A stretch of 58,428 bases of DNA from Xanthobacteraceae bacterium. GTDB lineage: Bacteria; Pseudomonadota; Alphaproteobacteria; Rhizobiales; Xanthobacteraceae. Every line of letters starts with the position of its first letter. Positions within the stretch are counted from its first letter, which is position 1. Positions 1-58,428 of this stretch are shown here, in pieces. Both the position numbers and the translations under genes were made by a program. The notes under the pieces were generated by a model that saw nothing but the letters and a program-made list of their open reading frames with translations, did not search any database and was not told the DNA's origin. Location: contig JASHPU010000182.1 in NCBI GenBank assembly GCA_030037885.1, positions 1-58,428 on the forward strand. The letters run 5' to 3'.

Positions 1-260
1 ATGGCCTGGCTGTCCTGGAAGGCGAGCAGCCAGGGCGCTACGATCAGCGCCAAGCCGGCGACCAGCATGAGCCATTCCTCCCAGATCGCAAACGCGGCGA
101 GCGCCGCGATCGACAGCACAGCGATGATGATGCCGACGATCGAGGCGGTCTGCCATGGCGCGCCGCCAGACAGATCGAACAGCCATGGCGAAAAAAACAG
201 CACCACGGCGAGCGACAGGTTCACCACGTCGCAGAGCCGCAAGTTACACCACTCTTCCAT
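1..260 (-). CDS. SPW repeat membrane protein (3' part beyond window)
   Basis: Reading the minus strand from an ATG at 260 gives 86 codons without a stop, running off the window edge. The product starts MEEWCNLRL and holds two SPW-type motifs (FFSPWLF near residue 23 and VAPWLL near residue 76) in hydrophobic segments. This is the pattern of the SPW-repeat family of small inner-membrane proteins, whose role is unknown. A GGAGAGG ribosome-binding site lies 4-5 nt before the start. The gene is divergent from engB. The family call rests on the motifs and hydrophobicity only. Confidence 0.75.
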   Translation of the reverse strand, partial: MEEWCNLRLCDVVNLSLAVVLFFSPWLFDLSGGAPWQTASIVGIIIAVLSIAALAAFAIWEEWLMLVAGLALIVAPWLLAFQDSQA

Positions 261-440
261 GACACCCTCTCCGACAGGGACGACGGACGCTGTCGGTCGT
301 ACGGCCATCGGTCATGTGCTTAGGCGCAGACACGGCCGCCGCGTCGGCGCAGCCCGATATTCGCAAAACCAAACGCGGCGGCTTTGGTTCCGCTGCAGCC
401 TATTTGGTGCGGCCGGCGCGCCGTCAAAGGCCCGTGCGGG

Positions 441-1112
441 ATGAAGCGTGCCGCCGATTTGTCTGGCTTTTCCGCCGCCGAGATCGAGGCGGGACGCCGG
501 CTGTTTGCCGGGGACTGGCAGTTTGTTGCGGCGGCACCGGCGCTAACGGCGCTGCCGCCGATGGCCGGCCCGGAAATCGCTTTTGCCGGCCGCTCCAACG
601 TCGGCAAGTCGAGCCTCATCAACGCGCTGACCGGCCGGCGCGCACTGGCCCGTACCTCGGCGGCGCCGGGCCGCACCCAGGAGCTGATCTTCTTCGCGGG
701 CGGGCAGGGCGGGCATGACCGCGTGGCGCTGGTCGATATGCCGGGCTACGGCTACGCGGCGGCGCCCAGAACCAAGGTAACGGCCTGGACGGCGCTCATC
801 TACGCCTACTTGCGCGGCCGCGCCACGCTGGCGCGCGTCTACCTGCTGATCGATGCGCGCCGCGGTCTGATGCCGGGCGACGACGAGATCATGACCGCGC
901 TCGATCAAGCGGCAGTGAGTTATCAGGTCGTCCTCACCAAGTCCGATGCTCTCGCCGCCGCGGCGCTCGAGGAACGCTTGGCGTCGTTACGCCAACAGTT
1001 GGCGAAGCGGCCGGCGGCCTATCCGACGGTTCTGGCAACCTCTGCCGAAACGGCAGCGGGGATAGCTGAGCTGCGCGCTGCGATCCATCGGCTATTGCGT
1101 GAACGCAGCTGA
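441..1112 (+). CDS. engB: Ribosome biogenesis GTP-binding protein YsxC/EngB
   Basis: This is a small GTPase needed for late assembly of the large ribosomal subunit. The Walker A / G1 box GRSNVGKSS is near residue 50, G3 is DMPGYG, G4 is TKSD and a serine-alanine G5 box follows (TSAET). The 223-residue length fits the family. I start at the ATG at 441 ([10 protein letters not shown]) because residues upstream in the same frame do not resemble the family and the family usually begins a few dozen residues before the G1 box. In Rhizobiales engB commonly precedes argB, as here, but a leftward gene is interposed. Confidence 0.93.
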
Positions 1113-1171
1113 GAGAGCAAACGCCGTCGCGATCGGCGGCCGCGCTGCAATCGCGCTGCAAATATTGAAGC

Positions 1172-1203
1172 AAAAAAGCCGGCTGCGGGAAGCTCCCGCA
1201 GCC
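1172..1203 (-). terminator. Rho-independent terminator for the HdeD-like gene
   Basis: Read on the minus strand, a perfect 10-bp GC-rich stem (GGCTGCGGGA paired with its complement, 3-nt loop) is followed by GGCTTTTTTG. It lies about 40 nt after the stop codon at 1243, and also sits between the convergent ends of engB and the HdeD-like gene. Confidence 0.8.
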
Positions 1204-1242
1204 AGCCCGTTCTTGTGCTCGAACCGGATGTTGCCGGGCGGG

Positions 1243-1926
1243 TCAGGAGATCGGCCGCGTTTGCGGTGTGGGGGTCGCTCGCATGAAGCCCACCATGGTG
1301 CCGCTGAGCGTACTGCCGGTCAGCAGGATGGCCGCGCCGGCCACCAGAAGGCCAATCAGGGTCAACGGCACGGTGAAGATGCCGCAGACCGCGAGGATGC
1401 CAAGCACGATGACGGCCAGGCCGCCGGTCCCCTGCATGACCGCGGAACCGGCCGCGACCTCGGAGGCGATCGCACGCACCATTGGGGCGCGCCCCTGGAA
1501 CTGGATCGCCACCGATCGCGAGGTGAGCAGATGCCACACCGATGAGCAGCTAATGGCAAGCGCGGCGCCGAACGCAATCAGGGCCACCGCGGTCAGCATG
1601 GCGGCATGAACGCCGAGCAGCGCCAGCACGCCGAGCACGATGCCGGCAACGCCAACCAGGAACAAGGCGGAGACGCCGCCGCCGCTCGCGGCCGAGCTGC
1701 CTTCAGGGCTCATGTCCAGCGCGAACTCGCTGAGCATGGCGCCGCCCTGGATCAGCAATGCGGCGCCGAATACGATCGTCGCAATCGATACCAGCACTTC
1801 GGGATGCACGCCCGAAAGGCCGATGATCGCCAGCACGATCGTGGCGATACCTCCAAGCGCGTCGACAAAACCGCCATAGGTTGCGGCTTCACCCGATGCG
1901 GTCGTAGACGAATAGGTCATTGACAT
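1243..1926 (-). CDS. HdeD / DUF308-type integral membrane protein
   Basis: This 227-residue protein consists almost entirely of short hydrophobic helices separated by small loops, roughly three repeats of paired transmembrane segments. That is the arrangement of the HdeD (acid-resistance membrane protein, DUF308) family. No catalytic motif is visible. The start at 1926 is supported by AAGGAGG six nt upstream; a further in-frame ATG follows at 1920. A strong terminator follows the gene. The upstream 240 nt to argB show no other gene. The role in acid or stress response is inferred from family only. Confidence 0.75.
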   Translation of the reverse strand: MSMTYSSTTASGEAATYGGFVDALGGIATIVLAIIGLSGVHPEVLVSIATIVFGAALLIQGGAMLSEFALDMSPEGSSAASGGGVSALFLVGVAGIVLGVLALLGVHAAMLTAVALIAFGAALAISCSSVWHLLTSRSVAIQFQGRAPMVRAIASEVAAGSAVMQGTGGLAVIVLGILAVCGIFTVPLTLIGLLVAGAAILLTGSTLSGTMVGFMRATPTPQTRPIS

Positions 1927-2164
1927 GTCAAACCTCCTTAATCGGTACGGAGGAAGCGGCCGGGCCAATTGTGTGGGACACTCGCGGGCGGGACCCGTTA
2001 TCAGCTGTGCGGATTCCGTTTCGCTCTCGCACGCCGTCGGTCCGGTGCGTGCCTCTGCAGAGACAACGTTTGCAGCCTTGCCGTGTTCCCCGAGTGGGCC
2101 GGCAAAAGGCCTTTCGCTGCACTACGGTGGCGGCTAAATAGCCATTCCGCCCAAGGAGTTCCTG

Positions 2165-3049
2165 ATGGAGGTGACGCCGTTTCAGCAGGCCCGCATCCTG
2201 GCCGAGGCGCTGCCCTACATGCGGCGCTATGACGAGGCGACCATTGTCATCAAATACGGCGGCCATGCCATGGGCGAGGAGCAGCAGGCCCGCGATTTTG
2301 CGCGCGACATCGTGCTCCTGGAGCAGACCGCTATCAATCCGGTCGTGGTGCACGGCGGCGGACCGCAGATCGAGGCCATGCTCAAAAAGGTCGGCGTGCA
2401 ATCGCAATTCGCTGGAGGCCTGCGCATCACCGACGCCAAGACGCTGGAAATCGTCGAGATGGTGCTGGCCGGGTCGATTAATAAACAAATGGTCGGCTAC
2501 ATCAACGATGCCGGCGGCAAAGCGGTGGGACTGTGCGGCAAGGACGGCAACATGGTGGTCGCGCGCAAGCTCACGCGCAGCGTCGTCGATCCGGACTCGC
2601 ACATCGAACGCGTGGTCGACCTTGGCTTTGTCGGCGAGCCGGACAAGATCGATACCACCGTGCTGATGCAGATTCTCGGTCGCGACCTGATCCCGGTCCT
2701 GGCGCCGGTCGCCGCTTCGGCCGACGGCGGCACGTTCAACGTCAATGCCGATACGTTTGCCGGCGCCATTGCCGGCGCGCTCGAGGCCAAGCGTTTTCTC
2801 TTGTTGACCGACGTTCCCGGCGTGCTCGACAAGTCGAAGAAGTTGATCCCGCAGCTGACAATCGAGGAAGCGCGGGCGCTGATCGCCGACGGCACCATTG
2901 CGGGCGGCATGATCCCGAAGGTCGAGACCTGCATCGATGCGCTGGAGCGCGGCGTCGAGGGCGTGGTCATTCTCGACGGCAAGGTGCCGCACGCGGTGCT
3001 GCTCGAATTGTTCACCGAGCTCGGCGCCGGAACGCTCATTCACAATTGA
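2165..3049 (+). CDS. argB: Acetylglutamate kinase
   Basis: This enzyme phosphorylates N-acetyl-L-glutamate, the second step of arginine synthesis. The 294-residue sequence carries the amino-acid-kinase signatures IKYGGHAM (lysine of the active site), VVHGGGPQI (glycine-rich phosphate loop), GGLRITDA and [11 protein letters not shown], and the late nucleotide-binding segment with GGMIPK. The length and the early [20 protein letters not shown] segment match the arginine-sensitive alphaproteobacterial type. AAGGAG precedes the ATG by about 7 nt. It appears to be transcribed alone and is followed by a palindromic repeat. Confidence 0.97.
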
Positions 3050-3090
3050 ATTCGGTCGGTATGGTACGAAGTCCAGCTGATCGCTTCAGC

Positions 3091-3222
3091 TTCCGCTCGT
3101 CCCCGCGGCCCGACTACGCTTGCTTGGCGAGCTACGGCGGGTTTGCAGGCCGCCGAAGCGCATGGCGCGAGGACCCAGCTCTTCGCAGCCTCTGGATTCC
3201 CGCTTGCGCGGGAATGAGCGGA
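3091..3222. repeat. Palindromic repeat element (TCGTCCCCGCG / CGCGGGAATGAGCGGA class)
   Basis: The left end reads CCGCTCGTCCCCGCGG and the right end TTCCCGCTTGCGCGGGAATGAG, imperfectly complementary, filling the gap between argB and the transporter gene. Elements with the same ends recur at 35462-35541 and 38925-39003, so this is a dispersed family. Confidence 0.7.
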
Positions 3223-3226
3223 TGAA

Positions 3227-4099
3227 ATGAGACCGAGCGGCGCGCGCGGGCGGCTTTACGCTTTGTGGCCCGGCCTTGTCGCGGCGACGTCGTTCGGCGT
3301 CTCCGACACGCTGGTCAAGCTCGTCCTTGCTTCCGGCATCGACGTGCTGACCTTGGCGTTCGTTCGCGGCGTGGTCGGCGTTGCGATCCTGTTCGCGTAC
3401 CTGCGGCTTGGCGCGCCGCCGGCGCCGGCCAGTGCGCGCGAGCGCGCCTTCGCGCTGGCGCTCGGCGTGTTGTTCGCCGCGATCGTCTACGGCCTGTTCG
3501 AGGCGATCGACCGCATCACCGTGCCGGTCGCGGTCCTCACTTATTTCATTTATCCGCTGTTGACCGGGATCGGCGGCGGCGTGTTCGGGATCGAGCGCAT
3601 CGGCTGGCAGGGCATGGCCGCGGCGTTCGTCGCCTTCTGCGGCCTGGCCCTGACCATCGAGGCCTATCCGCAACATCTGTCGCTGGTCGGTTTGGGCTTT
3701 GCGCTCGGCGCCGCGTTGTGCCGCGCCGCGTTCCTGCTGCTGGCGCGGCGCGAATTGCAGCAGCTCGATCCGCGGCTGACCACTTGGTATTCGCTCGTTT
3801 CCTCGACCGCGATCTTCGCCATCGCGGCGGCCGCCGCCTTGAACTGGCCGGCCTCGCACGACGGCGGTGGCTGGGTGCTTGCAAGCGTCGTCGGCGTCGC
3901 CACGGCGATCGCGATCCTGACGCTCTACATGTCGACCATCCGCATCGGTCCGTTCCGCAGCGCGCTGGTCATGAACCTCGAGCCGCTGCTGGCGACCGCG
4001 CTCAGCGCGCCGCTGCTCGGCCAGATGATCACGCCCGTTCAGGCGCTGGGTGCCGCCATCATGCTGGCCGCCTTGGTTGCGTTCCAGTCCTGGCGCTGA
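3227..4099 (+). CDS. EamA/DMT-family transporter
   Basis: This 290-residue protein has ten predicted hydrophobic helices in two five-helix halves, typical of drug/metabolite transporters of the EamA (RhaT/YdcZ-like) fold in the inner membrane. The N-terminus (LYALWPGLVAATSFGVSDTL) and the late segment SALVMNLEPLLATALSAPLLGQ match the second-half EamA signature with conserved NLEP. The substrate cannot be predicted. The start ATG sits just after the repeat. The gene may be transcribed with the amidohydrolase beginning 39 nt downstream. Confidence 0.85.
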   Translation: MRPSGARGRLYALWPGLVAATSFGVSDTLVKLVLASGIDVLTLAFVRGVVGVAILFAYLRLGAPPAPASARERAFALALGVLFAAIVYGLFEAIDRITVPVAVLTYFIYPLLTGIGGGVFGIERIGWQGMAAAFVAFCGLALTIEAYPQHLSLVGLGFALGAALCRAAFLLLARRELQQLDPRLTTWYSLVSSTAIFAIAAAAALNWPASHDGGGWVLASVVGVATAIAILTLYMSTIRIGPFRSALVMNLEPLLATALSAPLLGQMITPVQALGAAIMLAALVAFQSWR

Positions 4100-4137
4100 C
4101 GGTGTAACCTCCGCCGCACAGATTGCGGGAGGAAGCC

Positions 4138-5274
4138 ATGAGCAGCGCCAGCGGCAAAATCGGTCACGAGCAACATGCATCGATCGGCCACGGCGCGGCA
4201 TGCGGCTGCTGCGCTTCGCGGCGGCAATTCCTCGCCGGCGCCGCGGCGCTCGGCGCCGGCGCGGTTTTGCTGGGCGGCCAAGCGGCCCAAGGCGCCGCGC
4301 CGCCCGCGCCGGCCGTGGCGGCCGCGAAGTTGGTCGATACCCACCATCACTTTTATCCGCCGGCCTACCAGAAGGCGTGGAGCGAGTGGGAGGATCGGCA
4401 CGCGATTCCGCATCTCGGCGTGCAGCTGGCGTGGACGCGCGACACGGCGTTCGCGGCGATGGAAGGCGCCGGCATCACCACCGGCGTGCTGTCGCTGCCG
4501 TCGACGCCCGGCGTGTGGTTCGATGGCGGCGCCGAGGCGGCGCACGCCATGGCGCGGCTATGTTGCGAGTTCGGCGCCGACATGGTGCGCGACCGGCCCG
4601 GCCGCTACGGCCTGTTCGCGCCGTTGTCGATGCTCGACGTCGACACCACGCTCAAGGAAATCGAGTACGCGTTCGACACGCTGAAAGCCGACGGCATCAA
4701 CCTGCAGAGCAATTACGGCGACAAGTGGCTCGGCCATCCGTTCTACAAGCCGATCCTGGAAGAGCTGAACCGCCGCAAGGCGGTGGTGTTCGTTCATCCT
4801 TTGGTGGCGAGCTGCTGCGACGCCCATCTGAGCGTCGGCGCGTTTGCGGCCGTCATCGAGGTGCCGCACGACACGACGCGCACCGTCGTCAGCCTGCTGT
4901 TGTCCGGCACGTTGGCGCGGCTGCGCGACATCAAATGGCTGTTCTCCCATGGCGGCGGCACCATTCCGTTTCTCGCCGGCCGCATCGAAGCGTTTTATGA
5001 TCAGAAGGCGCGCGGCCCGAACGGCTTTGCACCCGACGGCATCGAGGCCGAATTCCGGCGGCTGCATTACGACACCGCCAACGCCACGCATCCGGCCGCC
5101 ATGGCGGCGCTGCAGAAGCTGGTGCCGATGTCGCAGATCACTTACGGCACCGACTATCCGTACTTCTCTCTCGAACAGATTGCGGCGTTGCGGCGGCTTG
5201 GCCTTGCCGCGGCGGATCTTCAGGCAATCGCCAGCGGCAATATCGCGCGGCTCATTCCGCGGCTGAGCGCCTGA
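4138..5274 (+). CDS. Tat-exported amidohydrolase family protein (ACMSD-like)
   Basis: This is a metal-dependent hydrolase or decarboxylase of the amidohydrolase-2 family (relatives include aminocarboxymuconate-semialdehyde decarboxylase). The N-terminus has a twin-arginine signal ([17 protein letters not shown], near residue 25), so export to the periplasm is likely. The metal site motif VDTHHHF follows at about residue 60, a SHGGGTIPF segment near 265 and [10 protein letters not shown] near 340, all where the TIM-barrel family places its ligands. GGGAGG precedes the ATG at 4138. The true substrate is unknown. The stop overlaps the next start by one base. Confidence 0.85.
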
Positions 5275-6077
5275 TGCCAAGGCGAGCGGCGGCCGTGCGC
5301 GCGGCTAAAGCAGAAGAGAGCGGTCGGCGATGGCGCGCCGTTCTGGGCGCATTCATCCTTTTGCTCGCGGGCGGCGCCGCCGTGGCGCAGAACCAAGCGC
5401 CGCCGCCAAAACCCGCAGGGCCGGACGTCGCGGTCGCACTCGTGCTCGCCGTCGATACTTCGGGCAGCGTCAGCATGGGGCGCTTCGAATTGCAGAAGCA
5501 GGGCTACGCCTCGGCGTTCCGCAATCCACAAGTGCTCAACGCCATCCGCTCGCTCGCCACCCAGTCGATCGCCGTCACCATGATGCAGTGGACCGGGCCG
5601 TTCCTGCACGTCGTGGTCGCGGATTGGACCTTGGTCAAGGACGAAGCCGGTGCCAATGGGTTTGCGGCGGCCATCGAAGCGGCACCGCGGCGGCTGTTCG
5701 GCGGCGGCACTTCGATCAGCGGCGCCATCGATTTTTCGCGGCTGCTGCTGGCGGGCAGCCCGTATCGCGCCGTCCGCCGCATCATCGACGTGTCGGGCGA
5801 CGGTTCCAACAACAGCGGCCGCGACGTGACGGCGGCGCGCGACGAAGCGGTGCGCGACGGCGTTGCCATCAACGGCCTGCCGATCCTCGCCGTGGAACCC
5901 GGCCTCGACATTTATTATCGCGATCATGTGATCGGCGGCCCGGGCGCGTTCATGATCCCGGTGAAGGATTATGACGGCTTCGCCGACGCCATACTCAAGA
6001 AGCTGATCAACGAGATCGCAGCGGTCGCGCCGGGGGCAGACGGGCCCCGCGCGCTCGTGCGAACGGCTAAGCAATAA
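5274..6077 (+). CDS. DUF1194 protein, von Willebrand A-like, secreted
   Basis: The 267-residue product has a hydrophobic N-terminal signal segment (about residues 23-38) and then a von Willebrand factor A-like domain beginning VALVLAVDTSGSVS, which contains the metal-ion-dependent adhesion motif DxSGS. FGGGTSISGAIDF and IIDVSGDGSNNSG supply the other MIDAS-like loops. This combination is typical of DUF1194 proteins of Rhizobiales, whose function is not known. The start overlaps the amidohydrolase stop (TGATG), so the two are probably translationally coupled. Confidence 0.8.
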   Translation: MPRRAAAVRAAKAEESGRRWRAVLGAFILLLAGGAAVAQNQAPPPKPAGPDVAVALVLAVDTSGSVSMGRFELQKQGYASAFRNPQVLNAIRSLATQSIAVTMMQWTGPFLHVVVADWTLVKDEAGANGFAAAIEAAPRRLFGGGTSISGAIDFSRLLLAGSPYRAVRRIIDVSGDGSNNSGRDVTAARDEAVRDGVAINGLPILAVEPGLDIYYRDHVIGGPGAFMIPVKDYDGFADAILKKLINEIAAVAPGADGPRALVRTAKQ

Positions 6078-6177
6078 CCCACAAACGTCACAACTCGGCC
6101 AAGTTTGCGCCGAGACTCGCTTGCGTCGGCCGTGGTTGCGTCGGCCGCCCCTCCAGACCGTACGCGGCAAGGCCCCT

Positions 6178-6411
6178 ATGCGCGGCTTTCACAACAACGC
6201 CTTCGATCCAAAGACGCTGGTCGTCCTGGAGGCCGCGTTCGATGAGGCGTGGCTCACGCTCAAGTCGATCGGCAACACCTCGATCAAGCCCGACGAACTC
6301 GCCCGCTCCGTGCTGCGGCTGGCGATGGAAGGCGAGCGCGATCCAGTGCGCCTGCACGACGGCGCGCTGCAGCACCTCGTTCCGGCGACCTCGTGGCGCC
6401 AGGCGGGGTAG
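6178..6411 (+). CDS. Small conserved hypothetical protein
   Basis: A 77-residue soluble protein (MRGFHNNAFDPKTLVVLEAAFDE...) with an acidic helical look. I recognise the style of a short uncharacterised protein common in Bradyrhizobium relatives but can give no function. The reading frame extends upstream to 6121, but that portion is arginine-rich and does not look coding, so I start at 6178. Codon use matches the host. The gene is followed directly by a palindromic repeat. Confidence 0.6.
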   Translation: MRGFHNNAFDPKTLVVLEAAFDEAWLTLKSIGNTSIKPDELARSVLRLAMEGERDPVRLHDGALQHLVPATSWRQAG

Positions 6412-6424
6412 CGGTCCACCTTTC

Positions 6425-6509
6425 GTCATTGCGAGGCGCCCCGAAGGGGCGACGCAGCAACCCAGAATTCAGTGCATCCGGCCCCTGGATCGCTTCGCTC
6501 GCAATGACG
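6425..6509. repeat. Palindromic repeat element (GTCATTGCGAG class)
   Basis: The left end GTCATTGCGAGGCGCC and right end GCTTCGCTCGCAATGACG are inverted copies. The inner part holds a second hairpin (GCGCCCCGAAGGGGC). It lies between the small hypothetical gene and the minus-strand small membrane peptide. Confidence 0.75.
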
Positions 6510-6519
6510 ATGCCTATAG

Positions 6520-6627
6520 TCACGGATGCGCGCCGAGCAGCGCGACGCCGGCAACCAGAGCGGCGGCCATCGTGCCGAGGAAGATCGCGACGAAAAACGG
6601 CAGCGTCTTCCGCAACTTTTTGCGCAT
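6520..6627 (-). CDS. Possible 35-residue membrane peptide
   Basis: On the minus strand an ATG at 6627 opens 35 codons. The basic N-terminus (MRKKLRKTLP) is followed by one hydrophobic helix (FFVAIFLGTMAAALVAGVALL), a clean positive-inside single-span architecture. No strong ribosome-binding site is visible and the gene is too short for family assignment. It is divergent from the nucleotidase gene. I list it because the charge and hydrophobic pattern is unlikely in random sequence, but it may be untranslated. Confidence 0.4.
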   Translation of the reverse strand: MRKKLRKTLPFFVAIFLGTMAAALVAGVALLGAHP

Positions 6628-6729
6628 ACGCGTGACCCCGACCCGACCCTGACCCAAAGGGATTGCAACCGATTCGATACGCTTTAAAAGCTTGTCGCCG
6701 TGAAAAGTGGCAAGAACGAGTCGGAGCTG

Positions 6730-7431
6730 ATGAGCGCGCGCACCGGCCGCGGCTTCGCCGAGATCGAGACCTGGGTGTTCGATCTCGACAATACGCTTTA
6801 TCCGCATCACCTCAATTTGTGGCAGCAGGTCGACGTCCGCATCCGCGACTACATCGTCGATTTCCTGCACGTCAGCCACGACGAGGCGTTCCGGCTGCAG
6901 AAGGACTATTATAGGCGCTACGGCACCACCATGCGCGGCCTGATGGAGGAGCATGGGCTCGACCCGGACGGGTTTCTCGATGTCGTGCACCGGATCGATC
7001 ATTCGCCGCTGACGCCGAATCCGGCGCTCGGCGCGGCCATCGCGGCGCTGCCCGGCCGCAAGCTGATCCTTACCAACGGCACGCGCGCCCATGCCGAGGC
7101 GGTGATGAGCCGGCTCGAAATCGCCGAGCATTTCGAGGGCGTGTTCGACATCCGCGCCGCCGCGTTCGAGCCGAAGCCGAAGCCGCAGGTCTATGCGCGC
7201 TTTCTGGACCGCCACCACGTCGATCCGCAGCGCGCCGCGATCTTCGAGGACCTCGCCCGCAATCTCGAAGTGCCGCACGCCCTCGGCATGATCACCGTGC
7301 TGGTGGTGCCGCAAGACGCCGGCGTCGTGCTGCGCGAGGACTGGGAGCTCGCCGGCCGCGACGAGCCGCATGTCGACCACGTCACCGATGATCTCGCCGG
7401 GTTTTTACGAAACCTGTTCACCTCATCCTGA
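6730..7431 (+). CDS. HAD-family pyrimidine 5'-nucleotidase
   Basis: The 233-residue haloacid-dehalogenase superfamily protein has motif I VFDLDNTLYP near residue 18, motif II LILTNGT near 115 and the lysine/aspartate region KPKPQVY with a late acidic motif (IFEDLARN). This is the YjjG/SDT1-like arrangement of pyrimidine 5'-nucleotidases that hydrolyse pyrimidine monophosphates. Rhizobiales often carry this gene near dapD and argB, as in this window. I start at 6730; an earlier in-frame GTG at 6700 is possible. The 3' end lies inside a palindromic repeat. Confidence 0.88.
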   Translation: MSARTGRGFAEIETWVFDLDNTLYPHHLNLWQQVDVRIRDYIVDFLHVSHDEAFRLQKDYYRRYGTTMRGLMEEHGLDPDGFLDVVHRIDHSPLTPNPALGAAIAALPGRKLILTNGTRAHAEAVMSRLEIAEHFEGVFDIRAAAFEPKPKPQVYARFLDRHHVDPQRAAIFEDLARNLEVPHALGMITVLVVPQDAGVVLREDWELAGRDEPHVDHVTDDLAGFLRNLFTSS

Positions 7432-7632
7432 GGCGCCCGCGCGCAGCGCGGGCCTCGAAGGATGCAGGCCGAGGCGCAACCGAAATCGGGCTTGCCCGAT
7501 TTCGGTACGTTGAGTGTCCAAATCGGCTAAAGCCGATTTGGACACCTCGCCCTTCGAGGCTCGGCGCGGAGCTTGTCATCGGGCCCGGCCGAAGGCCGGA
7601 CCCGTTGGCGCCGAGCACCTCTGGGTGAGGTG
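7419..7632. repeat. Composite palindromic repeat (CACCTCATCCTGAG class)
   Basis: The outer ends (CACCTCATCCTGAGG and CTGGGTGAGGTG) are inverted. Nested inside are a 10-bp hairpin CGAAATCGGG / CCCGATTTCG (7481-7504) and a 13-bp hairpin with a two-base loop, GTCCAAATCGGCT / AGCCGATTTGGAC (7517-7544). It overlaps the end of the nucleotidase gene and sits between two convergent genes, so it could act as a bidirectional terminator. Confidence 0.7.
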
Positions 7633-7657
7633 AACAAATAAAAAGCGCAGGGCATCA

Positions 7658-10600
7658 TCATCGCGCTTCCGGCTTCCCATACCCACCCGCGGTCGGCGTC
7701 TGGATGATGATCGCCTCGCCGGCGGCGATGATGGTGGCGTCGCAGGCGGCAAGCTTTTCGATGCGGCCGTCGTGGCGGCGAACGCGGTTGTCGCCGATCT
7801 CGCCGTTCTCGCCGCCGTCAAGCCCGAACGGCGGCACGCGGCGGTGACCGGACAGGATCGTGCATTCCATCTTTTCCAGAAACCGGATGGTGCGGATGAC
7901 GCCGTCGCCGGCGTTGAAGCGGCCGCGGCCGCCCGAACCTTTGCGGATGTGAAAGTCTTCGAGCAGCACCGGGTAGCGGAATTCCAGGATTTCCGGGTCG
8001 GTCAGCCGGGTGTTGGTCATGTGGGTGTGCACGGCATCGGTGCCGGGAAATCCCGGGCCGGCCGGCGAGCCCGAGCAGATGGTCTCGTAATACTGATAGC
8101 GCGCGTTGCCGAAATTGAGGTTGTTCATGGTGCCCTGCGCCGCCGCCATGGCGCCGAGCGCGCCGAACAGGCAATTGGTCACCTCCTGCGAGGTCTCGAC
8201 GTTGCCGGCGACCACGGCGGCGGGAAATTCCGGCGACAGCATCGAACGCTTCGGCAGGACGATGCAGATCGGCCGCAGGCAGCCGGCGTTCATCGGGATG
8301 TCGTCATCGACCATGACGCGGAACACGTAGAGCACGGCCGCCCGCGTCACCGGCTCGGGCGCATTGAAGTTGGTCGTCTGCTGCGGGCTCGTTCCGGTGA
8401 AATCGACAATCGCCTCGCGCTTTTTCTTGTCCACTGCGATGCGCACTTTGATGCGCGCGTCCTGGTCGGTTTCGACCGCGAACGCGCTGTCGTGCAGCCG
8501 GTCGAGCACGCGGCGCACGCTTTCGGCGGCGTTGTCCTGGACGTGGCGCATATAGGCGCGCACCACTCGCAGGGTGAAATGGCGCACCATCTTGCGCAAT
8601 TCCTGCACGCCCTTTTCGTTGGCGGCGATCTGCGCCTTGATGTCACCTACGTTCTGCAGCGGATTGCGCGCCGGATATTCGGCGCCGGTGAGCAGCGCGT
8701 ACAGCTCCTTCTCGCGAAAGCGGCCGCGATCGACCAGCTTGAAATTGTCGATATAGACGCCTTCCTGCTCGATGTTGGTGGCATTCGGCGTCATCGAGCC
8801 CGGCGACATGCCGCCGACGTCGGCATGGTGGCCGCGCGAGGCGACCCAGAACAATATCTCCCCTCCCCCTTGCGGGGAGGGGTTGGGGGTGGGGGTCGTG
8901 AGGCGGCGCGAGCGCGCGGACGAACGCTTCTGCATCCCTCTCCGTTTCAGAGCTGCCTCCCGACCCCCACCCCTAGCCCCTCCCCGCAGGGGGGAGGGGA
9001 ACGAGAACACCGGCGTGCACACCGTGATGTCCGGCAGGTGCGTGCCGCCATTGTAGGGCGCGTTGATGGCGTAGACGTCGCCCGGCCGGATCCGGCCCTT
9101 GTTCTCGCGGATGACGGTCTCGACGGCGCGGTCCATCGAGCCGAGATGCACCGGCATGTGCGGCGCGTTGGCGACCAGCGAGCCGTCGGCGGAAAAAACC
9201 GCGCAGGAAAAGTCGAGCCGCTCCTTGATGTTGACCGAATAGGCGGTGTTCTGCAGCGCTACGCCCATCTGCTCGGCGATCGACATGAACAGATTGTTGA
9301 ACACTTCGAGCATCACCGGATCGGCCTTGGTGCCGATGGCGCGCGCCCGCGCGAGCTTCTGCACCCGCCGCAGCACGAGATGATTCTTCGCCGTCAGCTC
9401 GGCCTGCCAGCCGTGTTCGACCACGACCGTCTGATGCGGTTCGATGATGATCGCCGGGCCTTTTATCTTGTGTCCTGGCCCGATCATGTCGCGCGTAAAA
9501 ACGGGCGCGCGCTGCCATTTGCCGGCGGAGAAGAAGCGGGTGCGCCGCGCCGGCGGCGGCAGCTTTGTTCGCGTCGTCTTCGCTTTCGTTTCATTGAACT
9601 GCGCGCCGCCGCCGACCGCCTCGACCGAGACGGCTTCGATCACCAGCTCCTTGCCGCGGTCGACGAAGCCGAACTGCGCCTTATGGGCGCGCTCGAACGC
9701 CAATTTCATTTTCGCGAGGGAGGACAGTTCTAATATCTCCCCCTGGAGGGGGGAGGTCGCCGGCCGAAGGCCGGCGGGTGGGGGTGATGCGGCGGCGCGG
9801 CTGCTCACCCCAACCCGGGCGCTTCGCGGCCCACCCTCCCCCTGCAGGGGAGCGTGCAGCGTGCCCGCTTCGACGATCAGCGGCGTGTCGGTGCCGGCGT
9901 AGCGGATATGGGCGCCCACGTGCACCTTGATCTTGTTCGGCGCGACGCCCTGGCTTGCCACCTCGGCGATGGTGTCGCGCGCGAGCGAGCCGGCGATTTT
10001 CTGCACGATCGCGCGCGCCTTGTCGCCGAACGGCTCCTCGACCGCCTGCTGGCGCACGCTGCGGATGTCGGCAACGCCCATGCCGTAGGCGGAAAGGAGC
10101 GACGACAGCGGATGGATGAGCACGCTCGTCATGCCGAGCGCGTCGGCGACCAGGCAGGCGTGCTGGCCGCCGGCGCCGCCGAAGCAATTGAGGGCGTAGC
10201 GGGTCACGTCGTAGCCGCGCTGCACCGAGATTTTTTTGATCGCATTCGCCATGTTCTCGACCGCGATCGTGATAAAGCCGTCGGCGACCTGTTCGGCGGA
10301 GCGGCCGTCGCCGGTGTCCTTGGCGAGCGCCGCGAACGCGGCGCGCACCGCGTCGGCGTCGAGCGGCAGGTTTTGTTCGGGTCCGAATATTTTTGGAAAG
10401 AAGTCGGCAATGAGCTTGCCGACCATCACGTTGGCGTCGGTCACGGCGAGCGGCCCGCCGCGGCGGTAGCATTTCGGGCCCGGATTGGCGCCGGCCGAAT
10501 CCGGGCCGACGCGAAAGCGCGCGCCGTCGAAATGCAGGATCGAGCCGCCGCCCGCCGCCACGGTGTGGATGCGCATCATCGGCGCGCGCATGCGCACGCC

Positions 10601-11608
10601 GGCGACTTCGGTCTCGAACGCGCGCTCGTATTCGCCGGCGTAGTGCGACACGTCGGTCGAGGTGCCGCCCATGTCGAAGCCGATGAGCCGGTCGAAGCCG
10701 GCCTGCCGGCCGGTCTCGGCCATGCCGACGACGCCGGCCGCCGGCCCGGACAGGATCGCGTCCTTGCCGCGAAACAAGCCCGCCGCGGTGAGTCCGCCCG
10801 ACGACATCATGAACATGAGGCGAGGCTGTTCACCCCGCCCCGCCGCGTCGCTGCCGCGACGCGGCGACCCTCCCTCTGCAGGGGAGGGTGAAGAGTTCAG
10901 CTGCTCCGCCACTTGCGCCACGTAGCGGCGCAGGATCGGCGACAGATACGAGTCGACGATTGTGGTGTCGCCGCGGCCGATGAGCTTGATCAGCGGCGAG
11001 ACTTCGTGGCTCGCCGACACCTGCGCAAAACCGAGGTCGCGCGCCAGCGTGGCGATGCGTTGCTCATGATCGCTGTAGCGGTAGGCATGCATCAGCACGA
11101 TGGCGACGGCGCCGATGCCATCGGCCTTGGCGCGTTCGAGCTCGTCCCGCACCGCACCGAGGTCGAGCGTGCGCTCGACCGTACCGTCGGCGCGCACGCG
11201 CTCGTCGACTTCGGCGACGCGCTCGTACAGCATGTCGGGTTTGACGATGTGCTTGGCGAAAATCTTCGGCCGCGCCTGATAGCCGATGCGCAGCGCGTCG
11301 CGAAAGCCTTTGGTGATGACGAGGAGCGTGCGGTCGCCCTTGCGCTCGAGCAGCGCATTGGTGGCGACGGTGGTGCCCATCTTGACGGCGCCGATGCGCG
11401 CGCTCGGGATCGGCGCGCCGGCGTCGACGCCGAGCAGGCGGCGAATGCCTTCGACCGCCGCGTCGCGGTACGCTTCCGGATTGTCGGACAGGAGCTTGTG
11501 GGTGACGAGCGCACCGTCCGGCCGTCGGCCGATCACGTCGGTAAACGTGCCGCCGCGGTCGATCCAGAACTCCCAGGCGCTTGCCGGGCTGGGTAACGTG
11601 CCGGACAT
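7658..11608 (-). CDS. Fused hydantoinase A/B, 5-oxoprolinase-like
   Basis: One frame of about 1,316 codons encodes both halves of an ATP-dependent 5-oxoprolinase or hydantoinase. The N-terminal HyuA domain begins [19 protein letters not shown] and has the actin-like-ATPase motif [14 protein letters not shown] near residue 325. The C-terminal HyuB domain starts around [20 protein letters not shown] and continues through [19 protein letters not shown] start at 11608 (MSGTLPSP); the frame is open upstream but not family-like. The protein is about 100 residues longer than usual because three palindromic repeats sit in-frame within it. A substrate other than 5-oxoproline is possible. Confidence 0.88.
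8853..9003. repeat. In-frame palindromic repeat inside HyuB half
   Basis: The ends CCCCTCCCCCTTGCGGGGAG and CTCCCCGCAGGGGGGAG are inverted copies about 150 nt apart. Its length keeps the host frame open, adding a Pro/Gly/Arg-rich stretch ([17 protein letters not shown]) to the protein between the HyuB N-terminal segment and the [10 protein letters not shown] motif. Confidence 0.75.
9732..9860. repeat. In-frame palindromic repeat inside HyuA half
   Basis: Ends CTCCCCCTGGAGGGGGGAG and CCCTCCCCCTGCAGGGGAG, with an inner GCCGGCCGAAGGCCGGC hairpin. It is translated as [15 protein letters not shown], so the frame is preserved between VEAGTLH and LAKMKLAFE of the HyuA domain. Confidence 0.75.
10827..10902. 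repeat. In-frame short palindromic repeat inside HyuA half
   Basis: A shorter element (about 75 nt) with TGCCGCGACGCGGCGA and CCCTCTGCAGGGGAGGG hairpins, translated as [18 protein letters not shown] between VAEQLN and [10 protein letters not shown] of the HyuA domain. Confidence 0.7.
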
Positions 11609-11781
11609 GCGCTCGATCCCGTCCGTCTTCTGTGTCACATTGGGCGCCAACGAGCCCGGCAGATTTGTAGGGCGGGTATCGCATTTGCTCAAGCGTTCCG
11701 CGCGGGCAAAATCGAGTCGGCGCGGTGCCCACGGGGAATGCACTGCGCGATTTTACCCACGCTGCGGATGAGGAAGCAAAA

Positions 11782-12480
11782 ATGCACAAGATCGCGATCG
11801 CGAAAGCCGTCACCGAGCGGCTGCAGACCCGCCTCGGCAAGCTGCACCCGTTCGATGCGATCGACCCGGCCAAAACCGCGCTGGTCGTGATCGACATGCA
11901 GAACTATTTCGTCAAGCAGGGCCACCAGGGCGAGGTGCCGCCCGCCCGCGAGATCGTGCCGAACATCAATCAGCTCGCCGCCGAACTCCGCCGCCGCGGC
12001 GGTCACGTCGTCTGGGTGCGCAACGGCACCAACGACACGCGCGAGAGCTGGTCGAATTATCATAGTTATCTGCAGAGCCGCGACCGCGCCGAACGCCGGC
12101 TGCAGCAGATGGAAATTGGCGCCGACGGCTACGAATACTGGCACCTCAACGACATCCGGCCCGAGGACGCGCAGATCACCAAGAAGCGCTACAGCGCCTT
12201 CATCGCGGGCTCGTCCGATCTCGAGCGCCAGCTGCGCGACCGCGGCATCGACACGATCCTGATCACCGGCACCGCCACCAATGTCTGCTGCGAGTCGAGC
12301 GCGCGCGACGCCATGATGCTCAATTTCAAGGTCGTGATGGTGGCCGACGGGCTCGCCACCCACACCGACGAGGAGCACAACGCGACGCTGTCGAATTTTT
12401 ACGGCCAGTTCGGCGACGTCCAGACGGTGGACGAGGTGGTCGCGTCGCTGGAGCGCGGCGCCAAGAAGGCGGCGGCGTAA
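11782..12480 (+). CDS. Isochorismatase-family cysteine hydrolase
   Basis: The 232-residue protein carries the cysteine-hydrolase triad in canonical order: aspartate in LVVIDMQNYFV (near residue 36), lysine in ITKKRYSAF (near 134) and nucleophilic cysteine in GTATNVCCESSARDA (near 172). The CCESSARDA form is typical of ureidoacrylate / biuret amidohydrolase-like and N-carbamoyl-type members rather than true isochorismatases. A GAGGAAG ribosome-binding site precedes the ATG at 11782. It is divergent from the 5-oxoprolinase-like gene, and both may act on C-N bonds, but a shared pathway is only inferred. Confidence 0.85.
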   Translation: MHKIAIAKAVTERLQTRLGKLHPFDAIDPAKTALVVIDMQNYFVKQGHQGEVPPAREIVPNINQLAAELRRRGGHVVWVRNGTNDTRESWSNYHSYLQSRDRAERRLQQMEIGADGYEYWHLNDIRPEDAQITKKRYSAFIAGSSDLERQLRDRGIDTILITGTATNVCCESSARDAMMLNFKVVMVADGLATHTDEEHNATLSNFYGQFGDVQTVDEVVASLERGAKKAAA

Positions 12481-12485
12481 AAATC

Positions 12486-12661
12486 GTCATTCCGGGGCCG
12501 AGCCAACGGGCCCGGCCCGAAGTGGCCGGCTCGATGACAAGCTCCGCGGGCGGCCCGGAATCCATCATCACGATCGATTCAGTTGAGCACGGCCTTCGAA
12601 GTCTTGCTGTGCAGGGGTTATGGAATCCGGGCTCGCCGCTGTGCGGCGCCCCGCAATGACA
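12486..12661. repeat. Palindromic repeat element (GTCATTCCGGGGC class)
   Basis: The left end GTCATTCCGGGGCCG and right end GGCGCCCCGCAATGAC are inverted. Inner ends GGCCCGGAATCCATCATCA and TTATGGAATCCGGGCTCG also pair. It occupies the whole gap between convergent genes. Confidence 0.75.
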
Positions 12662-12664
12662 CGG

Positions 12665-13816
12665 CTAGGCCGGCGCCTTCATGTCCTCGGGCGTGGCGAT
12701 GAATTTCTCCATCTTCGGCGGCGCGCCGTTGTTGCGCATCTCGTCGAGCCAGATGCGGTGGATGCGCGGGTCTTGATCCTCGTATTCGATCTGGTCGCCG
12801 CCCTCTTTCAGGCTCTTCGACACCGCCGGCTTGTCGTCGCCGCCGCCGCCGAGCAGTGAGACGCGGTTGGCCAACGTGGTCGGATAGCGCAGGCCGCCGA
12901 CCGCGGTGGCAAGGTAGCGCGCCGGCTGCGGTCCGGTGTTGAAATGCTGGTGGAACTGGCGGTCGGCCGGCACCAGCACCATGCCGTGCTTCCAGTCGAT
13001 GCGGCGGAAGTCCTTGTCGCCCTCGAACCACAAGAGCGAATAACCGAGCCCGATGACGCACATGACATGAAAGCTTGGGCCGTGGCGGTGGCCCTTCTTG
13101 TAGGTGCCGACCGGCATCTCGGAAATGTGCGCGTGCATGGTGCCGTCGGCGAGCACGAACATGATGTTGGTGCCGCCGCCGCCGCGGTCGCCCCAGCTTT
13201 TCAGCTCGATCGCGGTGAGGTCGGGCACGAAATTGGTCTCCCACATGTGGTTGCCCTGCCGGACCGTGATCAGATCGCCCTCGCCGGAAAAATATCCGGC
13301 CTTGCCGGTGCGTTCGGTGAAATCGAACTCGTTGTCGAACACGAAGGCTTCGTTGTGAAAGATGTTCATCACCATCGGCAGGTCGGTGGTGCTGACCAGG
13401 AGCGCGCGCTCGGTGCCGCTGCCGTTGAAGTGGCGATGCTTGGCGTTGAGCGGAATGGCGAACAGGCTTTTCTCGCCCCATTCGAAGCTGCGGCGGCTGC
13501 CGTCGGCGAATTCCAGCTGGGTCGAGCCGTGGCCTTCCAGCACGTAGACGACTTCTTCGTAGAGGTGGCGCTGCGGCGTCGTGGCGCGGCCCGGCGCGAT
13601 CTCGTAGACGAACATATTGCAAAAGTCGCCGCGGCCTTTGAGATGCACCGCGGCGCCGTTGACGCCGTAGCGCGGCCACGGTGCGGTCGGCACGTCGAAC
13701 AGGTAGACGCCAAAATCCTCGGTGAGCGGCAGTCCCTCGCGCTTGAGCCAATCGAGATACGGATCGATGCCGTAGCGCGGCGTGACGGCCTGCGGCGGGA
13801 CTTCGCGAACGTTCAT
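12665..13816 (-). CDS. Double cupin domain protein
   Basis: The 383-residue protein has two cupin-type beta barrels. The first holds RHLYEEVVYVLEGHGSTQLEF (near residue 85) and the second GHRHGPSFHVMCVIGLGYSLL (near 240), each giving a histidine-containing motif 1 and spacing expected for a metal-binding cupin. The product resembles uncharacterised two-cupin proteins linked to aromatic or amide degradation in Rhizobiales; no substrate can be assigned. GGAGGAACAC precedes the ATG at 13816. Repeats flank the gene on both sides. Confidence 0.8.
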   Translation of the reverse strand: MNVREVPPQAVTPRYGIDPYLDWLKREGLPLTEDFGVYLFDVPTAPWPRYGVNGAAVHLKGRGDFCNMFVYEIAPGRATTPQRHLYEEVVYVLEGHGSTQLEFADGSRRSFEWGEKSLFAIPLNAKHRHFNGSGTERALLVSTTDLPMVMNIFHNEAFVFDNEFDFTERTGKAGYFSGEGDLITVRQGNHMWETNFVPDLTAIELKSWGDRGGGGTNIMFVLADGTMHAHISEMPVGTYKKGHRHGPSFHVMCVIGLGYSLLWFEGDKDFRRIDWKHGMVLVPADRQFHQHFNTGPQPARYLATAVGGLRYPTTLANRVSLLGGGGDDKPAVSKSLKEGGDQIEYEDQDPRIHRIWLDEMRNNGAPPKMEKFIATPEDMKAPA

Positions 13817-13847
13817 GTGTTCCTCCGGGGCGCCTTGCGCACATAGT

Positions 13848-14031
13848 ATCCTTCCCCGCGAAGCGGGGAAGGGGGACCGCGCTGCGAAACAGCGTGGTGG
13901 AAGTGGCGCAGGACTCAACGAAACTCTTTCGACTAAGGTGAAGCGTCGAGTCCGGCGCCCCCTTCACCATCTTGCTTCGCAAGATGGTCCCCCTCCCCCG
14001 CTGCGCTTCGCTTCGCGGGGGAGGATGAAGG
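13848..14031. repeat. Palindromic repeat element (CCTTCCCCGCGAAGCGGGG class)
   Basis: The left end reads CCTTCCCCGCGAAGCGGGGAA and the right end CGCTTCGCGGGGGAGGATGA. An inner CCATCTTGCTTCGCAAGATGG hairpin is also visible. It lies between the cupin and EutA-like genes. Confidence 0.7.
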
Positions 14032-14032
14032 A

Positions 14033-15535
14033 TCACCCGAACAGCAGCGACTTGATCACCACCGGCACGACGCCGGGCGGCGCGATCAGTTCGCCAAGAT
14101 CGACGTAATCGAGGTTCTGCAGTTCGATGCCGTCGATGGAGACGAGTTTTCCCGGCCAGCCGAGTTCGCGATGCAACAGACGGCCGAGGGTCTTGCCGAC
14201 GTCGCCGTCAATCATCAACAGCAGAAGTTTTATGCGGTCGGCCAGCGGCATCAGCGCGCGCAAAATGCCTTCGCCGGCGGCTTTCAATCGAGAATGTTCC
14301 GGGTCGCCGCGCCAGGAGAACGCGAGCGCGAGGCGCGGATTGCGCTCGAGGTCGAATTCATCGAGCCGGCCGCGGATGGCCGCCGTGAACTGCGACGGGT
14401 CGATAAGGCCGGCCGAAGCGATTTCGACCCGCAGCACCGGCACGTTGTGCACCGGCAGCACGTAAGGGTCGGGCAGATAAATGGTCTTGCCGCTGACCTG
14501 CACGGTGAACTGCGAGGCGCCGATCACGGTGGCGCGAATGCGCTGGCCGGGATCGAGGAGCGGCAGCGTGGTGCGCCGGCTCAATTCGGCCGCGAGCGCG
14601 GCGGCGAACGGCTTGGCGATATCGCCGTATTCCTTGTCCTCGTGGCCGAACAGGTATTCGGCGACGCCGCCCGAACAACTGATCGCGCTCGGCGCGCAGC
14701 CGCGTGACAGCGGCTCGGTGAGCGCCAGCGCTTCGCCGATGCTGTCGAGCGGCGCAGCGCAGAGATAGTCGGCCGCGATTGCGGCGAGCCGCCGCACGAT
14801 TTTCCGGCGAATGGCGGTAGCGGCGAAGGCCCGCGGCGCCGGCTCAATGCCGAGATCTCGGGCGACAAGCCGCGCCGAATCGTCGATGCGCGTCCAGGCG
14901 CCCTGCGCATCCGTCGCCAGCAGCCGTCCGCCCACGGCGAACGCCGCAAGGCCGACGATGGCGCCGCGGTCGATCAGCGCGAGCTTGGTGGTGCCGCCGC
15001 CGATGTCGGCGTGCAGGATGCAGGTCTGCCGCGCTTTCGACAGCGCCACCGCGCCCGAGCCGTGCGCGGCGAGCCGGCATTCGAGCTTGTGGCCGGCGGT
15101 GGCGCAGACGAATTTGCCGGCCTCGGCGGCGAACAGCTCGTCGATGGCGCGGGCGTTTTTGCGCTTGATCGCCTCGCCGGTGAGAATGACGGCGCCGCTG
15201 TCGACGTCGCTCTGCTTGAGGCCGGCGTCGGCGTAGCAGCGCGCGATGAAGTCGCCGAGCGCGTGCGCGTCGATCGTGCCGTCCGGCAGAAACGGCGTCA
15301 GCAGGATCGGAGAGCGCCACACGATCTCGCGGCCGATCACGACGAAGCGGCTCGACAGCCCCTGCGACTGCCGCTGCAGCAAAACCTTGGCGAACAACAG
15401 GTGCGAGGTCGAGCTGCCGATGTCGATGCCGACCGTCTTGAACGCGACGTTTTCCTGCGCCCAAATGGTCGCCGCGATGGCGGCGCGCTCGGCCTCCGTC
15501 ATCGCGTGTTCGTGGAGAAAATCGGTTTCGTGCAT
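14033..15535 (-). CDS. eutA: EutA-like ethanolamine ammonia-lyase reactivating factor
   Basis: The 500-residue protein belongs to the actin/Hsp70-like EutA family, which reactivates B12-inhibited ethanolamine ammonia-lyase using ATP. The phosphate-1 loop is TVGIDIGSSTSHLLFAK (near residue 35), the second loop HADIGGGTTKLALID (near 173) and the adenosine segment CSGGVAEYLFGHED (near 290). Length and order match the family. No eutB or eutC lies in this window, so the partner must be elsewhere or the gene is an orphan. The ATG at 15535 is the first start of the frame. Confidence 0.85.
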   Translation of the reverse strand: MHETDFLHEHAMTEAERAAIAATIWAQENVAFKTVGIDIGSSTSHLLFAKVLLQRQSQGLSSRFVVIGREIVWRSPILLTPFLPDGTIDAHALGDFIARCYADAGLKQSDVDSGAVILTGEAIKRKNARAIDELFAAEAGKFVCATAGHKLECRLAAHGSGAVALSKARQTCILHADIGGGTTKLALIDRGAIVGLAAFAVGGRLLATDAQGAWTRIDDSARLVARDLGIEPAPRAFAATAIRRKIVRRLAAIAADYLCAAPLDSIGEALALTEPLSRGCAPSAISCSGGVAEYLFGHEDKEYGDIAKPFAAALAAELSRRTTLPLLDPGQRIRATVIGASQFTVQVSGKTIYLPDPYVLPVHNVPVLRVEIASAGLIDPSQFTAAIRGRLDEFDLERNPRLALAFSWRGDPEHSRLKAAGEGILRALMPLADRIKLLLLMIDGDVGKTLGRLLHRELGWPGKLVSIDGIELQNLDYVDLGELIAPPGVVPVVIKSLLFG

Positions 15536-15608
15536 GTGCGCCTGATTGCTGCCGCGGCGGCCGCACCATGCCGAAGGCCGGCGGGTTGATCAATCAGCAT
15601 GCCCCGTC

Positions 15609-15744
15609 GTCATTCCGGGGCGCGCCGAAGGCGCGAACCCGGAATCCATAATCACAATCCTTACAGAACCGACGCCGGAGGTGTTGACCTTCACGATTCG
15701 TGGTTATGGATTCCGGGTTCGCACTGCGCGCGCCCGGAATGACG
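15609..15744. repeat. Palindromic repeat element (GTCATTCCGGGGC class)
   Basis: The left end GTCATTCCGGGGCGCGCC and right end GCGCGCCCGGAATGACG are inverted. Inner CCCGGAATCCATAATCACAA and GTGGTTATGGATTCCGGG-like ends also pair. Together with the remnant described next it fills the 428-nt gap between EutA and the subtilase. Confidence 0.75.
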
Positions 15745-15934
15745 CGACATGCCCCGCGCAAGACGCGCAACAAACTCGGCTGGGTGAGCCTATAACCGGC
15801 CGCGACCCTTCACCCACTTTTGTTGTTGAACTGCCGAGTCGCCCTCTCCCGCGGGCGCCGCGCGTCGCCAGCAGCGACAGCCCAGCCAATGCCTGGCGCC
15901 GCGTCAAAGCAGAACCCGATGGCTGGCGCGGCAT
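15704..15934 (-). pseudogene. Possible remnant of a Tat-signal gene, cut by a repeat
   Basis: A 76-codon minus-strand frame starts 30 nt after the subtilase stop, in the same direction. Its first 30 residues look like a twin-arginine signal (SALTRRQALAGLSLLATRGARG) and the frame then runs into the palindromic repeat at 15609-15744, which supplies its last codons and stop. I see no mature domain. It may be the leftover 5' end of an exported protein gene truncated by the repeat, or a chance frame. Confidence 0.3.
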
Positions 15935-15963
15935 TATCGGCGGAGCGCTGTGCTTGCGATCGA

Positions 15964-17724
15964 TCAGTGCGTGGCCGGCACCGGTGCCTCGGGCGCTGAC
16001 GTTTGGCTCACGATTTCGGGTGCCGCGCGCAGGGCTTTGAGCGGATTGACCAGGCCGGCGCCGAACTGCGGGTTGATACCTTGGGCGCCGAGGTGCTTGG
16101 CGGTGTCGACCAGAATGGCGCGGATGTCCTCCGGCGTGCGCGACGGACCCTCCGCCAGCAATAAGGCCGCGACGCCGCTGACATGGGCGCTCGCAACCGA
16201 CGTGCCGGTCGTGAGCTCGACGCCGCCGTCGGGCGCCGGCACCAGAACATTCACGCCCGGCGCCGCGACCGCCACATAGGAGCCTTGGTTGGCATCGCTG
16301 AACAAGCGGTCGTGCTCGTCGGTCGCGGTGACGGCCATGACGTTCGGATCGGCGCCCGGATAAAGCGGCGGCGAGTTGGCTCCGGCATTGCCGGCCGCCG
16401 CCACGATCAGGATGCCCTTCTCGCGGGCGACCTGGAGTTCCTGGGCCAGCGCCGGATCCTGCGGTCCGGCAAAGCTCATGTTGATGATCTTGGCGCCGTG
16501 CTGGATCGCGTAGTCGACGCCGCGGATGATGTTGGCCGACGTCGCTTGCGGCGTTCCGCTGCTGCCGGCGCCAAAGGCGCAGATCGCCATGATCTTGGCG
16601 TCGGGGGCGACCCCGACGAGCCCGACATGCGAGGCGATGGCGCCGGCCATGCCGGTGCCATGAGCGTCGGGCGGCGCGTTGGCGCCGCAGCCGGCATCGT
16701 AAGTGTCGACGATGCGGCCGGCGAAATCGGGTTGTTTGGTGTCGACGCGCGAGTCGATCAAGGCGATGACGACGTCGTCGCCCTTGGTGATGCGGTGCGC
16801 GGCATCGAGGTGCAGTTTGGCGACGACGTATTGCGTCGGATCGCCGGCGTCCACGGCGCCGCCGTCCTGTTCTGCGCCCTGCACTTTGCTGCCCATTTGG
16901 GTCAGCGCGTAGGTGTAGTTCGGCTGCGCCGAGGCATCGAGGCCGGCGCCATCGATCTGGCGGATCACGTCGGCGACCGGCTGTCCGTTATTGATGCGCA
17001 ACGTATAGACGGTGCGGCGCAGCGCGCCGATCGTTTGCTGCGCCGCGATGGCGAGACCGAAGCGCTGCGCCATGGCGGCGATGGCTTGCGGCGTCTGGTT
17101 GTCGCCGAATTGCAAGACGAGCTCATGCGGCCGGAAGCGGGCTTCGCCGACCGGCGGCAGGCCCGAGCCGGGCGGCAGCGGCATGACGCGCATGTCGATC
17201 AGACGCGTGCCCGGCGGCGCGCCGTTGCCGCCCCTGGCGCGGTTGGCGAGACTGCCGATGCGGGCATTGCCGTTGCCGGCAAACAAGCGAGCGCGCCCCT
17301 GGGCCGCCGACAGGCCGGAGAAAGGACGCCCATTGTTCGGCATGCGCGCCAGTCCGGTCCGTAGCCCCGGCGGCATCATCGCTTGACGCGATCGCGGACC
17401 GAATGGGCCGCCGTTCAGGCCGCGCGAGAAGGCAGCGGCCGGGCCGCGCATTTGCGGGCCGAACGGAGGCCGGCCGTTCGCCATGCCGTTGCCGGGCTGC
17501 TGATTGTTTCCCGGCCCCATGCGACGCCCGAAATTTTGTTGCGGGCCGAAACGTCTCGGCATGCCGGGCGCACGCGGCGCACCACGTTGATGCTGCTGCA
17601 CGACGCGTTTGACCGGCGCCTTGCCTTGCTTCGGCTCAGCGCCGGCGGTGGTGCAAACAACAACGGCTATGCTGAGCAGACCGACGGCGAGCAGTCCGCA
17701 CCTGTTCCACAATGGGGTTGGCAT
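15964..17724 (-). CDS. S8 subtilisin-like serine protease, secreted
   Basis: The 586-residue protein starts with a signal peptide (WNRCGLLAVGLLSIAVVVCTTAGA). About 120 residues of Pro/Gly/Asn/Arg-rich low-complexity sequence follow, then a subtilase prodomain-like stretch and the S8 domain. The catalytic triad is visible: aspartate in VVIALIDSRVDTKQP, histidine in DAHGTGMAGAIASH and serine in TGTSVASAHVSGVAALLL. Processing and secretion to the periplasm or exterior are expected. The ATG at 17724 gives a well-formed signal sequence. The disordered N-terminal region is unusual for the family; its role is unknown. Confidence 0.9.
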   Translation of the reverse strand: MPTPLWNRCGLLAVGLLSIAVVVCTTAGAEPKQGKAPVKRVVQQHQRGAPRAPGMPRRFGPQQNFGRRMGPGNNQQPGNGMANGRPPFGPQMRGPAAAFSRGLNGGPFGPRSRQAMMPPGLRTGLARMPNNGRPFSGLSAAQGRARLFAGNGNARIGSLANRARGGNGAPPGTRLIDMRVMPLPPGSGLPPVGEARFRPHELVLQFGDNQTPQAIAAMAQRFGLAIAAQQTIGALRRTVYTLRINNGQPVADVIRQIDGAGLDASAQPNYTYALTQMGSKVQGAEQDGGAVDAGDPTQYVVAKLHLDAAHRITKGDDVVIALIDSRVDTKQPDFAGRIVDTYDAGCGANAPPDAHGTGMAGAIASHVGLVGVAPDAKIMAICAFGAGSSGTPQATSANIIRGVDYAIQHGAKIINMSFAGPQDPALAQELQVAREKGILIVAAAGNAGANSPPLYPGADPNVMAVTATDEHDRLFSDANQGSYVAVAAPGVNVLVPAPDGGVELTTGTSVASAHVSGVAALLLAEGPSRTPEDIRAILVDTAKHLGAQGINPQFGAGLVNPLKALRAAPEIVSQTSAPEAPVPATH

Positions 17725-17840
17725 CGCGATCCCACGCTCTCAAGCGGCTTCCAAGTCCCCAGCCATGCTACCACTGGGAATGCGGCCAAATCGAGATTTT
17801 GGCGAAATAAGCAAATAATACCAACGGCACTTAATGTTGA

Positions 17841-17945
17841 CCGTCATCCTGAGGTGCGCGCCGAAGGCGCGCCTCGAAGGATGCGGCCCGAGCGCCTCGG
17901 CCGTCGCCCTTCGAGGCTCGCTTCGCTCGCACCTCAGGGTGACGG
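17841..17945. repeat. Palindromic repeat element (GTCATCCTGAGGTGCG class)
   Basis: The left end CCGTCATCCTGAGGTGCGCG and right end CTCGCACCTCAGGGTGACGG are inverted. Inner GCGCGCCTCGAAGGATG and GCCCTTCGAGGCTCGC also pair. The remaining bases of the 317-nt gap between the subtilase and the next gene hold nothing else I can recognise. Confidence 0.75.
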
Positions 17946-18042
17946 GAATGAGTCAGTGAAAATCGCGGTTGGTATAAGATCGAGCGACGGACGCGGTTTT
18001 CAGCCCGACTCAATCAGCGCGCGCAGCGGACGGAGGTTTTAC

Positions 18043-19139
18043 CTACTTCGCCGCCACGCCGTCGGCCAGCATGCCGGCGACGGTCTTGATCTCGTTGCGC
18101 GCGTATTGCGGCAGGCCGGCACTGATCGAGTTGCCGGAATTGAACGACGAGCGGCCCATCAGCACCTCGGCCGGCACCAGGTTGCGCAGCACCGGGACCT
18201 TTTCGAAGTCCTTCTTCTTGTCGAACACGCTGGCGTCGATCGCCAAGGTCATGAACGCGGTGACGACGGTCTTGCCCGGATCGGTCGGGTCGTTCTGAAA
18301 CACGGCGAGGAATTTGCCGAATTTCATGATCTGGTTGACGTGGAAAATGTCCTGCTCGAGCACGCCGGCGACCGGCGTGTCGAGGCCGGTCAATTGCCGC
18401 AAGCCGGCGTCGTCGATCTCGCTCGGGGCCAGCGCCGAGAACTCGCTCTGGAAGTCGATGTGGTCGGAAATCTTCTTGGCGCTCTCGCGCAGCTTGTTGA
18501 CCAGCATGATGCCGAGCGGGATTTTGCCCTCGAGCGTGTAGGTCGACTGGATGCAGATCGACGTGGTCCGCCCGGCGCACCATTGGCGGTCCGGATTCTG
18601 ATTGCCGGTACCCGCCTCGCCGGTGAACGGCGCCACGTCGGCCGCAGCGATCTCCTTGTGCTTGATCGCCGGATCAATGCGCTGCAAAAATCCGATCGTC
18701 ACGTCATGGGGCAGATCGAGGCTTGCGGGGGCGCGGTCGAGAGCAAAGCGCGCCTGCGCCACGTACATGTAGAGCTTCTGTACGACCGGCTTCGGCGCGC
18801 TGCGGCCAGTCTTGCTGGTTTCCGTCTTGCTGGTTTCCGTCTTGCCGGTATCGCTCTTGTCGCCCTGCGTTTTGGTGACGGTCGGCTCGGTATAGGACGG
18901 AAACAACGCCAGAAATTTTTTCTCGGTGGGATGTTTGACCGCCCAATCGGCAAACGGCACCAGGTCGAGGTTGGCGGCCGCGGCAGCGTCCGGCTTGTCA
19001 CTGAACGCAATGGTCGAGGGTTTGAGTTGCGCCACGGCGACGTTGCGCGCCGAGGCGACGTCCTCGATCTGGAACGGCGCGGCGCCGGCGGCAGAGCACA
19101 GGCCGAGCAGCGCACACAGGACGGCGACGGGCCTGATCA

Positions 19140-19140
<1 letters not shown>
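18043..19140 (-). CDS. Exported protein of unknown function, downstream of PBP
   Basis: The 365-residue product has a signal peptide (IRPVAVLCALLGLCSAAGA, residues 2-20). It then has a mostly helical soluble region interrupted near residues 95-115 by a short Lys/Thr/Glu/Ser repeat (two copies of KTETS). I do not recognise a domain. The start ATG at 19140 overlaps the stop of the penicillin-binding protein gene by one base (TGATG), so the two are translationally coupled. An envelope role alongside that protein is a reasonable inference. The frame continues open upstream of 19140, but the overlap and signal peptide decide the start. Confidence 0.75.
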
Positions 19141-22151
<3,011 letters not shown>

Positions 22152-22371
22152 CGGGCGGTCGGGCTGGTTGGAGGAGGCGGCGGCCTATGGTGAACGGGGA
22201 ATATAGCCATCCGATCCTTACAAAAGGACTTTTTTTGGGGTGACGCGACACCTTCCGTCTTGCCCTGGAGCGCGGCGTCATCGGGGTGCCGGAACATGAA
22301 CAAAACCCACGAATGTCGCATGACGGCGGCGGACATGAGCGGCCGCGCCAGCATCAGTCAATGTCGATCAA

Positions 22372-23739
22372 TCACGGCTTCGCCGCACTAAGCGCATCGA
22401 AATGCCGGGATTGCTGCAGCCAGGCGAGGAGCGCGAGCGCCGGCAGGCCCGCCAGCGCGCAGATCGCGAAAAACCAGGCCCAGCCGGTCGCGGCGGCGAG
22501 AAAACCGGCGCCGGCGGACATGTAAGTGCGGCCGAAGGCCGCGAGCGCGGTCAGCAGCGCAAACTGCGTCGCGGTGTGCAACGGATTGCGGCACAGCGCC
22601 GACAGATAGGCGACGAAGATCACGGTGCCGATGGCGCTGGTGAAGTTCTCGACCGTGATGGCAAAGCTCAGCCATGCGGCATTGAGCCCGACGACGGCTT
22701 GCCACGAGAAAGCGAGGTTGGCCGACGCTTGCAGCACGCCGCCGATGAGCAGGCTTTGCGGCAGCGAACAGGCGCGAGCGACAAAACCTCCGGCAAAGCC
22801 GCCGATCAGCGTCGCCGCGAGGCCGAGCCCCTTGATGATCGCGGCGTATTCGTTGCGCGAAAAGCCGAGATCGATGACGAACGGCGCGGTCAGCGCTCCC
22901 GACAGCGCGTCGGTGAATTTGTAAAGCACCACGAAGGCGAGCGCCACGAACGCCATGTCGCGCGACAGAAACTCGGCGAAGGCGCCGACTGCCGCCTCGA
23001 CGACGCGGCCGAGCGTGTGCTCGCGCGCATGGACCGCGTCGGCCTGTCGCGATTGCGCCGGCTCGGTTGCCACAAGCGTGGTCGCGATACCGACCAGGAC
23101 AAGCGCCGCCATGATCGCATAGCCGGCGCTCCACGCGGCGTGCCGGGCAAGGCCGGAATGTTGCAGGCCGCTGACCAGGAACAATGCACCGGCGGTGGAG
23201 GCGAGCATGCCGACGCGATAGGCCGCGACATAGGAGGCCATGCCGGCGGCCTGCTCGCTCTCGTCGAGGCTTTCGACGCGAAAGGCGTCGATGACGATGT
23301 CCTGGGTCGCCGATGCGGCGGCGACCAGGAGCGCGCCTAGCGCGACCAAGAACGCCGACTGCGCCGGATCGCAGGCGCCGAGCAACAGGATCGCGGCCAT
23401 CAACAACAGCTGCGAGGCCAACAGCCAGCCGCGCCGGCGGCCGAAACGTCGCGACAAGACCGGCACGTCGAGCGCATCGACGATCGGCGCCCACAGGAAT
23501 TTGAGCGTGTAGGGCGTGCCAACCAGGGCAAACAGGCCGATGGTGCTGAGGTTGACCTTGGCCTCGGTCATCCACACCAACAGCGTCGAGCCGGACAGCG
23601 CCAGCGGCAGCCCGGAGGAAAAGCCGAGGAACAGGATGATCAGGACGCGGCGCTTGAGATAAACCGACAGCATCTGCGTCCACGAGCGGCGGGCGGGCGC
23701 GGCAGTGCCGCCGCTGCCGGCCTGCGGCGGCAGCGCCAT
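22372..23739 (-). CDS. ampG: AmpG-type muropeptide MFS permease
   Basis: A 455-residue major-facilitator transporter with 12 or more hydrophobic helices. The N-terminal segment ILFLGFSSGLPLALSGSTLLVWMTEAKVNLSTIG splits into the family signatures FSSGLPLAL and LVWMTE. LKFLWAPIVDAL and ATQDIVIDAFRVE are highly characteristic of AmpG. The protein imports GlcNAc-anhydroMurNAc peptides for wall recycling and beta-lactamase signalling, which fits the neighbouring penicillin-binding protein gene. It lies six nt downstream of rmuC on the same strand, suggesting an rmuC-ampG operon. Confidence 0.9.
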   Translation of the reverse strand: MALPPQAGSGGTAAPARRSWTQMLSVYLKRRVLIILFLGFSSGLPLALSGSTLLVWMTEAKVNLSTIGLFALVGTPYTLKFLWAPIVDALDVPVLSRRFGRRRGWLLASQLLLMAAILLLGACDPAQSAFLVALGALLVAAASATQDIVIDAFRVESLDESEQAAGMASYVAAYRVGMLASTAGALFLVSGLQHSGLARHAAWSAGYAIMAALVLVGIATTLVATEPAQSRQADAVHAREHTLGRVVEAAVGAFAEFLSRDMAFVALAFVVLYKFTDALSGALTAPFVIDLGFSRNEYAAIIKGLGLAATLIGGFAGGFVARACSLPQSLLIGGVLQASANLAFSWQAVVGLNAAWLSFAITVENFTSAIGTVIFVAYLSALCRNPLHTATQFALLTALAAFGRTYMSAGAGFLAAATGWAWFFAICALAGLPALALLAWLQQSRHFDALSAAKP

Positions 23740-23745
23740 GCGTCG

Positions 23746-24864
23746 CTACTCCCCGGCCTGCAGCTTGCGCACCGGAGCGGACAGCGCCTGCGAGGCATCC
23801 GCGCCGTCGCCGTTGAACTCGACCTGGGCGATGCGCTCGCCGCGGCCTTCGATCTTCTCGATCGAGATGATGGACTGCCTGATGTCTTCGCTCGACTGGT
23901 TGAAATGGGCCTGCAGCTTGCGGATCCGGTCGCCCAACAGGCCGACGTCCTTCACCAAGCGTCCGACTTCGTCACGAATCTGATCGGCCGCCTCGCGCAT
24001 CCTGGAATCGCGCTGGTTCTGCCGAACCAGCTGAATTGCCAGCATCAACAGCGACGGTGAGACGATCACGACACGGGCACGGAACGCCTTCTGCACCAGA
24101 TCGTCAAAATCCTCGTGCAGCTCGGCATAGATCGACTCCGACGGCACGAACATGAACGCCAGCTCCTGGGTTTCGCCCGGTACCAAGTATTTCGCGACGT
24201 CGTTGATGTGCTTGGTCACGTCCTGACGCAAGCGGGCGGCGGCCAGCTTGCGCTCATCTTCGCTTCTGGCGTCGCGACAGGCGGTAATCGCCTCCAGCGG
24301 AAATTTCGCATCAATCACAAGCAGGCGATTGTCGGGCAGAAAAATCACGCAGTCCGGACGCGTCTTGTTGGGCAGCGTGTATTCAAAGGCGTAGCTGCCT
24401 TTCGGCAGTCCGTCACCGACGATGACCTCCATGCGGCCTTGGCCGAAGGCGCCGCGCGACTGCTTGTTGGCCAAAATGCTCTGCAGCGAGGTGACCTGGC
24501 TGGCGAGCTGGGTGATGTTGCGTTGCGCACTGTCGATGACGGCGAGCCGCTCGTTGAGCTTCTGCAGGTTTTCGGCGGTCTTTTGCGTGGTGTGCTGCAT
24601 CGATTCGCCGAGCCGGTGCGTCACCGCGTCGAGCCGCTCGTTGACGGAGCGCTGCAGCTGCGACTGGGTGTTGGTGAAATGACCCATCAGCGCCTCGAGC
24701 CGCGCCGCATTGTCGGTCTGCACGCGAGCGAGTTCGGCGATGACCGCCGCGTGCGGCGCGGCGCCGTCGCGGCCGCGCCACAGCACCAGCACCAGCGCGA
24801 TCGCCGCAAACACGATGCAGGCGGCGACGAGGGCGAAGAGCGCGATGCTCGGCAGATCGGGCAT
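23746..24864 (-). CDS. rmuC: DNA recombination protein RmuC homologue
   Basis: The 372-residue protein has an N-terminal membrane helix ([23 protein letters not shown]) and a long coiled-coil region (about residues 45-130). The RmuC nuclease-like domain follows, with [37 protein letters not shown] and [15 protein letters not shown]. RmuC limits inversions and replication-linked rearrangements; the DAK motif belongs to its PD-(D/E)XK-like fold. I start at 24864; the frame continues upstream through a short tandem repeat that does not look coding. It is divergent from def. Confidence 0.9.
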
Positions 24865-24900
24865 GAGGCAAGTCTTCGAGGCAAGTCTTCGAGGCAAGTC
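24865..24900. repeat. 13-nt tandem repeat, 2.8 copies
   Basis: The unit GAGGCAAGTCTTC occurs at 24865-24877 and 24878-24890, with ten bases of a third copy to 24900. It lies immediately upstream of the rmuC start, in the rmuC-def divergent region. Confidence 0.8.
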
Positions 24901-25015
24901 TATGCGATTCGCCGCGGCCGGAACGAACAGCGAACATTCATATCCGCTCGGGCCGCGCGGCGCAACCGGGCTCGGGCGCATTGACCGCGGTTTGCGCACC
25001 GCTTACATCGCCGAC

Positions 25016-25534
25016 ATGGCGGTGCGCGAAATCATAAAGCTTCCCGACAAGCGGTTGCGGCTCAAATCCGAGCCGGTCAAGCGCGTCGATGCCGGCATCC
25101 GCAAGCTGGTCGATGATCTGTTCGAGACCATGTACGACGCCCCCGGCATCGGGCTCGCGGCGATCCAGATCGGCGTCGCCAAGCGCGTCATGACGATGGA
25201 CTTGTCGAAGAAGGACGACACGCACGAGCCGCAGGTCTTCATCAATCCGGAGGTCACCTGGGCGTCGGCGGAAACCGCGAAATACGAGGAAGGCTGCCTG
25301 TCGATCCCGGAGTTTTACGAGGAGGTCGAGCGGCCCGCCAAGGTCAAGGTGAAGTATCTCGACATCGACGGCAAGGAGCACGAGATCGAGGCCACCGGGC
25401 TCCTTGCCACCTGCCTGCAGCACGAGATCGACCACATCAACGGCGTCCTGTTCATCGATTACATCTCCAAGCTCAAGCGCGACCGCATCGTCAAAAAGTT
25501 CGCCAAAGCCGCCAAGCACTCGATGGCAGACTGA
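25016..25534 (+). CDS. def: Peptide deformylase
   Basis: This enzyme removes the N-formyl group from nascent proteins. The 172-residue product contains the three deformylase motifs: [10 protein letters not shown] (near residue 44), EGCLSIP (near 93, metal cysteine) and [10 protein letters not shown] (near 136, metal histidines and catalytic glutamate). The start at 25016 ([11 protein letters not shown]) fits the family; the open frame upstream is not conserved in style. In most Rhizobiales def is followed directly by fmt, but here a toxin-antitoxin pair and about 1.1 kb separate them. Confidence 0.96.
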
Positions 25535-25559
25535 ACAGCTCATCTATTCAGAAATCTAT

Positions 25560-25790
25560 TCAGAAGAAGTGCGATATTGCTGCCGTTGCGCCGGAGGAAG
25601 CTTTCGTACCAAGCAACAGGAGCACGGTCATAACGACGGTTCTCAGGAAAAAGAGCAGCCGTTTTCCGGATTGGTCGGCTCTGAGCGAGTACACCTTATG
25701 CTTGGTCCAATCTCCCTTCGCATCGATTATCACCGATTCAGAACGTCGGAGGCGGATAATTTCTTGAAGCGATTTGGCTCTGCGATCCAT
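25560..25790 (-). CDS. Possible small membrane protein, unknown
   Basis: A 76-codon minus-strand frame begins at 25790 with CGGAGG five nt before the ATG. The first half is charged (MDRRAKSLQEIIRLRRSE) and the C-terminal third is one hydrophobic helix (TVVMTVLLLLG) before the stop. Nothing in it is recognisable. Its lower GC content and its place next to a toxin-antitoxin pair suggest acquired sequence. The rest of the 25535-26010 gap is AT-richer and shows no other gene. Confidence 0.4.
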   Translation of the reverse strand: MDRRAKSLQEIIRLRRSESVIIDAKGDWTKHKVYSLRADQSGKRLLFFLRTVVMTVLLLLGTKASSGATAAISHFF

Positions 25791-25983
25791 TTGAGCCTCC
25801 GAAGGTTCAATCTCAAATGACTGCGTGTCGCTGCCCCATACATTGTGTGCGAGAATTATTCCCGTCCGGCTAATGGTCCATTAACTGTTAACGGCTGGTT
25901 AACTGCTCTCAGCTATTCCCTTTTATTCTAAGTATCTGAAGAGGCATATAAAATCGTCTCCAATCGACAGCGAATTTCAAATT

Positions 25984-25999
25984 TGATATCCTGATATCA
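25984..25999. promoter_or_regulatory. Putative operator of the FitAB-type operon
   Basis: Two TGATATC copies separated by one base (25984-25990 and 25992-25998), each containing the palindrome GATATC, lie 12 nt before the antitoxin start. Ribbon-helix-helix antitoxins of this class bind such repeats to repress their own operon. Confidence 0.5.
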
Positions 26000-26010
26000 G
26001 AGAGTGGAAC

Positions 26011-26256
26011 ATGGCCAACCTTCTAATCCGCGACATCAATCCGACGCTCAAACGCCAACTGGCGGATCGCGCGCGTACGCACCGCCGCAGCCTGTCGGAT
26101 GAGGCCAAGACCCTCATTCGAAGGGGCTTGGCTGCACAGCCACGGGAAGTCGGAATTGGCACCCGACTGTTTTCGATGCTGCCGGATGAATGGCGGGGTG
26201 ACGATCTCGTGTTCGAGGCACCAACAGATATGCCCGAACCCGCCGAATTTGCATGA
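26011..26256 (+). CDS. FitA-like ribbon-helix-helix antitoxin
   Basis: The 81-residue protein starts MANLLIRDINPTLKRQLADRARTHRRSLSDEAKTLI when read in pieces. This is the FitA-type pattern: a short beta strand followed by two helices for DNA binding, then a flexible acidic tail (EAPTDMPEPAEFA) that would occupy the toxin active site. The stop overlaps the toxin start by four bases (ATGA), the usual coupling in this family. The tandem TGATATC sequences upstream fit autoregulation. The pair is inserted between def and fmt. Confidence 0.85.
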   Translation: MANLLIRDINPTLKRQLADRARTHRRSLSDEAKTLIRRGLAAQPREVGIGTRLFSMLPDEWRGDDLVFEAPTDMPEPAEFA

Positions 26257-26684
26257 TCGTCCTGGATACGAACATTATTTCGGAAGGCTTTCGCAAAGCG
26301 CCAAGCGCCACAGTGCGAGTCTGGCTCGATGCGCAGGCGCCGACCGACCTGTTTCTTTGCGCGCCGGTCCTGGCCGAGTTGCGCTATGGTATCGAGCGGT
26401 TGACTCCCGGCGCGCGAAAGGCGGCGCTTGAAGCGCTCCTGTTGAATGTGGAAACCGAGCTGTTCGACAATCGTATTCTTCCATTCGATCGCGCGAGCGC
26501 CTACGAATTCGGCCGTATTCTGGTGCGGCGCAATAGCATGGGCCGGCCGATAGCCACGATGGACGCTATCATTGCCGCGATTGCGATTAGCCATCGCATG
26601 GCGCTCGCCACGCGCGATGTTGTAGACTTTAGCGGCCTTGAACTCGATTTGATAAACCCGTTCGAGCCTGCTGCGGCTCGCTGA
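26253..26684 (+). CDS. FitB/VapC-type PIN-domain toxin
   Basis: The 143-residue PIN-domain ribonuclease has the N-terminal strand MIVLDTNIISE with the first acidic residue, a conserved glutamate in LAELRYGIERL (near residue 45), and the later acidic residues in IATMDAIIAAIA and ATRDVVDF. These four positions form the magnesium-binding site of VapC/FitB nucleases, which usually cut tRNA or other RNA. It is paired with the antitoxin immediately upstream. Confidence 0.87.
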   Translation: MIVLDTNIISEGFRKAPSATVRVWLDAQAPTDLFLCAPVLAELRYGIERLTPGARKAALEALLLNVETELFDNRILPFDRASAYEFGRILVRRNSMGRPIATMDAIIAAIAISHRMALATRDVVDFSGLELDLINPFEPAAAR

Positions 26685-26704
26685 ACCTTGTCTTGGTCAC
26701 CGTC

Positions 26705-27628
26705 ATGCCGCTCCGCCTGGTCTTCATGGGCACGCCCGACTTCGCCGTGCCCACGCTGGTCGAGCTTGCCGGCGCCGGCCACCCGATCGTCGCGGTCTAT
26801 AGCCGGCCGCCGCAGCCGGCCGGTCGCGGATTGGCGCCGCAGCCGAGCGCCGTCGTGCGGCAGGCCGAACGGCTCCATCTGCCGGTCCTGACGCCGACGA
26901 CGCTGCGCGGCGACGACGCGGCGGCCGTCATGCGCACCCACGGCGCCGAAGCTGCGGTGGTTGTCGCCTACGGGCTCATTCTGCCGAAGCCGATCCTCGA
27001 TGCCTTTCCGTTTGGCGCGTTCAACGTGCATGCCTCGCTATTGCCGCGCTGGCGCGGCGCCGCACCGATCCATCGCGCCGTCATGGCCGGCGATCGGGAG
27101 ACCGGCGTGACCATCATGAAGATGGCAGAGGGCCTCGATACCGGCCCGAGCGTCCAGCAGCGCCGCGTCACGATCGCGCCGGATGCGACCACCGGCGATC
27201 TGCACGATGAATTGGCGCGGCTCGGCGCGACTCTCATGTCGATCGCGCTCGGTGGCCTGGAACGCGGCTCGCTGCAAGTGACGCCGCAAGACGAAAGCTG
27301 CGCGACCTACGCCGCCAAGATCGACAAGCGCGAAACGCACGTCGATTGGACCAAGCACTGGCAGGAGGTGCACAATCATTGCCGCGGGCTGTCGCCGTTT
27401 CCGGGCGCCTGGTGCGAGCTTTCCAGTGCCGGCCGGATCAAGATTTTGCGCACCACCAAGGGTGCCGGCGCCGGACCGCCGGGACATGTACTCGACGACA
27501 AGCTGACGATCGCCTGCGGCAGCGGCGCGGTACGGCTCGTTCAGCTGCAGCGCGCCGGCCGTCAGCCGATGCCGGCCGACGAATTTCTGCGCGGCACGCC
27601 GGTCGCGCCGTCGAGCGTGTTCGCTTAA
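26705..27628 (+). CDS. fmt: Methionyl-tRNA formyltransferase
   Basis: This enzyme formylates initiator Met-tRNA using 10-formyl-tetrahydrofolate. The 307-residue sequence starts [18 protein letters not shown]. The formyl-binding loop is [20 protein letters not shown] (Asn, His, and downstream Asp in EGLDTGP), and the C-terminal OB-like domain ends in PADEFLRG. I start at 26705; an earlier in-frame start would add four residues. truA starts 10 nt after the stop, so fmt and truA form an operon. Confidence 0.95.
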
Positions 27629-27638
27629 AAGCGAAGCG

Positions 27639-28376
27639 ATGCCGCGCTACAAGCTCACTATCGAATACGACGGCGCGCCGTTCGTCGGTTGGCAGGCGCA
27701 GGACAACGGTCCGTCGGTGCAGGGCGTGCTCGCCGACGCCGTTGCGGCGTTCGCCGGCGAGCGCGTCGCCGTCTCCGGCGCCGGCCGCACCGATGCCGGC
27801 GTGCACGCGCTCGGCCAAGTGGCGCATGTCGATCTCGGCAAGGACTGGGGCAACGACACCGTGCGCGACGCCATCAATTTTCATGTGCGGCCGCAGCCGG
27901 TCGCGGTGCTCACAGCCGAACAGGTCGCGGCCGATTTCGACGCCCGGTTTTCGGCGAAGAAGCGCCACTATCTGTACCGCATCGTCAATCGCCGCGCCGA
28001 TCTTGCGCTCGACCACGACCGCGCCTGGCGCGTGCCGCGGCCGCTCGACGCCGCCGCCATGCACGACGCGGCGCGGCTTCTGGTCGGCCGCCACGACTTC
28101 ACCACCTTCCGCGCCGCCGAGTGCCAGGCCAAATCGCCGGTCAAGACGCTCGACCGCCTCGACGTCACGCGCGACGGCGACGAGGTGCGCATTGCCGCGT
28201 CGGCGCGTTCGTTCCTGCATCACCAGGTGCGCTCGATGGTCGGCTCGCTCGTTCATGTCGGCGACGGCAAATGGCGCGCCGCCGATCTCGCCAGCGCGCT
28301 CGCCGCGCGCGACCGCGCCACCTGCGGCCAGGTTGCGCCGCCGCACGGGCTTTATCTGGTGCGGGTGGAGTATTGA
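27639..28376 (+). CDS. truA: tRNA pseudouridine(38-40) synthase
   Basis: This enzyme modifies U38-U40 in the anticodon arm of many tRNAs. The 245-residue protein shows [14 protein letters not shown], the catalytic aspartate in [14 protein letters not shown] (near residue 52), RHYLYRI and HHQVRSMVG, all signatures of TruA. It follows fmt closely and is likely cotranscribed. Nothing is unusual in length or composition. Confidence 0.96.
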
Positions 28377-28455
28377 GGCGCGCGCACATTGTCCGAGCTC
28401 CGCCCGTGCGATAGCTTATACGCCTGATCAAAAAGATCGTTTGAGCAGGGAGTGA

Positions 28456-29244
28456 ATGACCATGCAGCGCATATCATTGCTAAAAGGCATCGCACAGGCG
28501 GCAGCCGGCGGATTGCTGTCGTGCTCGCTTGCGGCAACGGCCTGTAGTGCGGATGAAATCAAGGTCTTGACGTCCGTGGCCCTGACCTCGGCCTTGAATC
28601 AACTGGCCCCAGGTTTCGAGAAAGCGACCGGAAACAAGCTGAACATCGGCTATGCCCTCATCGCCGACGTCAGAAAGCGCATACTGGCTGGCGAAACCGC
28701 CGACGTGATCATCTTGTCGCGTCCGGTGATGGACGAGCTCGACAAACAAGGCAAGTTCGCCTCCGGCAGCATCACCAACATCGCCGGCACGCCCGTTGCG
28801 CTCGCAGTGCACGCCGGCGCGCCGAGACCGGACATCAGCACGGCCGATGCACTCAAGCGTACGCTGCTCTCCGCCAAGTCGATCGTCTACGCCGATCCGG
28901 CAAAGGGCGGCGCCAGCGGCGTCGTTTTCGCGCACGTCGTCGAGCGCCTTGGCATCGCCGATCAGCTCAAGCCGAAGACCATTTTGGTGCCGGGCGCCCA
29001 GGCGGCGCAACTCGTTGCCAAAGGCCAAGCCGAGATCGGGGTCGGGCAGACTTCCGAGATCGTGCCGGTGGCGGGTGCACAAGTGCTCGGTCCGCTGCCC
29101 GGTGAACTCAACAGCACGACACTGTTCACCGCCGGCATCGGCGCCGCTACGAAGGTACCGGCGGCAGCAAAATCATTTATCCAATTCCTCACCGGACCGA
29201 TCGCCAAGCCGGTGTTCAGCGCCAAGGGGTTTCAACCGAGTTAG
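28456..29244 (+). CDS. Periplasmic substrate-binding protein, ModA-like
   Basis: The 262-residue protein has a signal sequence (residues 1-30, ending CSLAATACSADE, where a lipobox-like cysteine is possible). The body is a bacterial solute-binding domain of the SBP_11 / ModA type: LTSVALTSALNQLAPGFEKATG, then SRPVMDELDKQGK and a C-terminal half with VPVAGAQVLGPLPGEL. No ABC permease genes accompany it, so the transport partner is unknown. Proteins of this orphan type are frequent in Bradyrhizobium relatives. GGGAGTGA precedes the ATG. Confidence 0.8.
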   Translation: MTMQRISLLKGIAQAAAGGLLSCSLAATACSADEIKVLTSVALTSALNQLAPGFEKATGNKLNIGYALIADVRKRILAGETADVIILSRPVMDELDKQGKFASGSITNIAGTPVALAVHAGAPRPDISTADALKRTLLSAKSIVYADPAKGGASGVVFAHVVERLGIADQLKPKTILVPGAQAAQLVAKGQAEIGVGQTSEIVPVAGAQVLGPLPGELNSTTLFTAGIGAATKVPAAAKSFIQFLTGPIAKPVFSAKGFQPS

Positions 29245-29293
29245 CAGCTAGCAAAACGTTGGGGGTGGGCAGCGCGCGTGCGCGGATACCCAC

Positions 29294-29354
29294 GTGGGCA
29301 AAATCGCCTCGAAGTGGTCCCCACGCGTCAGGGCCGCACACCGATTTTGCCCAC
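29294..29354. repeat. 13-bp inverted repeat, 35-nt spacer
   Basis: GTGGGCAAAATCG (29294-29306) and CGATTTTGCCCAC (29342-29354) are exact inverted copies in the gap between the solute-binding protein and acetyltransferase genes. This may be a terminator-like structure or a member of another repeat family; no U-tract follows. I see nothing else in the 29245-29513 gap. Confidence 0.7.
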
Positions 29355-29513
29355 CCGAAAGGCTCTCCTTCATCGATTGTTAATCAGTTCCGTTAATCAA
29401 ATATCCGTTGCGGCGATGCGGTGCCTCGAACGTCAACCCGCATGATCTTACTGCTTTGAAAGGGGTTTAGGCCCCTCCGCCCGCAGCCGCCACATGTGTC
29501 TTAAGGGATCGGG

Positions 29514-30116
29514 ATGTTCATCGGCAGCCAGGTCACGCTCGGCGCATTCGTTCCTGATGATTACGTCGCGATGTATTGCTGGGCCAACGACATCGTTGCG
29601 GCGCGCCTCGACGGCGCATTCCGGCCGGCGAATCTCAAGGACGTCATTACGCAGTGCGAGGCCGCGGCAAAAGATCCGTCGCGGGTCATGTTGGCGATCC
29701 GCCGGCGCGGCGACCCGAAGCTGATCGGCTATGTCCTGATCCAGAATATCAGCGCCGTGCATCGCTCCGCCGACATCGGCATTCGGATCGGTGAGGAGAA
29801 GTACCGCGGCCGCGGCCATGGCAAGGAGGCCCTTGGCCTCGCGCTCGGCTATTGCTGGGACCACTTGAATTTGGAGCGGGTCGGGCTGGTGGTGTTTCGC
29901 CATAACACCAGAGCGATCAACGCCTACCGGGCGGCCGGCTTCAAGAGAGAAGGCCTGCTCAAGCGGCTGTGGTATGTCGATGGAAGCTGGGTCGACGTCG
30001 TTCTGATGGCGGCATTCCGGCGGTCACGGTCGCGGCAACGCGCCCGGCCGGGCAGTCAAACATCGACCGACGCAAATCCTCCCGTCCATATCAACGCGCC
30101 CGCTGTGGCCGCATAG
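29514..30116 (+). CDS. GNAT-family N-acetyltransferase, RimJ/RimL-like
   Basis: The 200-residue protein has the acetyl-CoA pyrophosphate loop EEKYRGRGHGKEAL (Q/RxxGxG/A type, near residue 100). The following helix and NTRAINAYRAAGFKREG are the hallmark of RimJ/RimL-type acetyltransferases acting on protein or small-molecule amines. The last 30 residues are Arg/Ser/Pro-rich and probably disordered. The substrate is not predictable. The ATG at 29514 follows AAGGGATCGGG. Confidence 0.85.
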   Translation: MFIGSQVTLGAFVPDDYVAMYCWANDIVAARLDGAFRPANLKDVITQCEAAAKDPSRVMLAIRRRGDPKLIGYVLIQNISAVHRSADIGIRIGEEKYRGRGHGKEALGLALGYCWDHLNLERVGLVVFRHNTRAINAYRAAGFKREGLLKRLWYVDGSWVDVVLMAAFRRSRSRQRARPGSQTSTDANPPVHINAPAVAA

Positions 30117-30143
30117 CGAAGTTCCAGCACCACGAGAAGGCCG

Positions 30144-31367
30144 ATGCCCGTTCAAGCAATCGATCAGACCGACGCCGCCGACCCCCGGTCCGGCGCGCGC
30201 CGAGCGCTCTCAGGCTCAAGTCGAGCGATGGCCGACGCTGGTGCCGTCGAGACGACGGTCCGGCTCGGCGACCCGGTGCCGTGGTTCGGCGGACCGCTCC
30301 TGGGCCAGGGATCATTCCATTTGCAGGTCGCGGCCGGCCGCTGGATCGTTCTCGCATTTCTCGACCCGAGTCGGCCCGGCGCCTTCGAGCATGAGCTGGA
30401 GGAGCTTATCGGCGGCCTGCGGTTCGACGACGACCATGTGATCTTCTGCGGCGTTCTCGCCGTCCCGCCGCAGCATCCGGAACGGTTGATCGGCCGCAGC
30501 AACGGAGCGGTCAATTTCATCGCCGACTATGACGGCGCCATCGGCCGACTATTTGGCGCGATCGAGAAGCCGCGCACCTTCGTGCTCGATCCGCTGCTGC
30601 GCGCCGTAGCCAATATTCCCGCCGATGCGCCGGAAGGACATGGCAAAGCGGTACGTGAGGTCGTGAGCAGCCTGCCCAAGGTCGATGAGTCCGCCGGCGT
30701 GCCGCTGACGGCTCCGCTGCTGATCGTACCGCGCGTGTTCGATTTCCCCCTCTGCGAAACCCTGATCCGGGTTTTCAACGAGCTCGGCGGCGCCGAGTCT
30801 GGATTTTTGCTGGACCTCAACGGCAAAACCGGCAGGGTGATCGACCATCGCCTCAAGCGGCGGAGCGACCTCGGCATCTCGCATCCGGTGCTGCGCGAGG
30901 CGATGCGCAGCCAAATCGTGCGCCGGCTCATTCCGGCAGTCGACCGCTTCTTCCAGTTCAAGGCGACCCGGCTCGATCGTTACATCGTCTCTTGCTACGA
31001 CGCCGCAGACGGCGGCCATTTCCGTCGCCACCGCGACAACGAGAATATCGGCGGGCAACACCGGCGCTTCGCGATCACGATCAATCTCAACAAGGACTAT
31101 CAGGGCGGCGATCTGGTGTTCGCCGAATTCGGGCGGCGCAGCTATCGCGCGCCGGTGGGCGGCGCCATCGTGTTCTCGTGCGGCGCCTTGCATCAGGTGA
31201 CGCCGGTCGTAACCGGCCGCCGCTATGCATGCCTGGCATTCCTCTACGGCGAGGCCGATGCGGCTTTGCGCGAAGCCAACAACGCCAAGCTCCATCCCGA
31301 CGCCGCGCGCTATGTGCCGGAGTCGGACTTGCTGTTTCCGGACGGCACGCAACAGCGTACCGGCTAG
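30144..31367 (+). CDS. Peroxiredoxin-like domain fused to 2OG-Fe(II) oxygenase
   Basis: The 407-residue protein has two parts. Residues about 35-175 resemble an AhpC/TSA peroxiredoxin fold (LGDPVPWFGGPLLGQGSF, WIVLAFLDPSRPG, FVLDPLLRAV), but the position expected for the peroxidatic cysteine is Ser/Pro. Residues about 190-385 are a prolyl-4-hydroxylase-type dioxygenase with the iron ligands HxD (HRRHRDNE region) and a distal histidine in SCGALHQVTPV, and the 2-oxoglutarate arginine in VTGRRYACLAF. The fusion suggests a hydroxylase whose N-domain has become a recognition module. The substrate is unknown. Confidence 0.8.
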   Translation: MPVQAIDQTDAADPRSGARRALSGSSRAMADAGAVETTVRLGDPVPWFGGPLLGQGSFHLQVAAGRWIVLAFLDPSRPGAFEHELEELIGGLRFDDDHVIFCGVLAVPPQHPERLIGRSNGAVNFIADYDGAIGRLFGAIEKPRTFVLDPLLRAVANIPADAPEGHGKAVREVVSSLPKVDESAGVPLTAPLLIVPRVFDFPLCETLIRVFNELGGAESGFLLDLNGKTGRVIDHRLKRRSDLGISHPVLREAMRSQIVRRLIPAVDRFFQFKATRLDRYIVSCYDAADGGHFRRHRDNENIGGQHRRFAITINLNKDYQGGDLVFAEFGRRSYRAPVGGAIVFSCGALHQVTPVVTGRRYACLAFLYGEADAALREANNAKLHPDAARYVPESDLLFPDGTQQRTG

Positions 31368-31405
31368 AACTCTTCCGATCGGACTGCATGGAGCAGATTC
31401 GGGGG

Positions 31406-31693
31406 TTACTCGCGCGCCTCGCGGCCGTGCCAAATGCGGATGATGACGACCTCGTCCACCGACGCCAAGTATGCGTAACGCAGCACGTAACTCGACCGAC
31501 CAAACGGAACGATGAGCTCGCGTACATTCGGCATCCCCGACGGGCGGCCACGCTCCGGAAACAGATTGAGGGATTGGATCGCTGCGCCGAGCGTGCCAGC
31601 GGCTTTCTCCGCCGCGGTCGGGTTTTTATCCGCAAGAAACGCGTAAAGCCGAGCCAGATCGGCCACAGCAGCCTGCGCGATGACGAGTTTCAT
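31406..31693 (-). CDS. ParE/RelE-type toxin
   Basis: The 95-residue protein shows the ParE/RelE fold sequence pattern: KLVIAQAAVADLARLYAFLADKN with the early helix pair, FPERGRPS in the middle, and the C-terminal strand EVVIIRIWHGRE carrying the conserved arginine and histidine. ParE members poison gyrase, RelE members cut mRNA; the IRIWHGRE ending favours ParE. Its start overlaps the antitoxin stop by four bases. Confidence 0.82.
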   Translation of the reverse strand: MKLVIAQAAVADLARLYAFLADKNPTAAEKAAGTLGAAIQSLNLFPERGRPSGMPNVRELIVPFGRSSYVLRYAYLASVDEVVIIRIWHGREARE

Positions 31694-32010
31694 ACCCTAC
31701 GGGGCTTAGGCCGCGCCAGCTCGTTCGGTTTGCCCCAGCTTTCCATCCAGGCCTTGACCTCGTGCCAAGGCAGGCCCATTCGCGCACGCTCGAATTCGGC
31801 GAGACGCTGCGCGTCCTCCTGCACGGCTTCAGGCGACCATGGACCCTCGCCGCGGGCGCGCAGCCCCGCCAAATCTTTTGGCAATACGCTTTCGTTGCCG
31901 GCAAGCTCTGCCACCAGGGCCGGCACGCTCATGCCGAGCGCCGCGGCACGCGCTTCAAGCAAATCGGCGGTCTCGGCGTCGACTTCAATTTTTCGCAGCC
32001 TGACATTCAT
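31690..32010 (-). CDS. Antitoxin of the ParDE-type pair
   Basis: The 106-residue protein starts MNVRLRKIEVDAETADLLEARAAALG, a ribbon-helix-helix DNA-binding pattern, and ends in a charged, partly disordered toxin-binding tail (EFERARMGLPWHEVKAWMESWG). It precedes the toxin gene with a four-base overlap. The two genes are convergent with the oxygenase gene and lie beside dapE. Confidence 0.75.
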   Translation of the reverse strand: MNVRLRKIEVDAETADLLEARAAALGMSVPALVAELAGNESVLPKDLAGLRARGEGPWSPEAVQEDAQRLAEFERARMGLPWHEVKAWMESWGKPNELARPKPRRV

Positions 32011-32075
32011 GCAGCGAACTTAGTCGTCATGGAAGAAGTTGTCGAGGAGCTCCGTGCAGGAGGCACGATAAAAGC

Positions 32076-33236
32076 TCAGCCAAAATACGTCTCGATGATC
32101 GCGCGATAGATCGCGGTGAGCGCGATGAGGTCGGCGATTGGGGCGCATTCATCGACGGCGTGCATGGTCCGGCCGACCAGGCCGAATTCGAGCACCGGGC
32201 AATAATCCTTGATGAAGCGCGCGTCGGAGGTGCCGCCGACGGTGGAGATTTTCGCCTGTCTCCCGGTCACCTCGGCGATCGCGGCCATGGCGAGATCGGT
32301 GAACGGGCCGGGCGCAGTGAAAAACACGTCGGCGTTCGACGGCGGCCATTCGAACGCATAGCGGATGCGACCGGCGGCGGCGGTTTGCGCGCGGTGCTCG
32401 ATCAGCGCTTTCAGCGAGGCCTGGCTGTGGCGGTCGTTGTAGCGGATGTTGAAGCGCCCGCGCGCTTCGGCCGGAATGAGATTCACGGTGGGGTTGCCGA
32501 CGTCGACCGAGGTAAATTCGAGGTTCGACGGATCGAAATGCTCGCTGCCCTGATCGAGCGGCGCCTGCAGCGCCGCGATCAGCGTCACCAGGCCGCGGAT
32601 CGGATTGTCGGCGCGGTCCGGATAGGCGACGTGGCCCTGGCGGCCGCGCACGATCAGCGTGCCGTTGAGCGAGCCGCGCCGGCCGGCCTTGATGGTGTCG
32701 CCGAGCACCTGTTGGCTGCTCGGTTCGCCGAGGATGCAGTGGTCGAACGTTTCGCCGCGCGCCGCGGCCCATTGCAACAGCTTGACCGTGCCGTTGACGG
32801 CAACGCTCTCCTCGTCGCCGGTGATCAAGAGCGACAACGATCCGCGCTTCGGCGCGCCGCCGTTCGCCGCCAGATAATCGAGCGCGGCGGCGACGAAGCA
32901 GGCGATATCGCCCTTCATGTCGACGGCGCCGCGGCCATACAGCACGCCGTCCGCGACCGCGCCGGCGAACGGCGGATGCCGCCACGCCTTGGCGTCGCCC
33001 GGCGGCACCACGTCGGTGTGGCCGGCAAACACAAGATTGGGTTTTGCCGTCCCGATCCGCGCATAAAGGTTGTCGATCGGCGCCGTGCCCGGCTCGGCAA
33101 AAGTCGTGCGATGCACGGTGAAGCCGGCTTTGCTCAGCACGTCCTGCAAATAGGTGAGCGCGCCGCCCTCCTCGGGCGTCACCGAGGGGCAGCGCAAGAG
33201 ACCGCGGGCGATGGCGATGGGATCGGTGGTCGGCAT
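32076..33236 (-). CDS. dapE: Succinyl-diaminopimelate desuccinylase
   Basis: This zinc enzyme converts N-succinyl-LL-diaminopimelate to LL-diaminopimelate in lysine and cell-wall synthesis. The 386-residue M20 peptidase-family protein shows [12 protein letters not shown] (zinc histidine and catalytic aspartate), [18 protein letters not shown] (catalytic and zinc glutamates), the dimerisation-domain segment and the late zinc ligand in [19 protein letters not shown]. The start ATG at 33236 overlaps the stop of the HicA-like gene by one base, so dapE appears coupled to the toxin-antitoxin pair. Confidence 0.96.
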
Positions 33237-33424
33237 CAAAAAGCCTTGGCAAGGCCCGTCTGCTGGAGGACCTCATTTGCGGTGTGACGCGATTTGGTCG
33301 CTCGCGGCACCGTCACGTTTCGTTTGCTGACTGGACTATACCAAATCTCATGGCTGCCTTTGCGGACGAGATGACAGCCATTTGCCTGCAATATTCGGAT
33401 GAGGTCCCGATATAGGTCCGCCAT
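33236..33424 (-). CDS. hicA: HicA-type mRNA interferase toxin
   Basis: The 62-residue protein reads [28 protein letters not shown] in outline. This is the double-stranded-RNA-binding fold of HicA with the catalytic histidine in [11 protein letters not shown] and a following [17 protein letters not shown] helix. The start overlaps the HicB-like stop by one base and its own stop overlaps the dapE start. The order is antitoxin first, toxin second, the reverse of classical hicAB but common for this subclass. Confidence 0.85.
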
Positions 33425-33651
33425 CAGGGCCCGGCAACCTCAAGCCGCTCCTCCGCCCGAAAAGTCAGCGAAAGGTTGTCGGCAGGCTTGCCCGACACAT
33501 CGAGGAGTTCGGGAAGGACAAGGCTCACCTCCTCAATCATGCCAGACCAAGTGTCGGCCTCGACGACAAGGCCAGGCACCTCTTCGCTGGTGGCGATCCA
33601 AACGCCTGCCTCGGGATCCCAGCGTGCATCGATGGCGATTGATCGGCTCAT
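33424..33651 (-). CDS. hicB: HicB-type antitoxin (short form)
   Basis: The 75-residue protein has the partially degraded RNase H-like HicB domain: AIDARWDPEAGVWIATSEEVPGLVVEADT followed by a helix, with the Pro-Gly-Leu turn that identifies the family. It lacks the C-terminal DNA-binding extension of longer HicB proteins. I start at 33651 because the frame upstream is Arg/Ser-rich and not family-like. It is the first gene of hicB-hicA-dapE. Confidence 0.8.
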   Translation of the reverse strand: MSRSIAIDARWDPEAGVWIATSEEVPGLVVEADTWSGMIEEVSLVLPELLDVSGKPADNLSLTFRAEERLEVAGP

Positions 33652-33682
33652 GGCGACAAGATCATGCACCGCGCGGCGGGGG

Positions 33683-34114
33683 TCAATCCCTCGCGGCCAG
33701 TGGATCGGGTCCATGGCGGTTCGACCCCGGCGTGCCTTTGCGGAAGCCGAGCTCGACGAGCAAGCCGAGGCCGAGAAGCGTGAACGGCACCGTGATGGCA
33801 AGCGACAGCGTGCTCGGCTCTTCGTCGGTGCCCGTCAACCCCACCACCGCGAGAAAATCGAGCAGCACGCTGCCGGCGAAGAAAAGCGCAATGGGCCAGA
33901 GCGGCATAGCGCGGTCGTTACCGCGCTTCACCGCGATGGCGAATTCCGGATAGGTGAAGACGAGATCGACCACGGCGTTGAGCGGGTCGCCGCCGATCTG
34001 CTGCGCGACGTAGCACGCCACCACGTTGGCGGCGAGCACCGCGCCGAGCGCGGTCCAGAAGGTCTGGCGGCCGATGCGGCCGTGGAAAGCATCGAGCAGA
34101 TAGCGCCAATCCAT
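33683..34114 (-). CDS. DUF805-family membrane protein
   Basis: The 143-residue protein starts MDWRYLLDAFHGRIGRQTFW, the DUF805 N-terminal signature. Three or four hydrophobic helices follow (VLAANVVACYVAQQI, PLWPIALFFAGSVLLDFLAVV, ITVPFTLLGLGLLVELGF), and the RGNDRAMP loop is typical. The family is an uncharacterised inner-membrane group. It lies just after dapD on the same strand and is probably in the dapD transcription unit, as seen in other Rhizobiales. Confidence 0.82.
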   Translation of the reverse strand: MDWRYLLDAFHGRIGRQTFWTALGAVLAANVVACYVAQQIGGDPLNAVVDLVFTYPEFAIAVKRGNDRAMPLWPIALFFAGSVLLDFLAVVGLTGTDEEPSTLSLAITVPFTLLGLGLLVELGFRKGTPGSNRHGPDPLAARD

Positions 34115-34134
34115 CGCCGATCCGAAACGATCAA

Positions 34135-34963
<829 letters not shown>

Positions 34964-34977
<14 letters not shown>

Positions 34978-35431
34978 CGAAACGCCCCCTGTCGCGATAA
35001 CGCCGATCGAGCCATGAACTCTGCGCCGGCTCGCGGCCAATAGAATAGCGCATGTTGATTTTGCTGCCTTGCCAATAGAAGCTGTAGTCGGCGACCACGT
35101 TGCCGCCGCCGGGCAGCGGCATCACCGCGTTGCACACGACCTCGGTCTTGCTCGTCGATACGGTCTTGATCGGCGCGTAACGCACCGGCTCGAGTTTCAG
35201 CTCCTTGAGCACCTGCGCCAGCGTCTGCTTTGCCGTGGCGGAATCGCATGCCGGAAGCACGAAGCGGTCGTGCAGCCCGCGATAGAGCACCACCGCGGCG
35301 ACGGCGATGATCGGAATGCCGACCAGACGGAAGACGAACCGATAGGGATTGTTGGGCGAACCCCGCGGAGCAGTCCAGCGTGAGACGCGGCGCGGGGCAG
35401 GGGCGTTCGGCGGAGGATTTTCTGAGCTCAT
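34964..35431 (-). CDS. Membrane-anchored hypothetical protein upstream of dapD
   Basis: The 155-residue protein has a proline-rich N-terminus, one transmembrane helix ([18 protein letters not shown], near residue 45) and a soluble C-terminal domain with [25 protein letters not shown] recognise no named family. Its 3' end overlaps the dapD start by 14 bases, so it is likely cotranscribed and partly coupled with dapD. Orientation with the short side in the cytoplasm and the domain outside is inferred from charges. Confidence 0.7.
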
Positions 35432-35461
35432 TTGACGGCGCTCGTCCGACGATGAACCTCG

Positions 35462-35541
35462 CTCCGCTCGTCCCCGCGAAGCGCGGACCCAGTTGTTCCA
35501 CCGCGCCGAGTCTGGATTCCCGCTTGCGCGGGAATGAGCGG
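35462..35541. repeat. Palindromic repeat element (TCGTCCCCGCG class)
   Basis: The left end CTCCGCTCGTCCCCGCGAAG and right end CTTGCGCGGGAATGAGCGGA match the ends at 3091-3222 and 38925-39003. Confidence 0.75.
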
Positions 35542-35549
35542 ATTTCGGA

Positions 35550-36944
35550 TCATACGTCCTTGGCGATCTGTTCCGTCATCTTCTTGGCGTCGCCGAGCAG
35601 CATCATGGTGTTGTCACGGTAGAACAGCGGATTGTCGATGCCGGCATAGCCGGAAGCGAGCGAGCGCTTGTTGAACATCACGGTGCCGGCCTTCCAGACT
35701 TGCAGCACCGGCATGCCGTAGATCGGCGATTTCGGGTCTTCCTCGGCGGCCGGATTGGTCACGTCGTTGGCGCCGATCACGTAGGCGACGTCGGCCTGGG
35801 CGAACTCGGAATTGATGTTTTCCAGCTCGAACACCTCGTCGTAGGGCACGTTGGCCTCGGCCAAGAGCACGTTCATGTGGCCCGGCATGCGGCCGGCCAC
35901 CGGATGAATGGCGTATTTGACCTCGACGCCGTCGTGCTTGAGCTTGTCGGCCATCTCGCGCAGCGCATGCTGCGCCTGCGCCACCGCCATGCCGTAGCCC
36001 GGCACGATGATGACCTTCGAGGAGTTTTTCAGGATGTAGGCGGCGTCCTCGGCCGAGCCGAGTTTCACCGGCTTCTGTTCGGCGCTGGCGGCCGGGCCGG
36101 CCACCTCGCCGCCGAAGCCGCCGAGGATCACCGAGATGAAGGAGCGGTTCATGCCCTTGCACATGATGTAGGACAGGATCGCACCCGACGAGCCGACCAG
36201 CGCGCCGGTGATGATCAGCGCGGTGTTCTCGAGCGTGAAGCCGATGCCGGCGGCGGCCCAGCCCGAATAGGAGTTGAGCATCGAGATCACAACCGGCATG
36301 TCGGCGCCGCCGATCGGAATGATGATGAGCACGCCGAGCAGGAACGCCGACGCCGCAATGGCCCAGAACGCGATGTGGTTCTGCGTCTCGAAGAACCAGA
36401 CGATGAGCGCAATAAGTCCGAGTCCGAGCGCGATGTTGACGACGTGGCGGCCCGGCAGAACGATCGGCTTGCCGCTCATGCGGCCGGACAGTTTGAGGAA
36501 CGCGATCACCGAGCCCGTGAACGTGACGGCGCCGATGGCGGTGCCGAGCGACATTTCGATCAGGCTCTGGCCGTGGATCGCGCCTTCGCTGCCGATGCCG
36601 AACGCGGCGGGCGCGTACAGCGCGCCGCCGGCGACCAGCACCGCCGCCATGCCGACCAGCGAATGGAACGCGGCGACCAGTTCCGGCATCGACGTCATCG
36701 GCACGCGCCGCGCGATCACCGCGCCGGCGCCGCCGCCGAGCGACATGCCGACTACGACCAGCACCCAGGCGCCGAAGCCGACCGGCGGATGCGACGCGAG
36801 CGTGGTGGCGATGGCGATCGCCATGCCGATCATGCCCAACAGATTGCCGCGCCGGCTGGTCTCCGGGTTCGACAGCCCGCGCAGCGCCAGGATGAACAGG
36901 ACGCCGGCGGCGAGATAACAGAGCGCGGTGACGTCGGCGTTCAT
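35550..36944 (-). CDS. pntB: NAD(P) transhydrogenase subunit beta
   Basis: The 464-residue integral membrane subunit couples proton flow to NADPH formation. The N-terminal half has about nine helices; the C-terminal domain III binds NADP with [21 protein letters not shown] and [16 protein letters not shown], both diagnostic. I start at 36944 ([14 protein letters not shown]) because the frame upstream is the shadow of pntA2. The start overlaps the pntA2 stop by four bases. It is the last gene of the pntA1-pntA2-pntB operon. Confidence 0.96.
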
Positions 36945-37315
36945 CGCCGGTCTTTCCTGTGAAACATGCCGAGCATGCGCTGCGTCACCAGAAAGCCGCC
37001 GAAAATGTTGACCGAGGCGAAGGTGAGCGCGACGAGGCCGAGCGCGCGCGCATAGATCGGCCCGGTGTCGCTCGACACCAGCGCCACGCCGACCGCGAGC
37101 AGCGCGCCGACCACGATCACCGAGGAGATGGCGTTGGTCACCGACATCAGCGGCGTATGCAGCGCCGGCGTCACCGACCACACCACGTAATAGCCGACGA
37201 ACACCGCGAGCACGAAGATCGACAGCCGGAACACGAACGGATTGACGAGCTCGGCGGCGGCATGAGCTGCGCCCGGCACTGCAGCCGCCTGGGCAAGGAT
37301 GGAGAGGGTGACCAT
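36941..37315 (-). CDS. pntA2: NAD(P) transhydrogenase subunit alpha part 2
   Basis: The 124-residue protein supplies the membrane helices of the split alpha subunit, as in Rhodospirillum and other alphaproteobacteria. Three or four helices are visible ([52 protein letters not shown]) and the conserved [16 protein letters not shown] loop marks the family. It is four bases into pntB and 14 nt after pntA1. Confidence 0.94.
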
Positions 37316-37329
37316 GAGGGTCTCCTAAA

Positions 37330-38463
37330 TTACGCCGCGTCCTTCGGCCGAAAACTCGGATGCACGATCGCACCGTCGCGCGTCAGCATCGTCGCCTTGA
37401 TGATGTCGTCGTCCCAATTCACCGCGAGCGTCTTGGTTTTCTTGTCGATCAAGAGCTCGACGAAGGCATAGAGGTTTTTGGCGTAGAGGCTCGAAGCGGT
37501 GGCGGCGAGCCGGCCCGGCATATTGCGATAGCCGATGATCTTCACGCCGCCGGTCTCGGCCACCGCGTCCGCCTTGACGCCTTCGATATTGCCGCCGCGC
37601 TCGACCGCGAGATCGACCAGCACCGAGCCGGGCCGCATCGAAGCCACCATGTCGCTCGTGATCAGGCGCGGCGCCGGCCGGCCGGGGATGAGCGCGGTGG
37701 TGACGACGATGTCCTGCTTCTTGACATGCTCGGCGACCAGCGCGGCCTGCTTGGCCTGATACGCCTTGGACATTTCCTTGGCGTAGCCGGCGGCGGTTTC
37801 GGCGGCCTTGAACTCGTCGTCCTCGACTGCGACGAACTTGGCGCCGAGGCTTTCGACCTGCTCCTTGGCGACTGGGCGCACGTCGGTCGCGGTGACAATG
37901 GCGCCGAGCCGGCGCGCGGTGGCGATCGCCTGCAGGCCGGCGACGCCGGCGCCCATGATGAACACCTTGGCGGCCGGCACCGTGCCGGCCGCCGTCATCA
38001 TCATCGGCAGCGCGCGGCCGAACTCCGCAGCGGCGTCGATCACGGCGCGATAGCCGGCGAGATTGGCCTGGCTCGACAGCACGTCCATGACCTGGGCGCG
38101 GGTGATGCGCGGCAACAGTTCCATGGCGAAGGCAGTGATGCCGGCCTCGGCCATGGCGCGCACCGCATCGTCGTTGCCATACGGATCCATCGTGGCGATG
38201 ACGAACGCGCCTTTCTTCATGCGGGAAAGAGCGGCGTTGTCCGGCCGCCGCACCATGAGCACGATATCGGCGCCGTTGAGCGCCTCGGGCGTCACGTTGG
38301 CTCCGGCGGCCGCGTAGTCGGCGTCCAGCATGCCGGATTTGATGCCGGCGCCGGGCGCGACGGCGACTTCGGCGCCAAGCCCGGTCATTTTCTTCACGGT
38401 CTCGGGGCTTGCCGCCACCCGCGGCTCCGCGGCGTCGGCTTCACGCGCGACGGCAATCCGCAT
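37330..38463 (-). CDS. pntA1: NAD(P) transhydrogenase subunit alpha part 1
   Basis: The 377-residue soluble domain I binds NAD(H). It resembles alanine dehydrogenase: MRIAVAREADAAEPRVAASPETV at the start, the RQD loop region, and the Rossmann fold segment VFIMGAGVAGLQAIATARRLGAIVTATDVR read in parts. PGRPAPRLITSDMVASMRPGSVLVDLA follows. It is the first gene of the pnt operon; a short gap separates it from the oxidase subunit gene upstream. Confidence 0.95.
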   Translation of the reverse strand: MRIAVAREADAAEPRVAASPETVKKMTGLGAEVAVAPGAGIKSGMLDADYAAAGANVTPEALNGADIVLMVRRPDNAALSRMKKGAFVIATMDPYGNDDAVRAMAEAGITAFAMELLPRITRAQVMDVLSSQANLAGYRAVIDAAAEFGRALPMMMTAAGTVPAAKVFIMGAGVAGLQAIATARRLGAIVTATDVRPVAKEQVESLGAKFVAVEDDEFKAAETAAGYAKEMSKAYQAKQAALVAEHVKKQDIVVTTALIPGRPAPRLITSDMVASMRPGSVLVDLAVERGGNIEGVKADAVAETGGVKIIGYRNMPGRLAATASSLYAKNLYAFVELLIDKKTKTLAVNWDDDIIKATMLTRDGAIVHPSFRPKDAA

Positions 38464-38510
38464 CCCACTCCTCTTTGGCGAGAAAGCCCGCTCGCTCGTG
38501 CCCGATCACC

Positions 38511-38804
38511 TCAGACGTAGGCGCAGAAGGCCAGCAGCAGAACCGAGATGAGCACCATCACTCCGCTGGGAATGCGTGCGCCGGTGAAGAGGCCATGCAT
38601 GGCAACGATGGTGGCCACAATCAAGATCCCGACCATGACGCCTATGTTGCCGATCACGGTGCCGATAGCCAGCGCGAGAACGATATTGACGACGTGGCAG
38701 ATGCCGAGGACCACAATGTGTGTGAAGGTTTCGTATTGGTTTTCGTGCGCGGGATAATCATTTCCCTGGGCGCTGGCATATTGAACTTCGGCGTGGTCGG
38801 CCAT
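38511..38804 (-). CDS. aa3-type cytochrome c oxidase subunit IV-like protein
   Basis: The 97-residue protein starts MADHAEVQYASAQGNDYPAHENQYETF, the charged N-terminus of the bacterial aa3 oxidase subunit IV family. Here it is followed by three hydrophobic helices rather than the single helix of the shortest members. Proteins of this kind often lie immediately upstream of pntA in Rhizobiales. A structural rather than catalytic role in the respiratory complex is expected. Confidence 0.75.
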   Translation of the reverse strand: MADHAEVQYASAQGNDYPAHENQYETFTHIVVLGICHVVNIVLALAIGTVIGNIGVMVGILIVATIVAMHGLFTGARIPSGVMVLISVLLLAFCAYV

Positions 38805-38924
38805 CGCATCCTCCTGATCGCATCCGCCAGTGCCGACTTAGCGTAATCACGGCGGCGGGGCAACCGCAGAGCTGGCCATCATATGACTGGCCATCATGTG
38901 AGAGGTGACGACGACTGCGTCTTC

Positions 38925-39003
38925 TTCCGCTCGTCCCCGCGGAGGCGGGGACCCAGCAGTTGTTTCCAAGTCCCTGGATTCGCGCTTACGCGGGAATGAG
39001 CGA
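38925..39003. repeat. Palindromic repeat element (TCGTCCCCGCG class)
   Basis: The left end TTCCGCTCGTCCCCGCGGAG and right end GCGCTTACGCGGGAATGAGC are inverted. It lies in the divergent gap between the oxidase subunit and the Rieske oxygenase genes. Confidence 0.75.
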
Positions 39004-39117
39004 ATTCAGTACAATGCGGCTTTCTCGCGCCTGGACGGCACCGCCGCGGCTTGCCGCAAACGCCTCGAATCCCTACTGTCGAGTAGGATAGCGCATACCC
39101 CCATGGACCCCCGTGCG

Positions 39118-40404
39118 ATGCTCAGAAAAGAACAGAACGAGCTATTGACCCAAACCGGCCCCGGCACGCAGATGGGAGCGCTGTTCCGCTGTTACTGGAT
39201 GCCGGCGCTGCTTGCCGACGAACTGCCCGACAACGATTGTCCGCCGGTGCGGGTGAAACTTCTGTCGGAGCGCCTGCTGGCGTTCCGCGATTCCGAAGGC
39301 CGCTACGGACTGATCGACGAGTTCTGCGCTCATCGCGGCGTATCGCTGTGGTTCGGGCGCAACGAGGAGGGTGGACTGCGCTGCCCCTATCACGGCTGGA
39401 AATACGACCATACCGGCCAGTGCATCGAGGTTCCCTCCGAGCCGGTCGAGAGCGGCTTCTGCAAGAAGATCAAGCTCACGTCGTACCCGCTGGTGAAGCG
39501 CGGCCCGGTGCTGTGGACCTATATGGGCCCGCCGGACAAAAAGCCGCCGCTGCCCGAATGGGAATTCGCCATGGTGCCGCCGGAGCAGAGTTTCGTCTCC
39601 AAGCGCATCCAGGAGTGCAACTGGCTCCAGGCCATGGAAGGCGGCATCGATTCGAGCCACGTCTCGTTCCTGCACCGCGGCGATCTGTCGTCCGATCCGC
39701 TGTTCAAGGGCGCCAAGGGCAACCAGTATAATCTCTCCGACATGCAGCCGCATTTCGAAGTGGTCGAAATGCCCGGCGGCCTGTTCATCGGGGCGCGGCG
39801 CAATGCCGAGAACGGCAACTACTACTGGCGCATCACGCCGTGGGTGATGCCGTGCTTCACCATGATCCCGCCGCGCGGCGACCATCCGGTGCACGGCCAT
39901 TTCTGGGTGCCGGTCGACGACGAGAATTGCTGGGCCTGGTCCTACGACTTCCATCCGGTGCGGGCGCTGACCAAACCCGAAGTCGACGCCATGAAGGACG
40001 GCCAAGGCATCCACTGCAAATACCTGCCCGGCAGCTTCCGGCCGGCTGCCAACAAGGACAACGATTATCTGATCGACCGCGCCGCTCAAAAAGCCGGCAA
40101 CACCTTCAGCGGCGTCGCCGGCTTTGCCATTCAGGACGCCTCGCTGCAGGAAAGCATGGGCCCGATCTGCGATCGTACCAAGGAGAACCTGGTCTCGACC
40201 GACAACGGCATCATCATGGCGCGCCACCGCCTGATGCGCGCCGCCAAGGCGTTGGCCGACAAGGCCGTGGCGCCGCCCGGGACCGATCCCGAGCACCAGA
40301 AAATCCGCTCCTGCTCGGTGCTGCTGCCGCCCGAGGTGGCATTCAAGGACGGCGCCAAGGAAGCGCTGAAATTCCGCGCCGGCATGGCGCAGACGAGCGT
40401 TTAA
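39118..40404 (+). CDS. Rieske aromatic-ring oxygenase, phthalate dioxygenase-like
   Basis: The 428-residue protein has an N-terminal Rieske [2Fe-2S] domain with CAHRGVSL and CPYHGWKYD (CxH...CxxH, residues about 65-95) and a C-terminal catalytic domain. The mononuclear iron ligands are probably in EGGIDSSHVSFLHRG (Asp/His/His) and a later acidic residue. It closely follows the phthalate 4,5-dioxygenase oxygenase layout, starting MLRKEQNELLTQTGPGTQMG. The frame is open back to 38905, through a repeat, so the start is 39103 or 39118. The reductase partner is not in the window. The substrate is unknown. Confidence 0.87.
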   Translation: MLRKEQNELLTQTGPGTQMGALFRCYWMPALLADELPDNDCPPVRVKLLSERLLAFRDSEGRYGLIDEFCAHRGVSLWFGRNEEGGLRCPYHGWKYDHTGQCIEVPSEPVESGFCKKIKLTSYPLVKRGPVLWTYMGPPDKKPPLPEWEFAMVPPEQSFVSKRIQECNWLQAMEGGIDSSHVSFLHRGDLSSDPLFKGAKGNQYNLSDMQPHFEVVEMPGGLFIGARRNAENGNYYWRITPWVMPCFTMIPPRGDHPVHGHFWVPVDDENCWAWSYDFHPVRALTKPEVDAMKDGQGIHCKYLPGSFRPAANKDNDYLIDRAAQKAGNTFSGVAGFAIQDASLQESMGPICDRTKENLVSTDNGIIMARHRLMRAAKALADKAVAPPGTDPEHQKIRSCSVLLPPEVAFKDGAKEALKFRAGMAQTSV

Positions 40405-40405
40405 C

Positions 40406-40543
40406 CGTCATTCCGGGGCGGCCCGAAGGGCCGAGCCCGGAATCCATAACCACAAGATTTTCAGGACACGCGTTGGGGGACGTCGCCCCGCGACTGGGAT
40501 TATGGATTCCGGGTTCGCCGCTTCGCGGCGCCCCGGAATGACG
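40406..40543. repeat. Palindromic repeat element (GTCATTCCGGGGC class)
   Basis: The ends CGTCATTCCGGGGCGGCCC and GCGGCGCCCCGGAATGACG are inverted, with inner CCCGGAATCCATAACCACAA and GATTATGGATTCCGGGTT. It fills the gap between convergent genes and is the last element of this kind in the window. Confidence 0.8.
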
Positions 40544-40546
40544 GCG

Positions 40547-42208
40547 TCACCTGTTCTCCGTCACCGCGTTGCGTCCCGCGATCAGCCCCTGCACGATTGC
40601 GCGCGGCATGCCATGCATGGAAAAGCCGCCGGCCGACTCGCCGCCGCAGTAAAGACCCGGGATCACTTCGCCGTTCATGTCGATCACCTGGCAGCGCGCG
40701 TTGATGCGCAAGCCGGCGCGCGTGTCGTGGATCACCGGCGTCGCCCACGCGGCGTAGAACGGCGGCTTTGCGATCTTGTAAAGCGGCTTTGGCTTGCCGA
40801 AATCCGCATCCTTGCCGGCATCGACGAAGGAATTGTAGCGCGCCACGGTCTCGACCAGGTTTCGCGGTGGCATCGGCACGCGCTGGTATCTCATTTTGAT
40901 TTTCGCGGCGAGCGCGTCGAGGGTTTCTGCCGTGAAGAAAAATCCGGCGTCGCTATCGACGTGCGGCGGCTTGGGAATCCAGTGCTCCCGCGCCGCCGCC
41001 TCGGCGTCGAAGATCGCCCAGATCGGGCCGCCGCCGTTGTGGCCGTCGCCGATGCCGGCGAGCGCGGCGTTGATGAAATTGCTCGGATCGTATTTTTGGT
41101 TCTTGGCGTTGAGATAGCAATGCGGCTCGTACGGGTTGGTGCTCTGATAGGTGTTGTAATTGAAATGGCCGGCGGTCTCGTCGTAAAAGCGCTTGCCCAG
41201 CATGTTGACCAGGATGACGTCCTGCCAGTCCCGCACCGGCAGGCCGATGGCGCGGGCCTTGGCAAAAACTTCGCTGCCCGGATACCAGCGCACATTGACA
41301 TAGCCGTACTGGCAGCCGATGGCGCCGGGCTTGGTGATGGCTGAGCCGAATTCGCCGGTATAATTGAACAGGCCCCACAGCGCGGCGCCCACTGCCATGG
41401 CGGCGATTTCGCCGCTGGCGTCCTGGTCGGACCACGGCATGCCGGCAAGCCCGCAATATTCCTCGGTCAGGCGCGGATCGAACATGCGGCGGAAGTTGAC
41501 GTTGCCGGTCGAGCCGCCGGTGGCGACGATCACTGCCTTGCGGGCGCGGATGTCGAGCGTTTCGCCGTTGTGATCGACGGCGATGCCGGTGACGCGGCCG
41601 GAACGCGGCGCCGCGCGATGGATCGCGGTCATGCGGTGTCCGAGCAGGATCGTGACGCCGGCTTTTTGGGCCGCCGCCTCGAGCGGCCGCATCAGACCGG
41701 CGCCGGCGCGGATTTCGTCATCGTCGGGCGCGGCCGGGCCGCCGGTATGGACCATCGGCCAGTCGGCGACGTCGATCTGCATGGTGCGCAGCACCGAAAC
41801 GCCGATCTCGTGGCCGACCTTGTTGGGCATGCGGTCGATGACCCGCACGCCGTGCGCCAGCAGAAAATCGAAGGCGGCGACGCTGTTGTCGGCGAAGGCG
41901 CGAATGATCTCGCGGTCGTTGTAGCGGTACGGCGGAAAGCCGTTGGTCTCGACCACCGACCAGTCGGTCAGATCCTGGAAGAACAGCTCGGCCGAGTCCG
42001 CGATGCCGTACTTCTTCTGGTAGCGGTTGCCGCCGCCGAGCGGCAGGTTGCCGCCCGAGGTGATGGCATGGCCGCCGATATGGTTCTCGGCCTCGACGAC
42101 GATGACCGAGGCGCCGGCCTCGCGCGCCACGATCGCCGCCGGCATGCCGGCCGCGCCCGAGCCGATCACCACGATATCGGCCTCACGGTCCCAGCGCTCT
42201 ACGGTCAT
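40547..42208 (-). CDS. FAD-dependent dehydrogenase, fumarate reductase/KSTD-like
   Basis: The 553-residue flavoprotein starts with the dinucleotide-binding motif ADIVVIGSGAAGMPAAIVAREAGASV, continuing to the acidic VVEAENHIGGHA. The C-terminal flavin segment is IPGLYCGGESAGGFSMHGMPRA. This is the FAD_binding_2 family, which holds fumarate reductases and 3-ketosteroid delta-1 dehydrogenases. The start at 42208 has AGAGGAC upstream. It is convergent with the Rieske oxygenase; both may act in aromatic or steroid-like degradation, which is inferred only. Confidence 0.87.
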   Translation of the reverse strand: MTVERWDREADIVVIGSGAAGMPAAIVAREAGASVIVVEAENHIGGHAITSGGNLPLGGGNRYQKKYGIADSAELFFQDLTDWSVVETNGFPPYRYNDREIIRAFADNSVAAFDFLLAHGVRVIDRMPNKVGHEIGVSVLRTMQIDVADWPMVHTGGPAAPDDDEIRAGAGLMRPLEAAAQKAGVTILLGHRMTAIHRAAPRSGRVTGIAVDHNGETLDIRARKAVIVATGGSTGNVNFRRMFDPRLTEEYCGLAGMPWSDQDASGEIAAMAVGAALWGLFNYTGEFGSAITKPGAIGCQYGYVNVRWYPGSEVFAKARAIGLPVRDWQDVILVNMLGKRFYDETAGHFNYNTYQSTNPYEPHCYLNAKNQKYDPSNFINAALAGIGDGHNGGGPIWAIFDAEAAAREHWIPKPPHVDSDAGFFFTAETLDALAAKIKMRYQRVPMPPRNLVETVARYNSFVDAGKDADFGKPKPLYKIAKPPFYAAWATPVIHDTRAGLRINARCQVIDMNGEVIPGLYCGGESAGGFSMHGMPRAIVQGLIAGRNAVTENR

Positions 42209-42341
42209 ATGTCCTCTTTTCTCATTCAGCGACTTCCGCATAAAAAACCGACAGGATCGCACATTTAGCAACCGCAATGACGAGCGAGTGGATCGACCGA
42301 AAATCATCCTGCTCTAACGTCGAGAGCACGCCGTGTCGACG

Positions 42342-43847
42342 TTATGGTTTGACGTAAATGCTCGCATACATTCCGGTATACGCTTCCTTCCAGCCCCTCT
42401 TCCCCACGAGAAACTGCCGCAATTGTTCGTGGGCTCTCACCCAGAGTACCGTATCGATGTGATATTTCTCAAGCACGGTGTCCCAGGCGTTTTCATCGAC
42501 CGCCAATTGGCCGAGCTTGAAGTAGTCGTGCAGTAAAGCATCCGGATATGCCGTGGATGCCCGGCCATCCACGAACACCGGGATGGCGCCTCGATCGTGA
42601 AAGATCAGAATTCCACCGAAATTCCAGTGATTGAGCAGCCGGGCATGCGGAAAATGCGTTTCGAGATAGCGAACGTCCTGCTCCGACAGCATCGGCGGAA
42701 GCCCGAGGCTCGGATCTAAACGCAGATAAAGCAATGGCAGGACACATGCCGCAATGGTTCCGGCAATCAACAGCGATCTTCCTATTGCAAAATTATTCGA
42801 TCGCCCGGGCAGCAGCCGATCGAGGTGAAGGGCGAGCGGCACGGTTGAGAAGAGAAAGAAGAAGGCGAGATATCTAAATTGATAGAATCCCAAAAGCAGA
42901 AACAGCCAAGAAAGCAGGCGCGCCTCTGCAAGGCCGGATCCTCTGTAACGCAGCTCAAGCGCGATAAACGCCAGAATATACACCATGCCAGGAATGCTTC
43001 CTGGAATGGCTATGTTCCGATAATAAGGCAACCACTCGGTGATGTAGTGTTGCGAAAAGTGGCCCAGTACAGTCGTCAAGCCCACATAGATGTGCCAGCC
43101 GAGCGGATTGACAAGGGTTGCAATGAAACAGCCGGCTCCCACGAAACCGTAAATTTTGAAATTCGCCCAATCTCGTCTGAGCAACGCGATGCCGCCGAAG
43201 ACGCCGATAATGAAGAGGCCCAGCAAAAAGCCGCCATGCAGATTGGCCCAGAGCACCATGAGTGCAGGCAGCAATAGAATACGTCTCGTTCTTTTCAGGC
43301 ATTCTCCGTAGAACACCACGGCAAACAGCATCGTTGCCATATTTGGCGAGGCGGTGAGATAGATGTTCGGGAATGCCGCATAAGCGGGGTAAAGAACGCA
43401 CGCCGACAGCACGGAAACACAAGCGCCCATTGCGCAGGCGCCGCTGTCCCTGCAAAGCGACGTGAGATACCCGACGATGGCCGCGCCGCATGCGAGGACT
43501 AATAATATGAGGCCGCGAAAACCCGCATGTTGAAATAGCGCGCTGGCAAACACGTCCCAAAGCCATGAAAGGTTGAACCACTGCCGGCCCGCGGCAGTGA
43601 ACGACCATGGATCTTGGAACGGAATCTTGCCTTGATCTCTGATCAAGTCTCCGGCGGCGAGGTGCCATCCCAAATCATAATGGCCAAGAAGCATCGGCGC
43701 GTTGAGAAGGTAATACCCACATGCCAATGAAACAAGAAAGATATGAAGTCCAGACCGCTGGAAGCAAGAACTGATGATCTTTCGCCAGTGGTCCGCTGGC
43801 GCGGCGCCGCCGCCGGTGTGAAATAGCGGAGTCCGGTGCGAAACCAC
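42342..43847 (-). CDS. Polytopic membrane protein, possible GT-C type
   Basis: The 501-residue protein has about ten hydrophobic helices and a C-terminal soluble part. An early extracytoplasmic loop holds GHYDLGWHLAAGDLIRDQGKIPF, with the acidic residue placed as in GT-C sugar transferases (GT39/ArnT-like), and the last 110 residues form a globular domain (LLNHWNFGGILIFHDRGAIPVFVDGRA). I cannot assign a named family. It begins with GTG and starts 10 nt after the GT2 gene, so a lipid-linked sugar transfer pair is plausible. GC content is lower than in the preceding genes. Confidence 0.65.
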   Translation of the reverse strand: MVSHRTPLFHTGGGAAPADHWRKIISSCFQRSGLHIFLVSLACGYYLLNAPMLLGHYDLGWHLAAGDLIRDQGKIPFQDPWSFTAAGRQWFNLSWLWDVFASALFQHAGFRGLILLVLACGAAIVGYLTSLCRDSGACAMGACVSVLSACVLYPAYAAFPNIYLTASPNMATMLFAVVFYGECLKRTRRILLLPALMVLWANLHGGFLLGLFIIGVFGGIALLRRDWANFKIYGFVGAGCFIATLVNPLGWHIYVGLTTVLGHFSQHYITEWLPYYRNIAIPGSIPGMVYILAFIALELRYRGSGLAEARLLSWLFLLLGFYQFRYLAFFFLFSTVPLALHLDRLLPGRSNNFAIGRSLLIAGTIAACVLPLLYLRLDPSLGLPPMLSEQDVRYLETHFPHARLLNHWNFGGILIFHDRGAIPVFVDGRASTAYPDALLHDYFKLGQLAVDENAWDTVLEKYHIDTVLWVRAHEQLRQFLVGKRGWKEAYTGMYASIYVKP

Positions 43848-43857
43848 AGCGAGTTCT

Positions 43858-44850
43858 TCAGTTTACGGCCGCGCTTGACGGCGCACGCCCTTGCTCAGGC
43901 TCGCGCTCGAACCCCAGCCTTTGCGATACGACATACAACGGCCGCCGCTTCACCTCGGCGTGGATGCGGCCGATATAGAGGCCCATGATCCCGGTCATGA
44001 GCATGTTGATGCCGCAAAGAAACGAAATGACGATGATGGTCGACGACCATCCCCTGACGAGATGGCTGTCGGTGAACCAAAGACCTGCCACATAGAGGCC
44101 GTAGAAAACCGCGCATGCCGACACCGCCAAGCCGAACCAGATCGCGAGCCGCAAGGGGGCGTCGGAAAAACCGAGCGCGCCGTTTACCGCGAGCCGGATC
44201 ATCTTGGACAGGGGGTACTTGGATTCGCCCGCCAGCCGCGGCAACCGGTGAAATGCCACTTCGGTCTGGCGAAAGCCCAGCCACGCGATCATGCCCCTTA
44301 TGAAGCGATCTTGCTCGGGCATGCGGCGCAACGCGTCCAGGACCTTGCGGTCTATCAGGCGAAAGTCGCCGACATCCGCCGGAATCACGACCGAGGACAT
44401 TCGACCGAGCAGCTTGTAGAACAAATTCGCGGTGCCGCGTTTGAATCCGCTTTCACCGGCGCGAGACAAACGCCGGGCGTAGACGACCTCGAATCCTTCT
44501 TTCCATTTGGCGATCATCTCGCCGACGATCTCCGGAGGGTCTTGCAGATCGGCGTCCATGACGACGATCGCTTCGCCCGCCGCCGCATCCATTCCGGCCG
44601 TGATCGCGATCTGATGACCGAAATTGCGGGACAGGCCGATATAGCGGTAGTGCGGATCATCCCGGGCAAGCGATTGCAGGACGATGGAACCGCAATCGGA
44701 GCTGCCATCATCGACAAAGATCGTTTCCGCCGCTCCGTCCAGTTGCGCCATCAGCGTCGCTATGCGCCGCAGTAGAATCGGAAGCACCGCCGCCTCGTTG
44801 AAGACCGGCACGACGATGCTGTAGCGAATGCCTGGAAGATCCGCCGCCAT
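43858..44850 (-). CDS. GT2 undecaprenyl/dolichyl-phosphate glycosyltransferase
   Basis: The 330-residue protein has a GT-A domain with YSIVVPVFNEAAVLPILLRRI, the nucleotide motif VDDGSSDCG and the metal motif in MDADLQDPPEI. Two C-terminal membrane helices follow (LAIWFGLAVSACAVFYGLYVAGLW and STIIVISFLCGINMLMTGIMGLYIG, read in parts). This is the DPM1/GtrB/ArnC-like family that moves a sugar from a nucleotide to a polyprenyl phosphate. The frame is open 118 codons upstream, but the family starts at the ATG at 44850. It is likely cotranscribed with the polytopic membrane protein. Confidence 0.9.
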   Translation of the reverse strand: MAADLPGIRYSIVVPVFNEAAVLPILLRRIATLMAQLDGAAETIFVDDGSSDCGSIVLQSLARDDPHYRYIGLSRNFGHQIAITAGMDAAAGEAIVVMDADLQDPPEIVGEMIAKWKEGFEVVYARRLSRAGESGFKRGTANLFYKLLGRMSSVVIPADVGDFRLIDRKVLDALRRMPEQDRFIRGMIAWLGFRQTEVAFHRLPRLAGESKYPLSKMIRLAVNGALGFSDAPLRLAIWFGLAVSACAVFYGLYVAGLWFTDSHLVRGWSSTIIVISFLCGINMLMTGIMGLYIGRIHAEVKRRPLYVVSQRLGFEREPEQGRAPSSAAVN

Positions 44851-45115
44851 GGGAAATTTCGCTCGTGAGCTCCAGCGAGCTTGGGCTACGAGTTTAGGCC
44901 GTGGCTGGTTAACGTCACCTTGCAACGTACAGCATGATCCGCGGGCCGCAGGAGGCGCAACAGCAGACAAAAACATAGCCAGGGGGATCGTTCTGATCGA
45001 TCGCAGTGAAGCTATAACCGCCAGTTGCGGCAGTTGTGTCAATTCTCTATGGTTGTTACCAGTCAGAGTCCGTTCCAATCGGCACGAGGGGCGCCTGCCG
45101 GGGGCGAGTGCGCTG

Positions 45116-46444
45116 ATGCTGCAGCGATCAAACTGGCAGCCGCGAATTGGGGACGGTCCAGGATTGCTGCACGAGAGGCTCGCCGCGGCAGTTGCCGACG
45201 ACATTATCGCCCAGGTGATCTGCGGCGGAGCGCGGTTACCAGCGCACCGGGACCTCGCCTATCGACTGAAGATCGGGGTCGGAAGCGTGACCAAGGCATA
45301 CGCGCTGCTCGGACGCCAAGGTCTGGTGCGCAGCGATAAAGGTCGCGCGACCTTCGCGGTGGGCGTGCCGCAAAGCCGTAGCGAATTGACCGACCTGTCG
45401 GTCAACGTTCCCCCGCGAATTGCCGACCGCCTGCTTGCCGCGACCATGTATGAGCTAGCCGAACGCATCGATGGCGATACGTTCGGCCTCAATCCGCCGC
45501 TGGAGGGCGAATATGCCCATCGGGCGACCATCGCCGCGTGGCTATCAGGGGCGCGTCTGAAAACGTCGGCTGACGAGTTGATCCTGTGCAGCGGCGCGCG
45601 CCATGCGCTTGCGGTGGCGTTGCGAACCGCGTGCGAACCCGATGGGCTCGTGCTCACCGAGGATTTGCCCTTTCCCGAAGCGACGCACATCTGTCGAGCG
45701 GCAAACTTGCGACTCGAAGGAATAACGATGGATCCGGAGGGCATGGATCCACACGCTCTTGAACGAAAATTGAAGCTTGCACGACCGCGGCGCGGCGGCT
45801 GCGCCGTCTACGTCACTCCCACCGCCCAAAATCCCACCGGCTGCTGCATGAGTATCGCTCGCCGCACTGCGATAGCCGAAATCTGCCGGGCCGCGGATGC
45901 GCTCATCATTGAAGACGATGTCTATGCCATCTTCGGCGAGCCGGGGTTGCCGACTATTCGCGAGCTGGCGCCTGAGAGAACGCTGTATGTCGGCGGCCTT
46001 TCCAAGACCTTCACGCCGGGGCTGCGGATCGGTTTTCTGATATGCCCGGAACGGCTGCGCTCGACCGCGCTGACGATCATGACTTCGATCGGCTCGGCGG
46101 TTGCGCCGTTGTCTTGCCTGATCGTGGATCGGTGGTTCGCCAACGGCGGCGCCACGCATTTGTCGACCAGAGTGCGCGCGGAGGCCGGCCGCCGAGTGAA
46201 GCTTGCCGCCGAAGTCCTGGACCTCAAGTCACCGACTCCTAATCCGGCGCTGCATGTCTTTTTGTTTTTGTCGCCCGCGGCAGCGCTGGCGACGGCGAAG
46301 CAAGCGCTGGCCCTGGGGGTGCGGGTGACGCACCCTGCCACGACATTACAGAGCGGCGCGATCCGCGGCATTCGCCTTTGCCTCGGAGCGCCGCCGATCG
46401 AGCAGCTCGAGCGCGCGCTGCGGCTGGTGCGCAGCCTGCTCTAG
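45116..46444 (+). CDS. MocR-type PLP-binding transcriptional regulator
   Basis: The 442-residue protein has a GntR winged helix-turn-helix at about residues 25-85 (ARLPAHRDLAYRLKIGVGSV, KAYALLGRQGLVRSDKG) and a full fold-type I aminotransferase domain. The PLP lysine lies in VGGLSKTFTPGLRIGF (Lys297), with the preceding IIEDDVYAIFGE and TPTAQNPTG motifs. Such proteins sense PLP, or an amino acid through PLP, and regulate adjacent genes; a true aminotransferase role cannot be excluded. The start at 45116 removes an unlike upstream stretch. It stands at the head of a block with four or more amino-acid enzymes and may control it. Confidence 0.85.
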   Translation: MLQRSNWQPRIGDGPGLLHERLAAAVADDIIAQVICGGARLPAHRDLAYRLKIGVGSVTKAYALLGRQGLVRSDKGRATFAVGVPQSRSELTDLSVNVPPRIADRLLAATMYELAERIDGDTFGLNPPLEGEYAHRATIAAWLSGARLKTSADELILCSGARHALAVALRTACEPDGLVLTEDLPFPEATHICRAANLRLEGITMDPEGMDPHALERKLKLARPRRGGCAVYVTPTAQNPTGCCMSIARRTAIAEICRAADALIIEDDVYAIFGEPGLPTIRELAPERTLYVGGLSKTFTPGLRIGFLICPERLRSTALTIMTSIGSAVAPLSCLIVDRWFANGGATHLSTRVRAEAGRRVKLAAEVLDLKSPTPNPALHVFLFLSPAAALATAKQALALGVRVTHPATTLQSGAIRGIRLCLGAPPIEQLERALRLVRSLL

Positions 46445-46550
46445 TACCCGGAATCATGAATAGATGACGGAGGCCAGGGCGCCATGTGATTCAAATGACT
46501 CGACATTTTGGCGCGACCCCGAATCACCTATTTGCGAAAGTGGGTACTAG
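46441..46550. repeat. Inverted repeat pair CTAGTACCC ... GGGTACTAG
   Basis: Exact 9-bp inverted copies at 46441-46449 and 46542-46550 enclose 92 nt. The left copy contains the stop codon of the MocR-type gene. The size suits a small terminal-inverted-repeat element; no transposase is present. Confidence 0.45.
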
Positions 46551-46668
46551 CCCCGCACCGGCATCGCATCGGCGGAGCGGCGGAATGCCCTGCTCCAATG
46601 CGCGACGGCTCAGGCCGCGGCGGTCGGCTTGATTTTGGCCACGCTACGTCCCGATTGGCAAAACGAAA

Positions 46669-46717
46669 AAGTGTCGCGTGACACTTTGCAAACCGAAAAG
46701 TGCTTCGCGACACTTTA
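46669..46717. promoter_or_regulatory. Two palindromes AAGTGTC-GCGT-GACACTT and relative
   Basis: A perfect 7-bp inverted repeat (46669-46686) is followed within 12 nt by a second, imperfect one (AAAGTG ... CACTTT, up to 46717) of the same sequence type. They lie upstream of the decarboxylase gene and could be a regulator binding site or a repeat. The rest of the 46445-46818 gap holds no gene that I can support. Confidence 0.4.
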
Positions 46718-46818
46718 GTGATCGCATGCGATCGCGGGCTGAGCTAAAAATCACCAGTTGTCCCGCGTGCCCCCGCGTCGTTGATCAGACGCATTCCCCG
46801 ATCCGTGAGTGCGCAGCT

Positions 46819-48039
46819 GTGACAAAGTTCTGCGCCGCCGCCGAGTCGCTTTCCTCAAGCCGCCGACGCATCGACGCGCTGCTTGCTCGCAAGCTCAACG
46901 CCTTCAACGTCGCGCGGAGAAATCATCTCGGTTATCCGTACAACCTCGACTTTGCGGTCGACGGCATCGGCCAATTTGCCGGATTTCTGGTCAACAACCT
47001 CGGCGACCCCTATGTGGGATCGCGCTATGCGACCGAAGCCTGCGATCTCGAGCGCGAAGTGGTGGCTTGGTTCACCGAACTGTGGGACTGTCCAAGGCCC
47101 GATGATTTTTGGGGCGCGGTGGTCGCAAGCGGCACCGAGGGCAACATTTGGGCCTTGTATCTGGCGCGCGAGACGCATCCCACTGGTATTCTGCTCTATA
47201 GCCAGCACTCCCATTATTCGATTCCGAAGGCCGCGCGCATTTTGCGTATGGAAGCCGCGTGCGTGGAGTGCGAGCCGAACGGCGAGCTGTCGCTGGCGGC
47301 GTTTGCTCGTGCGGCAGCGCAGCACCACGGCCGTCCAATCATTGCGGCGCTCAATTGCGGGACCACTTTCAAAGGAGCCCATGACGATATCGCGGCGGCA
47401 TTGTCCGTTCTCGATCGCTCCGGTCACGGCCGTAATCGTCGCTTCGTCCATATCGACGGCGCTCTCAACGCCATGGTCCTGCCGTTCGACGCGACGGCGC
47501 CGCTCTCGATAAAGCCGTCATTGCGGCTCGCCATCGACAGCATTTCGGTATCGGGACACAAAATGGTCGGCACGCCGATGCCCTGCGGCGTGCTGGTCGC
47601 GCTGCGCAACCACGTGCGGCGGATTGCGTCTTCGATCAGCTATCTCGGCACCTGCGATTCGACGCTGATGGGTTCGCGAAACGGGCATGCGGTGCTGGCG
47701 CTCTGGCATCGCATCAACACACACGGCTGGAAAGGCTATGCCGATGACGTCGCGGCTTGTCTTGAACGCGCGCGCAAACTGCACGACGTCCTGGCCGCCG
47801 AAGCGGTTCCGGTGCTGCGCAACCGGCATGCCATCACCGTGGTGTTTCCGGAGCCGCACCAGCGCATCGTCGCCAAGTATCAGCTCGCATGCCATGAAAA
47901 GCTGGCGCACGCGATTGTCATGCCGAACGTCACCGCTCGTCTGATCGAGAGGTTCGCGGCAGATTACATCGCGTGGTGGCGGTCCGGCCCGCCGCCAGCG
48001 CCGTGCGGCGGCCCGACCGCGGAGGCCGTCACCCCATGA
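46819..48039 (+). CDS. Histidine-decarboxylase-like group II PLP decarboxylase
   Basis: The product is about 406 residues. The PLP lysine lies in SVSGHKMVGTPMPCGVL, which is close to the signature of PLP-dependent histidine decarboxylases (including siderophore enzymes that make histamine) and plant-type serine decarboxylases. LNCGTTFKGAHDD and HIDGALNAMVLPF provide the cofactor aspartate and neighbouring loops, and GYPYNLDF matches the family N-terminus. Substrate is therefore histidine, serine or a relative. The start is uncertain: GTG at 46819 fits the family length, ATG at 46726 or 46678 is possible. It heads the rightward biosynthetic block and overlaps the next gene by four bases. Confidence 0.8.
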   Translation: MTKFCAAAESLSSSRRRIDALLARKLNAFNVARRNHLGYPYNLDFAVDGIGQFAGFLVNNLGDPYVGSRYATEACDLEREVVAWFTELWDCPRPDDFWGAVVASGTEGNIWALYLARETHPTGILLYSQHSHYSIPKAARILRMEAACVECEPNGELSLAAFARAAAQHHGRPIIAALNCGTTFKGAHDDIAAALSVLDRSGHGRNRRFVHIDGALNAMVLPFDATAPLSIKPSLRLAIDSISVSGHKMVGTPMPCGVLVALRNHVRRIASSISYLGTCDSTLMGSRNGHAVLALWHRINTHGWKGYADDVAACLERARKLHDVLAAEAVPVLRNRHAITVVFPEPHQRIVAKYQLACHEKLAHAIVMPNVTARLIERFAADYIAWWRSGPPPAPCGGPTAEAVTP

Positions 48040-49091
48040 TCGGCATCCCGGCACCGGCCAGATTTGGCCGTCATCCCTTCGCAAAAGACATCGTCGAGGA
48101 GATCAGGCGGTTGCGGCCGGATAATTGGCACGCGGTTCTCTATCTGCTCAAGGACTATGCCGTCATTTTCGGCTTCGCGTATCTGACCGTGGCGATGAGC
48201 TGGTGGCTCTACCCCTTGAGCGTTCTCATGATCGGAGCGCACCAGCGCGGATTGTCGACGCTGTTGCACGATTCGGCGCACGGCGTGCTGACGCGCAATC
48301 GTGCGCTGAACTTTCTCCTGGGAACGCTGCCGACTGCATGGCCGATCTTGCAGCGGCATTTTGCCTACCGCGAATCGCACGTGCTGACGCACCATCCCTA
48401 TCTCGGTCGCGCCGACCGCGACCCCGACCTCGAGTTCTTCATTACCGAAGGTGTCTTCACACCCAGGTCGGATCCGGCCTTTTTGCTGCACGTCGTCGTT
48501 TTGCCGATGCTGGGCTCGAAGACCTGGGCCTATCTGAAATATCTGGTGCGCAATCGCTATCAAATGCTGCTGGAGCAGTTCGGCGCGCGGCCGACCCGGC
48601 GAACGGATTGGCTATATCGGTTCGACAGCTGGGGTTTTTGCTTTTTCTGGCTCGCGGTAACCGGCGCCGGCGCCACGCTCGGCGTCGGCTGGTACCTCAT
48701 CGCGTTCTGGCTGGTACCGTATATCACGTCATTCCACATCCTGGGCTGGTTCATCGAAATGTCCGAGCACTGCAGCGCGACGGAACAGCGCTCGGTCAAC
48801 CTGGTGATGGCAAGGAACCGTCGCAGCCGTCACCTCGAAAAGTGGCTGACCGGGATCAACAACGACGATTTTCATTTGGATCATCATCTCGACCCGGCGA
48901 CGCCGTTCTGGCTGCTGCCGCAGGCGCACCGGATACGTCTGCGCGACTGCGTCTACGCCGACCACTGCCGGGAGACCGGCGGTCTATTCCAAGGCGCCGC
49001 CGACGGCGCGCCCTCGATCATCGCGCTGATGCGAACGCAAAACCGTGTTCGGTACCAGGCGCAGTTCGCCAGCCAAACGGGCGTCGGCTGA
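48036..49091 (+). CDS. Membrane fatty-acid-desaturase-type diiron oxygenase
   Basis: The 351-residue protein has the three histidine boxes of the membrane desaturase/hydroxylase family in order: HDSAH (78-82), HVLTHH (115-120) and HLDHH (280-284). Two pairs of membrane helices lie around residues 40-70 and 195-240. Such enzymes use a diiron centre and O2 to desaturate or hydroxylate lipids, amines or other CH groups. Its ATG overlaps the decarboxylase stop, so a shared pathway is likely, for example oxidation of an amine or acyl product. The substrate is not predictable. Confidence 0.85.
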   Translation: MIGIPAPARFGRHPFAKDIVEEIRRLRPDNWHAVLYLLKDYAVIFGFAYLTVAMSWWLYPLSVLMIGAHQRGLSTLLHDSAHGVLTRNRALNFLLGTLPTAWPILQRHFAYRESHVLTHHPYLGRADRDPDLEFFITEGVFTPRSDPAFLLHVVVLPMLGSKTWAYLKYLVRNRYQMLLEQFGARPTRRTDWLYRFDSWGFCFFWLAVTGAGATLGVGWYLIAFWLVPYITSFHILGWFIEMSEHCSATEQRSVNLVMARNRRSRHLEKWLTGINNDDFHLDHHLDPATPFWLLPQAHRIRLRDCVYADHCRETGGLFQGAADGAPSIIALMRTQNRVRYQAQFASQTGVG

Positions 49092-49115
49092 AGCCGCGAA
49101 TGGGGAGATTGTCCA

Positions 49116-50444
49116 ATGCTGGATAAGACGGCCTCCGCGGCGACCCGCCCAGGGCTCCACGTCGACACCATGCTGCTGCACGCCGGATTTCGCTGGGATC
49201 CTTCGACCTTCGCCACGACCGTCCCGATTTTCCTGTCCAATGCCTACGCCTTTGCGTCGATCGAGAACGCGTCCGACGTTTTCGATCTACGACAAATGGG
49301 GCGCACCTATTCGCGTCTGATGAATCCCACGACCGACGTCTTCGAGGAGAGAATGGCGGCCCTGGAAGGCGGAATTGCCGCGGTTGCCACCGCTTCGGGA
49401 CAGGCCGCAATCGCGATGTCGATATTGAACATCGCCGCAGCCGGCGACAACATCGTGAGCTCGGACCATCTGTACGGCGGCACCATCAATCTGCTCGCGA
49501 CCACTTTCCGCCGGCTCGGCATCGAGACCCGGTTCGTCCAGCCCGACAGGATCGCGGACTTCGCTGCCGCAACGGACGAGCGCACGCGCTGCTATTTCGG
49601 CGAGGCGCTGGCCAACCCGCGGCTGACGCCGTTCCCGATCCGGGCGGTGTCGGAACTGGCGCGTCGGCTCGGGCTGCCGCTCATCATCGACAACACCACG
49701 AGCCCCTACATCTCGCGACCGTTCGCGCTCGGTGCCGACCTCATCGTGCACTCGACGTCGAAATATATATGCGGCCACGGCACCACCATCGGCGGCGTCG
49801 TCATCGATGGCGGCAAATTCGATTGGCGCAAACATCATGCGCGGGTTCCGCTGCTCACGCGACCAGACGAAGCGCATGGCAACATCCAATGGCTGGACGC
49901 GGCCGACCGTCTCGGCGTCGGCTATGGCAAGAGCCCCTTTCTGCTCAAGCTGCGCAATACCTTGATGCGGGATTTTGGGCCATGCCCATCGCCGTTCTCG
50001 TCGTTCCTGTTGCTGCAGGGGCTCGAGACGCTGCCGCTGCGGATGGAACGGCACTGCCGGAATGCCGCGACGCTGGCGCGAATGCTGTCGCGGCATCCGC
50101 GGGTCGCCGAGGTGACGTACCCGTCTCTGGCGTCCAGCCGCGTCCGCGCTCAGGCCAAGGAGAATATGGGCGCCCATGGCGGGCCGCTGCTGCAGTTCGA
50201 ACTGCGCGGCGGGCTGCGGTCGGGACGGCGGCTGATGGAAAAATTGCAGCTCGCTTATCATGTCGCGAACATCGGCGATGCGCGGACGCTCGTCACCCAT
50301 CCGGCCTCGACCACGCATGCTTCCGTGCCGGCGCAGGCGCGCGCCGCCGCCGGTGTGCGCGACGGCACTATCCGCGTCTCCGTCGGCATCGAGCACATCG
50401 ACGACATCCTCAACGACTTCAAACAGGCGTTGGCGCATGTCTGA
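49116..50444 (+). CDS. Cys/Met-metabolism PLP enzyme, O-acetylhomoserine sulfhydrylase-like
   Basis: The 442-residue fold-type I enzyme has GRTYSRLMNPTTDVFEERMAALEGG, the SGQAAI segment, the PLP aspartate in IIDNTTSPY (Asp192) and the PLP lysine in VHSTSKYICGHG (Lys216). It ends HASVPAQARAAAGVRDGTIRVSVGIEHIDD in family style. Members catalyse gamma-replacement (O-acetylhomoserine plus a nucleophile) or gamma-elimination. In natural-product clusters such enzymes build gamma-substituted amino acids, which would fit here. GGGGAG precedes the start, 24 nt after the desaturase gene. Confidence 0.88.
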   Translation: MLDKTASAATRPGLHVDTMLLHAGFRWDPSTFATTVPIFLSNAYAFASIENASDVFDLRQMGRTYSRLMNPTTDVFEERMAALEGGIAAVATASGQAAIAMSILNIAAAGDNIVSSDHLYGGTINLLATTFRRLGIETRFVQPDRIADFAAATDERTRCYFGEALANPRLTPFPIRAVSELARRLGLPLIIDNTTSPYISRPFALGADLIVHSTSKYICGHGTTIGGVVIDGGKFDWRKHHARVPLLTRPDEAHGNIQWLDAADRLGVGYGKSPFLLKLRNTLMRDFGPCPSPFSSFLLLQGLETLPLRMERHCRNAATLARMLSRHPRVAEVTYPSLASSRVRAQAKENMGAHGGPLLQFELRGGLRSGRRLMEKLQLAYHVANIGDARTLVTHPASTTHASVPAQARAAAGVRDGTIRVSVGIEHIDDILNDFKQALAHV

Positions 50445-50529
50445 AAAGCAGAGGCGGCCAATGGGCGGCGCTGCCGCCGCCGCCGGCCACTTTCCCGGAA
50501 GGCGGCAAGGAGCATGACGTGAGCCGGAC

Positions 50530-51951
50530 ATGTTAAGCAGAACCGTCGAGCCGTTTTCGGCGAGCAGCTCCCGCTCCGTTGCCGCTGCCCAACCGCGTTG
50601 CGCGAACGTCAAGGAGTTGCACCATTATCTCAAGGAAACCGATTGCCCTTACGTCAAGATCGCCGTCACCGACCTGGATGGCGTCTTGAGGGGCAAATAC
50701 CTGGCCAAGCGCAAGTTTTTGACCGCTTTGGAGGAAGGCATCGCGTTCTGCGACGTGGTTCTGGGCTGGGATTGCAACGACCAGCTCTACGACAATGCGC
50801 GGGCGACCGGCTGGCATACCGGCTATCCCGACCGCCGCCTGCGCATCGTCGCCGACAGCCTGCGGATCCTTCCATTTGAAAACAACATGCCGTTTGTTTT
50901 GTGCGAATTTGCCGGAGGCGTGGCCGATCTATGCCCGCGACGGCTGCTCGGCAGGACGCTCGAACGGCTGGACGCGCTGGGCTTTCGCGCTTTTGCCGGC
51001 GTCGAATACGAGTTCTTTCTGTTCGACGAAACTCCGGAGTCGGTCCGCGCCAAGGGTTATCGCAACTTGCAAACCCTTACGCCCGGGTATTTCGGCTACT
51101 CGGTGCTCCGCTCGTCCGTGCATGCCGAGCTCTACGCCGAACTTCTCGATTACTGCGAACAGATGGCGATGCCGCTCGAAGGGCTGCATACGGAGACCGG
51201 ACCGGGAGTGATCGAGGCGGCGATGGCGTACGATACGGCGTTGCGCGCGGCCGACAACGCGGCGTTGTTCAAGACGTTCACCAAGGTATTCGCCCAGCGC
51301 CGCAACCTCATGGCGTGCTTCATGGCCAAGTGGTCGGAGCGCTGGCCCGGGCAAAGCGGTCACCTGCACATTTCGCTCCGCTCGCACGACGGCAAGCACG
51401 TTTTTCACGACGACACGGCGCCGCATTCGATCAGCACCTGCATGCGCCATTTCATCGGCGGCATGCAGAAGCTCTTGCCCGAACTGACCTGCATGGCGGC
51501 GCCGACGATCAACGCCTATTCGCGGCTGATACCGGGTTATTGGGCGCCGACCAGGGCGTCCTGGGGAATTGAAAACCGCACGGTGGCGCTGCGCGCCATC
51601 ATCGGACAGCACTCCGCGCAGCGCGTCGAGTACCGGCTCGCCGGCGCCGACGCCAATCCATACCTGGCGCTCAGCGCGGCACTGGCGAGCGGCGCATGGG
51701 GCATCGAGAACAAAATTGAACCGACCGCCCCCACCGCCGGAAACGATTACCAGGCAGGCGGTGAGGCCATCGAAACCGTGCCGAGCACGTTGTTCGATGC
51801 CGCACGGCGGTTTGCGAAATCAACAACCGCCAAGGAACTGTTCGGCGAGACGTTCGTGGAGCATTACGCCGCCACGCGCGAGTGGGAGGCGAGGGAATTC
51901 CAGAAACACGTGACCGACTGGGAATTGCAGCGCTACTTCGAGATCATCTGA
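50530..51951 (+). CDS. Glutamine-synthetase-like amide ligase (PuuA/GMAS type)
   Basis: The 473-residue protein has the glutamine synthetase catalytic fold: GVEYEFFLF (metal glutamates, 159-165), HTETGPGVIEAAM (Glu222 and Glu229), SGHLHISL (metal histidine region, 277-283) and NRTVALRAI, followed by YRLAGADANPYLALSAALASG. It is closer to gamma-glutamylpolyamine or gamma-glutamylmethylamide ligases than to housekeeping GlnA. It probably joins a carboxylate, such as glutamate, to an amine using ATP; the decarboxylase product is a candidate amine. It lies 41 nt before the abnormal tRNA. Confidence 0.85.
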   Translation: MLSRTVEPFSASSSRSVAAAQPRCANVKELHHYLKETDCPYVKIAVTDLDGVLRGKYLAKRKFLTALEEGIAFCDVVLGWDCNDQLYDNARATGWHTGYPDRRLRIVADSLRILPFENNMPFVLCEFAGGVADLCPRRLLGRTLERLDALGFRAFAGVEYEFFLFDETPESVRAKGYRNLQTLTPGYFGYSVLRSSVHAELYAELLDYCEQMAMPLEGLHTETGPGVIEAAMAYDTALRAADNAALFKTFTKVFAQRRNLMACFMAKWSERWPGQSGHLHISLRSHDGKHVFHDDTAPHSISTCMRHFIGGMQKLLPELTCMAAPTINAYSRLIPGYWAPTRASWGIENRTVALRAIIGQHSAQRVEYRLAGADANPYLALSAALASGAWGIENKIEPTAPTAGNDYQAGGEAIETVPSTLFDAARRFAKSTTAKELFGETFVEHYAATREWEAREFQKHVTDWELQRYFEII

Positions 51952-51992
51952 GGGCTTCAGCAACAAGTTCGGCGAGGTGAAACATTGAATAT

Positions 51993-52180
51993 GCATCTGT
52001 AGCTTAACCGGCAACCGGGAGGTGCGAGCGCCCTTTTTAGAAGGCTTGGCGATGGTGCGCGATTGTCAGGGCATCGTCGTGATGCCGGAGCCAAGATGGA
52101 CGATTTGGGCCGGTCATTTCCCCGAGAGCGCCAGTTTTGGGAACTGGAAGATGCGGGTTCGAATCCCGTCAGATGCGCCA
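51993..52180 (+). tRNA. Hybrid tRNA: Arg-type acceptor, UGG anticodon, D-loop insertion
   Basis: The acceptor stem GCATCTG (51993-51999) pairs perfectly with CAGATGC (52170-52176), followed by G73 and an encoded CCA. T52000-A52001 occupy positions 8-9. The D-stem is GCTT (52002-52005) with GAGC (52126-52129), then G26. The anticodon arm is CCAGT / TTTGGGA / ACTGG (52131-52147), reading UGG with U33 and G37. The variable loop is AAGAT, and the T-arm GCGGG-TTCGAAT-CCCGT is canonical. The D-loop begins normally (AACCGGCA) but 112 nt (about 52014-52125) are inserted near position 20; without them the tRNA is exactly 76 nt. The acceptor resembles tRNA-Arg, not tRNA-Pro (which has C1-G72 and A73). 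The insert folds by hand into a closing helix 52016-52019/52121-52124, a helix 52045-52050/52090-52095 and hairpins at 52051-52067 and 52070-52086. Confidence 0.88.
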
Positions 52181-52268
52181 CTTTTCGGTTTCCGCCGACC
52201 CGGCCGCAGTGCCGGGGACGGCCGGAAGCGGGCGGCACACGCCCGAACGTCAGCGCGACCCGCGCAGG

Positions 52269-52279
52269 AAAGGAGGTGA
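52269..52279 (+). promoter_or_regulatory. Very strong Shine-Dalgarno sequence
   Basis: AAAGGAGGTGA matches the complement of the 16S rRNA 3' end over 11 bases. GGAGG ends 5 nt before the ATG at 52282 and 8 nt before the one at 52285. It fixes the start of the small ORF and predicts high translation. Confidence 0.9.
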
Positions 52280-52281
52280 AA

Positions 52282-52560
52282 ATGATGGCAGAACCCGTGC
52301 ATGCCGAACTGTTGGAGTCGCTTTCTCCAACGGTCGAAAGTCTCGCCGAGGCTTCTACGCCACTGGTGCCAGGGATTCCACAAATCCCCGGCATTCCAGC
52401 GGCGGTGTCGGCGCCAGTGGCGACAGCCGTCCCAGTGCCAGAGGACGACATCCCACTGGCTACCCCACTGAGCCCAGCCTCGGAGCCAGTCGCCGAAACT
52501 CTTCCAGAGGTTTCGGCGGTGTTCGCGGAATTGCCAGCCGCTCCAATCGAGCCAGGCTAG
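52282..52560 (+). CDS. CCA-codon-rich small peptide, probable recoding target
   Basis: The ORF has 92 codons, starting MMAEPVHAELLESLS and ending ELPAAPIEPG under standard translation. It is rich in Pro, Ala, Val, Glu, with no Cys, Lys, Arg, Trp or Tyr. Of 18 proline codons, 16 are CCA (codons 16, 27, 30, 33, 39, 45, 51, 53, 58, 62, 65, 69, 75, 85, 88, 91), two are CCC (5, 36), and none is CCG or CCT. In the adjacent synthetase gene I count 14 CCG, 3 CCT, 2 CCC and no CCA. Other codons in the ORF look like the host. The UGG tRNA just upstream reads CCA, so these positions may carry something other than proline. I know no homologue. The frame is open upstream to 52063, through the tRNA; the ribosome-binding site decides this start. 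Confidence 0.85.
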   Translation: MMAEPVHAELLESLSPTVESLAEASTPLVPGIPQIPGIPAAVSAPVATAVPVPEDDIPLATPLSPASEPVAETLPEVSAVFAELPAAPIEPG

Positions 52561-52587
52561 CGATGTCGATCGCGACACATTGGCGAT

Positions 52588-52639
52588 GATGCCCTGATGA
52601 GATGCCCTGATGCGATGCCCTGACCAGATGCCCTGTACG
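52588..52639. repeat. Four 13-nt tandem units with Met-Pro-stop minigenes
   Basis: Units start at 52588, 52601, 52614 and 52627 and share GATGCCCTG. In the first three, ATG CCC TGA forms a complete start-Pro-stop reading frame. The 52561-52731 gap between the small ORF and the synthetase gene contains this repeat and the hairpin listed next, but no other gene. Confidence 0.75.
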
Positions 52640-52650
52640 ACGATTACCGG

Positions 52651-52681
52651 CGGCTGCCGGTCGGTTCGCCGACCGCAGCCG
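52651..52681 (+). promoter_or_regulatory. Stable hairpin with UUCG loop between peptide and synthetase
   Basis: CGGTCGG-TTCG-CCGACCG gives seven pairs. After one bulged C the stem continues with CGGCTG paired to CAGCCG for six more. No U-tract follows, so it is more likely an attenuator, processing site or mRNA stabiliser for the small ORF than a simple terminator. It ends 50 nt before the synthetase start. Confidence 0.65.
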
Positions 52682-52731
52682 TCTGGTTGTTCGGCCGCGC
52701 CGCGCGGTCGCTTGTTTGATGGACGGCCGCA

Positions 52732-54447
52732 ATGGCGATGACCATCGCGGACATGCTCGAACGCACCACCGACGCGTTTGCCGCCGCCGGTCAGCCGGTC
52801 CGGCTCGAATACCGCAACGCGCGCACGACCAAATGGGACGTGAAAGTCATTTCGAACTCTTCGCAGGCGTTGCTGCAGCTGGCCGGCCGCGTTCCGGAGA
52901 GCAAGATGGTCAAGCGCGTGTCCGTCAAAGGTAACAGCGCATTTGTCGAGTTCAACGACGATTATGTGATGCAGGAGGTCCATCGGCGGCTCGCCGGGTT
53001 GCCGATCGGCGGCAGCTGGTTCCGCGGCAAGCGCATCGTCGTGCAATTCATCGATCCGAACAGCACCAAGGCGCTGCATCTCGGGCATCTTTACGAAGCA
53101 ATCCTCGGCAATGCGCTGGCGGCCCTGCTCGAAGGTCGCGGCGCCGCGGTGCGGCGCACCTGTTTCGTCAGCGACGTCAGTCGAAGCGTCTGCGAAGCGA
53201 TGGCGGGTTACGAAAAATTCGGCGGCGAGGCGACGCCGCAAGAGCGTCATGAAAAGGCGGACCATATGGTCGGGCGCGTGTACGCGCAGTACGCTGCGGC
53301 GTACTACAAGCAGCACCCGGCTGAACTCGATAACGAGGATCCGACGCGCCGCGAAACGGCGCTGGTGGGCGACGAGGCCGACGATTACGTGCGACGCTAT
53401 CAAGCCGGCGACCGCGCGACGCGCGACCTTTGGCTTCGCATCCGCAATTGGGTGCTCGAGGGTCAGATGGCGACGCTGGAGCGGCTTGGCGTTCGGCTGG
53501 ACACGGTACAATACGGCTCCGACACCGACGACATCATTGCCAAGCTGCTTGACAACGGCTTGCAACGCGGTGTGCTGCAACGCGAGCCGTCCGGCGCGAT
53601 CGTCTACCACAGCGGCAAGGAGGAATATAAGACCGTCGTGATGACGCGGCCCGACGGCTTCCCGACCGAGCACGCACGCCAGATGGCGCAGATGATCAGC
53701 GTTCAAGCCGTCTGCGCGACCGAGGTCGACCGCTATTACACGCTCATGGGCATGGAGTGGAAGCCGGCGTGGCAGCTCTATGAAAACATCCTGCGCGGCT
53801 GCGGCGATGGCGACAGCCCTTACCACGACATCGTGGCGCCGGTATGCCACGGCATGGTGATGGTGGAAGGTTCGAAGATGAAGTCCAGCCTCGGCGCCGT
53901 CGTGCTTGCCGATGAATTCATCGATCGCGTCGAAGCGCTGCGCGAAATCCAAGCGCTGTCCGCCGCGACCGACGGTCGGGTGGCGGTCTCCGCAATCGCC
54001 GACGTCGTGGTGAAATCGTTCTTTTTGTCTCGCCGCATGAACAAGGATTTGGGCTTTTCCTGGAACCAGGTGACGAGCGCGGCCGACAATCCCGGCTGGG
54101 AGATCGCCACCGCGTGGTGTGCCGTCAATTCCGCCCCTGGCGCCGAGGTCGCCCGGCCGCCTCCGCTGGATTTCGACGTGGTCAGAACGCTGCTTTTCAA
54201 AGGTTTTGATCTCGAACGCGCGTTCAATTTCGCGGCAAGCGAGATCGATTTGTCGTTGGCGGTAAAGGCTCTCGTCCGGTTCGCAGTTCTCGTCAACGGC
54301 GCCGTCCGAGGCCAAAGCCACGGGCTTGCGATCGAGCTATCGCGCAGCATTCTTCACCACGGCATGGCGTCGCTCGGCATCGCCTGCGACGGGCCGGCGG
54401 CAGCCGCCAAGGTTGCGGCATCGACCGCCGCGGAAGCCGCGTCCTGA
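52732..54447 (+). CDS. Arginyl-tRNA synthetase paralogue with altered substrate motif
   Basis: The 571-residue class I synthetase aligns with ArgRS throughout: VVQFIDPNSTKALHLGHLY with HLGH (116-119), FVSDVSRSV after it, the catalytic insertion with HGMVMVEGSKMKSSLGAVV (KMSKS variant KMKSS, 382-386), FFLSRRMNKDLGFSW and a DALR-like helical C-terminus ending HHGMASLGI. The N-terminal 90 residues correspond to the ArgRS domain that contacts the tRNA D-loop. The usual DG-x-x-TYxxxDIA motif, whose Tyr and Asp hold the arginine side chain as I recall the structures, reads DGFPTEHARQMA (308-319) here, so both contacts are replaced (Glu, Gln). This suggests a different amino acid. It has no CCA codons among 19 proline codons. 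The start ATG is at 52732. Confidence 0.85.
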   Translation: MAMTIADMLERTTDAFAAAGQPVRLEYRNARTTKWDVKVISNSSQALLQLAGRVPESKMVKRVSVKGNSAFVEFNDDYVMQEVHRRLAGLPIGGSWFRGKRIVVQFIDPNSTKALHLGHLYEAILGNALAALLEGRGAAVRRTCFVSDVSRSVCEAMAGYEKFGGEATPQERHEKADHMVGRVYAQYAAAYYKQHPAELDNEDPTRRETALVGDEADDYVRRYQAGDRATRDLWLRIRNWVLEGQMATLERLGVRLDTVQYGSDTDDIIAKLLDNGLQRGVLQREPSGAIVYHSGKEEYKTVVMTRPDGFPTEHARQMAQMISVQAVCATEVDRYYTLMGMEWKPAWQLYENILRGCGDGDSPYHDIVAPVCHGMVMVEGSKMKSSLGAVVLADEFIDRVEALREIQALSAATDGRVAVSAIADVVVKSFFLSRRMNKDLGFSWNQVTSAADNPGWEIATAWCAVNSAPGAEVARPPPLDFDVVRTLLFKGFDLERAFNFAASEIDLSLAVKALVRFAVLVNGAVRGQSHGLAIELSRSILHHGMASLGIACDGPAAAAKVAASTAAEAAS

Positions 54448-54536
54448 TGGCGGCTTGGCGCGTGGGGCCGCGCCGGCGCGGCGACGTAGATCATGAGCGG
54501 GTAGCATTCGGCTTTGACGGCGGGTCACGCCGACCT

Positions 54537-55457
54537 TTATTCGCATTCGAGGACGCCTCGCATCACCGGCGCGCATTCGCCGCCGATCGCGATTCGCTCG
54601 ACGACGCCGTGACGCTTTATTGTGCCGACGGCAATGGCGCTGGGGCGTCCCATCTCGATACCCTGCTCGATGCGAACGTTGTGCTCGCCATCGGGCGCGG
54701 ACGGCATAGCGGCTAGAAGCGCCGCCAACGCGCCGGCCGCGCTGCCCGTGGCCGGATCCTCCATGATGTTGCTCAGCGGCGCGAACATGCGCGCGCGCAA
54801 GCGGTTGGGCTCGCTGCCGGTGCGCGCGTACAAGAACAGCGAAAACCGACTGTCGCCTACCGGATGGCGCTTATCGGCTTCGGCAAAACACGCCAGATCC
54901 GGCTTGGCGCGCGCCAGCGCGGCCGGCGAGGCGACCTCCGCCATTGCGACCGGCAGCCCGATCGAGGCCAGGACCGGTGCATGCGCACCGACGGCGATCT
55001 GGCTTTTCGGCAGCGTCGCGCAATCGGCTACCAGTTTTGGGTCGACATCGCCGAGCACTTGCAGCCGCTGCGGCGCATCGAATTGCGCTCCGACGAGCGC
55101 ATCACCGTCATAAATCGGCTGCGCCGTCACCGGCCCGCCGTCCTCTTCGAATATGATTGGAGTCCGGACCGGCCGCCCGAAGATTTGGCCGATCCGCGCC
55201 ACGGCGTAGGCGGTGCCGACGTTCGGATGTCCGGCAAACGGAATCTCCTCCGTCGGGGTGAAGATGCGAATCCGCGCCGTATGTTCGGCCACGCTGGCCG
55301 GAAGCAGAAAAACCGTCTCCGAATAGTTGAATTCCCGGGCAATCTGCTGCATCAGCGCCGCGTCAAGCCGGCCGGCGTCGAGAATGATGGCCAATTGATT
55401 GCCACGCAACGGAGAGCGCGTGAAAACGTCGACGGTCACGAACTCAACTGTGATCAT
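54537..55457 (-). CDS. PhzF-family isomerase/epimerase
   Basis: The 306-residue protein starts MITVEFVTVDVFTRSPLRGNQLAI, the PhzF fold signature, with the catalytic glutamate in NYSETVFLLP (near residue 45), FAGHPNVGTAYAVA and the late ENPxTGSAAGALAAL-like EDPATGSAAGALAALLA. Family members isomerise or epimerise small hydrophobic or aromatic metabolites and occur in phenazine and other biosynthetic clusters. GGAGAGCAGGG precedes the start. The gene is convergent with the synthetase gene. Confidence 0.88.
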   Translation of the reverse strand: MITVEFVTVDVFTRSPLRGNQLAIILDAGRLDAALMQQIAREFNYSETVFLLPASVAEHTARIRIFTPTEEIPFAGHPNVGTAYAVARIGQIFGRPVRTPIIFEEDGGPVTAQPIYDGDALVGAQFDAPQRLQVLGDVDPKLVADCATLPKSQIAVGAHAPVLASIGLPVAMAEVASPAALARAKPDLACFAEADKRHPVGDSRFSLFLYARTGSEPNRLRARMFAPLSNIMEDPATGSAAGALAALLAAMPSAPDGEHNVRIEQGIEMGRPSAIAVGTIKRHGVVERIAIGGECAPVMRGVLECE

Positions 55458-55820
55458 CCCTGCTCTCCGTAACGAACCTGGGCGCGCGGCGCGCGCTTTT
55501 GCCATGACCCTTCAGGCGGCGTGCGCGGTGCGCACCGGCGGCCCCCCAGAATCTCCAACTCAGTCGTAACCGTCCGGGAATTGCTTCACAATGAGATATC
55601 CGTCTGGGATAGGCCGCTGAAATCATTGAAGTCGATTCCCATAGACGCTGCGCCGGCTTTCATTGCGCAGCATTTTCCGCCGTTCAAGTTGCTCCGACCT
55701 CGAGGCTGTGGTTGCTCATCACGATCCCAGACGTGACCATTTTTGCTAACCCCGACCGATTGCTCGCCGGATCGAACAAGTTTCCGCTCGCCTTGCCGGC
55801 CGCCAGCAGCGCCACGGCCG
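55458..55820. other. Gap without a supported gene
   Basis: Short frames exist on both strands but none has a family signature or a good ribosome-binding site. One minus-strand 25-codon frame just upstream of 55586 (MKAGAASMGIDFNDFSGL...) is a weak peptide candidate. No repeat or terminator is clear. Confidence 0.4.
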
Positions 55821-57005
55821 TTAATGGCGCCGATTGCGGGTTGCTGGAAAATGACTGAGACCAGCCAGTCGATCTCGCGCTTGCGCCATTGTTCCTTTCG
55901 ACTTTGAGAAAGTGAATCGAAGTTTGTACCTCCCAATACCCTCGTCAGAATAAAACGCCGGCCAAGGCACCGCAGCGACGCCCACTTCCTTCATCAAGAA
56001 ATCGCAAAACGCGACCGAATCTTCGAACTGAAAGTTCGACATGTCAGCCAGCACATAGTATGCCCCCTGCGGCCGCCTGCAAATAAACCCAGCCTCCTCC
56101 AGCAAGGACACGAGGGCATCCCTCTTGCTTTGATAATGCTCAGTCAGCCAGTGGTAATACCTTTGATCGAATCCAAGGGCGGTAACGGCAGCGTCTTGAA
56201 GCGGCGTCGCGGCAGCAAGTGATAGGAAATCATGACAGCGGCGAATGGCCGCCGTGAGATCCGGAGGAGCAGCGGCGTAGCCGATTCTCCAACCGGTCAT
56301 GAAATAGGTCTTTGAGCAACTCGATACGACAATCCAATTGCTGCCAAACTGCTTGATGGATGCCAGACATACGTGGCGGCATCCATCAAAAACCATGTGC
56401 TCGTATACTTCATCCGAAATAGCAATTGCATTGTGTTTTTGGCAGAGACGGGCGATTACTTCGAGTTCAGAACTGTCAAACACCTTCCCGCTTGGGTTGT
56501 TCGGATTATTGACAATTATGGCTGCCGTACGATCGCTAAACGCATCGACCAGTCTGCTTTCGTCTATTTTAAGCGATTCGGGATGCAGCGGCACAAAGAC
56601 CGGCTTGGCTCGTGCGATCAGGACCTGCGCTCGGAAATTTTCGTAGGATGGCTCGAAAATGATTACTTCATCACCGGGCTCCAGTACCGCAAGCAAGCTG
56701 GCCATCATTGCCTCGGTAGCGCCGCAAGTGACTGTCACATTCTGTCGGCCGTCTAGCTGAAGACCGTAAAATCGGTTTAACTTTTCCGCTACTGCTTGCC
56801 GAAGAGCATCCGCTCCCCAGGTATCGGAATATTGATTCCAATTGTTTGAAATAGCTTCAATGGCAGCTTGTTTCAGTTCCGACGGTGTCTCGTCGTCCGG
56901 AGTACCTTGCGCGAGGTTGCAAGCTCGGTACTGGCGACTCCAAACGGTAGAGCGACGAATCACCGATTCGGTAAATTGTTGCGATAACGCACTAGGCCTT
57001 TTCAT
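55821..57005 (-). CDS. Class I/II PLP aminotransferase
   Basis: The 394-residue protein has LAQGTPDDETP near the start, TCGATEAMMASLLAVLEPGDEV, NNPNNPSGKVF, ISDEVYEHMVFDG and the PLP lysine in VVSSCSKTYFMTGWRIGYAAAP (near residue 233). This is the aspartate / kynurenine / aromatic aminotransferase clade, with the late FCDFLMKEVGVAAVPWPAFY substrate region and arginine in KLRFTF. It has lower GC content than the core genes. Together with the thioesterase and NRPS it probably supplies a building block for a peptide product. Confidence 0.88.
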   Translation of the reverse strand: MKRPSALSQQFTESVIRRSTVWSRQYRACNLAQGTPDDETPSELKQAAIEAISNNWNQYSDTWGADALRQAVAEKLNRFYGLQLDGRQNVTVTCGATEAMMASLLAVLEPGDEVIIFEPSYENFRAQVLIARAKPVFVPLHPESLKIDESRLVDAFSDRTAAIIVNNPNNPSGKVFDSSELEVIARLCQKHNAIAISDEVYEHMVFDGCRHVCLASIKQFGSNWIVVSSCSKTYFMTGWRIGYAAAPPDLTAAIRRCHDFLSLAAATPLQDAAVTALGFDQRYYHWLTEHYQSKRDALVSLLEEAGFICRRPQGAYYVLADMSNFQFEDSVAFCDFLMKEVGVAAVPWPAFYSDEGIGRYKLRFTFSKSKGTMAQARDRLAGLSHFPATRNRRH

Positions 57006-57089
57006 TGACCGCGAACTCCCGCGTCGCGCGGCTTTTGTGCCTGCAATAATCTGCGGCCTCGTTGACCGCCGCGCAAATCCGCACCACCG

Positions 57090-57920
57090 TTATTCTACCG
57101 GGTTGGACAGAATGTCCACCACCGTGCCTTGCAGCTTCCCGGTTTGGTCGCGAAGGAAGAAATGGTCGCCGTCAATGCTGCGTAACGCGAATCGCGCAGT
57201 GGTTTGTTTCTGCCACGCGCCCAGATCAACCTGTGACACGGACCGGTCGCGCGAGCCGCCGAGAGCCGCTATTGGGCAGGTCAGCGGCCTTTCCTCCTCG
57301 TAATCGTAGTTTGCGCATAACGCGAAGTCGGCTCTCAGCCCCAGAATCACGAGATCTCGTAATTCCCGATTCATGATCAGCAGGCCGGCATCACGCTTAT
57401 CGTGCAACTGCAAAATGAGTTCGCGATCCGAGATGGCATCGACTTTCAGATTGCTCGTCGGCCGCTGCGGAGCCGGCTGCGCCGCCACGATGAGACGATC
57501 CGGATGGCGACCTCCGCGCCGGCGCAACTCTCGCACCAGTTCAAACCCCAGCAGCGCCCCCATACTATGTCCATAGACGGCATAACGCTCGCCGAAAACC
57601 GTATTCAGATTGTCCACCAGCGCGCAGACGAGCGGACGTATCGCGGTGTACGGCCTTTCAAGCACGCGTGGACCGCGGCCCGGCAGCTGCACCGCAATTG
57701 TTTCAATCCAATCCGGCAAGCGCGAGGCCCAGTGTCGATAGGCGATGGCGCTGCCGCCGGCAAACGGCAAGCAGACAAGCCGCAAACGCGCTTGTGGTCG
57801 AGGCTCGAAGCGCATGGCCCAGTGCGCGCTCTGCGAATGCGGGCCAGCGGTGCTGTGGATCGTGACCGCCGTCAGGGCGTTTGGTTCATGGAGATAGTCG
57901 GCCGGGTCACTCGTTTTCAT
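57090..57920 (-). CDS. Type II thioesterase, NRPS-associated
   Basis: The 276-residue alpha/beta hydrolase has LRLVCLPFAGGSAIAYRHWASRLP, QLPGRGPRVLERPY, the nucleophile motif YGHSMGALLGFEL (Ser near residue 122), a catalytic aspartate region in AALGGSRDRSVS and the histidine in SIDGDHFFLRDQ. Such stand-alone thioesterases remove misloaded acyl groups from carrier domains of NRPS or PKS lines. It is divergent from the NRPS gene across 143 nt that probably hold both promoters, and follows the same direction as the aminotransferase 84 nt downstream. Confidence 0.92.
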   Translation of the reverse strand: MKTSDPADYLHEPNALTAVTIHSTAGPHSQSAHWAMRFEPRPQARLRLVCLPFAGGSAIAYRHWASRLPDWIETIAVQLPGRGPRVLERPYTAIRPLVCALVDNLNTVFGERYAVYGHSMGALLGFELVRELRRRGGRHPDRLIVAAQPAPQRPTSNLKVDAISDRELILQLHDKRDAGLLIMNRELRDLVILGLRADFALCANYDYEEERPLTCPIAALGGSRDRSVSQVDLGAWQKQTTARFALRSIDGDHFFLRDQTGKLQGTVVDILSNPVE

Positions 57921-58063
57921 TGGATATCAAGCTACGAACGAAAGCATGTCGTGTCAAACAATTTGATAGTGGGCCGACCCTTCACCGGCAATGTCGTCAC
58001 TTTGTGATTGCAAACAACAATGGCGCTAACTTAATCTCTCGATATTGTGGAGAGGGGACCATC

Positions 58064-58428
58064 ATGGGCCGGTATTACAGCGAAGGCGTCAGCCCTGAAC
58101 AGGGATTCGTGACGGGCGACCTCTCAGAATCCGCGTCCCGGATTGGGCGATCGGCGACGCCGGTTTCTCTCCCTCCTTTATCGTATGGGCAGGAGCGGCT
58201 GTGGTTTTTGGAGCAACTGCATCCTGGGGGCTCGGGTTACAGCATACCGCACGCGATCCGGCTGGCTGGGCATCTGGATGTAGCGGCGCTTGAGCGCAGC
58301 CTCGATGAGGTTCGCCGCCGACATGAGGTATTGCGGACGACGTTTGCGGTTTCCGGTGGCAGGCCCGTACAGGTGGTTTCGCCGCATTGGCAGGTGGCGC
58401 TTGAGCCGGTGGACCTCGGCGGATATGG
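58064..58428 (+). CDS. Non-ribosomal peptide synthetase, N-terminal condensation domain (partial)
   Basis: An open frame from ATG at 58064 runs to the window end. GGAGAGGGGACC lies just upstream. After about 35 residues the condensation domain begins: LPPLSYGQERLWFLEQLHPG (C1 motif), YSIPHAIRLAGHLDVAALE and RRHEVLRTTFAVSGGRPVQVV (C2 region). The C3 HHxxxDG motif and later domains lie beyond the window. A starter condensation domain suggests either lipo-initiation or a partner module elsewhere. Confidence 0.9.
   Translation, partial: MGRYYSEGVSPEQGFVTGDLSESASRIGRSATPVSLPPLSYGQERLWFLEQLHPGGSGYSIPHAIRLAGHLDVAALERSLDEVRRRHEVLRTTFAVSGGRPVQVVSPHWQVALEPVDLGGY

Follow-up and report, generated by a model that had tools for sequence, protein, structure and literature searches.

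A locus in the genome of a Xanthobacteraceae bacterium probably (we estimate the probability at about 0.72) encodes a dedicated translation system in which a synthetase derived from arginyl-tRNA synthetase (ArgRS) and a hybrid tRNA put a residue other than proline, probably a non-standard one, at the CCA codons of one peptide. The window, that is, the whole stretch of DNA analyzed, comprises 58,428 nt of the forward strand of contig JASHPU010000182.1 (assembly GCA_030037885.1). The observed support consists of the occurrence of the three elements in two distant lineages, the conservation of the CCA codon in one of them, an acceptor end that is not that of a tRNA-Pro and, in a predicted model, a full-length ArgRS fold with changed arginine-contact positions. 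Between positions 51993 and 54447 the tRNA gene, the CCA-written ORF and the ArgRS paralogue follow one another in this order, all three where the preliminary description of this DNA had placed them:

51993..52180, + strand: hybrid tRNA gene of 188 nt with encoded CCA (from its sequence and cloverleaf, five Stappia-family copies and the host tRNAs)
52006..52125, + strand: D-loop insert of 120 nt (same length in the copy of genome G433, with shared words)
52138..52140, + strand: TGG anticodon (UGG in the tRNA), expected to decode CCA (five Stappia-family loci and protein P0073)
52270..52279, + strand: Shine-Dalgarno sequence AAGGAGGTGA (from the sequence)
52282..52560, + strand: CCA-written ORF of 92 aa, 16 of 18 proline codons being CCA (codon counts)
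52588..52635, + strand: tandem repeat of a 13-bp unit, 3.7 copies, between the ORF and the synthetase gene
52732..54447, + strand: paralogue of ArgRS fold, predicted to charge the hybrid tRNA (Pfam, NCBIfam, alignment and predicted model)

The natural additions to the genetic code, selenocysteine and pyrrolysine, use stop codons, and the codon involved here is likely, from the predicted reading of the anticodon, the sense codon CCA. No dedicated sense-codon system of such a kind was found in the literature searched for it.

The window tRNA has the acceptor stem GCATCTG/CAGATGC with discriminator G and an encoded CCA, the anticodon arm CCAGT-TTTGGGA-ACTGG and the T arm GCGGG-TTCGAAT-CCCGT, so that the acceptor, anticodon and T arms and the CCA of an elongator tRNA are present. 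ARAGORN called no tRNA in the window and the Rfam tRNA model scored this gene at 24.4 bits, below the cut-off of 29, because 120 nt sit in the D-loop; the G433 copy gave a partial Rfam match at its 3' part (29.5 bits), barely above the cut-off. The fold energy of the region was unexceptional (z -1.86; 9 of 200 shuffles were equally good). All five Stappia-family copies are of the same length as the window copy (188 nt), and the comparison showed one compensatory change in the acceptor stem and one in the anticodon stem. The D-loop insert is common to both lineages in length and partly in sequence, including the words AAGGCyTGGCGA and CAGGGCATCGTC. This insert is absent from the preliminary description. 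An intron reading of it is tentatively disfavoured, since 120 nt with a shared core are unlike group I or group II introns.

The identity of the tRNA was analyzed by comparison with the tRNAs of the hosts, one tRNA being taken from each of 67 loci (81 tRNA matches). The hybrid has a G1-C72 pair and G73; G73 is found in 9 of 10 host tRNA-Arg, whereas C1-G72 and A73, which the hybrid does not have, are found in all host tRNA-Pro (6/6). The best whole-length match of both hybrid copies was the tRNA-Arg(CCG) of G433, tied with others in the case of the Stappia copy. The gene had been described as having an Arg-type acceptor and a UGG anticodon, and the UGG, the G1-C72 pair, G73 and the whole-length match agree with this; the acceptor letters alone do not, because over these 15 letters the window copy is nearer to tRNA-His (9) than to the tRNA-Arg(CCG) of G433 (7), the Stappia copy showing a tie between Arg and others (8).

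These features bear on the possibility that CCA simply specifies proline, the codon bias slowing or tuning translation, the hybrid tRNA being an extra or a pausing tRNA and the ArgRS-like protein doing something else. An ordinary tRNA-Pro(UGG) is retained in both hosts, as this explanation would have it, and the peptides make sense as Pro/Ala/Val-rich chains. On the other hand, a hybrid without the tRNA-Pro acceptor pair and discriminator does not fit it, a mere pause would make the synthetase superfluous, and the tRNA, the CCA ORF and the altered ArgRS occur together in two distant lineages. The codon usage of the ORF, described below, also argues against it, and we regard ordinary proline as an unlikely reading.

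The ORF behind the Shine-Dalgarno sequence was confirmed as having 16 of its 18 proline codons written as CCA, the remainder being two CCC, with no CCG or CCT. In nine neighbouring window genes CCA accounts for 24 of 205 proline codons (11.7%), giving a binomial p of 1.5e-13 for the bias of the ORF. In the Stappia family the corresponding p was 5e-21 (counts made leaving out HAD of G519 and G521, mtnA of G513 and the ArgRS-like gene of G519), and CCA makes up 3.2% of the proline codons of nearby G433 genes. CCA triplets of the window ORF lie in the coding frame only (16, 0 and 0 by reading frame). At least seven CCA in ten consecutive proline codons were found in 29 of 1236 stop-to-stop frames, six of which are module ORFs; a run of 10/10 was reached by the window ORF alone, and 9/10 by three other frames that are presumed to be non-coding.

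The Stappia-family loci, in all five of which the ORF is also preceded by a Shine-Dalgarno sequence (AAAGGAGGTGA), allowed the codon to be followed within a family. The peptide of Stappia sp. MMSF_3263 has 113 aa with 15 CCA residues, alongside CCC and CCG residues. At 14 positions every one of the five genomes has CCA, so that none of 14 CCA columns varies compared with 24 of 70 other columns in these five related genomes (p 0.008 and 0.005). Of the three proline columns not written CCA, two change residue and one lies within an indel; prolines encoded by CCC or CCG thus vary while CCA is constant, in disagreement with an ordinary-proline reading. It is the CCA codon itself, beyond mere proline, that is conserved in the Stappia family, and the sequences of these five related genomes suggest that the codon is under selection in the target protein. 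The window ORF has three metagenomic relatives (68-71%), and among window-type peptides conservation was not significantly higher at CCA columns (13/16) than elsewhere (45/76; p 0.15); the CCC-encoded proline at residue 36 is invariant in these relatives too. In the peptides a CCA-free stretch of 15-26 residues is followed by 14-16 CCA residues spaced 2-13 apart, and the CCA peptide looks like a RiPP-style precursor.

The preliminary description had also proposed an ArgRS paralogue with changed substrate-contact residues, and this was borne out. The catalytic domain PF00750 was the only Pfam family detected; the DALR anticodon domain (PF05746) and PF03485 were not detected in the paralogue by sequence, and its argS NCBIfam score of 125.1 bits fell short of the 261.65-bit cut-off, the canonical ArgRS of hosts G433, G516 and G519 scoring 325-339 bits. 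In the predicted model the protein nevertheless has a full-length ArgRS fold like that of canonical bacterial ArgRS, with the N- and C-terminal ArgRS domains kept and an ArgRS-like fold in the DALR region; MshC was among the fold matches of the model. Residues Q105, E313 and Q317 align with E148, Y347 and D351, arginine-contact residues of yeast ArgRS, and the paralogue family has invariant residues of its own. By argS score, by DALR and PF03485 and by the arginine contacts, the paralogue is not a canonical arginine--tRNA ligase. Arginine as the inserted residue was rejected in view of the altered contact positions and because the CGN codons would already suffice for it. The N-terminal domain of canonical ArgRS reads the D-loop of the tRNA.

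The family to which the paralogue belongs numbers at least 69 proteins, a lower bound because the protein search scored 7995 candidates sharing most words; DNA was available for two lineages of this family. Several of the contigs that encode P0001-P0069 exceed 10 kb, the longest listed reaching 6.9 Mb. (In the tree of the family P0048 was excluded and L098-L101 were represented by their last 580 residues.) Among 87 Stappia-family genomes, the tRNA, the CCA ORF and the ArgRS-like gene were found together in five, and the hybrid tRNA was found in the same five as the ArgRS-like gene; these genomes are related, so 5/87 does not represent five independent events. Their ArgRS-like proteins are 32-36% identical to the window paralogue. 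All five further loci for which an ArgRS-like gene and DNA were available (5/5) have a tRNA of this type together with an ORF written in CCA; co-occurrence in homologous loci, the comparison proposed in the preliminary description, held throughout, and among the five no ORF lacked either the CCA bias or the accompanying tRNA. A third locus, the protein-only record P0073, reads through the same 3' half of the tRNA and fixes the anticodon as UGG. The synthetase gene is linked to the tRNA gene in the window and in 5/87 genomes, and the two may well be functional partners.

Recurrence in all five loci and in the same 5/87 genomes makes it very unlikely, to the point of being negligible, that a decayed tRNA, an accident of codon bias and an unrelated ArgRS paralogue are neighbours by chance. 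The failure of ARAGORN and Rfam to call the tRNA at their thresholds and its unexceptional fold energy would agree with such an accident, whereas three elements, a 188-nt tRNA and the same anticodon recurring in an independent lineage, and codon biases with p of 1.5e-13 and 5e-21, would not. The arrangement of the genes bears on another explanation, in which the CCA ORF would be a regulatory leader, a sensor or an attenuator, responding to how far the hybrid tRNA is charged and thereby setting expression of the downstream synthetase gene. In the window the two genes share a strand, the ORF coming first and the tandem repeat lying between them, as such a leader would, but in the Stappia-family loci the ORF and the synthetase gene converge, and the module peptides, at 97-136 aa (92 aa in the window) and with their ends conserved, exceed the needs of a leader; we give this explanation very little credence.

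Searches elsewhere yielded few relatives. A first contig scan with the window protein found none, and in a second, among the 80 loci listed of 383 relatives, L002 was the only one to score at family level (394 bits against at most 276). The plasmid collection contained four records at 26-27% identity, two of them annotated argS. Viral contigs gave only two weak profile matches (E 5e-8 and 4e-6), and 13 tRNA-pattern matches in them were rejected as ordinary tRNAs or unrelated DNA. Profile A1, built from the window protein and 48 of 71 proteins of the protein search, found only the genome of the window itself among 61 of its relatives (1/61, E 1e-40). The same was true in its order (1/397, E 1e-70) and in its phylum (1/398, E 1e-70), while the class of G433 gave G433 itself (1/385) and the phylum of the Chitinophagaceae genome, a scan with no positive control, gave none (0/395, E 1e-85), three candidates per genome being scored in these four scans so that misses are possible.

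The module is preceded in the window by a run of genes whose sequences suggest a possible supply of the amino acid:

46678..48039, + strand: PLP decarboxylase, histidine-decarboxylase-like, first in the gene run
47973..49091, + strand: fatty-acid-desaturase-type protein, GntB-like (arginine gamma-hydroxylase)
49116..50444, + strand: Cys/Met-metabolism PLP enzyme
50530..51951, + strand: glutamine-synthetase-like ligase

The GntB-like protein, the start of which is uncertain, scored 297 bits against a GntB-family cut-off of 380, and the closest solved sequences to the Cys/Met-metabolism enzyme were FUB7 and O-acetylhomoserine sulfhydrylases. Enzyme genes adjoin the module in the window and in the Stappia-family loci alike. 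No match at E 1e-4 was found between the linked enzymes of the two, so either the amino acids differ or some of the enzymes are bystanders, and three of the four Stappia-family enzymes have homologues in G469 and G485, which have neither the tRNA nor the synthetase. Synthesis of the amino acid by the linked enzymes is no more than plausible. The aminotransferase at 55821-57005 was rejected as a GntC cyclase (269 bits, below the cut-off of 415; its best matches were ordinary aminotransferases). Homology of the fused aminotransferase of P0048 to the three local ones was also rejected, since it matched one of them at 31% over 81 residues and the remaining two not at all. Anti-phage defence was likewise rejected, seven proteins having given one methyltransferase match.

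Such biosynthetic enzymes near the module could also suggest that the charged hybrid tRNA serves a non-ribosomal step, by a PEARL-type ligase or another aminoacyl-tRNA-dependent enzyme, for which the CCA peptide would be the substrate or a scaffold. PEARLs act on ribosomal peptides, and the likeness to these natural product enzymes extends to a small peptide, an aminoacyl-tRNA and the biosynthetic setting. Such enzymes exist (extracts of PMC11962472 and of the review PMC12945691); PEARLs add an untemplated residue at the C terminus (extract of PMC11962472), whereas here codon choice tracks the anticodon. A non-ribosomal step would leave unexplained the match between CCA and UGG and the synonymous conservation of CCA, and no PEARL-like or aminoacyl transferase domain, nor a lantibiotic-dehydratase-like ligase gene, was found among the ten window and ten Stappia ORFs scanned. 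We consider it decidedly unlikely, slightly more so than ordinary proline.

The proposed translation system can be set beside known ones. In the yeast CUG reassignment a sense codon was changed through a hybrid tRNA-Ser(CAG), the body and anticodon of which are of different identities; that change is genome-wide and employs a standard amino acid and a housekeeping synthetase. Unlike the yeast case, the ordinary tRNA-Pro(UGG) is kept here and the synthetase is predicted to be dedicated. MshC and other synthetase-derived ligases are class I synthetase paralogues with new substrates, unlike which the present paralogue adjoins its own tRNA gene and, in the predicted model, keeps both terminal ArgRS domains. 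For selenocysteine no dedicated selenocysteinyl-tRNA synthetase is known. The likeness to selenocysteine lies in a specialised tRNA with an unusual D-arm, while that system depends on UGA, SECIS and SelB and the present one has no stop codon (selenocysteine as described in part of PMC7609411). As in the pyrrolysine system, the synthetase gene adjoins that of a dedicated tRNA, and enzymes that might make the amino acid lie nearby. Pyrrolysine is encoded by the stop codon UAG and depends on PylRS (per a section of PMC11467909), in contrast to CCA and UGG here. The enzyme is of ArgRS-fold class I (PF00750), not PylRS-type class II, the tRNA has a 120-nt D-loop, and one private peptide rather than methyltransferases would be the target.

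We propose that the paralogue charges the hybrid UGG tRNA, its partner, with a non-proline and probably non-standard amino acid, which the linked enzymes may provide and which the ribosome would insert at the CCA codons of the co-encoded peptide. The 120-nt D-loop may be a recognition or maturation element; that the ribosome would have to accept it counts against the proposal. So do the host tRNA-Pro(UGG), which competes for CCA, and the use of CCA by nearby genes, since lasting reassignment of a sense codon should cause errors across the proteome (review PMC11467909, in part). Ordinary CCA codons would have to be spared or tolerant, through low expression, restricted timing or competition by tRNA-Pro(UGG).

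More tentatively, and with a little less than an even chance, these elements may represent a natural orthogonal family of ArgRS-derived synthetases and tRNAs with giant structured D-loops, each subclade having its own pocket signature and hence its own non-standard amino acid, with CCA written in a private precursor and meaning proline elsewhere in the cell. If the proposal is true, one sense codon would have two meanings within one cell, and a bacterium would have a sense codon specify a novel amino acid with its genome not rewritten, long a struggle for synthetic biology. The system would also add a naturally encoded amino acid to selenocysteine and pyrrolysine, define a new class of ribosomal peptides and offer a synthetase-tRNA pair ready for use.

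The hybrid tRNA gene, the small ORF written with CCA codons and the synthetase gene of the module were found together in a 2.5-kb part of the window, all on the plus strand:

46678-51951, plus strand, run of four enzyme genes, with the module directly 3' of it (window sequence and domain search)
51993-52180, plus strand, hybrid tRNA gene (sequence)
52282-52560, plus strand, CCA-written small ORF (sequence)
52732-54447, plus strand, synthetase gene, an ArgRS-fold paralogue (sequence)

A 13-bp tandem repeat, GATGCCCTGATGA (3.7 copies, 52588-52635), separates the ORF from the synthetase gene. A partial ORF leaves the 3' end of the window (57881-58428), adjoining a thioesterase gene (57090-57920, minus strand) and a PhzF-family gene (54537-55505); its translation, read by eye, resembles the beginning of an NRPS condensation domain. 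A larger biosynthetic cluster may lie beside or around the module.

The proline codons of the window ORF are 16 CCA and 2 CCC (n = 18), compared with 24 CCA among 205 in nine neighbouring genes, and CCA triplets occur in this ORF in frame only. In G433, a Stappia-family carrier of the module, CCA accounts for 15/17 proline codons in the ORF and 8/249 in ten neighbouring genes. When the five Stappia-family ORFs were aligned by codon, 14 columns were CCA in every genome. Three more proline columns, each directly behind a CCA column, were CCC or CCG; two of these also show Ser, Ala or Leu, and the third falls within an indel. Synonymous variation occurred in 24/70 of the other single-residue columns and in 15/38 of the four-fold columns (Fisher p 0.008 and 0.005, respectively, against the CCA columns), indicating that the codon CCA is kept in these ORFs, and not only the residue. 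Among seven peptides with identity down to 52% (local alignment), 10/15 CCA columns were invariant versus 28/98 others; for the window-type peptides the difference (13/16 versus 45/76) was not significant. The Stappia-type peptide relatives P0080 and P0082 differ in how many proline-type units they contain (136 aa versus 97 aa) but share the C-terminal part VPAAHPLA...AVPAR.

The synthetase family comprises at least 69 proteins, that is, the 71 matches of the protein search minus P0070 and P0071, which carry the canonical Pfam set. A fully supported branch of a quick tree split the family from nine canonical rows, and the few names shown for it, either MAGs or species, belong to Bacteroidetes, Acidobacteriota, Planctomycetes, Engelhardtia and Conexibacter. 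Scanning species genomes with a profile added a member for which DNA was available, Stappia sp. MMSF_3263 (locus L002), and a search of its family found the gene in 5/87 genomes. At all five loci the synthetase gene is adjoined by a tRNA that has the anticodon loop of the window tRNA, TTTGGGA, and by an ORF that contains 14-15 CCA codons and is preceded by AAAGGAGGTGA, and a tRNA pattern search of the same 87 genomes matched exactly these five. Since the five genomes are related, they count as a single tight co-occurrence. No further members were found in searches of 61, 397, 398, 395 and 385 genomes, the last four of which scored the best three candidates per genome and may include misses; the family is rare outside the Stappia family. 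Directly upstream of the Stappia synthetase lies mtnA (methylthioribose-1-phosphate isomerase, L002 8429-9532), and each of the remaining four genomes has a counterpart of it.

Protein records point to a third locus. The metagenomic peptide relative P0073 has the N-terminus MGIGRCGFESRQMRQF, and one frame of the 3' half of the window tRNA translates as LGTGRCGFESRQMRHF. With NTG as the start codon of P0073 and GGN as its Gly codon, tRNA positions 34-36 read TGG. The rest of this N-terminal stretch agrees with the T arm and the acceptor end, and the letters RAGKEVN, which precede the peptide, agree with a Shine-Dalgarno sequence. The first letters of P0074, MRQ, likewise suit the acceptor end, and this protein contains AGKEVNK. 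From these protein letters we infer that the 3' half of a UGG tRNA probably lies upstream of the P0073 peptide.

The window tRNA has a 7-bp acceptor stem with zero mismatches, a standard T arm and the anticodon arm CCAGT-TTTGGGA-ACTGG (anticodon UGG). Because its D-loop holds 120 nt, it was missed by ARAGORN and by Rfam at cut-off. All six copies (window and five Stappia-family) are 188 nt long. The comparison set was one tRNA per locus from 67 host loci, drawn from 81 matches. The six host tRNA-Pro (UGG, CGG and GGG in both hosts) have C1-G72 and A73, whereas the hybrids, like 9/10 host tRNA-Arg, have G1-C72 and G73. Over the whole length, tRNA-Arg(CCG) of G433 was the best match of both hybrids, or tied for best. 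By 15 acceptor letters alone, the window hybrid was nearest to a tRNA-His (9, versus 7 for G433 tRNA-Arg(CCG)), and the Stappia hybrid tied at 8 among Arg, Gly, His and Thr. By sequence, the hybrid acceptor is thus clearly unlike tRNA-Pro, and under tRNA identity rules charging by ProRS would therefore not be expected. The window and Stappia lineages differ by one compensatory change each in the acceptor and anticodon stems, and their D-loop inserts share AAGGCyTGGCGA and CAGGGCATCGTC. No Rfam family matched the insert at or above its cut-off. Double changes affect 6/56 predicted pairs, two of them in the cloverleaf, and the fold energy of the tRNA region is only mildly low (z -1.86); with two lineages to compare, the insert structure stays predicted.

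ArgRS structures matched the AlphaFold2 model of the window synthetase (pLDDT 90.9) from end to end and took the top 14 rows, indicating that the ArgRS end domains are present in the modelled fold, though a Pfam search did not detect them. Positions aligned to the arginine-contact residues of the yeast enzyme are changed. P311, T312, R316 and E342 are invariant across 49 aligned rows; the Stappia-family synthetases, outside that alignment, have A in place of P311. Residues 105/108/313 are Q-D-E in the window clade, D-D-E in Stappia and G-G-E, N-N-E, S-G-E, D-D-T or N-D-Q in other subclades, differences that may reflect different substrates. The carriers G433, G516 and G519 also have a canonical ArgRS (325-339 bits to argS, cut-off 261.65); the hint of one in the window's incomplete genome is a frame of 117 aa that aligns with the final 57 positions of argS (39.9 bits). 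P0048 (925 aa) joins a family synthetase and a class I/II aminotransferase domain (PF00155) in one chain; this domain is not closely related to the local aminotransferases.

The window run encodes a histidine-decarboxylase-like enzyme, a GntB-like protein (below the family cut-off), a FUB7/O-acetylhomoserine-sulfhydrylase-like PLP enzyme and a glutamine-synthetase-like ligase. One guess for the amino acid is an arginine-derived residue, since GntB makes gamma-hydroxyarginine for enduracididine (PMC10367076). A second guess is a cyclic, pipecolate-like residue that a FUB7-type step would make. The Stappia linked genes encode an aminotransferase, a HAD hydrolase, a saccharopine-dehydrogenase-like protein and a methyltransferase, with counterparts at the same place in 5/5 genomes. 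The dehydrogenase-like protein was matched at 71% or more in the module's 5/87 genomes, with distant homologues (36-38%) in genomes G469 and G485, where aminotransferase, dehydrogenase-like and HAD genes are clustered (adjoined by transporter genes in G485) and no match to the methyltransferase, synthetase or tRNA was found. At loci L179 (6879-10420) and L180 (9816-13405) these three gene types, related at 34-38% to those of the Stappia module, form a cluster of their own; in L180 the genes that come next encode EamA-like and peptide-type ABC transporters. The linked enzymes of the window and Stappia loci gave zero matches to each other at E 1e-4, and for this reason the amino acid is given as guesses and not as one name.

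Among the titles and abstract openings listed in literature searches on dedicated sense-codon systems, on tRNA D-loop inserts and on the enzyme chemistry, none describes a system of this kind; the searches took in few subscription papers and no preprints. Most simply, CCA would have a private meaning, conferred in the co-encoded peptide by the hybrid tRNA. Specificity is the hard part: CCA occurs in other genes as well, and the ordinary tRNA-Pro(UGG) of the host reads it too. Such a system would need expression that is low or timed, or a cell that tolerates the change where CCA is rare (3.2% of the proline codons near the G433 module), and the D-loop insert could help to keep the hybrid apart.
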